From a virus: a stretch of DNA of 34,949 nucleotides. The first letter of the stretch is position 1; the number at the start of each line of letters is the position of its first letter. Positions 1 through 34,949 of this stretch are shown here, one piece after another. Under the pieces are notes generated by a model that saw nothing but the letters and a program-made list of their open reading frames with translations, ran no database searches and was not told where the DNA came from. A program made the translations under genes and the position numbers. The stretch spans positions 1-34,949 of IMG/VR virus record IMGVR_UViG_3300018083_000079; one strand, 5' to 3'.

Positions 1-4283
<4,283 letters not shown>

Positions 4284-4284
4284 C

Positions 4285-4833
4285 ATGGGCATCGACATCG
4301 GCGGCAACACCATCATCCAGAGCGCGGGCGGTATTTCGCTCAACACGCTGGCGTTCAACTCCGCCGGTCAAGGTTCGGCCAACGCGATTCCCGGTTACTC
4401 CGCCGCGAAGGGTGCCGGTGGTAATTTCTACTCGGCACCGACTGGCTGGGAGCTCGACAGCCCGTCATGGCAGTCGAGTCTCAACACCTCGAACGGCGTC
4501 TTTACCTGCCCGGTCGCTGGGCTATATGCGATGGGCTACAACGGCATCCACAACGGCGGCAGCGGCATGCCGGCTGGCAAGAACACCTACGGCTATTCGT
4601 GCTTCGCCAAGAACGGCGTGATGTCGTACCACGTGCATTGGAATCAGGGCGGCACGCCCTTCACCATCTGGAATACAAGCGGCACCTGCGCGGTGTTCTC
4701 GTGCGCGGCGGGTGACACGCTGGCGCTGTTCGTCAACCGCTCGCCATCGCCGACATCGCCTGACTCACAGTCGCAGAACTACGGGCTGTATCCGGCTTCA
4801 CACCACTGCGTGTGGTGCAAGTTGATAGGTTGA
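4285..4833 (+). CDS. C1q/TNF-like jelly-roll fibre protein, copy 1
   Basis: ATG at 4285 lies one base after the preceding stop. A TTG at 4249 in the same frame would only add residues overlapping the previous gene, so the ATG is chosen. The product is 182 aa. A short N-terminus (M-G-I-D-I-G-G-N) is followed by a domain with the core G-V-F-T-C-P-V-A-G-L-Y, the C1q-like jelly-roll signature in which a beta strand precedes a conserved Pro-Val-x-Gly-x-Tyr. Aromatic and cysteine residues follow (C-A-V-F-S-C-A-A-G-D). It is the first of three tandem genes of the same architecture. The role is inferred to be a trimeric receptor- or glycan-binding head on a virion fibre. There is no signal peptide and no membrane segment. 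Confidence 0.7.
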   Translation: MGIDIGGNTIIQSAGGISLNTLAFNSAGQGSANAIPGYSAAKGAGGNFYSAPTGWELDSPSWQSSLNTSNGVFTCPVAGLYAMGYNGIHNGGSGMPAGKNTYGYSCFAKNGVMSYHVHWNQGGTPFTIWNTSGTCAVFSCAAGDTLALFVNRSPSPTSPDSQSQNYGLYPASHHCVWCKLIG

Positions 4834-4836
4834 TCG

Positions 4837-5346
4837 ATGGGGTTCGATGTAGGCGGCGTCACGTTGACATCAGCGGGTGACGGCACCTTGCTCATGACAG
4901 GTTCTGCGCCGTGGATGAGGGTGAACGCCAGCGGCATCCTCACGCGACCGCAGATGCCGCACATGCGCGGACAACTGAGCGGCAAGGGCAATCCAACCGG
5001 CGGCGACGGATCGCCGCTCAAGATCACCGCCGATGCAAATACCGGATCGTGCTGGAATAACACGACCGGGCTCTACACCGCACCCGTGGCCGGCTACTAC
5101 ATCGCAACGGCGGGCAACCTGTGCGCCGCGACGTCAGGCTACATCTATATTCGCAAGAACGGCGTCGATCAGCACTTCACGCACTGGAATCATTCGTCGT
5201 CGTGGCAATTCATCACGCTGTCGGCGATCATCTCCTGCGCCGCCAATGATTATCTGTCGTGGCACACCACCGGCATGAACCCTGCCGGTGGATGTTTCTA
5301 TGGTGAGAGCGGGCACAATATGTACTCTTTCGCGCTGATGGCCTGA
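4837..5346 (+). CDS. C1q/TNF-like jelly-roll fibre protein, copy 2
   Basis: 169 aa, starting three bases after the previous stop. The N-terminus M-G-F-D-V-G-G-V parallels copy 1 (M-G-I-D-I-G-G-N). The centre holds T-T-G-L-Y-T-A-P-V-A-G-Y-Y, the same C1q-like strand, followed by I-Y-I-R-K-N-G-V and a His/Trp-rich segment (F-T-H-W-N-H). The C-terminus S-C-A-A-N-D-Y-L-S-W matches S-C-A-A-G-D-T-L-A-L of copy 1. It is therefore a diverged paralogue in the same operon. A role as a fibre-tip adhesin is inferred from fold and context; the ligand cannot be read from the sequence. Confidence 0.68.
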   Translation: MGFDVGGVTLTSAGDGTLLMTGSAPWMRVNASGILTRPQMPHMRGQLSGKGNPTGGDGSPLKITADANTGSCWNNTTGLYTAPVAGYYIATAGNLCAATSGYIYIRKNGVDQHFTHWNHSSSWQFITLSAIISCAANDYLSWHTTGMNPAGGCFYGESGHNMYSFALMA

Positions 5347-5348
5347 CC

Positions 5349-5870
5349 ATGCCAGTCGACATCAACGGATACGCACTCTCGAACGCATCGGGTCTCAAGT
5401 TCGGCGCGTCCAACACCAAGATCGTCGCGGCGAACTACGGGATCAACGATCCGATGCTGCCGGCAATGATGGGGTCGGCGACGCTCGGCGGCAGCACCTA
5501 TAAAATATATCCGTTCCCATGCAACGATGTGAACCTCAACGTCGGATCGCCGTGGTCGAACACTGGCTACAAGTTCACTTGTCCGATGACCGGTCGCTAC
5601 TACACGTCGTTTGCCGGCATCTGTGGCACGGGCGAGGGCTCGGGCAAGGGCGGCTACTTCAGCATCATCGTCAACGGCGGGCTGTGGTATTTCGGCTATC
5701 GTGACAGTGGCGCGCTGTGGGAATTGTACCGCATGGAGATGGTGCTCAATCTGGCTGCCGGCGATTACGTCCAGTGGGCGATGAACATCGCGCCCAGTCC
5801 TGACTCGGGCACGCCGGGCGGCGCGTACCAAGCCAACCACAACACCTGCACCATCTGGCTCGTAGGATAG
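5349..5870 (+). CDS. C1q/TNF-like jelly-roll fibre protein, copy 3
   Basis: 173 aa, starting two bases after the previous stop (tgaccatg). The N-terminus is M-P-V-D-I-N-G-Y. The conserved strand reads Y-K-F-T-C-P-M-T-G-R-Y-Y, and the later strand L-N-L-A-A-G-D-Y-V-Q-W matches the A-A-[GN]-D element of copies 1 and 2. It is the most diverged of the three. The copies share a short Val/Ile-Gly/Asn N-terminal leader, perhaps the attachment segment, while the surface loops differ. Function is inferred to be receptor or glycan binding. Confidence 0.65.
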   Translation: MPVDINGYALSNASGLKFGASNTKIVAANYGINDPMLPAMMGSATLGGSTYKIYPFPCNDVNLNVGSPWSNTGYKFTCPMTGRYYTSFAGICGTGEGSGKGGYFSIIVNGGLWYFGYRDSGALWELYRMEMVLNLAAGDYVQWAMNIAPSPDSGTPGGAYQANHNTCTIWLVG

Positions 5871-5874
5871 ACAC

Positions 5875-6150
5875 ATGCCGACTTACACAATCGAACTGAG
5901 CGACGTCGAACAGAAGGCGTTTGAGTACGTCGCGACCGACGTCGAATTCTGGATTCAGAACGCGGTGCACGAGCGCGCGCGGATCGCCATCGAGGAGATG
6001 GTGCAAGACCACATCAAGGAGAAGCTGGCGAAGGGCGAGTCGATCTCGGGTACGCGGGAAGAGATCGCCATGGCAACCGACCTGCCGAACGCGGTGGCCC
6101 GGAACGAGGCGATGTTGAAGGCGATGGTGATACCACCCGGGACCGTGTGA
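5875..6150 (+). CDS. Conserved small phage protein in fibre cluster
   Basis: 91 aa, charged and mostly helical in appearance. It begins Y-T-I-E-L-S-D-V-E-Q-K-A and continues with E-F-W-I-Q-N-A-V-H-E-R-A-R. This layout (a beta strand, then helices with a W-I-x-N-A...R-A motif) is one I recognise from small unannotated proteins beside phage fibre genes, but I know no established function. It sits between the C1q-like trio and the short-fibre trio and overlaps the next gene by TGATG, so it is translated together with the fibres. A fibre assembly or chaperone role is possible but only suggested by position. Confidence 0.65.
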   Translation: MPTYTIELSDVEQKAFEYVATDVEFWIQNAVHERARIAIEEMVQDHIKEKLAKGESISGTREEIAMATDLPNAVARNEAMLKAMVIPPGTV

Positions 6151-7220
6151 TGCTCGACTTTCCATCCTCGCCAAGCGTTGGACAGACCTATCAGGCGTCG
6201 GCCTCAACGCCGACCTATCGCTGGGATGGCGTGAAGTGGAAGCTGAGCGCGCCGCCGTTTGGTGCAGGCGCTTCCGCAGTGCTGCCGGCGATGGATGGCA
6301 TCGCAGCGCCGGGCACCGCGAACCAGTGGTCGCGCGGCGATCACAAGCACGCTTACGACACGCGTTATGTTCCGGTGAATAGTCCGACGTTCACGGGCAC
6401 GCTGACCGCGCCGTCGTTCACGTTTGCCGGCGACATGACGGTCAGTGGCAAGTTCATCGGCACGGCGGATGGTCATCAGCTTGGCAACCACATCGGCGTC
6501 ACGTCACTCGACTGGAATAACATCACGCCGGCTGAGACCAATATCATCTTCTATGACTACGGCAGCAACAACTGGGCCGGCATCGGTACGGATCGGTCGG
6601 GCTTCTTCTTCGTGCGCACGGGCGGCGGCGGCAGCAACAACGTCTCGGGCATGGTTGCCAACCTGTCGAACGTCGAATTCACGGGCGTGCTCTATGCGCC
6701 GACGCCACCGAACGGCACCAACTCGAACATAGTGGCGACGACAGCCTACGTGACCGCCAACCAGCCGGTCGGAGGTCCGTATCTGCCTTTGAGTGGTGGC
6801 ACCCTGACCGGCACGCTCACGGTGAGCTACGGTCACGTCATGCCGTATCGCAACGGCGCGACCGGCGTTTGCTACGTGAGCAACGGCGACGTCTACGTCT
6901 ACTACGACGGCACCAATTACAGCCTCGGCAATGGCGGCGCGCTTCACACGCTGGCCGGGCGCATCTGGGGATCGAGCGACTGGTCGAGGCCGGTCAGCAA
7001 CGCGCGGATCGGGCCGCATGTCGCCGACCAGTGGCTCAGGGCCGGAGATGCTTACTCCAACCCGCCAGAAGGGCTGACTGAATCCTACGGTGGCGCGGTG
7101 GTGACCGGTTGTTCTGGGGCCACCATGAATCTCGACGGCATCACGTTCGGCAATTACTTCCGCTTTCGCTACAATCAAATCTATGTCGAAGGCACGTGGT
7201 ACACGGCGGGCTATGTGTGA
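6150..7220 (+). CDS. Short tail fibre protein, paralogue 1 of 3
   Basis: ATG at 6150 overlaps the preceding stop (TGATG) and is preferred to the GTG one codon earlier; the product is 356 aa. The N-terminus M-L-D-F-P-S-S-P-S-V-G-Q and Y-R-W-D-G-V-K-W form a recurrent phage fibre head domain. A R-G-D-H-K-H segment and an F-T-G-T-L-T-A fibre repeat follow, then a mid-domain with Y-D-Y-G-S-N-N-W-A-G. Another T-G-T-L-T shaft element precedes a C-terminal domain containing G-L-T-E-S-Y-G-G and ending W-Y-T-A-G-Y-V. It shares all these landmarks with the next two genes, so the three arose by tandem duplication. Role: virion fibre, probably receptor-binding at its C-terminus. Confidence 0.8.
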   Translation: MLDFPSSPSVGQTYQASASTPTYRWDGVKWKLSAPPFGAGASAVLPAMDGIAAPGTANQWSRGDHKHAYDTRYVPVNSPTFTGTLTAPSFTFAGDMTVSGKFIGTADGHQLGNHIGVTSLDWNNITPAETNIIFYDYGSNNWAGIGTDRSGFFFVRTGGGGSNNVSGMVANLSNVEFTGVLYAPTPPNGTNSNIVATTAYVTANQPVGGPYLPLSGGTLTGTLTVSYGHVMPYRNGATGVCYVSNGDVYVYYDGTNYSLGNGGALHTLAGRIWGSSDWSRPVSNARIGPHVADQWLRAGDAYSNPPEGLTESYGGAVVTGCSGATMNLDGITFGNYFRFRYNQIYVEGTWYTAGYV

Positions 7221-8212
7221 TGATGGACTTTCCGAGTGCGCCAACGTCAGGGCAGATTTACGCCGGCTACAAATGGGACGGCGCGAAGTGGACGTGCTCA
7301 ACCGCGCCGCTGCCGATGGGAGATTCGCCATCAGACACCAACCCGCTGGTGAACGGCGTCAACATTCCGGGCATCGTCACCAAATATTCGCGCGGTGACC
7401 ATGTCCATCCGACCGACACCACGCGCGCGAAGCCGAACAACGAGACGCTGACCGGTGCGCCTACCGGAGGATCGGCGGGCATCACTGGCAACATCACGGT
7501 CAACGGGGTGTTCTTCTCGTCGGCCAAACAGCACTATCTCGGCGCGCCATCCGGCCCCGGCTATACGGCGTCGAAAGCCGAAGCCAATATCATTCTGTAC
7601 GATGCCGGCGGTGACAACTGGGCCGGCATGGGTACGGACAGTGGCGGCAACTGGTGGCTTCGCACAGGCCTGTCAGGCACGCCGGCTCCAGCGATTTACA
7701 TCGATCAGGCGCGCAACGTCACGCTTTCGAAGTCACCGGTCGCGCCGACGCCTGCCGCTGGCACCAACAACACGCAGGCCGCGACCACGAACTTCGTGCT
7801 GTCCAATCCTGCGACTGGACCTTATTTGCCGCTGACTGGCGGCACCACCACGGGCGGAATTTTCTACGTCAACGGCGATCTGCGCACCTATCGCAGCGAC
7901 GGCACGGGCGTGATCTATCTCGCCAATACTGGCGACCGCTATCTCTACTACAACGGCGCTGGCTTCCACATGAACGGCGCGCATTGCTACTCGGCGGCAG
8001 GAAGGCTGTGGGGCGCGGCAGACTTCCCGACACCCATCGTCAACATCCGGTTAGCCTACCTTGCCGATCAGACGCTGGCGTATGGCGCGGGGCTGACCGA
8101 ATCCTACGGTGGCGGCATCATCACCGGCAGAAGCGGTTATGGCGACACGTCGCGCTATCGGCAATTCCAGATTCAACTCGGCGCTGGCTGGTACGCGGTG
8201 GGCTATGCTTAA
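7220..8212 (+). CDS. Short tail fibre protein, paralogue 2 of 3
   Basis: The frame is open upstream to 7109, but the ATG at 7220 (TGATG overlap, M-M-D-F-P-S-A-P) aligns with the N-termini of both paralogues, so that start is chosen; the product is 330 aa. Landmarks in order are G-Y-K-W-D-G-A-K-W, a R-G-D-H-V-H-P-T-D-T segment, S-S-A-K-Q-H-Y, D-N-W-A-G-M-G, a L-P-L-T-G-G-T-T-T-G shaft motif, and the C-terminal G-L-T-E-S-Y-G-G ending W-Y-A-V-G-Y-A. Overall order is identical to its neighbours, while the exposed mid-domain differs. Confidence 0.8.
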   Translation: MMDFPSAPTSGQIYAGYKWDGAKWTCSTAPLPMGDSPSDTNPLVNGVNIPGIVTKYSRGDHVHPTDTTRAKPNNETLTGAPTGGSAGITGNITVNGVFFSSAKQHYLGAPSGPGYTASKAEANIILYDAGGDNWAGMGTDSGGNWWLRTGLSGTPAPAIYIDQARNVTLSKSPVAPTPAAGTNNTQAATTNFVLSNPATGPYLPLTGGTTTGGIFYVNGDLRTYRSDGTGVIYLANTGDRYLYYNGAGFHMNGAHCYSAAGRLWGAADFPTPIVNIRLAYLADQTLAYGAGLTESYGGGIITGRSGYGDTSRYRQFQIQLGAGWYAVGYA

Positions 8213-9248
8213 TTTTCCCGATGCACCGAGTGTTGGTCAGAAGTTCTCGCCGGGCGCGGGGCTGCCGATCTATGGCTGGGATGGGGTCAAGTGGATCACG
8301 TTCACGCCGGAGCTCGCCAGCAAGGTGCCACCATCGAACGCCAACCCGGTAATCGATGGCACCGCCAGCGCCGGGAGCTCGACATCCTACGCGCGCGGCG
8401 ATCACGTCCATCCGACCGACACGGTACGGGCACCGATCAACAATGCAGCATTCACCGGAACGCTGACGGCGGCGTTTCTCACCGTGGCCGGCAACGTCTC
8501 GATTGTCGGCAGGTTGATCTCGACCGCCAAGGGTCATCAATTCGGCTACGCGCGCGGCACAGCGGCAAGTGGCGGCGTGCTGCCGAGCGATGCCAATATC
8601 AAGTTCTACGATCATTCTGGTGCCAACGGCAGTTGGTCAGGCATCGGTTCGGATGGTGCGGGTCAAGTCTGGGTCCGCACCGGCTACAGCGGCAACCCGG
8701 TGCCAGTGTTCTACGTGCAGAACGAACAGACCGTGGTGTTTCGCGAGTCGCCGGTTCTCCTGACGCCGGGGGCCGGAGACAATTCAACCAAGGTCGCGAC
8801 CACCGCCTTCGTGGTGGCGCGCAAGCCCGTCAATATGTACCCGCTGGATTCGAGCGCCACCGTTACCGGCAACGTCACGCTCGCGGGCGGTGATCTGTGG
8901 ATACATCGCAACGACACTTACGGCGTGCTCTATCTCGGCAACACCGGCTCGCGCTACCTGATCTATGACACCGCGAACTACAGTTTCTCTGGCGCGCACG
9001 TCTATGCCAGCAATGGCCGGCTCTACGGCACAGGCGACTGGGGCTCGGCACCGTATAACAACGCGCGGCTCGCCTACATCGGCGACGTCAACATCAATTA
9101 TCAAGCTGGATTAAACGAACCCTATGGCGGTTCGGTGCGCACCGGAGGCACGGGTCCAACAGGCGGCGGTGGTGGCAATTCGTGGACGCTGCGCTTCCGG
9201 CAGGTTCAGTACTACACCACCAGTTGGTTCGCGATAGGTTACGCATGA
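8205..9248 (+). CDS. Short tail fibre protein, paralogue 3 of 3
   Basis: The chosen ATG at 8205 overlaps the end of paralogue 2 by eight bases and gives M-L-N-F-P-D-A-P-S-V-G-Q, matching the other two; an open extension to 8109 is not needed. The product is 347 aa. Landmarks are Y-G-W-D-G-V-K-W, R-G-D-H-V-H-P-T-D-T, F-T-G-T-L-T-A, A-K-G-H-Q-F-G, a central receptor-type domain, and the C-terminal G-L-N-E-P-Y-G-G followed by a Gly-rich loop and W-F-A-I-G-Y-A. The C-terminus has the most changed loop of the three. It overlaps the next gene by ATGA. Confidence 0.8.
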   Translation: MLNFPDAPSVGQKFSPGAGLPIYGWDGVKWITFTPELASKVPPSNANPVIDGTASAGSSTSYARGDHVHPTDTVRAPINNAAFTGTLTAAFLTVAGNVSIVGRLISTAKGHQFGYARGTAASGGVLPSDANIKFYDHSGANGSWSGIGSDGAGQVWVRTGYSGNPVPVFYVQNEQTVVFRESPVLLTPGAGDNSTKVATTAFVVARKPVNMYPLDSSATVTGNVTLAGGDLWIHRNDTYGVLYLGNTGSRYLIYDTANYSFSGAHVYASNGRLYGTGDWGSAPYNNARLAYIGDVNINYQAGLNEPYGGSVRTGGTGPTGGGGGNSWTLRFRQVQYYTTSWFAIGYA

Positions 9249-9706
9249 AGATCATCGATCACGGCAAGTGGCTTCCGTACAAGCCGCCGAAAGACAACTG
9301 GCCGGAGAACGCGCCGCTCAATGCGCTGTTCGCCAAGCGCGAGAGCGACGGCAAGGACTGGTACGAGCACGTCAACAACCCGGAAAGCTTCCAGCCCGAC
9401 ACCGTCAAGGTCGGCTTCATGTTTCACGACTTCGAACAGGAATGGATCATCGGGCCGGCCTCGACCGATCCGACGCTGATCTTTCCGGCCAATATGTACG
9501 TGCGCGAGATCGATGGCTTCGGTTCGGTCGATGAGGACGAGATCATCGCCGCGTTCCGCAACAAGGTGATCGACGTTGCGACCAATGCGATGCGCGACCG
9601 ACCGATAGCACCGCAACTGACGCCAGAACAACTGATGGCGACGCACCCGAACACGATTCTCGACCTGATCGAGCGCGTCAAGAAACTGGAGGAGAGATTG
9701 AAGTGA
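9245..9706 (+). CDS. Unknown 153-aa protein downstream of short fibres
   Basis: ATG at 9245 overlaps the preceding stop as ATGA; a longer frame to 9182 is not needed. The protein is acidic and soluble, with an aromatic N-terminal half (K-W-L-P-Y-K-P-P, D-W-Y-E-H-V) and a C-terminal helix (I-L-D-L-I-E-R-V-K-K-L-E-E-R-L-K) predicted to be a short coiled coil. I do not recognise the family. Its position right after the fibre paralogues and before a large adhesin suggests a fibre-associated or assembly role, but this is context only. Confidence 0.6.
   Translation: MKIIDHGKWLPYKPPKDNWPENAPLNALFAKRESDGKDWYEHVNNPESFQPDTVKVGFMFHDFEQEWIIGPASTDPTLIFPANMYVREIDGFGSVDEDEIIAAFRNKVIDVATNAMRDRPIAPQLTPEQLMATHPNTILDLIERVKKLEERLK
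9688..9696 (+). promoter_or_regulatory. Strong ribosome binding site for a GTG start
   Basis: The purine run ggaggagag lies seven bases before the GTG at 9703, inside the last codons of the preceding gene. It supports that GTG (overlapping TGA as GTGA) as the true start of the glycine-rich adhesin. Confidence 0.7.
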
Positions 9707-11898
9707 TCATTCTCCCCGACAGAAACATCGCGCGCGCGAAGTATCTAATGCCGATGCTCTATCGAGATTGGCGCAAGCCTCTCTCGTGGGAAGGTAAGGA
9801 CACCTCCAACGTCCTCGGCATCTACTTTCTCGTGCAGGCGTGGCGTGCGGACAAGCGCGTGGTCTGGACGGGGCGCTTCGAGGACCGCGAAGATGCCGAT
9901 GAGTTTCTCTACGCTATAGCGACAGGGTCGCTCCTGAAGGACAAGTATATCCAGCGGCTCGTGCAGCCGATGCCGTGGTCCGGTTATCGTGAATCGGATT
10001 TCGACCCAGCGATGCTCTACGACGAGACCATCCACTACAACATGGTCACGCAAATCGGCATCGGTGCGAGCTCTGGCGTGTGGACGGCACCGGGCGATTG
10101 CTACGGTCTGCGAGACCGGGCTGGTGAGATTGCCGACGTGATTAGCGGCGGCGGCGGCGGCGGATCAGGCAGTGGTGGCTACAGCGCGGCGGGCGGTGGT
10201 GGCGGCGGGTTTGCCCGCATCACCAGCTACGGAATGTCTCCCGGCCAACAGTTCAGCTACGGCATAGCCGGTGGTGCCGCTGGCGGCACTGGCGATGGCT
10301 ATAGCGCCTATGCTGCGAACGGTGCCAGTGCGGGCGCAAGTTGGTTCATCAGTGGAGGTGTGCTTGCCGCTAACGGCGGCGGCGCGGGCAACGCAACAAC
10401 ACAAACGACAACCGGTGGCGGAGGCGGTGCCGGCTACGCTGGAGCATGGGGCAAGACCGGAGGACGCGGCGGATATACGACAGCCTATCCCTACAGCGGT
10501 GGCGGCGGCGGCGGTGGCGCTTCTGGTCCGAACGGCGACGGTTGGAATGGTGGTGACAGCGCTGCAAACTACGCTCAAACGAATGGCGGCAGCGGCAATG
10601 GCAACCAGATCGGCGGCGGCGGCCCGTCTGCGGATGGCGCGGCAGGAAATTGGTACGGCCCTTGGGGACCGGGCGGCGGCGGTGGTGGCCAGCGCATCAT
10701 ATCCTCTGCGCCGAATGGTCAATACTACGCTGGCAGTGGTGGGCACTACGGCGGCGGCGGCGCTGGGCAGGCCATGCCTGCCGGTCAGCCGGGCTCACGC
10801 GGATATGGCGGCAGTGGCGGCTCGGGCATTCTCGTCATTCAGTACGAATCTACACCAACCGTCGTAGTCTCAAGCATAAGTCCTGCCAGCGGACCAACCG
10901 GCGGCGGTCAGGCTGTCGCGGTTTCCGGTAGCGGATTTGCCAACATCAGTTCAGCCAACATCGGCGGCGCTCCGATCACGGGGATTTCGTACAACGCCAA
11001 CACTCTTTACGGCACCACGTCTCCGGGCGGTGCGGGCACCTATAACGCCTACGTCTATGGTCCTTACTCGACCGGCGTTGGCGGCAGCTACACCTACGTC
11101 ACGCCGCCATCGGTCAGTTCTGCCGTGCCAGCTTCAGGCCCGACAGGCGGCGGCAACTACGTTCGCGTCTACGGCGCTAACATGAGCGGCGCGACAGCGA
11201 TCTACTTCAACGGCGTTCCGGGTACGAGTCTCTCAAATGTCGATGCGAATTCTGTGCAGTGTTACGCGCCTGCGGGTGCGGCTGGTGCTTGCAGCATCGC
11301 CGTCTACAACGGTTACGGCAGTGGCGCGGCGACGGTCTACACCTTTGTCACGCCGCCATCGGTGAGTTATGTCACGCCGGCCTCGGGACCAACCACGCCA
11401 AACAACGCCGTCTTGGCTGTCATCACCGGCGCGAACATGGATGGTGTTAACTCGGTGACGTTTGGCGGTGTGGCCGCGTCGCCCATTGCGGTTATCAATT
11501 CGACTACGGTTCACGCTTGGGTGCCGGCGCATGCCGCTGGCTTGGTCAATGTCGTGGTCACCAACGGCTACGGCTCTGGCAACGCCAACGCCTACACCTA
11601 CGTCGTGCCGCCGTCGCTGAGCGCCTGCAATCCGGTCCTTGGTCTCACGCATGGTGGCATGGCGGTGACATTGACCGGAGCCAACCTGTCAGGCGTCACC
11701 AGCGTTACTTTCGGCGGCACAGCGGCAACCAGCGTGGTCGTGGTCAACGCCAACACCATCACCTGCATCACGCCGGCTCACGCCAGAGGCCTCGTGGATA
11801 TCGTCGCAACCAACACCTACGGTTCGGGCGTGCTGGCGAATGGATTTACTTACTTGCTTCCAGCGGCTGGCTTCAACATGCCGATGATGGGAATCTGA
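9703..11898 (+). CDS. Glycine-rich adhesin with four IPT/TIG domains
   Basis: 731 aa from a GTG start. Residues 1 to about 145 form a non-repetitive N-terminal domain (Trp/Tyr-rich, ending V-W-T-A-P-G-D). Residues about 150-384 are a glycine-rich domain with many G-G-G-G runs separated by Tyr/Ser/Ala, like the glycine-rich fibre-tip domains that can stack as polyglycine helices. Four immunoglobulin-like IPT/TIG domains follow, starting near residues 385, 467, 550 and 635. Each begins with a P-x-[LV]-S/V...P-x-x-G-P/L-T element, contains G-x-N-[ML]-[SD]-G-x-x-x-[IV]-x-F-[NG]-G and ends G-Y-G-S-G-type. Known IPT/TIG domains occur in surface and tail adhesins. It is the last gene of the fibre region and most likely a receptor-binding protein. 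Runs of ggc codons are possible slippage sites. Confidence 0.8.
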   Translation: MIILPDRNIARAKYLMPMLYRDWRKPLSWEGKDTSNVLGIYFLVQAWRADKRVVWTGRFEDREDADEFLYAIATGSLLKDKYIQRLVQPMPWSGYRESDFDPAMLYDETIHYNMVTQIGIGASSGVWTAPGDCYGLRDRAGEIADVISGGGGGGSGSGGYSAAGGGGGGFARITSYGMSPGQQFSYGIAGGAAGGTGDGYSAYAANGASAGASWFISGGVLAANGGGAGNATTQTTTGGGGGAGYAGAWGKTGGRGGYTTAYPYSGGGGGGGASGPNGDGWNGGDSAANYAQTNGGSGNGNQIGGGGPSADGAAGNWYGPWGPGGGGGGQRIISSAPNGQYYAGSGGHYGGGGAGQAMPAGQPGSRGYGGSGGSGILVIQYESTPTVVVSSISPASGPTGGGQAVAVSGSGFANISSANIGGAPITGISYNANTLYGTTSPGGAGTYNAYVYGPYSTGVGGSYTYVTPPSVSSAVPASGPTGGGNYVRVYGANMSGATAIYFNGVPGTSLSNVDANSVQCYAPAGAAGACSIAVYNGYGSGAATVYTFVTPPSVSYVTPASGPTTPNNAVLAVITGANMDGVNSVTFGGVAASPIAVINSTTVHAWVPAHAAGLVNVVVTNGYGSGNANAYTYVVPPSLSACNPVLGLTHGGMAVTLTGANLSGVTSVTFGGTAATSVVVVNANTITCITPAHARGLVDIVATNTYGSGVLANGFTYLLPAAGFNMPMMGI

Positions 11899-11910
11899 AG
11901 GGAGAAACAG

Positions 11911-12147
11911 ATGAGCGAAGTCATAAGCCAGAAGATCGAACGCGAGGTCCGCTACCTGATCGGCGATCTGCACATGCAGGTCATCGTGTTGCGCGCCGCG
12001 CTCGACACGACGCAGCCGCAGCCCGAGCAACCGAAGCCGGCACCACCACCACCGCCGCAGCCGCAGCCGATTCCGCCGCAGCCCGAGCACGATGAACCAC
12101 CGCCGAAGTCTGCAAAGACCAACGGCGCAACGCAGATCAGAGGTTGA
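11911..12147 (+). CDS. Small protein with proline/glutamine-rich tail
   Basis: 78 aa, with a clear ribosome binding site (gggag) about nine bases upstream. The first 30 residues are a charged amphipathic helix (E-R-E-V-R-Y-L-I-G-D-L-H). Residues about 34-68 are almost entirely Pro, Gln, Glu and Lys, an extended disordered segment. There is no membrane segment. I do not recognise the family. It is the first of three small genes between the fibre region and the capsid module. Confidence 0.6.
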   Translation: MSEVISQKIEREVRYLIGDLHMQVIVLRAALDTTQPQPEQPKPAPPPPPQPQPIPPQPEHDEPPPKSAKTNGATQIRG

Positions 12148-12149
12148 CC

Positions 12150-12572
12150 ATGGCCGTGAATGTCAGTGTCGATGCCACGTGGCGCATGACGCGCTTCGAG
12201 TTTAATGCGCCGCACACGCCGAGCGGCATGGTGTCTGGCTATAGCGAGGTGCTGTTGCAGGCACCTGCCAAGCCAACCAAGGGCGCGGAGTTCATGCGTT
12301 CGCGGATGCCGGCACCGGCACCGCAGGAAGGTGACGACAAGGTCACCTATGGCGTGATGCCCGGCTCGATGATCAGCCGCGCCATGACCAGCGTGATGGA
12401 CGAGACCGTCACCGTCGACGGCAAGACCGTTGCGTTCAAGGACGTGGTGGCGGCTAGCGTGGCGTTCTTCGAGAAGTGGCGGGTGGAGGACGAGAACAAA
12501 CCGCCTCCGGCACCCGCGATAACCGCGCCGATGCCGGGGGACTCGGGCTCGATACCGCTTCCGCCGAGCTAG
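12150..12572 (+). CDS. Unknown 140-aa protein
   Basis: ATG at 12150 follows the preceding stop by two bases; the in-frame TTG at 12144 is not preferred. The N-terminal half is rich in beta-type residues (M-A-V-N-V-S-V-D-A-T-W). The middle has Met-rich helices (P-G-S-M-I-S-R-A-M-T) and a helix ending F-F-E-K-W-R-V-E-D. The C-terminus is proline-rich. No signal peptide or membrane segment is visible and I do not recognise the family. Confidence 0.6.
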   Translation: MAVNVSVDATWRMTRFEFNAPHTPSGMVSGYSEVLLQAPAKPTKGAEFMRSRMPAPAPQEGDDKVTYGVMPGSMISRAMTSVMDETVTVDGKTVAFKDVVAASVAFFEKWRVEDENKPPPAPAITAPMPGDSGSIPLPPS

Positions 12573-12575
12573 GCC

Positions 12576-12869
12576 ATGGTGGAGAGCGCGAAGGGCTGGC
12601 TCAAACAGAACAGCACGCTGGTCTACTTCTTACTAGCGCAACTGGTAGCGCTGGCCGCAGGCGCTGCCAGCATCCTTTCGTACTCCGTCAAGCTTGAGAC
12701 GCGAGTCCACATTCTTGAGACGCGCGGCGCTGCCTACAGTGTCAAGCGGATGGACGACATGGCGAACCAGATCGCTGTGCTTCAACAGAAGATCGAGCAC
12801 AACGAAGATTCGATCAAGCGTCTGGTCGATCAGTACCTCAAGGATCGAGCGATCCAAACCCCAAGGTGA
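12576..12869 (+). CDS. Single-pass membrane protein with coiled coil; spanin/holin-type candidate
   Basis: 97 aa, starting three bases after the previous stop. Residues about 16-38 form one hydrophobic membrane helix (Y-F-L-L-A-Q-L-V-A-L-A-A-G-A-A). A helical segment with a strong heptad pattern follows to residue about 90, ending in a basic tail. A short N-terminal cytoplasmic part plus a long C-terminal coiled coil is the architecture of an Rz-type inner-membrane spanin; some phage holin-like proteins look the same. No endolysin gene or outer-membrane spanin partner is in the window, so the lysis role is unproven. An alternative is an entry- or host-membrane-related protein. Confidence 0.6.
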   Translation: MVESAKGWLKQNSTLVYFLLAQLVALAAGAASILSYSVKLETRVHILETRGAAYSVKRMDDMANQIAVLQQKIEHNEDSIKRLVDQYLKDRAIQTPR

Positions 12870-12874
12870 TCATC

Positions 12875-14053
12875 ATGGAATTCGAAGAGACGTTTGCGCT
12901 TGACGCCGCGATGTTTACCAACAAGTTCGCGCTGCATCAGACCAAGGACGGCTACATGATCTGTCAGCCGCGCATCGCGCGCACTGGCATTCAGGAATAT
13001 CTCGGCGCGGAGATGGGCCGGCCTGACATGAAGGTGGTCCGGGTTTATCGCCCCGAGAGCGAGGTGATGGCCCATGATTCCGTGATGTCGCTGGCCGGCA
13101 AGCCGATCACCATCGAGCATCCCAATGAGCCTGTCACTGCGGAGAACTGGCGCGACGTCGCCGTGGGACACGTCGGCAGGGACATCCTGCGCGACGGCGA
13201 ATTCATCCGTGTGCCGTTGCATCTGATGGATGCCGCAGCCATCAACGAAGTGAAGGGCGGTCGGTCGCAATTGTCGGTCGGCTATAGCGCAGTGATCCAG
13301 TGGGCGGACGGCGTCACGCCTGCGGGGGAGAAGTACGACGCCACGCAAACAGCTATTCGCGCCAACCACGTTGCGATCACCCATACGGCTCGTGGTGGAC
13401 CTCTATTGCGTATGGGTGACAACAGGAGAAATCAAATGGCTACCAGAAAGATCATGGTCGACGGCATTCAGGTTGAAGCCGACGAGAAGGATATCTCGAT
13501 CATCGAGCGGCGGATTGCTTCGCTCGAAAAGGAAGTGAGCACGGCACAGTCAGCGCTCGGCATCGCGCAGACCACCGCGCAGACCGACGCGGCGAAGTTA
13601 GCGACCGAGCTCGCCAACATCACGGCTGTGGTTGCGACCAAGGATGCCGAGCTCACCACGCTGAAGGCGAACCTCGACGCCGCGAAGATGACACCGCAGA
13701 AACTCGACCAGATGGTTGCGGCCCGTGTCGCCACCGTGCAGCGCGCGCAGAAGATCATCGGCGATGCACTGGTGAGCGAAGGCAAGACCGATGCCGAGAT
13801 GCGCAAACAGGTCGTGCTCGCCAAGCTGGGTGAGACCGCCAAGGACTGGAATGACGACATGATCAACGCGTCGTTCAACACGCTCGCGGTTTCCGACAGC
13901 AACGGATTCGGCAGCGGCAACGGACTGCAACACGTGGTGCAGGTCGTCGCCTCCAACGAATTCGGCGGTGACCCGGTCGCCAAGTCCTACGCCACGTACA
14001 ACGAGGACATCCAGAACCGCTGGAAGACGGCGGGCGTGCGCAACAAGGCCTGA
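12875..14053 (+). CDS. DUF2213-type capsid maturation protease fused to scaffold region
   Basis: 392 aa from ATG 12875; a GTG at 12866 in frame overlaps the previous gene and is the alternative. Residues about 25-185 match the DUF2213 phage protease family: A-R-T-G-I-Q-E-Y, R-P-E-S-E-V, H-P-N-E-P-V-T-A, L-S-V-G-Y, and N-H-V-A-I-T. Likely catalytic residues are His82, Ser134 and His165, by analogy with prohead proteases. The rest (residue about 188 onward) is a charged coiled coil rich in Ala, Lys, Glu and Gln, followed by a C-terminal segment ending R-W-K-T-A-G, as expected of an internal scaffold. The gene directly precedes the cement and major capsid genes, where a prohead protease is expected. 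No portal gene lies upstream in the window. Confidence 0.87.
   Translation: MEFEETFALDAAMFTNKFALHQTKDGYMICQPRIARTGIQEYLGAEMGRPDMKVVRVYRPESEVMAHDSVMSLAGKPITIEHPNEPVTAENWRDVAVGHVGRDILRDGEFIRVPLHLMDAAAINEVKGGRSQLSVGYSAVIQWADGVTPAGEKYDATQTAIRANHVAITHTARGGPLLRMGDNRRNQMATRKIMVDGIQVEADEKDISIIERRIASLEKEVSTAQSALGIAQTTAQTDAAKLATELANITAVVATKDAELTTLKANLDAAKMTPQKLDQMVAARVATVQRAQKIIGDALVSEGKTDAEMRKQVVLAKLGETAKDWNDDMINASFNTLAVSDSNGFGSGNGLQHVVQVVASNEFGGDPVAKSYATYNEDIQNRWKTAGVRNKA
13424..13429 (+). promoter_or_regulatory. Internal ribosome binding site for the scaffold start
   Basis: aggaga lies six bases before the in-frame ATG at 13436. It falls at the boundary between the protease domain and the coiled coil, as in nested protease/scaffold genes such as lambda C/Nu3. 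The flanking sequence (acaggagaaatcaa) is also more A-rich than the surrounding gene. Confidence 0.7.
13436..14053 (+). CDS. Nested scaffold protein, in-frame internal start in the protease gene
   Basis: Translation from the ATG at 13436 gives a 205-aa product identical to the C-terminal part of the protease gene: M-A-T-R-K-I-M-V-D-G, then a long coiled coil (E-R-R-I-A-S-L-E-K-E-V) to about residue 90, and an Asn/Gly-rich C-terminal capsid-binding type tail. The internal ribosome binding site is strong and correctly spaced. The known parallel is co-expression of a protease-scaffold fusion with excess free scaffold from one gene. Existence of the shorter product is an inference from sequence signals only. 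Confidence 0.68.
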   Translation: MATRKIMVDGIQVEADEKDISIIERRIASLEKEVSTAQSALGIAQTTAQTDAAKLATELANITAVVATKDAELTTLKANLDAAKMTPQKLDQMVAARVATVQRAQKIIGDALVSEGKTDAEMRKQVVLAKLGETAKDWNDDMINASFNTLAVSDSNGFGSGNGLQHVVQVVASNEFGGDPVAKSYATYNEDIQNRWKTAGVRNKA

Positions 14054-14066
14054 TCATCCGATCAGG
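14049..14066 (+). promoter_or_regulatory. 7-bp hairpin over the stop codon of the protease/scaffold gene
   Basis: cctgatc pairs with gatcagg across a four-base loop (atcc). The stop codon lies in the left arm. No T-run follows, so it is not a classical terminator; it may affect mRNA stability or coupling to the capsid genes downstream. Confidence 0.55.
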
Positions 14067-14107
14067 TCAACGCAATCCGAACTTCAAATCTTTAAGGAGA
14101 TACGACA

Positions 14108-14671
14108 ATGGCAGTTGATACCAAGCGCGAAGAAGAGACCAAGACCGAGGAGCGGACCCGGGGCGGCGTGCCGGCGCAGCGCGAGACCAAGGATGTCGTC
14201 GTCAACCCGCAGTCGGTGCCGCAGGCAACCTTCCCCAACACGATGAAGCAAGGTCTGCCGGGGATGATCAATTCGATGGTGGATTACAACGCCATCTCCC
14301 GCAACTGCGCCACCGCTGCCGGCATCCCCGCCGCGCGCGCGGTATCGCAGGGCACCGCCGACACCGACTGCGTGCTCGGTGGCACGGCGAACGGCTTCCT
14401 CGGGTTGGCGATCCTCGATCCGACGCTGATCAATCCGGTCACCGTCGCGGCGGAAACCTACATGCAATACAACGAGATCGGCATCCTCACCAAGGGTGAG
14501 ATGTTCGCATGCTGCGTGGTCGCTTGCGCAGCCGGCGATCCGCTTTCCTTCGTTGCCGCTGACGGCACGCTGACCAATACCGGCGCGGTCGTCGTGCCCG
14601 GTGGTCGCTGGAAGTTCACCCGCGCTACGCCCGGCGATCTCAACGTCGTGCAGTTGGGCATCCAGCGCTAA
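14108..14671 (+). CDS. Structural cement / capsid decoration protein, Gp24-like
   Basis: 187 aa with a strong ribosome binding site (aaggaga at 14094-14100). A charged, probably disordered N-terminus of about 35 residues is followed by T-F-P-N-T-M-K-Q-G-L-P-G-M and a beta-rich domain. The C-terminus contains G-D-P-L-S-F, D-G-T-L-T-N-T-G-A and G-G-R-W-K-F-T-R-A-T-P-G-D ending V-Q-L-G-I-Q-R, a pattern I associate with phage structural cement proteins of the Gp24 type. It lies between scaffold and major capsid protein. It would stabilise the expanded capsid shell. It is separated from its neighbours by 54- and 62-base spacers rather than overlaps, consistent with high independent expression. Confidence 0.8.
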   Translation: MAVDTKREEETKTEERTRGGVPAQRETKDVVVNPQSVPQATFPNTMKQGLPGMINSMVDYNAISRNCATAAGIPAARAVSQGTADTDCVLGGTANGFLGLAILDPTLINPVTVAAETYMQYNEIGILTKGEMFACCVVACAAGDPLSFVAADGTLTNTGAVVVPGGRWKFTRATPGDLNVVQLGIQR

Positions 14672-14674
14672 TCG

Positions 14675-14689
14675 ACGTCATCCCGACGT
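14675..14689 (+). promoter_or_regulatory. Weak hairpin after the cement gene
   Basis: acgtc and gacgt form a five-base-pair stem with loop atccc, followed by the pyrimidine-rich tctttccctt. It is too short to call a terminator with confidence. Confidence 0.3.
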
Positions 14690-14722
14690 TCTTTCCCTTA
14701 AGTCATCGTTATCAACCCCGTC

Positions 14723-14728
14723 AGGAGG
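14723..14728 (+). promoter_or_regulatory. Consensus ribosome binding site of the major capsid gene
   Basis: aggagg, one of the best Shine-Dalgarno matches in the window, lies five bases before the ATG at 14734. This fits the most abundant virion protein. Confidence 0.75.
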
Positions 14729-14733
14729 CGGAG

Positions 14734-15693
14734 ATGAATCTTCAGCATTATTTTGGACGTGACGCGCAGCAAAGCGCGTACAACTTTGTCGTCAATCAAC
14801 AGACGGCAATCGAGCAACAGATCGTCAAAATCCAGTACCCGGATGTGCAGTATCCGGACTTGGTGCCGGTCGATGCTGCGACAGGCAACGAGTGGGTGAA
14901 GTCGATCACCTACTACAGCCAAGACATGGTCGGTCGGGCGGAATTCTTCCACCACACCGCCCTCGATGTCCCGCTGGCCGAACTGACCCGCGAGAAGTTC
15001 GAGCGCGGGATGGAGATGGCCGCGATTGGTTATCGCTACACGCTTGAGGAAGTGGCGCAGGCAATGAACACGCCCGGCCTCAACCTCACCGCAGACAAGG
15101 CGGTTGCTTGCCGGCGCGCCTACGAAGAGTTCGTGGACAACATCGCGCTGCGCGGTTCTGTCGCGAAGAACATGCAGGGACTGATGAACTCAAGCATCGT
15201 CACCGCAACGACGGCACCTGCCGATGGTGCGGCAGGCGCAACCACGTTCGCCTCTAAGACCAACGACCAGATCATCCGTGACATCAACGTGACGCTGACC
15301 GGCATCGCGACGGGTACGAACTGGCTCTACTACGCCGACACGGTCCTGTTGCCTCCCGCCGTGCTGGTTGGTCTCGCCGGTCGCATCATCCAGTACACCA
15401 ACATCACGTTGCTGGAGTGGATCAAGACCTACAACGTCCTGACGGTGCAGACCGGCAGGCCGATCACCATTGCTGGCGTGCGCGGCCTTGAGACCGCAGG
15501 CGTCGGGCAAATCTCCCGCATGGTGGCCTATCGCCGCGATCCATCCGTGCTGAAGATGTGGATTCCCATGACGCACCGCTTCCTGCCGGTCTGGCAGCGT
15601 GGTCCGCTGGTGTTCGACGTCCCGGGCATCTTCCGGCTCGGCGGCATCGAGATCAGGATGCCGGCGGCGATGCGCTACCTCGACGGCATCTAA
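14734..15693 (+). CDS. Major capsid protein, DUF2184-type
   Basis: 319 aa. The sequence follows the DUF2184 major capsid family (HK97 fold): an N-terminal arm, then Y-P-D-V-Q-Y-P-D-L-V-P-V, a G-N-E-W-V-K-S-I-T-Y segment, an R-E-K-F-E-R-G-M helix, the long spine-type region A-C-R-R-A-Y-E-E-F-V-D-N, and a C-terminal half with W-L-Y-Y-A-D-T-V-L-L and R-M-V-A-Y-R-R-D ending G-G-I-E-I-R-M-P-A-A. Its length fits the family. The position after protease, scaffold and cement supports the call. There is no extra surface domain. Translation is driven by its own strong ribosome binding site. Confidence 0.88.
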   Translation: MNLQHYFGRDAQQSAYNFVVNQQTAIEQQIVKIQYPDVQYPDLVPVDAATGNEWVKSITYYSQDMVGRAEFFHHTALDVPLAELTREKFERGMEMAAIGYRYTLEEVAQAMNTPGLNLTADKAVACRRAYEEFVDNIALRGSVAKNMQGLMNSSIVTATTAPADGAAGATTFASKTNDQIIRDINVTLTGIATGTNWLYYADTVLLPPAVLVGLAGRIIQYTNITLLEWIKTYNVLTVQTGRPITIAGVRGLETAGVGQISRMVAYRRDPSVLKMWIPMTHRFLPVWQRGPLVFDVPGIFRLGGIEIRMPAAMRYLDGI

Positions 15694-15724
15694 GCAAAGG
15701 TGCAGGCTCGTGCCTGCATATTGC
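15694..15724 (+). promoter_or_regulatory. Two-part hairpin directly after the major capsid gene
   Basis: tgcaggc (15701-15707) pairs perfectly with gcctgca (15712-15718) over a tcgt tetraloop. The outer gcaa (15694-15697) can pair with ttgc (15721-15724) across a small internal loop. No T-run follows, so an mRNA 3'-end stabiliser or partial terminator is more likely than a strong terminator. Confidence 0.6.
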
Positions 15725-15757
15725 TCCACCTCACATCATCGACAGGAGATTTGCGTT

Positions 15758-16021
15758 ATGGCCAAGGTAAAGAATACAGGCAATCAGCCGCGCGGCTTTT
15801 TCACCGAGGAAGGTGGACAGGTCGTCGTCGCTGTCGGCGAAGAGAAAGAGTTCAACATGACGGAGGCCGACTTCAACAAGTGCAAGGAGGTTGCCGCCAG
15901 TGAAGAACCCGCGCCGTATGAAATCAGCGGCAGTCCGGGCGGCGTCAAGAAACTCAACGCGAAAGAGCAAAGGGAAGCCGACGAGAAGAAGGCTGCCGAG
16001 GCTGCCAAAAAAGAGAAGTAA
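15758..16021 (+). CDS. Small head-associated protein with Lys/Ala/Glu tail
   Basis: 87 aa. The ribosome binding site aggaga (15744-15749) fixes the ATG at 15758; the frame is open further upstream into the capsid gene but that is not needed. The N-terminal 50 residues look like a small beta domain (P-R-G-F-F-T-E-E-G-G-Q-V-V-V). The last 25 residues are a charged Lys/Ala/Glu helix. Position directly after the major capsid protein suggests a head accessory or completion protein. I do not recognise the family. Confidence 0.65.
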   Translation: MAKVKNTGNQPRGFFTEEGGQVVVAVGEEKEFNMTEADFNKCKEVAASEEPAPYEISGSPGGVKKLNAKEQREADEKKAAEAAKKEK

Positions 16022-16026
16022 CCGTC

Positions 16027-16494
16027 ATGGCGATCACCACAACGATGCCTCCCACCATCGCCGAATTCCGGAGCGCGTTTCCGGAGTTCGCGTCGGTGAC
16101 CGATGACCAAATCCAGATGGCCATCGACACCGCGATGACGTGGGTTGATACGTTCTGGTTCTGGCCAGATGCCAAACTAGCCGTGATGTATGCCGCCGCG
16201 CATTATCTCTGGCTGCACGACAAGGCAAGCGGCGGCCTGATCTCGGGCGGTGGCGGGACCGGTGGCGGCACGCCTCCCGTCATCGACTCCGAGGCTGGTT
16301 TGATCTGGGTCAAGAGCGTTCGCTTCCGCGACCGGCAAGTCACCTATGACCGCGTCTCCGGTTCTGCCGGCGGCTCTGAATCATCCAGCGAAAAAGTGAC
16401 GTCGTCGTCCGAGGACTTCTGGAATTCCTCGCCCTACGGCCAACTCTATCTCTCGTTTCGACGGCGCAACGTCCCTCATGTAGCGGTGATCTGA
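16027..16494 (+). CDS. Head-tail connector adaptor, DUF4054-type
   Basis: 155 aa. The N-terminal region F-R-S-A-F-P-E-F-A-S-V-T-D-D-Q-I followed by A-V-M-Y-A-A-A-H-Y-L-W-L is the recognisable start of the DUF4054/gp6-like adaptor family, which binds below the portal and completes the head. A Gly/Ser-rich loop and a C-terminal Y-G-Q-L-Y-L-S-F-R-R-R segment follow. It overlaps the next gene by TGATG. Confidence 0.75.
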   Translation: MAITTTMPPTIAEFRSAFPEFASVTDDQIQMAIDTAMTWVDTFWFWPDAKLAVMYAAAHYLWLHDKASGGLISGGGGTGGGTPPVIDSEAGLIWVKSVRFRDRQVTYDRVSGSAGGSESSSEKVTSSSEDFWNSSPYGQLYLSFRRRNVPHVAVI

Positions 16495-16877
16495 TGGAAT
16501 ATTCCCTCCCCGTTAGACGTCTGCGAATGACGTCGGTGCTGCAATCCATCGACGGCGGCGGCTCGCCCGGCGTGATCGAGCTTCGCAATGCCGAACGCGT
16601 GGTGCTGGCCACGCTGTTGATGGTGATCCCGTCGTTCTATCTGGTCGGCGACGATCTGGTGCTGACGGCACCGACATCCGGCTTCGTCGCCATCGAGGGC
16701 ATGGCCACCATCGGCACCATCTCTGACGGTGCCGGCAACATCGTCATTGACAACATGAGCATCGGCGTCGACGTCACGCCAGACGAAGTCCACGACTATG
16801 AGATCGTGCTCGATGACGCGATGCTGCGGATCGGCAAACAGGTCACGATTGTCACGGCAACACTTGAGCACGGCTGA
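16494..16877 (+). CDS. Probable head-completion/neck protein, family not named
   Basis: 127 aa, overlapping both neighbours by TGATG-type junctions. The N-terminus contains R-M-T-S-V-L-Q-S-I-D-G-G-G-S-P-G-V-I-E-L, then a run of predicted beta strands with little helix. I have the impression of a recurrent unannotated neck-region phage protein, but I cannot name the family. The order DUF4054, this gene, then three more before the first P2-type tail gene matches a head-closure/neck block. Confidence 0.6.
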   Translation: MEYSLPVRRLRMTSVLQSIDGGGSPGVIELRNAERVVLATLLMVIPSFYLVGDDLVLTAPTSGFVAIEGMATIGTISDGAGNIVIDNMSIGVDVTPDEVHDYEIVLDDAMLRIGKQVTIVTATLEHG

Positions 16878-17254
16878 TGGGCACCGTTGACGACACCAAG
16901 CCGGTTGACGTTCGCGTCGACAGCGTGTTCGGCGAACCTGTCGTGTTGAAACCGATGATGATTCAACAGACCGGCTACCGCTCCAGCGTGCCCGACCCAT
17001 CACGGGTCGAGGTGATCGCGACCGGCATCTACGACACCACGCGCGGCACCACCGAGGGCTCTGGCGGCCTGACCCACCGGCTGGCCACGGTCGACACCTC
17101 GCTGTCGATCAGGTTCGAGCCGATCCTGCAATGCGACCTGAAGAAAGGCGACCGCGTGTTCTTTCCCGACCGGGATGAGACGCACGAGGTCACCTTCATC
17201 CATCCCGATTACAGCGGCAGGTGGGACGTGCACATGGTGAAGATTCTCGAATGA
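16877..17254 (+). CDS. Probable head-tail joining or stopper protein
   Basis: 125 aa, translationally coupled on both sides. It is beta-rich, with V-V-L-K-P-M in the first third and a C-terminal D-L-K-K-G-D-R-V-F-F-P-D-R followed by W-D-V-H-M-V-K-I-L-E. A small barrel-like protein with a 'K-G-D-R-V' loop in this position is typical of head-closure (stopper) proteins, but similarity is too weak to assign the family. Function is inferred from position. Confidence 0.6.
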   Translation: MGTVDDTKPVDVRVDSVFGEPVVLKPMMIQQTGYRSSVPDPSRVEVIATGIYDTTRGTTEGSGGLTHRLATVDTSLSIRFEPILQCDLKKGDRVFFPDRDETHEVTFIHPDYSGRWDVHMVKILE

Positions 17255-18177
17255 GTGTGATCCGGATGCTGACACGGCTTTCCGCAGTGGCGGCGTTGCG
17301 CGGTCAGACGTGGGCCGACAAGCGCGTCTACGATTCCGACAACACGCCGCTGAGCCAAGTCCTGACGCTGAACGCCGAGGCGAAGCCGTACATCGTGGTT
17401 TACACCGACGCCGACAACCGCTCCGAACAGAACGGCACCGACATCTACGGCATGCGTCGCGAGATGAACCTGATGCTGGAGATCGGCGTCGCATCCAAGG
17501 TCGAAGGCAAGACCGGCGCTGCCGAGATCAAGATTCCGCTGACCGACGAGGGCATGGAGCTCGCGATTGACATGGTCGAGGAGCAAGCGCTGGCAGCGCT
17601 GTTCGGCGATCCACAGAACGACTGGGCTGAACTGTTGAAGCTGTTCATCATGCGCGTCGAGCGACTGACCGGGCAGCGCGGTGCATCGTCGGACCGCGAT
17701 CATCGATGGGCGGCGCGACAGGTCGGCATCATCTGCGACGTGGTCTCTGATCTTCCGCCGGGAGAAGAATTCCCGGACGATCATCCGGTCAGGCAGTTCA
17801 TCGTGACATCGGAGAAACATCCCGAGGCGAACATGGAGCACGCCGCAGAAATTTGCAAAGCGTTGGTCTCGCGCGAGGCCGCGCCGGAATGGGAGCGGAT
17901 GCAAGCCGCACTTGGCGTGCGGAGACGTGGCTTGCGCGCTATCGGTCTTGCTCCGCTTGCCTCCGGCATTGCGCACCACCTGACCGCAGAAGGCGACGAC
18001 CTGACTGACAAAAAGGGAGAGGCGCCAATTCTTCGCAAGATCAGCCACGACGACATCGACATGGAGAAGGACGAGGATGTCGGCCTGATCGATCAGTTCT
18101 CGATCCAGACCAACGTCGCCAGCGTCAAGGCGAAGGAAACACCGGACAAGATCGAAGCTGACGGTGAGGTGGAATGA
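17251..18177 (+). CDS. Neck protein, tail-terminator candidate
   Basis: ATG at 17251 overlaps the previous stop as ATGA; the frame extends to 17221 without a better start. The product is 308 aa. The first 200 residues show R-M-L-T-R-L-S-A-V-A-A-L, Y-D-S-D-N-T-P-L, Y-I-V-V-Y-T-D-A-D, M-L-E-I-G-V-A and T-D-E-G-M-E-L-A-I-D, then L-F-G-D-P and R-W-A-A-R-Q. The alternation resembles tail terminators that measure a local strand-helix barrel, but it is much longer than the usual 130-150 aa, with an extra acidic C-terminal part. I regard terminator as the best guess from position, with low certainty. Confidence 0.55.
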   Translation: MSVIRMLTRLSAVAALRGQTWADKRVYDSDNTPLSQVLTLNAEAKPYIVVYTDADNRSEQNGTDIYGMRREMNLMLEIGVASKVEGKTGAAEIKIPLTDEGMELAIDMVEEQALAALFGDPQNDWAELLKLFIMRVERLTGQRGASSDRDHRWAARQVGIICDVVSDLPPGEEFPDDHPVRQFIVTSEKHPEANMEHAAEICKALVSREAAPEWERMQAALGVRRRGLRAIGLAPLASGIAHHLTAEGDDLTDKKGEAPILRKISHDDIDMEKDEDVGLIDQFSIQTNVASVKAKETPDKIEADGEVE

Positions 18178-18794
18178 GGATCAAGGTCGACTACAGCGCG
18201 GTGATGAACTACATCGCGAAGCTGTCGAAGGCTGAAGAGATCACGACGCCGGCCATATCGGTCGGGCTCAACGAAGTCGGTGACGGCCTGATCACGGTGC
18301 TGGCCAGCAACATTGCGAGAGAAACCGGACTTGGCGTCGAAGAGGTGCGCGGCCTGATGCAGGTGAAGCGCGCGACCAAGAACGATCTCAATTACGACAT
18401 CACCGTCGACGGTCGGCTTCTCGAAGATGATCCGAGAACGCTGGAGGGCAAGCGCGAGTCGCGCGACTTCGGCAAGCAACGTCCCGAGACGCTAGTCATC
18501 ATCGTCAACGTCAAGGACGATCTGGTTTGCATGGACTGTGAAGAGCTCGCCGCCGCTGGCCCGATGCCCATTGAGATCGCGCGCGAGCACATCCCGAAGC
18601 ATCCGCACTGTCGCTGCACCATCATGCCTTACGTGCCGAAGGGAAGGCGCATGCCGGTGCAGATGACGTCACTGACCGGCACGCGAGAGTCGCGGCGATC
18701 CGGTGGCAAGGCTAACCGCGAGATGACGCTGCGGCAGATGGCGCAGGAAATTCTCGACAAGATGGCAACGACAATTCGCATCCAGTTGAAGTGA
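18174..18794 (+). CDS. gpZ-like tail-completion protein with MuF-type Cys/His motif
   Basis: 206 aa, ATGA-coupled to the previous gene. The N-terminal part (S-V-G-L-N-E-V-G-D-G, I-A-R-E-T-G-L, V-K-R-A-T) resembles the minor tail Z / completion family. The C-terminal half carries C-M-D-C-E-E-L-A-A-A-G-P-M-P-I followed by I-P-K-H-P-H-C-R-C-T-I-M-P, the CxxC...HPxCRCxxxP pattern known at the end of Mu F / SPP1 gp7-like minor head proteins, where it probably binds zinc. A basic tail follows. Its location between neck genes and the baseplate spike suits a head-tail connection role. Confidence 0.65.
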   Translation: MRIKVDYSAVMNYIAKLSKAEEITTPAISVGLNEVGDGLITVLASNIARETGLGVEEVRGLMQVKRATKNDLNYDITVDGRLLEDDPRTLEGKRESRDFGKQRPETLVIIVNVKDDLVCMDCEELAAAGPMPIEIAREHIPKHPHCRCTIMPYVPKGRRMPVQMTSLTGTRESRRSGGKANREMTLRQMAQEILDKMATTIRIQLK

Positions 18795-18801
18795 GGCAGC
18801 G

Positions 18802-19482
18802 ATGGCGGACGACACTCAACGCTTGCTCGCACAGGTCGCGGACTTGCGCCGGCAGATGGCCGATCAATTCCAGCACGGCACCGTGCACGAGGTGAAGGGC
18901 ACCAAACTGCGGATGTCGCTCGGCAAGACCAAGGACGGCAAGGACATCCTGTCGCCGTGGCTCAACACCACCAACATGCGCGGCGGCGCACGCGAACAGC
19001 GCTTCTACAAGAAGGGCCAGAACCTTTCGATCATCGCGCCCGGCGGCGATCTCGCGCAGGGCATGCTGGCACCGTTCGCGCCGAACAAGGATTTCAAGAC
19101 GCCCGAACACGCTGACGGATCGGGGCAGGACGAGGAGAGCTATCAACAGGACGACTATCGCGGCAAGACCACCAAGGAAGGCCACGATCACTGGCTGCAA
19201 GAGGAGGAGAAAGAACAGCAAGGGCAAGGTGGTCAGCAAGGCGGTGGCGGCAAGCAACAGAAGAAGGGCCACACGGGCGGCGACAAGGCGATCATGAAAG
19301 CCCGGATGAACAAGGACGGCGGTCACACCTACCGCGTCGGCAAGGACTCGCGCCTCGCCGCGCACAAGGACGGCGCGAAGATCAGGATGGGCTCTGACTG
19401 GGTGGTGGTGACCAAAGGCAAGATCATCTTCTCGCAGCCACCGATCCTCGGCAAGGACCCGATCAAGAACGACGACAAGTAA
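18802..19482 (+). CDS. V: Baseplate spike protein gpV
   Basis: 226 aa. The N-terminal OB-like part reads V-A-D-L-R-R-Q-M-A-D-Q, H-G-T-V-H-E-V-K-G, L-S-P-W-L-N-T-T-N, and G-Q-N-L-S-I-I-A-P-G-G-D-L-A-Q-G, matching the phage baseplate V family (P2 gpV, Mu gp45). The middle (residues about 110-155) is an acidic Glu/Gln/Gly linker. The end, with A-A-H-K-D-G-A-K-I-R-M-G, is a short beta-helix spike repeat. The P2-type apical HxH iron motif is not seen. It would form the membrane-piercing needle below the tail tube and opens the P2-order tail operon. Confidence 0.88.
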   Translation: MADDTQRLLAQVADLRRQMADQFQHGTVHEVKGTKLRMSLGKTKDGKDILSPWLNTTNMRGGAREQRFYKKGQNLSIIAPGGDLAQGMLAPFAPNKDFKTPEHADGSGQDEESYQQDDYRGKTTKEGHDHWLQEEEKEQQGQGGQQGGGGKQQKKGHTGGDKAIMKARMNKDGGHTYRVGKDSRLAAHKDGAKIRMGSDWVVVTKGKIIFSQPPILGKDPIKNDDK

Positions 19483-19500
19483 CTCAACAGGAGAAGCCAG

Positions 19501-19947
19501 ATGGCAAGCATGGTACGGACGCCGCGAATCCTACAGAAGTTCTACGTCTACGATCCCAACATCTCCGACACGTTCGGTGGCCTGCGCGTGTTGCAGGACA
19601 AGGACGACAAGGGCAACGTCAAGGACGACAGCAACCACGTGCTCGCGGTGGTGCAGCAAGTGCAGTACTGGATTGATCAGGGCTTGATCGGCGAGAAGCC
19701 GGTTGGCGAGATCAGCGCCGCGCACAAGAAGTTGCTGGCGCAACTGACGCGCGGGCGCAGCGAGGACAACGACGCCCCGCTCCCGCGCATCCCGCGCTAT
19801 GACCGCAAGGTGCAGTCCGGTCATCCGGCGCTCGCCGGCCAGCCCGGCTACGTGCAGCGCAAGAACCGCCGCAAACAGCGGCAGCAAGACCGCAAGAAGG
19901 AAGGCAAGCCGCCGAAGAAGCCCGAGCCCAAAGCGGCGCAGGCCTGA
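19501..19947 (+). CDS. Unknown basic-tailed protein between V and W
   Basis: 148 aa with a good ribosome binding site (caggag). Residues 1-85 are mixed (Y-V-Y-D-P-N-I-S-D-T-F, V-Q-Y-W-I-D-Q-G-L-I). The last 45 residues are very rich in Lys, Arg, Gln and Pro and probably disordered. It has no counterpart in the P2 operon, where W directly follows V. It may be a baseplate assembly accessory. Family not recognised. Confidence 0.65.
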   Translation: MASMVRTPRILQKFYVYDPNISDTFGGLRVLQDKDDKGNVKDDSNHVLAVVQQVQYWIDQGLIGEKPVGEISAAHKKLLAQLTRGRSEDNDAPLPRIPRYDRKVQSGHPALAGQPGYVQRKNRRKQRQQDRKKEGKPPKKPEPKAAQA

Positions 19948-19950
19948 TCG

Positions 19951-20520
19951 ATGGCGGATTACGTCTACGATCCAAATCTGGAGATGTGGCCAGACCTCAA
20001 GTATGGCCGCATCGTCCTCAACCCTGTGCGCATCGGCATGGACCGATACACGGGCAAGATGCTCACGGGTTGGGATCACGTGATCCAGTCGATGCTGTTA
20101 ATCTTCGCGACCAAGTATCACGAGCGCGTTCTACGCCGATGGGTCGGATGCTACGTGCCGCACCTGATCGGCGAGAACGCCACCGAGACAACGATCTGCC
20201 GGTTCTACTGGGCCATCGGCACCGGGCTCGATCTGCACGAACCGAACTACCGCGTCCAGCGTGTACGCACCAGCACGCGTGCTGACGGCACAAGCCTGAC
20301 ATCGCCGGAGGAATTGCGCACCGGCAAGCTGACCACGTCGATGGAGGGCGTCTATCGGCCACGTGGTCATCTCGGCAACAGCGATCCGCAGATCAGGCGC
20401 GCGGTCGGTCTGGTGTCGCGCGGCTACAATCTGTGGGAACGACAGGCCGGCTACGTCTCCGGCGCGCCTGAATACGGCCTCGGCACCACGCCGAACATTC
20501 CGCCGGGGAGCAAGCTATGA
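19951..20520 (+). CDS. W: Baseplate wedge protein gpW (gp25-like)
   Basis: 189 aa. The core I-G-M-D-R-Y-T-G-K-M-L-T-G-W-D-H-V-I-Q-S with I-F-A-T-K-Y-H-E-R-V-L-R-R and E-P-N-Y-R-V is the GPW/gp25 baseplate family signature. This family links the wedge to the sheath and controls its polymerisation. The C-terminal 70 residues are longer than P2 gpW. It is ATGA-coupled to J. Confidence 0.87.
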   Translation: MADYVYDPNLEMWPDLKYGRIVLNPVRIGMDRYTGKMLTGWDHVIQSMLLIFATKYHERVLRRWVGCYVPHLIGENATETTICRFYWAIGTGLDLHEPNYRVQRVRTSTRADGTSLTSPEELRTGKLTTSMEGVYRPRGHLGNSDPQIRRAVGLVSRGYNLWERQAGYVSGAPEYGLGTTPNIPPGSKL

Positions 20521-21467
20521 GCGACGTCTACATTCAGGCCGGCGGGCAGGCTCTGGCTGACAGGTTGACCGACCGCATCTCGGTCATCCTGCCGGCGAAC
20601 CTCCAGCCGATGATCGTGCTGGAGAAGCTGGACGTCGAGACCATCCTTGCGCAGAGGATGGCGCGGCTCAAGCAACTGTGGGCGCACTACGACCCGCCGG
20701 CTGCGGCGCAGTACGATGTCGAGAACCTTGAGTTCGATCCGATCAAGATCAACCAAGAGGTCTGCGCGTATTTCGAATTGCTGTTGCGCGACCGCGTCAA
20801 TCAGGCGGCGCGCTCGGTCACGCTGGCCTATGCGATTGGCACCGACCTCGATGCCATCGCGTCACGCTATCCCGGCGGCGTGCCACGGCTGCCGAACGAA
20901 AGCGACGACCGCTATCGTCGGCGCATCTGGCTTTCGCCGAACGTGCTGTCGCCGCACGGCACCGCCGAGGCCTACGAATTCTGGGCGCTGACCGCGCTGC
21001 CTTCGCTGCGTGACGTCACCGCGATCCGCTCTGTGCAGTTCGATTACTATCCGACGATCCTGATCACCTGCCTGAAAGAACCGCCGGCAGACCCGAAGCC
21101 GACCGACGAAGAACTGGTGCGCGTCCGCGCCTACATCCAGTCGCTGTCGCGGCAGGGACTGACCGACGTCATCTCGGTCAACCCGCCGAAGATCAGGGAG
21201 ATCGAATACAAGATCGCCGTCTGGTTCTATCCCGGCACCAATGCCGACACCACCATGAGCCAGATCGTCGGCAACATCGCGACGCTGGTGAATGACCAAT
21301 ACTGGCTCGGCCACGATCACAGCCACACCGCGATTCATGCCGCGTGCCGGATGACCGGCGTGCACCACGTCGACATCGAAGCCCCGGAGGATGACGTGAT
21401 GGTGCCGCTCGACTGGCTGATCAAGGTCACCAACGTCACCGTTCGAAACGCCGGGCGTGCCCTATGA
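20517..21467 (+). CDS. J: Baseplate protein gpJ
   Basis: 316 aa, close to the P2 J length. It has the J-family features A-Y-A-I-G-T-D-L-D-A-I-A-S-R-Y, R-L-P-N-E-S-D-D-R-Y-R-R-R-I, G-T-A-E-A-Y-E-F-W-A-L, and P-T-D-E-E-L-V-R-V-R-A-Y-I. It forms the outer wedge of the baseplate with W and I. The gene is ATGA-coupled upstream to W and downstream to I. Confidence 0.9.
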   Translation: MSDVYIQAGGQALADRLTDRISVILPANLQPMIVLEKLDVETILAQRMARLKQLWAHYDPPAAAQYDVENLEFDPIKINQEVCAYFELLLRDRVNQAARSVTLAYAIGTDLDAIASRYPGGVPRLPNESDDRYRRRIWLSPNVLSPHGTAEAYEFWALTALPSLRDVTAIRSVQFDYYPTILITCLKEPPADPKPTDEELVRVRAYIQSLSRQGLTDVISVNPPKIREIEYKIAVWFYPGTNADTTMSQIVGNIATLVNDQYWLGHDHSHTAIHAACRMTGVHHVDIEAPEDDVMVPLDWLIKVTNVTVRNAGRAL

Positions 21468-22906
21468 GCGACATCGTCACCGAAGGGATCATTCCATACC
21501 CCGGTGCGAAGCTTCTCTATCGCTCGGCGTCAGGCCTCGAAAAGTCGATGGCCGACGTCGATGGCGAGCGGCTGATCGGCACCTACGCCGAGATCATCAT
21601 CGACCAGTGGGACCCGTACAAGATCAGCGTCAACAACCTGCCCTATCTCGGCTACGCGATGGGCGTGATGCTGTGGGAGGATGGCTGGAGCGAGTCGACG
21701 CAGCGTGAGTGGGTCGCGCATCAGTTCGAGTACAAGTCGCTGCGCGGCACGCAGGCCGGCATCGAGATGGCGCTCAATTACACCGGGCGCGATTTCACGG
21801 GCGGCTACTACATCGTGCAGGCGATGCGACCGCCGCAGTGTTTCTTCGCTTCGCCGTCGATGTCGAAGGAGGCCTACGACTTCTGGATTCACTTGCTGCC
21901 GGAGGTGCGGATCACGTTCGAGGAGGGCGTCGGCTGGGACGGCGTCGACGTGATGTATGTGCGCGACGGCGGCGTCAATGACTTCGTCGGGCTCGATGAC
22001 GGTGAGGCGCTGTACGGTCGCAAGGCCTACCTGCGCATTCGCGGCGTCGACAAACCGATCCAGATTTATTCGTTCACCAAGACCATCAACGGCGTGGCCT
22101 CGGTCGACTTCGAACAGGTGGCGATCCCGGGACTTGCCGGCCCGGCCTACATGACCGAGGACTTCGTCAACGACGAACAGTTCGTCTGCGCCGAAACCAT
22201 CAAGCCGCAACTGGTGACGATCCGCGTCGACGGCTCATACAACCACGAGCAAAGCCAACTGCATCTCGACACGGTGCTGCCGGGGCTTGAGCCGATTGAC
22301 GTTCGCTATGAAAGGGAGAGCGACATCGGCTGGGGCAATTCGTTCTTCTTCGTCGGCGACTGGAGCGACTCACGCAGCCTGTTGCCGGGCGATGAATTCC
22401 ATCCGGACCACGAACTACCCGACACCATCCCGCGCCCGACGCATCCGATCATTCTTCCGCCGACGCCACCGAACACGATTCCTTATCCGGTGCCGCCCGT
22501 GCCCATCGTCTACTACGCCGACGCCGGCTACGACGCGGCGCGCATGCTGGCGGATCGCATCTTCCTGTACGACCCCGACATCGTCGGCACCATCACAGGC
22601 GGCATCTCCTACGTCGGCGTCGATTACGTCTCGTGGCCGGCCTACACCGCCGACCTGATGATCGACATGAACACCGACGACGACGTGTGGAGTTGGTTCG
22701 GCGATGAAGGCTTCGTCACTGACGACAACTACTTTGCGAGCGAGCCTGACCTACGGGACTTCGACCGCAGCAACCGGGCGGTCGTTACATCACAAGCGCT
22801 GAGAGATCGGGTGCGCGTTGCATATGATCCAACGCGCCTGATCGAACTACGTGAACGCGCTTACAACGAAACCACTATTGACCAGCAAGTCGTGAACTTG
22901 CTCTAG
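21464..22906 (+). CDS. I: Baseplate protein gpI with long C-terminal extension
   Basis: 480 aa, far longer than P2 gpI (about 180). Residues about 45-115 contain the I-family region (L-P-Y-L-G-Y-A-M-G-V-M-L-W-E-D-G-W then R-E-W-V-A-H-Q and R-G-T-Q-A-G-I-E-M-A-L). The rest is an additional acidic beta-rich region and a proline-rich linker (about residues 320-350), then a C-terminal domain with Asp/Trp-rich segments. It would attach fibres to the baseplate; the extension may be an adaptor for the downstream large fibre protein. Confidence 0.8.
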   Translation: MSDIVTEGIIPYPGAKLLYRSASGLEKSMADVDGERLIGTYAEIIIDQWDPYKISVNNLPYLGYAMGVMLWEDGWSESTQREWVAHQFEYKSLRGTQAGIEMALNYTGRDFTGGYYIVQAMRPPQCFFASPSMSKEAYDFWIHLLPEVRITFEEGVGWDGVDVMYVRDGGVNDFVGLDDGEALYGRKAYLRIRGVDKPIQIYSFTKTINGVASVDFEQVAIPGLAGPAYMTEDFVNDEQFVCAETIKPQLVTIRVDGSYNHEQSQLHLDTVLPGLEPIDVRYERESDIGWGNSFFFVGDWSDSRSLLPGDEFHPDHELPDTIPRPTHPIILPPTPPNTIPYPVPPVPIVYYADAGYDAARMLADRIFLYDPDIVGTITGGISYVGVDYVSWPAYTADLMIDMNTDDDVWSWFGDEGFVTDDNYFASEPDLRDFDRSNRAVVTSQALRDRVRVAYDPTRLIELRERAYNETTIDQQVVNLL

Positions 22907-22916
22907 GAGAGGCAGC

Positions 22917-25280
22917 ATGGAACGCAAGGTTAACATTCAAGACTGGCAGAAGGTCACGGTCGAGGACTTCAACAACTTCGGTCTATTCCCGCGATCTTCA
23001 TTCGATCACATCGTTGGCGATACCTTGATCCCGACGATGGCCTACACAGGTTTCACTGCGGTGCAGACTGCGCCAGCGGTTGTTACCGTTGGCAATGGTC
23101 GCCTCTATCACGCCGGCCTTGTGTTCTACAACGACAGCGAGGGTGGCTCGTCGCTCGATCTGTTGGGCGTACTGCCGGTGGTGACGCGGCGATATGTCGG
23201 CGTCGTGGTGTGGGGACAGGAAGTCGAGACCGACACCGAACCGAGAACCTTCCTTACCGATCCGGTAACACGTGCCACGGTCGCGCGCGTGGTGTCGACC
23301 GAGAACCGCCGCTGGGCCAACGTCTCCACCGTGGTCGGTGCCGAAGGACCTGATCCGCAACATCCATCGGTGGCATCGAACACGCTGGCCGTTGCGTGGA
23401 TATTGCTCGACTCGACCGGCATCGTCTCGATCCAGATGGTGGACGAGAACCGCGCGCCGAACCTCACCAATCTCGATGACCGAATGAACGAGATGGATGC
23501 GTGGCGTGCGGGTGCCACGTCACGGCTCGATACGCTGGCGACCGACATGGCATCGCTGGCGCTGCGCATCAACGGCACCGCCTCGATGCGGTTCGTGATG
23601 AAGGTCGCCGCTGACGTCGCGCGCGTGAAGGAAGTCCTGAACCTGCCCGACACCTATTCGTCATGGGGCGCTGATCACTTCCTGACGACGGATGAGTCCG
23701 ACGTCACGCACGTCGACTATCTTGCCAAGATCGAGGAGGGCATTCGATTCCCCGATGCTGCGCAGCGCGACGCGCAGATGGGCTTGCTCAATCCGATGGA
23801 CCCGGCGGTCATCAATCAGGCCAACTTCGTGCTGCCGGTCTACGACCCGGTGACGCGGCTTGAGGTGCTCGGCAAGGACAGTGATCTGTCGATCTCGCAG
23901 TACCAGTATCAAACCATCAGTTGGGAATTGTGCGCCAAGACCCGCACGCGGGTGCGCTGGGGCACGGCGTTCTATGTCTGTGCCAACGGCGTCTGGTGGT
24001 TCGCACCATCGGGTCGTGACTGGGTGTCATCGATCAACTCCGGCGAGTCACAGGGCGCACAGGCCGGCGGCATGACGCCGAACACCGACCTGATCTTCGA
24101 TCCGATCAAGAACATCCTGACGCGCGGAAACGAGACCTTCATGATTCTCGACGTGCAGGACAACCCGAACCACACCATCCTGCGGCTGGCACAGTACTGG
24201 GTCGATGAAATCATCGACTCGTATTACTGGCGGCAGGTGGTCACCATTGAAGGCCTGTCGGGATCGGTGGTCTCGCAGACCTTCCTCAATTCACAGGGCG
24301 GCTGGCTGATCGCGGTCGAACTGTTCTTCTCGCGCATCGCGGCAACTGGCGACGTGCACTGCCTGATCTGCGAGTGCAACACCACCGGCTCGCCGAACTT
24401 TGAAAAGACCATCGCGCGCTCGACCAAGCCGGCGGACCTTCTGCGGATCGATCCGAACGCCACCAAGTTCGACTTCCTGCCGACCTATCTGGCGAAGGGC
24501 ATTCGCTACGCCATCGTGTTGCAGACGGCGGGCAACCACTTCATCTCCCTCGTGCACAACAACAAGTTCGCGCAGGGTTCGCTGTTCTCATCGACCGATG
24601 GCGCGTGGTCGGTTGGCGATCTGACCAAGGACATGGCGTTCCGGTTGAACTTCGCCAAGTTCAGGAGCAACCGCTGCGAAGTGCAGTTGCTGTCGCTCGA
24701 ATTGAACGGCGGCATGGCCGCGATCGATCTCAACTTCGATAGTACGCGTCCGCCCGGCACCACGATCTCATTCGAGGTACAGATCACTGGCAACTGGGTG
24801 CCGCTCGGCTACTACGCATCCAACCCGCTGATCGCATTGCCGCCGCTGTTGCCGTTCCGCGTCTTGCTGGTTGGCACCACGGACGAAATGCCGGGCCTTG
24901 GTGTGGCGGCGCTTTCGCGCATGCTGACATCGCGACCACGCTCCGACTTCCGTCATATCTCGACGGCGCGAACGACGCCCGGTCCGGTCACCACGGTCTA
25001 TTGCGACTTCAGGCTGGAGAGTTGGCGGGGCCCTCCCTACCACACCTTCACGCCACGGCTGTTGGTCGGTGCCGGCTACGTCAACGTGCGCACGCCGTCG
25101 CTGATACAGGACGAGATCGATCCGAACGATCCGACCACGCTGGTGCGTTCGTGCACGTGGAATCTCGCCGCCCTCGGTGGTGCTGCGATCACGTCCTACA
25201 AGATCAGATCAGAGGGCACGACCGACAACGTGCTCGCGACTTACCTTGTCGGTGAGCGCGTCGACATCGCCATCGCATAA
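22917..25280 (+). CDS. Large baseplate/tail fibre-network protein
   Basis: 787 aa with ribosome binding site aggagagg overlapping the previous stop. The N-terminal 190 residues (D-F-N-N-F-G-L-F-P-R-S-S-F-D, V-G-N-G-R-L-Y-H-A-G) look like the N-terminal attachment part of phage tail proteins of the DUF4815 sort; that family name is tentative. A helical/coiled segment at about 185-225 is followed by a long beta-rich region. In the P2 order this place is held by gpH, the tail fibre. It is probably an adaptor or receptor-binding fibre of the baseplate. Confidence 0.65.
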   Translation: MERKVNIQDWQKVTVEDFNNFGLFPRSSFDHIVGDTLIPTMAYTGFTAVQTAPAVVTVGNGRLYHAGLVFYNDSEGGSSLDLLGVLPVVTRRYVGVVVWGQEVETDTEPRTFLTDPVTRATVARVVSTENRRWANVSTVVGAEGPDPQHPSVASNTLAVAWILLDSTGIVSIQMVDENRAPNLTNLDDRMNEMDAWRAGATSRLDTLATDMASLALRINGTASMRFVMKVAADVARVKEVLNLPDTYSSWGADHFLTTDESDVTHVDYLAKIEEGIRFPDAAQRDAQMGLLNPMDPAVINQANFVLPVYDPVTRLEVLGKDSDLSISQYQYQTISWELCAKTRTRVRWGTAFYVCANGVWWFAPSGRDWVSSINSGESQGAQAGGMTPNTDLIFDPIKNILTRGNETFMILDVQDNPNHTILRLAQYWVDEIIDSYYWRQVVTIEGLSGSVVSQTFLNSQGGWLIAVELFFSRIAATGDVHCLICECNTTGSPNFEKTIARSTKPADLLRIDPNATKFDFLPTYLAKGIRYAIVLQTAGNHFISLVHNNKFAQGSLFSSTDGAWSVGDLTKDMAFRLNFAKFRSNRCEVQLLSLELNGGMAAIDLNFDSTRPPGTTISFEVQITGNWVPLGYYASNPLIALPPLLPFRVLLVGTTDEMPGLGVAALSRMLTSRPRSDFRHISTARTTPGPVTTVYCDFRLESWRGPPYHTFTPRLLVGAGYVNVRTPSLIQDEIDPNDPTTLVRSCTWNLAALGGAAITSYKIRSEGTTDNVLATYLVGERVDIAIA

Positions 25281-25294
25281 CTGGAGGACCCTTC

Positions 25295-25789
25295 ATGGCT
25301 ACCGATAAATTCCCACAACAGAACGTCAACATGCCGATGGACCCGAAGCGGGTCGAGGCGGCGCGCGAACGGCTATTGGCACCACCGCGCGGTGCGTTGC
25401 CTGAGACGTTTACGCCGCAGACCAACGGCGGCAAGGGCTCGCGGCGCGAGGTGCGCAAGGGCGAATGGATCGATGATCGGGTGATCGAGATCGGCGGTCC
25501 GTCGTCACCGTCAGCCGACACGCCGCCCGAACTGCCGGCGCAGCGCGATGCACCTCCGGGCAGCTACGACCCGACCAAGGTCTATTCCATCACGCTCGGC
25601 AAGCCGGCGGTGTTCGCCGGTCGCGTGCTGTCGCCGGCCAAGGCCTATCAGATGACGGGCGAGACCTGCACCGATGTCACGGCCAGCCATCCGGGCGCGA
25701 TCATCGACGCGGTCGTGCTCGGCGACATCCCGCAGAGCCCGGACATCGCGCCGTCTGCCGCGCCCGAGAAGGCAAAGAAGAAGGCATAG
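25295..25789 (+). CDS. Unknown small protein beside tail fibre
   Basis: 164 aa. The start is set by ggagg at 25283-25287. The N-terminal half is charged and low-complexity (Pro/Arg/Gly-rich). The C-terminal half has a small domain with Y-S-I-T-L-G-K-P-A-V-F-A-G-R-V-L-S-P and A-I-I-D-A-V-V-L-G-D, a motif I recall from other small phage genes near fibres but without a known role. It ends in a Lys-rich tail. It may be an assembly factor. Confidence 0.6.
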   Translation: MATDKFPQQNVNMPMDPKRVEAARERLLAPPRGALPETFTPQTNGGKGSRREVRKGEWIDDRVIEIGGPSSPSADTPPELPAQRDAPPGSYDPTKVYSITLGKPAVFAGRVLSPAKAYQMTGETCTDVTASHPGAIIDAVVLGDIPQSPDIAPSAAPEKAKKKA

Positions 25790-25793
25790 CACC

Positions 25794-27323
25794 ATGTCAC
25801 TGAAGCGGCTCGATGAAGAGTTCGAACTGAAGCCGGGCACGCAGTTGCTTCCGTACATGAAGCGATTGCTGCCTTCGCTTGAAGGCCGCTTCCAAGAACT
25901 GGAAGATACGGCACAGGTCTATCTGCGCGTGGTCGAGGACATCCGCGCGGCGGCGCTGTTGCGCATGAACGAGATTCTGGTGCCGGCGACCAAGGCCATT
26001 CTGGAGGTGACGCAACTCGGCTTCTTGCTCGCACCGGTCGACGGTCAATACACGCTGGTGATGGGCTACATGACTTTCCAGATCAGGGAAGGCACGCAGC
26101 AAGACACCTTCACGCCATCGCCGTATCTGTTGATCGAGCACACGGCGGACGATTACGGAATAGCGCGCTTGCTGTCCTACGATCAGGAACTGGGCATTCT
26201 GGAGGTGATGATCACGGCGATCCACGGCAGCGCCGGCCCGTGGGGCGACTGGATGGTGTCATCGACGCCGGGCATGGCGGACTCAACCAAGCTGTACCAC
26301 GACGAGGTCGGACCGTGGCGCGACGAGGTCTTGCTTGCCTACCAAGACATCCTGATCAAGCATCAGGAGATCGTTGACGCCGCGAACGATCTGATCTCGG
26401 CGGGCCTCGATCTCTACAACTACGTTCGCATCGACGGCTCGACGCCATTCACGGGCGTGGTGAGAGGCGTGCATCCGGTGGTCGGTTCGAACGACGTGTC
26501 GTTTGCGACCACATCATGGACGCGCGCGAGAATGAACGAATACCTGATGGGCTCGATGTCGTCCTCGGGTGCGACGATGACCGGCCCGCTGTATTTGTTT
26601 GGTCCGCCGACGCAGCCATTGATGGCGACGACCAAGGCCTATGTCGACGCCGTGCTCGGTGCCGGCGGCCAGATGAACGCCAGTGTGACCATCACCGCGT
26701 CGAATCCGTACCTTCGCTTGCGATCCATCGGGAGCAACGAGAACCGCAGCATCGAGGCGATGTCGGCGGATGGCTTCACGCGATGGATGCTGACGCTTGC
26801 CGATCAGTCACCGTTGGGTGCCAACAATCAAGGCGCGAACTTCATGCTGGCGCGCTACACCGACACGGGCGTCTTGGTTGATTATCCAATCCGTATCGAC
26901 CGATCCAATGGCATGGTGCAGGTGCGCGCCGATCCGACAGCCCCGCTTCACGTCGCGACCAAGCAATACGTCGACAATACCAAGGTCGCGATAGCCGGTG
27001 GCGCGACCATGACTGGCGGCAACCGCTTCACGACCTATGACGCGGGCGCGTATGGCGTGGGACAGGTCTTTACGCCGAACGCCTTCTTGGGAAATTACCA
27101 GCTTTATCGCAACATGGGCGCGCACACTGTTGCCGCGCCGACCGCCGACTGTGCGCTCGACATCATGATCTACAACCAAGCCCCGGGCGTAATCACGTTC
27201 TCTGGCTATAACGTCGGTCCCAACACTGGCGACTTGTTTACGCAGACCGCCGGGCACTGGTTCATCGTCTCGATCCGGCGGCTGTGGGGCATCTCGACCT
27301 ACGTCGTCAAGGCATTGCAATAA
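25794..27323 (+). CDS. Second tail fibre protein
   Basis: The frame is open to 25674, but the ATG at 25794, just after the previous stop, is chosen; the product is 509 aa. The N-terminal 100 residues are helical, ending in a region with L-L-I-E-H-T. Phage fibre shaft elements follow: G-A-T-M-T-G-P-L-Y-L, M-A-T-T-K-A-Y-V-D, and H-V-A-T-K-Q-Y-V-D, the A-T-[TK]-x-Y-V motif that recurs in fibres. The C-terminus (F-I-V-S-I-R-R-L-W-G) would be the receptor-binding tip. It sits with the baseplate genes, separate from the fibre cluster at the start of the window. Confidence 0.78.
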   Translation: MSLKRLDEEFELKPGTQLLPYMKRLLPSLEGRFQELEDTAQVYLRVVEDIRAAALLRMNEILVPATKAILEVTQLGFLLAPVDGQYTLVMGYMTFQIREGTQQDTFTPSPYLLIEHTADDYGIARLLSYDQELGILEVMITAIHGSAGPWGDWMVSSTPGMADSTKLYHDEVGPWRDEVLLAYQDILIKHQEIVDAANDLISAGLDLYNYVRIDGSTPFTGVVRGVHPVVGSNDVSFATTSWTRARMNEYLMGSMSSSGATMTGPLYLFGPPTQPLMATTKAYVDAVLGAGGQMNASVTITASNPYLRLRSIGSNENRSIEAMSADGFTRWMLTLADQSPLGANNQGANFMLARYTDTGVLVDYPIRIDRSNGMVQVRADPTAPLHVATKQYVDNTKVAIAGGATMTGGNRFTTYDAGAYGVGQVFTPNAFLGNYQLYRNMGAHTVAAPTADCALDIMIYNQAPGVITFSGYNVGPNTGDLFTQTAGHWFIVSIRRLWGISTYVVKALQ

Positions 27324-27334
27324 CAGGAGTGAAC

Positions 27335-27628
27335 ATGGCCGACGTTGCATTCTTCGAAGGACGACAGACGACACCCGTTCCGCCGGCACACTCCGTGGTG
27401 CCGCCATCGCCGTTGCAGATGCTGACGACGGCAATGGAGGTCAATCCTGTCGGCTCGGTGGTCATCACACCCATCGTGCAAGATCAGGTGATCGGTGACT
27501 ACGTTCGCGAGCTCCGCATCTTCTCGGCGCAGTCAGCGAGCGCCGAGCCAACCATGGTTCTGATGGTGAGGATGCACGCGCTGACCATCAAAGCCCTCGA
27601 AATCGCAACGCCTGCACACGTGGTCTGA
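27335..27628 (+). CDS. Unknown small protein upstream of sheath
   Basis: 97 aa. ATG at 27335 is fixed by aggag (27325-27329); a longer open frame from 27284 is not needed. It has a Pro-rich N-terminus and a hydrophobic, mainly beta remainder (M-V-L-M-V-R-M-H-A-L-T-I). No membrane helix is clear. Located between the second fibre gene and the tail sheath. Family not recognised. Confidence 0.55.
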   Translation: MADVAFFEGRQTTPVPPAHSVVPPSPLQMLTTAMEVNPVGSVVITPIVQDQVIGDYVRELRIFSAQSASAEPTMVLMVRMHALTIKALEIATPAHVV

Positions 27629-27659
27629 TTCAAACCAACTTCCAACAGGAGAAACCAGA

Positions 27660-29420
27660 ATGGCTGACCCAGTATTCGGCATTAGCATCCGAAAAGTTGA
27701 CGAAGGCGCGCGTCCGGTATTGGCCGCCGATCTTTCTACCATCGGCATCGTCGGACCTGCGCCGCTCGCCGATGCATCGATCTTCCCGCTCGACACTCCG
27801 GTGTTCATCAACTCGAACGATCAGAGCAAGACGCGCAAGCTTGGCGATCTCGGCTATCTCTCCGACGCCGTGCGCGGCATCAACGATCAGTTGGGCGAGA
27901 CGCAGTTCGCCGCGCGCATCGTCATCGTGCGAACGGCGGAAGGCACCGATCCCGATCCGGCGATCAAGTTGCAACAGACGATCTCCAAGATCGCTGGCGA
28001 CAGTCTCAATGGCACCGGGATGTGGGCGTTCCTGAAGTCGGCGCAGAGACTCGGCTTCACGCCACGCATCCTGACCGCGCCCGGCTACACTTCGCAGATG
28101 GCCAACGGTGTCGGTGCCATTGAACGCACCGCGCCCGGCGTAGGCTACGTCACCGACCATCTGTATCCGGTGGAATTTTCCGGCGGTGGACCGGAAGCCG
28201 TGCAGGCGACTGGCCACGCGTTCGGTCTTTCCAACGGCCAGCTTGGTCCCATCGAGCTCGAACTGCCCGGCGCGTGGTACGACACGGCTCCGACCATCGC
28301 GGTGCCGCCACCCGGCTTCCACGTGACGGCTGCCACTGTCGCAACCGGCGGCATCGGTTACGGCGTCGGCGAGCAACTGATCCTGCCCAATCAGGTGGTG
28401 CTGTTGGTGGCCACGGTGGATGTCGGCGGCGCGGTGTTGACGACGACGATCTCGAACGCCGGCTTCCTCGTTGGCACCGAGGAGCCAGCGGATACGCCGC
28501 AGGATGTGGCCGCGTCCTCGGGCTCGGGCACGGGTGCGACGTTCGAACTGACGTGGGCCGCGACCGGTACGCTCGCCACCTACACCGCAACGATTGTCGC
28601 TGGAGCCAATCCGGTTGTCGCTGGAGCCACATCAATCTGCAACCAGTTGCTTGGCATGATGATCGTGGAGAGCGCAGGCTCTTCGATGCAGAACGATCTC
28701 GACTGGCGTGAGACCATGCAGAGCCATCGATTGATCCCGATCTCCGGCGGCTGCCGCGTGATGGACCCGGTGACGTCCTACATCGTGATCCGGCCCTTGG
28801 CCCCGCGCATGGCCGGCATCATGGTGCGACGCGACCACGAGACTGGCGCGCCGTTCCACAGCGCGGCGAACCAAGCGGTGCAGGGCATCATCTCGCCAAA
28901 CCGCGAGATCGGTTTCAACCTCACCGACTCGGCCAACGAGGCGCAGGAGTTGCTCGGTGCAAATGTCGGCGTGCTGATCCGTGGTGAGGTCGGCGACGAC
29001 TTCGCGATTGCCTCGGGCGGCTTCGTGCTGATCTCGACCGACAACGCAGGCGAGGACCCGATCTGGCAAATGTACAATGTCATGCGCGGGCGGGACTTCA
29101 TCCACCTCGGCATGCTGCGTGCGCTGCGGTTCTTCCTCGGTCGCTACAACATCATCGGCCACACGGTGCAGGCGATCCTCAACACCATGCAGTTCTTCCT
29201 TCGCGACCTGCATGCCGATCAGCACATCCTCGGCTATCAGGTCAACTTCAGGACCGAGGGTAACTCACCCGAACAGATCAGGCTCGGGCATCTGACGGTG
29301 GGCTTCCAAGCGGAAGAGCCGCCCGTGCTGAAGCACATCACCATCGAGTCCTCGCGCTACCGTGAGGCCATCGATGCCATGGTTGGCGATCTCGCCACGC
29401 AACTGAACCTCTCGTCGTAA
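27660..29420 (+). CDS. FI: Tail sheath protein gpFI with inserted domain
   Basis: 586 aa against about 400 in P2. Residues 1-146 match the sheath N-terminal part (G-I-S-I-R-K-V-D-E-G-A-R-P-V, I-V-I-V-R-T-A-E-G-T). Residues about 316-586 match the C-terminal contractile-sheath part (V-R-R-D-H-E-T-G, N-R-E-I-G-F-N-L, R-G-R-D-F-I-H-L, G-Y-Q-V-N-F-R). Between them, residues about 147-315 form an extra beta-rich domain containing T-G-G-I-G-Y-G-V-G-E and G-S-G-T-G-A-T-F, elements typical of phage fibre shaft repeats. The sheath surrounds the tube and contracts on infection. Ribosome binding site aggaga at 27647-27652. Confidence 0.9.
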   Translation: MADPVFGISIRKVDEGARPVLAADLSTIGIVGPAPLADASIFPLDTPVFINSNDQSKTRKLGDLGYLSDAVRGINDQLGETQFAARIVIVRTAEGTDPDPAIKLQQTISKIAGDSLNGTGMWAFLKSAQRLGFTPRILTAPGYTSQMANGVGAIERTAPGVGYVTDHLYPVEFSGGGPEAVQATGHAFGLSNGQLGPIELELPGAWYDTAPTIAVPPPGFHVTAATVATGGIGYGVGEQLILPNQVVLLVATVDVGGAVLTTTISNAGFLVGTEEPADTPQDVAASSGSGTGATFELTWAATGTLATYTATIVAGANPVVAGATSICNQLLGMMIVESAGSSMQNDLDWRETMQSHRLIPISGGCRVMDPVTSYIVIRPLAPRMAGIMVRRDHETGAPFHSAANQAVQGIISPNREIGFNLTDSANEAQELLGANVGVLIRGEVGDDFAIASGGFVLISTDNAGEDPIWQMYNVMRGRDFIHLGMLRALRFFLGRYNIIGHTVQAILNTMQFFLRDLHADQHILGYQVNFRTEGNSPEQIRLGHLTVGFQAEEPPVLKHITIESSRYREAIDAMVGDLATQLNLSS

Positions 29421-29464
29421 TCCAGCTTGGTGGGTGGTCCGAACTGACGGGCCTCAAACTGTCG

Positions 29465-29500
29465 GGACGACTGCAAGCGTCCGCTCACCATTTCTCTTTT
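29465..29500 (+). promoter_or_regulatory. Hairpin and T-rich tract in the sheath-tube spacer
   Basis: ggacg (29465-29469) pairs with cgtcc (29478-29482) across an eight-base loop, followed by the pyrimidine-rich tttctctttt (29491-29500). The region also contains the palindrome ttttcgaaaa. It lies in the largest non-coding gap of the window (29421-29518). It could be a partial terminator or an mRNA stability element. Confidence 0.4.
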
Positions 29501-29518
29501 CGAAAAAGGAACAACCAT

Positions 29519-30154
29519 ATGGCTAACGCAACGATCTACGTGATGGAGAGCGCGAACCTGATTTGCGGTGACACGCGCAGCACGGTCCCGGGCGGCATGA
29601 GTGCGCCCGGCATCTCGACGCATCTGGTGTTGCAGGAGTTGAAACTGCCGGCGATGGAAGAGAACTATGTCGACCACGCGCCCGGTGGTGCACCGATTGC
29701 AATCGAAATCCCGACACATCAGAACAAGCTTGAGGCGACGTTCAACCTTGCCGGTTGGGACCCGTCGCTGATGAGCTACATCGGCCAGAACGATCCGTAC
29801 TATCAGCGGTTCACGGCCTATGGCCTGATCAGGGATCGCAGGACCAGTCGCGCGCTTTCGGCAACGGCGGTGATCGAGGGTCGGCTCGGTCGCGTCAACC
29901 CGACCGCGTTCTCGAAGGGCAACCTGATGGCCCATGAGTACTCGATCAAGTCCATCGTGCATTACCAACTCACGATGCAGTTGACGCCGAACGGCCAGCG
30001 CCCGTTTGAAATCTACTTCTGGGACTTCTTCACCTCGGTGCGGCGCGTCGGCGGCAAGGACCTGAACGAGGACATGATCAGGATTCTGCGCATCCCGGGC
30101 AACGCGGTCGACATCGGCACCGGCTCGCCGATCTCGCCGATTGACATCGCATGA
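29519..30154 (+). CDS. FII: Tail tube protein gpFII
   Basis: 211 aa, about P2 tube length. A spaced ribosome binding site (aagga at 29506-29510) precedes the ATG. The protein shows the P2 FII family pattern: E-S-A-N-L-I-C-G-D, L-K-L-P-A-M-E-E, V-F/A-F-N-L-A-G-W-D, and F-F-T-S-V-R-R-V-G-G-K-D. It forms the inner tube surrounded by the sheath. It is ATGA-coupled to a tiny gene downstream. Confidence 0.88.
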   Translation: MANATIYVMESANLICGDTRSTVPGGMSAPGISTHLVLQELKLPAMEENYVDHAPGGAPIAIEIPTHQNKLEATFNLAGWDPSLMSYIGQNDPYYQRFTAYGLIRDRRTSRALSATAVIEGRLGRVNPTAFSKGNLMAHEYSIKSIVHYQLTMQLTPNGQRPFEIYFWDFFTSVRRVGGKDLNEDMIRILRIPGNAVDIGTGSPISPIDIA

Positions 30155-30312
30155 CGGTCGAGCAACTGGTCGCCGAACTGACGAGGCACGACCAGAAGAA
30201 ACGCGTAGTGGTCGCTGACACCGATGGTGCCGGCGGCCACGAGGACATTGAGTTTGTCGATCAACGCGTCGATAAGGGTGAGAACGTCATCACCATCTGG
30301 ATTCACAAATGA
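30151..30312 (+). CDS. Tiny conserved-looking phage protein between tube and chaperone
   Basis: 53 aa (M-T-V-E-Q-L-V-A-E-L ... I-T-I-W-I-H-K), coupled on both sides by ATGA overlaps. It contains the segment V-V-V-A-D-T-D-G-A-G-G-H-E-D-I, a pattern found in small phage and bacterial proteins of unknown function. There is no signal or membrane segment. The tight overlaps at both ends argue that it is a real gene. Confidence 0.6.
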   Translation: MTVEQLVAELTRHDQKKRVVVADTDGAGGHEDIEFVDQRVDKGENVITIWIHK

Positions 30313-30734
30313 TCACGCTCGATAAGACCGGCGGACGGACCATCCAACTCTTCATTCCGTTCGAGTTCAACAAGAAGAAGATCGAGAGCATCACGCTTGC
30401 ACCGCTGCGGCTCGGTCACGTGCTGCGATGGAATGAAGGCGCATGGAAGACCATGATCGAGTTGCTGGTTGAGTTGGCCGGTGTCGATGAGGCCGTGATC
30501 CGCGAGCTCCGCTATCCGGACGCCGACCGGGTGCTCGACAACTTCATGCAGATGATGACGCCTGAGATACGCAGCAACATCATCGAGGGTCAAATCCCGC
30601 TGAAGGTGGATGACGCCAACGAGGCAGCGCCACGCGTGACCAATGGCAGTGGCGGTGAGATCGATCCGGTCATGATGCAGGGACCGGGTGCGCCATTGCC
30701 GGAAGCCGGCTTCGACATGAGCGAAGAACCGTGA
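30309..30734 (+). CDS. E: Tail assembly chaperone gpE-like
   Basis: 141 aa. The N-terminus I-T-L-D-K-T-G-G-R-T-I and F-N-K-K-K-I-E-S-I-T-L-A-P-L-R, followed by a helical central part with E-L-A-G-V-D-E and L-R-Y-P-D, fits the gpE/gp41-type tail assembly chaperone family. Its place between tube and tape measure is the expected one. Compared with P2 gpE (about 90 aa) the C-terminal 45 residues are an added Met/Pro/Gly-rich tail. No clear programmed frameshift to a longer product is seen. Confidence 0.78.
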   Translation: MITLDKTGGRTIQLFIPFEFNKKKIESITLAPLRLGHVLRWNEGAWKTMIELLVELAGVDEAVIRELRYPDADRVLDNFMQMMTPEIRSNIIEGQIPLKVDDANEAAPRVTNGSGGEIDPVMMQGPGAPLPEAGFDMSEEP

Positions 30735-30741
30735 GGGTCTG

Positions 30742-33700
30742 ATGGTTGATCCCGTCAAGGTAACGCTAACTGGTGAAGATAAGACGGCAGCGGCGTTCTC
30801 GTCGGCGACGAAGAACGCGCAGGCCTTGACCAAGGAATTGGAGAAGCAAGCCGGCGTCAATGAGAGCATGGCGCGCGCGTTGCAGAAGCGCGCCAAGGAT
30901 ACCAACAAGTCCTACGACGACATGCTGCGGTGGTCGATAGCTGCGCAGAAACAGAATGAGGACTACTGGAGGACACACAGGGCTGGATCACAGCAAGTCG
31001 TCAGCGACAACCAGAGACAAGCGACCGCGATCAAGGGCGTAGGAGCCGAACTGGTCAGCATGGCCAAGGGTTATCTTACGGTTACCGGGGCTATCGAAGC
31101 GGCGCGACGTTCGTTCCTCGGCTTTGCCGAGACCGAAAAGAAGATGCTGTTGTTGCAGAACCAGACCAAGGCAACGAGCGCCGAGATCAAGAAGTTCGAA
31201 GTACAGATCAAGCAAACCAGTCAGGACACCGCGACAGACTTTGATGAGAGTCTTGCCGCCGCCAACAGGCTGCGGACCGGTTTGAACATCACGATGGAGG
31301 AAGCGGTCAGGAGATTGCCGAGACTGAACATCGTGGCGCAGGGCATGGGCGTCGGTGTCGAACAATTGGCCAAACTCACGACCGGCATGATGCGCAACCT
31401 GAACATTCCAGCCAACCAGTTCGGTCAGGCGCTGGAGATTATTTCGGCAAGCGCACGTGATGCCAATGTCGATGTCAAAGACTTGGTACAGAACGGCACC
31501 GAGGTTGCCGAGGTCGCGAAGCAAATCGGTTATCACGGCCTCAATGGTCTCGCGCGCGTGCAGACGCTGATCGGTGTCGCCACTAACATCACGGATGATA
31601 CTTCCAATGCTGCGCGGCTGGTGCAACAAACTTTGCAGAGCCTTGAATCCGAAAGCATGGGCGCGGCGTTCGGGCGCACGCCCGGTGTCTGGAAGAAAGA
31701 ACTAGACGACGTCAAAGCGAAGGAGGGCGACGTCAGCGGCTACGTGGTCGGCCTGTTGAAGAACCGGCGCGATCAGAAGTCGATCACCGACAAGATGGAC
31801 GTCAAGCAACGGTTGTTCATCAACAAGCTGATCGAGGACGACAACGGCAAGATCGGCCAGACGATCAAGCTATTGAAGGATCAGGCGAACGGGACGCAAG
31901 CGATCAAGGATGGCATGAACGTACTCGCCGGATCGTCCAGCGGCGTTGATGCGATGAAGGTCTCCATTAAAGGTCTGGCCGATGAATTCGGCAACTTGCT
32001 GGCGCAACTCGGCGTGCCGCAGGTCATCATCATCTTTACCGAGAAACTGCGAGCCCTCGGCGACTCCATCAAATACGTTGCCGAGTGGATCGCCTACGCA
32101 AAGGGCGAAGGACCACGCCCGGAGATCAACATCATCGGGCCGCACGGCCTGACGATGCCGACGCCGAAGTCGGTCGGCGAAGGCATGATGGGGAAGCACG
32201 AACTCGAAGTCGGCAAGAAACGTCTAGAAGAGACGCTCAAGAACGAGAACGTGCCGGCACCTGCACCTGCACGACCTGCCTATGGACCGGGTTCGACGGC
32301 ACCTCGCACGGGCCCCGGCGCTCCTCTCGGGGCCGCCCCCGGGACCCCGGGCTATCAGCCATCGTCGTATCAGGGCGGCTATCGTGGCTACGGTGGCGCG
32401 GCTGACTCGGCCTACATACCGGCTGACTTCCGCAACGCTGCCGGCGGCGGCTTGCTGCATCGCGCATCGCTCGGCGGTGGTGGTAGTGGCGGTGGCGGCA
32501 GCCAGTACTCGCCAGCGGGGCCGGGCATGACGGGCACCGGTTACGGCGGCGGTGGCGGCGCGATGCTTCCAGCGGCACCGGGCGGTGGCGGCGGCGGCCA
32601 GCCCGGCACACCGGGCGTTGGTGCCGCGCGTGGCCGGGTTGGCAAAGGCGGCGATCCACGCGGTATGGAGGAGCATATCCGCGCGACCGCCGTGAAGTAC
32701 GGCATTGACCCCGACACCGCCGTCGCGGTTGCGAAGTCGGAAGGCCTCTCGACATTCCAGTCGTCGGTGAAGCGCGGCGGCAAAGGCAGTTATCAGGGAC
32801 GCGAGGACAGTTGGGGTGCCTTCCAACTCTACATGGGCGGCGGGCTCGGCAACCAATTCCAGAAAGAGACCGGGCTCGATCCGCGCGATCCCGCCAACGA
32901 GAAGGCTGGTATCGACTTCGCGCTGAAGCATGCCAGCAAGAAGGGCTGGGGCTCGTGGTACGGCGCGCGCAACACCGGCATCGGCAACTTCGCCGGCATC
33001 GGCGGCAATGCCGGCGTCGGTTCGGAGCGCGGCAGGGTGGCGCGCGCACCAGCGGAGACGTCAGTGGACACCGTCGCGCGCGGCGAGCGCGTGGCCCGTC
33101 CCGGCGAAGGCGGTGGCGACCGCGTGCAGGCTGGTCGTGATCTTCGTGGCACCGATCCGCGCCTCACCGAGATCGTCGGTGCGGCGGCGCGCGGTCTGCC
33201 GCCCGGCTACACGGTGGCACCGACATCGGGCCGGCGCACGGCAGGACAGGGACAGCACACGCACGGCCTCGCGCAGGACTGGCAGATCATCGATCCCAGC
33301 GGCAAGCCGGTGCCCAACCGTGGTGACGACAAGAGCGGGCTGTACACCACGCTGGCGCGCAACGCGTATGGCTATCAGGAAAAGTACCATCCGCAGATGA
33401 CCGGGAAATTCCAGTGGGGCGGACAGTTCGGCACCTCGGCGCGGAATCCTGACGAGCCCGACCTGATGCACTTCGACTTCGGCGGACGTCGTGGCCGCAT
33501 CGGTCGCTACTCGCGCGAGGCCATCGGCTCGGCATTGCCGCCGCCAGCGGACGCACCGCCATCCGCCGTTGCAGCCGACGAACCGAAGGGCGAGGGCGCG
33601 ATACAACAGCGTGAGCGCGAGGGATCGCGCGAGGAACAGATCAACGTCAAGATGAGGGTGAACGACAACGACATGCAATTCGCCCGCTCATCGATGCGCA

Positions 33701-33765
33701 CGCAGGCTGACCGCGAGGTGCGCGAGGCGCGTTGGAATTCATATAGTGACATCGGCGCAGCCTGA
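30742..33765 (+). CDS. T: Tail tape measure protein with two predicted cell-wall hydrolase domains
   Basis: 1007 aa. Residues 1 to about 470 are the tape measure part: long helices and coiled coil (E-L-E-K-Q-A, Q-T-K-A-T-S-A-E-I-K) with the family segment G-L-N-I-T-M-E-E-A and a hydrophobic stretch near 415-450. Residues about 490-635 are a Gly/Pro/Ala/Tyr-rich linker. Residues about 641-749 resemble a lysozyme/transglycosylase-like domain (probable catalytic Glu667 in V-A-K-S-E-G-L, then D-S-W-G-A-F-Q). Residues about 804-919 resemble an M15-type D,D-peptidase: T-S-G-R-R, H839-T-H-G-L-A-Q-D846 (the HxxGxAxD motif) and the second ligand His910 in L-M-H-F-D-F. It sets tail length and should digest peptidoglycan during entry. 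Confidence 0.85.
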   Translation: MVDPVKVTLTGEDKTAAAFSSATKNAQALTKELEKQAGVNESMARALQKRAKDTNKSYDDMLRWSIAAQKQNEDYWRTHRAGSQQVVSDNQRQATAIKGVGAELVSMAKGYLTVTGAIEAARRSFLGFAETEKKMLLLQNQTKATSAEIKKFEVQIKQTSQDTATDFDESLAAANRLRTGLNITMEEAVRRLPRLNIVAQGMGVGVEQLAKLTTGMMRNLNIPANQFGQALEIISASARDANVDVKDLVQNGTEVAEVAKQIGYHGLNGLARVQTLIGVATNITDDTSNAARLVQQTLQSLESESMGAAFGRTPGVWKKELDDVKAKEGDVSGYVVGLLKNRRDQKSITDKMDVKQRLFINKLIEDDNGKIGQTIKLLKDQANGTQAIKDGMNVLAGSSSGVDAMKVSIKGLADEFGNLLAQLGVPQVIIIFTEKLRALGDSIKYVAEWIAYAKGEGPRPEINIIGPHGLTMPTPKSVGEGMMGKHELEVGKKRLEETLKNENVPAPAPARPAYGPGSTAPRTGPGAPLGAAPGTPGYQPSSYQGGYRGYGGAADSAYIPADFRNAAGGGLLHRASLGGGGSGGGGSQYSPAGPGMTGTGYGGGGGAMLPAAPGGGGGGQPGTPGVGAARGRVGKGGDPRGMEEHIRATAVKYGIDPDTAVAVAKSEGLSTFQSSVKRGGKGSYQGREDSWGAFQLYMGGGLGNQFQKETGLDPRDPANEKAGIDFALKHASKKGWGSWYGARNTGIGNFAGIGGNAGVGSERGRVARAPAETSVDTVARGERVARPGEGGGDRVQAGRDLRGTDPRLTEIVGAAARGLPPGYTVAPTSGRRTAGQGQHTHGLAQDWQIIDPSGKPVPNRGDDKSGLYTTLARNAYGYQEKYHPQMTGKFQWGGQFGTSARNPDEPDLMHFDFGGRRGRIGRYSREAIGSALPPPADAPPSAVAADEPKGEGAIQQREREGSREEQINVKMRVNDNDMQFARSSMRTQADREVREARWNSYSDIGAA

Positions 33766-33961
33766 CTGGGTCGTCACCTACACGATAGAGTTCGCCAACA
33801 GCGACATCATGGTCACCGAATTCTTTCGTGGTTGCCATGCTGAGTGCCTGCGCATCCGCGCGCAGAGCGGCGGCGGCGAACACGACATGCAGGTGACCAA
33901 GCGACCGTGGAAGCCGATCATCGGACCGGCGCACGAGTGGGATGATTTCTTGAGGAGTTGA
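33746..33961 (+). CDS. Small protein overlapping tape measure end
   Basis: 71 aa from a GTG at 33746 that overlaps the tape measure stop by 20 bases; a later in-frame ATG at 33808 is a possible shorter start. Sequence features are V-V-T-Y-T-I-E-F and a basic C-terminus (V-T-K-R-P-W-K-P). It lies where P2 has no separate gene before U. No family is recognised, and the start is uncertain. Confidence 0.5.
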   Translation: MTSAQPDWVVTYTIEFANSDIMVTEFFRGCHAECLRIRAQSGGGEHDMQVTKRPWKPIIGPAHEWDDFLRS

Positions 33962-33964
33962 TCG

Positions 33965-34522
33965 ATGGCCAACTGGGTGATGTTTCAATGGGGACCTATA
34001 CAGTTTCAGGTCTTTCCGATGAACGTCGACAATTACGCGCACCACACGGGCGCGGACTGGGCCAAGAAGGAGATCGCGGGTGCCGCGATGTACCGGGAAT
34101 GGGTCGGTGAGGCCGACGAGTCGATCACGCTGAAGGGCAAAGTCTTTCCGCACTTCTTCGCCCGCAAGTCGCGAGCACGAGGCCTCGGGCAACAGACGGA
34201 TGGGCCGAAGGCGACGCGCGATCCCGAAACCCAGTTGGTGCAGGAGCACGTTGGCAAGGAGCAATCTGCCGGCGGGCTCTATCATCTCGACGTGCTCGAC
34301 AACATGCGCCGGCTCGGTCAGGCGCACATTCTGATGCGTGGCGACGGCTGGCATTATGGCTGGTACATCATCGAGACGCTGCATCGCGGTCACACGTTTC
34401 TGGCGCAGGATGGCATCGGCCAACAGATCGAGTTCGAGGCCGCATTTCAGCGCGTGCCGATCCCCAATGATGCGGCATCCAACACCGTGCAGATGTACAA
34501 TTCGGGAGCGATCACCGCATGA
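33965..34522 (+). CDS. U: Tail protein gpU
   Basis: 185 aa. The gpU signature is clear: M-F-Q-W-G-P-I-Q-F-Q-V, R-E-W-V-G-E-A-D-E-S-I-T-L-K-G, V-F-P-H-F, and L-M-R-G-D-G-W-H-Y-G-W-Y. P2 gpU is needed for tail completion near the baseplate/tail hub. It has a ribosome binding site (aggag) and overlaps X by ATGA. Confidence 0.88.
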   Translation: MANWVMFQWGPIQFQVFPMNVDNYAHHTGADWAKKEIAGAAMYREWVGEADESITLKGKVFPHFFARKSRARGLGQQTDGPKATRDPETQLVQEHVGKEQSAGGLYHLDVLDNMRRLGQAHILMRGDGWHYGWYIIETLHRGHTFLAQDGIGQQIEFEAAFQRVPIPNDAASNTVQMYNSGAITA

Positions 34523-34815
34523 CCGTTGTCTCCTATGATCTCGTGACGGTCGGCTCGGACTACATCACCGCCGACATCATCCTGTGGCGCAGGTATCGCA
34601 ACCGCGCGCCGCTGATGATCGAGCGCTTGCTGGATGACAATCCACACCTCGCGAAGTGTCACCGCTACTCGCCGTTTCTCCCCGTAGGCACGCAGCTACG
34701 CATCCCGATTGATTACGACGTCCTGAGCGGATCGCCGCAACGCAAGAACACCGTCGTGCTATGGGGCAAGACGCCGGAGGGCAACATGACGCAAGGAGCG
34801 GCTGAGAATGGTTGA
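34519..34815 (+). CDS. X: Tail protein gpX (LysM-like)
   Basis: 98 aa. It starts as T-V-V-S-Y-D-L-V-T-V and contains L-L-D-D-N-P-H-L-A and L-P-V-G-T-Q-L-R-I-P, the P2 gpX/LysM-type pattern. In P2 gpX is a small baseplate protein bound near D. It is coupled by ATGA from U and overlaps D by eight bases. Confidence 0.88.
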   Translation: MTVVSYDLVTVGSDYITADIILWRRYRNRAPLMIERLLDDNPHLAKCHRYSPFLPVGTQLRIPIDYDVLSGSPQRKNTVVLWGKTPEGNMTQGAAENG

Positions 34816-34949
34816 GCATCAGGGACCGCGCCGGCACGCATGGGTGCAGATACTGGTGCACGGTCAGGACATTTCGACCAAGCTATTCCCGTATCTGATC
34901 TCGGTGCAGGTGGTGAACACCATCGAGAATGCGATGGACGAATGTCACA
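34808..34949 (+). CDS. D: Baseplate hub protein gpD, N-terminal part, cut by window end
   Basis: Only 47 codons are present. The start M-V-E-H-Q-G-P-R-R-H is followed by V-Q-I-L-V-H-G-Q-D-I, then L-F-P-Y-L-I-S-V-Q-V and a D-E/N-A-M-D-E-type segment, as in the beginning of phage late-control/gpD hub proteins. It continues outside the window. Position after X agrees with the P2 order. Confidence 0.75.
   Translation, partial: MVEHQGPRRHAWVQILVHGQDISTKLFPYLISVQVVNTIENAMDECH

Follow-up and report, generated by a model that had tools for sequence, protein, structure and literature searches.

Does a single tail protein of a phage with a Gram-negative host carry two different enzymes for cutting peptidoglycan, and how unusual would such a pair be? 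These questions are raised by one gene in the 34,949-nucleotide stretch of viral DNA analyzed here (henceforth termed the window), in which an initial annotation, made from sequence alone, had proposed a tape measure protein that combines a lysozyme-like domain with a peptidase of the M15 type. According to the literature, the two-domain virion lysins known to one review all come from Gram-positive-specific phages (PMC5380687); a second review describes a single catalytic domain as typical of the virion lysins of Gram-negative phages and assigns virion endopeptidases almost entirely to Gram-positive phages (PMC6116005). The reviews explain this bias by the thickness of the wall (PMC6116005, PMC5380687). 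As to what such a domain can contribute, that of TM4 has been reported as dispensable in growing cells and helpful in stationary ones (PMC1796659). A full-text literature search combining tape measure, M15 peptidase, and lysozyme matched a single paper, on Gordonia phage endolysins and holins.

Results

The open reading frame (ORF) at 30742-33765 on the + strand encodes a protein of 1007 aa. A Pfam search with this protein returned PF10145 PhageMin_Tail above the cut-off (E 1.7e-13). The product also matches PHROG 28 'tail length tape measure' (3.1e-12) and scores just under the cut-off of NCBIfam tape_meas_TP901. The gene belongs to a contractile-tail operon with the order baseplate wedge plus Tail_P2_I protein, 787-aa protein, sheath, tail proteins, tape measure, GpU, and hub. 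It thus occupies the position expected of a tape measure, between the sheath/tube and the GpU/hub genes, and the tail gene order of Aurantimonas phage AmM-1 is identical. By profile and gene order, the ORF is assigned as a tape measure protein, in agreement with the initial annotation. The relevant features of the tail region are:

30742-33765, + strand: tape measure protein (1007 aa); Pfam, PHROG, and NCBIfam profiles and gene order
31204-31680, + strand: PhageMin_Tail region, residues 155-313, tape-measure body; Pfam PF10145
32239-32649, + strand: Gly/Pro-rich linker, about residues 500-636; from sequence
27660-29420, + strand: tail sheath (contractile tail); PHROG 23, E 2.7e-47
33965-34522, + strand: P2 GpU-like tail protein; Pfam PF06995, 3.5e-25
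34519-34815, + strand: baseplate hub protein; PHROG 46, 4e-8

Three further genes in the window deserve mention. The ORF at 29519-30154, in the interval between sheath and tape measure, matches PHROG 55 'head closure' (6e-17); AmM-1 has a tail tube gene there. The long ORF at 1740-4283 combines collagen-like repeats and a SPRY-like stretch with a match to Fibritin_C, and probably encodes a tail fibre. The 787-aa protein (22917-25280) matches PHROG 17470, of unknown function, at 1e-181 and is conserved in Bradyrhizobium and Aurantimonas phages in the same slot between baseplate and sheath genes.

Relatives of the 787-aa protein also bear on the host: they occur at 33% in Bradyrhizobium phage BDU-MI-1, at 29% in Aurantimonas phage AmM-1, and at up to about 36% in prophages of Bradyrhizobium genomes. 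Together with the Hyphomicrobiales genomes that contain the lysozyme module and a Bradyrhizobium prophage tape measure with the C-terminal tail of the window (both described below), they make the host very probably a Gram-negative member of the Hyphomicrobiales. A search of the phage collection found no near-identical phage, and a whole-protein scan of genome contigs returned no relative of the tape measure.

Sequence and profile searches fell short for the two hydrolase domains proposed behind the linker, profiles of three and nine rows having no success against the PDB, so predicted folds were needed. Residues 637-752 were not recognized in single-sequence Pfam and PDB searches, with neither a Pfam lysozyme match in the window protein nor an SLT match above the Pfam cut-off, and a 79-row profile of the domain run against the PDB gave no genuine match. 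AlphaFold2 modelled this region with high scores (pLDDT 95.3, pTM 0.89). Aligned with VIA-align, the model superimposes on C-type lysozyme with Z 8.1 and an rmsd of 3.0 over 101 residues, a Z near 8 that may be generic; all 50 matches listed nevertheless belong to the lysozyme superfamily, among them EtgA, T7 gp16, GH23 enzymes, and an Rpf. The top Foldseek matches were lytic transglycosylases, lysozymes, T7 gp16, and GH19 chitinases, none of them significant (best E 0.17).

32650-32997, + strand: lysozyme-superfamily domain, residues 637-752; 79-sequence alignment, AlphaFold2 model, fold matches mainly to the lysozyme superfamily
32740-32742, + strand: Glu667 codon, predicted general acid; E in 79/79 homologues

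Relatives of this module were confirmed in 239 IMG/VR stretches, 80 of which were kept, and at 17 genome-contig loci, all in Hyphomicrobiales going by their titles. Across 79 module sequences, Glu667, Gly668, Ser690, and Gln695 are invariant, and the seeds used for the main scans (IMG/VR and genome contigs) did not include Glu667. A weak profile match also pairs this residue with a Glu of EtgA. The uniform list of lysozyme matches, together with the invariant Glu, leads us to predict a lysozyme-superfamily fold for residues 637-752. The module is additionally part of an internal virion protein in both Sulfitobacter phage phiGT1 and Sinorhizobium phage phiM5, and it occurs in an Ochrobactrum phage protein and in the tape measures of two Rhizobium phages. 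The phiM5 protein is named 'internal virion protein/exolysin', and its annotation places it in the proteome of the particle.

One detail of this assignment has a serious competitor, namely that the domain is a lytic transglycosylase releasing an anhydromuramoyl product instead of a hydrolyzing muramidase. The GH23 enzymes Slt, MltE, and MltF stand beside EtgA and T7 gp16 among the fold matches, and Glu688, the candidate for a second carboxylate, is kept in just 53 of the 79 sequences. C-type lysozymes rank at the top by Z, which speaks for a muramidase, but the lead is within 1 unit and amounts to a tie in VIA-align; the missing Pfam SLT match also counts against a transglycosylase. We place this alternative a little short of an even chance.

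For the second domain, residues 797-935, single-sequence PDB and Pfam searches likewise gave nothing useful (Pfam M15_4 scores E 0.24 in the window protein, below the cut-off). A 57-row profile yielded weak PDB matches to M15 enzymes and VanX, and M15_4 is found at E<=0.1 in 35 of the 57 family members, with a best value of 1.2e-5. The AlphaFold2 model (pLDDT 94.9, pTM 0.90) gave Foldseek matches to LysECD7 (3.8e-5) and ChiX (9.0e-4) and superimposes on ChiX in VIA-align with Z 10.3 and an rmsd of 2.7 over 103 residues.

33130-33546, + strand: M15C-type zinc metallopeptidase domain, residues 797-935; 57-sequence alignment, AlphaFold2 model, ChiX/LysECD7 fold matches, weak Pfam M15_4
33256-33258, + strand: His839 codon, predicted Zn ligand; H in 56/57, the exception having a shifted motif
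33277-33279, + strand: Asp846 codon, predicted Zn ligand; D in 57/57
33460-33462, + strand: Asp907 codon, predicted catalytic base; D in 57/57, partly seed-biased
33469-33471, + strand: His910 codon, predicted Zn ligand; H in 57/57, partly seed-biased

The Zn-ligand set of an HxxGxAxD motif and a C-terminal His is present, with the leading Ser of SxHxxGxAxD replaced by Gly in the window protein. Conservation of these residues is near-complete among the homologues, although D907-D912 lie partly inside the seeds of the largest M15 scan, with His839 and Asp846 outside them. The spacing of His839 and Asp846 equals that of His80 and Asp87 in Ply500, whose third ligand is quoted as His133 (PMC3315420). 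A profile search with the module found 77 loci, and relatives of residues 797-935 recur at 63-77% identity in unrelated backbones, which excludes chance. A degenerate M15 domain was rejected on account of the conserved ligands. Since M15C L-Ala-D-Glu endopeptidases such as ChiX are its nearest relatives of solved structure, the domain would cut within the stem peptide, most likely at L-Ala-D-Glu, by analogy with these enzymes; the M15 fold is also common to VanX/VanY-type D,D-peptidases and carboxypeptidases.

Taken together, two different peptidoglycan-cutting domains are predicted in one tail protein, and an enzymatic reading of both is well supported by conservation and models. Glu667, His839, Asp846, and His910 are all where the initial annotation had placed them, the Gly/Pro-rich linker precedes the hydrolases, and structure prediction gave both regions the hydrolase-type folds that had been proposed. 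The annotation's division of labor, one enzyme for the glycan and the other for the peptide bridge, holds insofar as two different cutters are predicted; the word 'bridge' does not, because M15C relatives cut the stem peptide.

The initial annotation had also called the combination uncommon and suggested a search in relatives. In a sample seeded with the lysozyme module, a second hydrolase was recognized in 22 of 79 (28%) non-redundant ORFs of tape-measure size, defined as at least 600 aa and confirmed as tape measures in part, versus 2 of 33 shorter ORFs. These second hydrolases comprise M15C, other M15-like types, M23, amidase-2, and CHAP/NlpC-like domains. In a larger pooled set of 84 ORFs, 26 were dual and the lysozyme module came first in 24. 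The peptidase precedes the lysozyme module in L009, L293, and the fragments L125, L126, and L026. The exact lysozyme and M15C pair is found in the order of the window in a Methylobacterium variabile prophage (L116) and reversed in two fragments. M15C moreover stands beside other glycosidases: SLT (L136), GH24 (L162), SLT_3 (L161), and Phage_lysozyme2 (L129, L131, L135, and L154). A unique combination can thus be rejected. The judgement of rarity stands for the exact M15C pair and was overstated for second hydrolases generally, which occur in either order; predicted hydrolase pairing is common, yet not obligatory.

Other contexts of M15C were seen along the way. A 16-member cluster of long tail-type proteins (L145, L146, L148, L149, and 12 others) carries M15C but shows no glycosidase at a distance of up to 260 aa. 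In L121, M15C lies inside a very large open frame (>2500 aa) in which no lysozyme module was recognized. L150, L168, L178, L181, and their relatives, of ~410-670 aa, have M15C followed by a lysozyme-like stretch (AIESAGSGDY...GRYQVM) with no Pfam match, and may represent a separate two-enzyme family.

Comparison with relatives at the DNA level reveals that the peptidase region is an exchanged cassette. Relatives of the window tape measure retain the backbone, the lysozyme module, and the C-terminal tail. Where the window has M15C, a different M15-like module (SHRHDxGxAxD) is present in L005 and L006. Aligned with L005, the window DNA matches at 81% through 32581-33041, loses the match across the M15 cassette, and regains 81% from 33626 onward. 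The converse holds for L017, L018, L098, L099, and L101, whose DNA similarity to the window in this region is confined to about 33109-33543. Flanks that match without the cassette, and a cassette that matches without its flanks, together establish exchange.

33042-33625, + strand: exchangeable peptidase cassette; bounded by the L005 comparison
33626-33761, + strand: conserved C-terminal tail (VKMRVNDNDMQFARSSMRTQADREVREARWNSYSDIGAA region); common to relatives with different hydrolases and a Bradyrhizobium prophage tape measure

The tail could possibly act as a hub or tip anchor. In L009, a cysteine-type module, without a Pfam match and classed from motifs and a two-sequence profile, is placed before the lysozyme module. 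L008 and L009 are nearly identical tape measures; ahead of the lysozyme domain, L008 lacks 24 residues and with them the putative catalytic Cys of this module, representing either a natural inactivation or a population variant.

The same variability extends to bacterial genomes. In Methylobacterium, the genus of M. variabile, the lysozyme module is present in 20 of 111 genomes and a second hydrolase in 11 of 25 ORFs of tape-measure size, drawn from M15C, the SHRHD type, two further M15-like types, M23 (Pfam 2.3e-19), and an amidase-2-like domain. L116 (M15C) and L279 (another M15 type) are 86% identical in the N-terminal backbone and 79% in the tail, with different peptidases between. In Bradyrhizobium, a CHAP-like (L305) or an amidase-2-like (L306) domain comes after the lysozyme module, and the prophage tape measure L324 has the C-terminal tail of the window.

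These replacements also help to decide what the M15 domain does. It could be that the lysozyme-like domain alone cuts the wall at infection, with M15 trimming peptidoglycan as a carboxypeptidase- or D,D-dipeptidase-like enzyme or binding it as a non-catalytic domain. Carboxypeptidases and non-enzymatic Hedgehog domains are indeed among the M15-fold neighbours listed, and 57 of the 79 ORFs of tape-measure size have the lysozyme module without a recognized second hydrolase, so that the group as a whole can do without the second enzyme. Two observations speak against a trimmer or binder. The base and every Zn ligand are conserved, each in 56-57 of 57 homologues, and the domains found at the same position are peptidoglycan peptidases and amidases (M23, amidase-2-like, and CHAP-like), which argues for a cutting role of the slot. 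We consider a trimming or binding M15 domain unlikely.

Discussion

We regard it as highly likely that the window encodes the tape measure of a contractile-tailed phage with a Hyphomicrobiales host, carrying near its C-terminal end two peptidoglycan-cutting enzymes that act at entry, the peptidase being swappable. In the mechanism that we propose, the sheath would contract upon infection and the tube pass the outer membrane, after which the tape measure would exit the tube into the periplasm. There, the lysozyme-like domain (Glu667) would cleave glycan strands and the M15C-type zinc peptidase (ligands His839, Asp846, and His910, base Asp907) the stem peptide, most likely at L-Ala-D-Glu. Both cuts together would breach the wall locally and let the tube and the DNA pass. 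The peptidase would be an interchangeable part, replaced in relatives by a different peptidase or amidase, or by none. We infer the enzyme activity, bond specificity, virion presence, tip-proximal placement, and entry action of both domains.

A role of both domains in lysis from within or virion release, suggested by endolysins being the most familiar carriers of M15C domains (8q2g, 2vo9, and 6akv), appears very improbable given their fusion into a tail structural protein within a tail operon and the presence of the lysozyme module in internal virion and injection proteins of podoviruses. That the pairing is an artefact of assembly or annotation on a single metagenomic viral contig is a negligible prospect, the assembly being vindicated by a full-length protein 99.9% identical on two other contigs (L001 and L002) and the pair recurring in the named Methylobacterium genome.

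Several known systems share parts of this arrangement. CwlP (YomI) of the Bacillus prophage SP-beta is a precedent for a glycosidase and a peptidase in one large phage tail protein; it differs in its Gram-positive host and in its peptidase, which is of another type (M23) and not M15C. A review describes the CwlP domains as a muramidase and a DD-endopeptidase (PMC5380687). Closer in context is the tape measure of Bradyrhizobium phage BDU-MI-1 (ARQ95328), a phage with a Gram-negative host, which is encoded at the corresponding position of a related operon for a contractile tail. At the end of this protein, a lysozyme-like stretch precedes a TIGR02594/CHAP-like cysteine domain (E 3.7e-13). Its enzyme families differ in both positions, and the lysozyme-like stretch, judged by eye, has no significant match to the window module. 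The tape measure of the M. variabile prophage shares the lysozyme and M15C pair on a different backbone, the M15 domains being 38% identical. T7 gp16 (fold match 7k5c) and the phiM5 internal virion protein, whose module is 40% identical to that of the window, likewise carry a lysozyme-superfamily domain in the virion; both are internal virion proteins of short-tailed phages, and in phiM5 no second hydrolase domain was recognized. The M15C L-Ala-D-Glu endopeptidases ChiX, LysECD7, Ply500, and T5 endolysin agree with the window domain in fold, zinc ligands, and spacing, but they are free-standing enzymes, mostly endolysins, and not domains of a tape measure.

The less expected point, absent from the initial annotation, is the Gram-negative host. 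From sequences and models, we predict that phages of Gram-negative Hyphomicrobiales frequently carry two-domain virion lysins and virion endopeptidases. In sequence and predicted structure, the pattern in phages of rhizobia and methylobacteria contradicts the generalization drawn in the reviews; the Gram-positive host of the reviewed examples (PMC5380687) is a statement about sampling and not a defining feature, and fails here. The wider pattern is that of an exchangeable second hydrolase in the tape measures of phages with Gram-negative hosts. Related backbones with different peptidases form natural swap sets that allow a direct test of what the second cut is worth. More tentatively, and with doubt prevailing, the tape measures of Hyphomicrobiales phages may carry a recombination cassette that joins a constant lysozyme module to one of several interchangeable peptide or amide cutters selected to match the crosslinking of the host wall. 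If true, the two-cut strategy would be a general solution for some Gram-negative phages and not a response to a thick wall.
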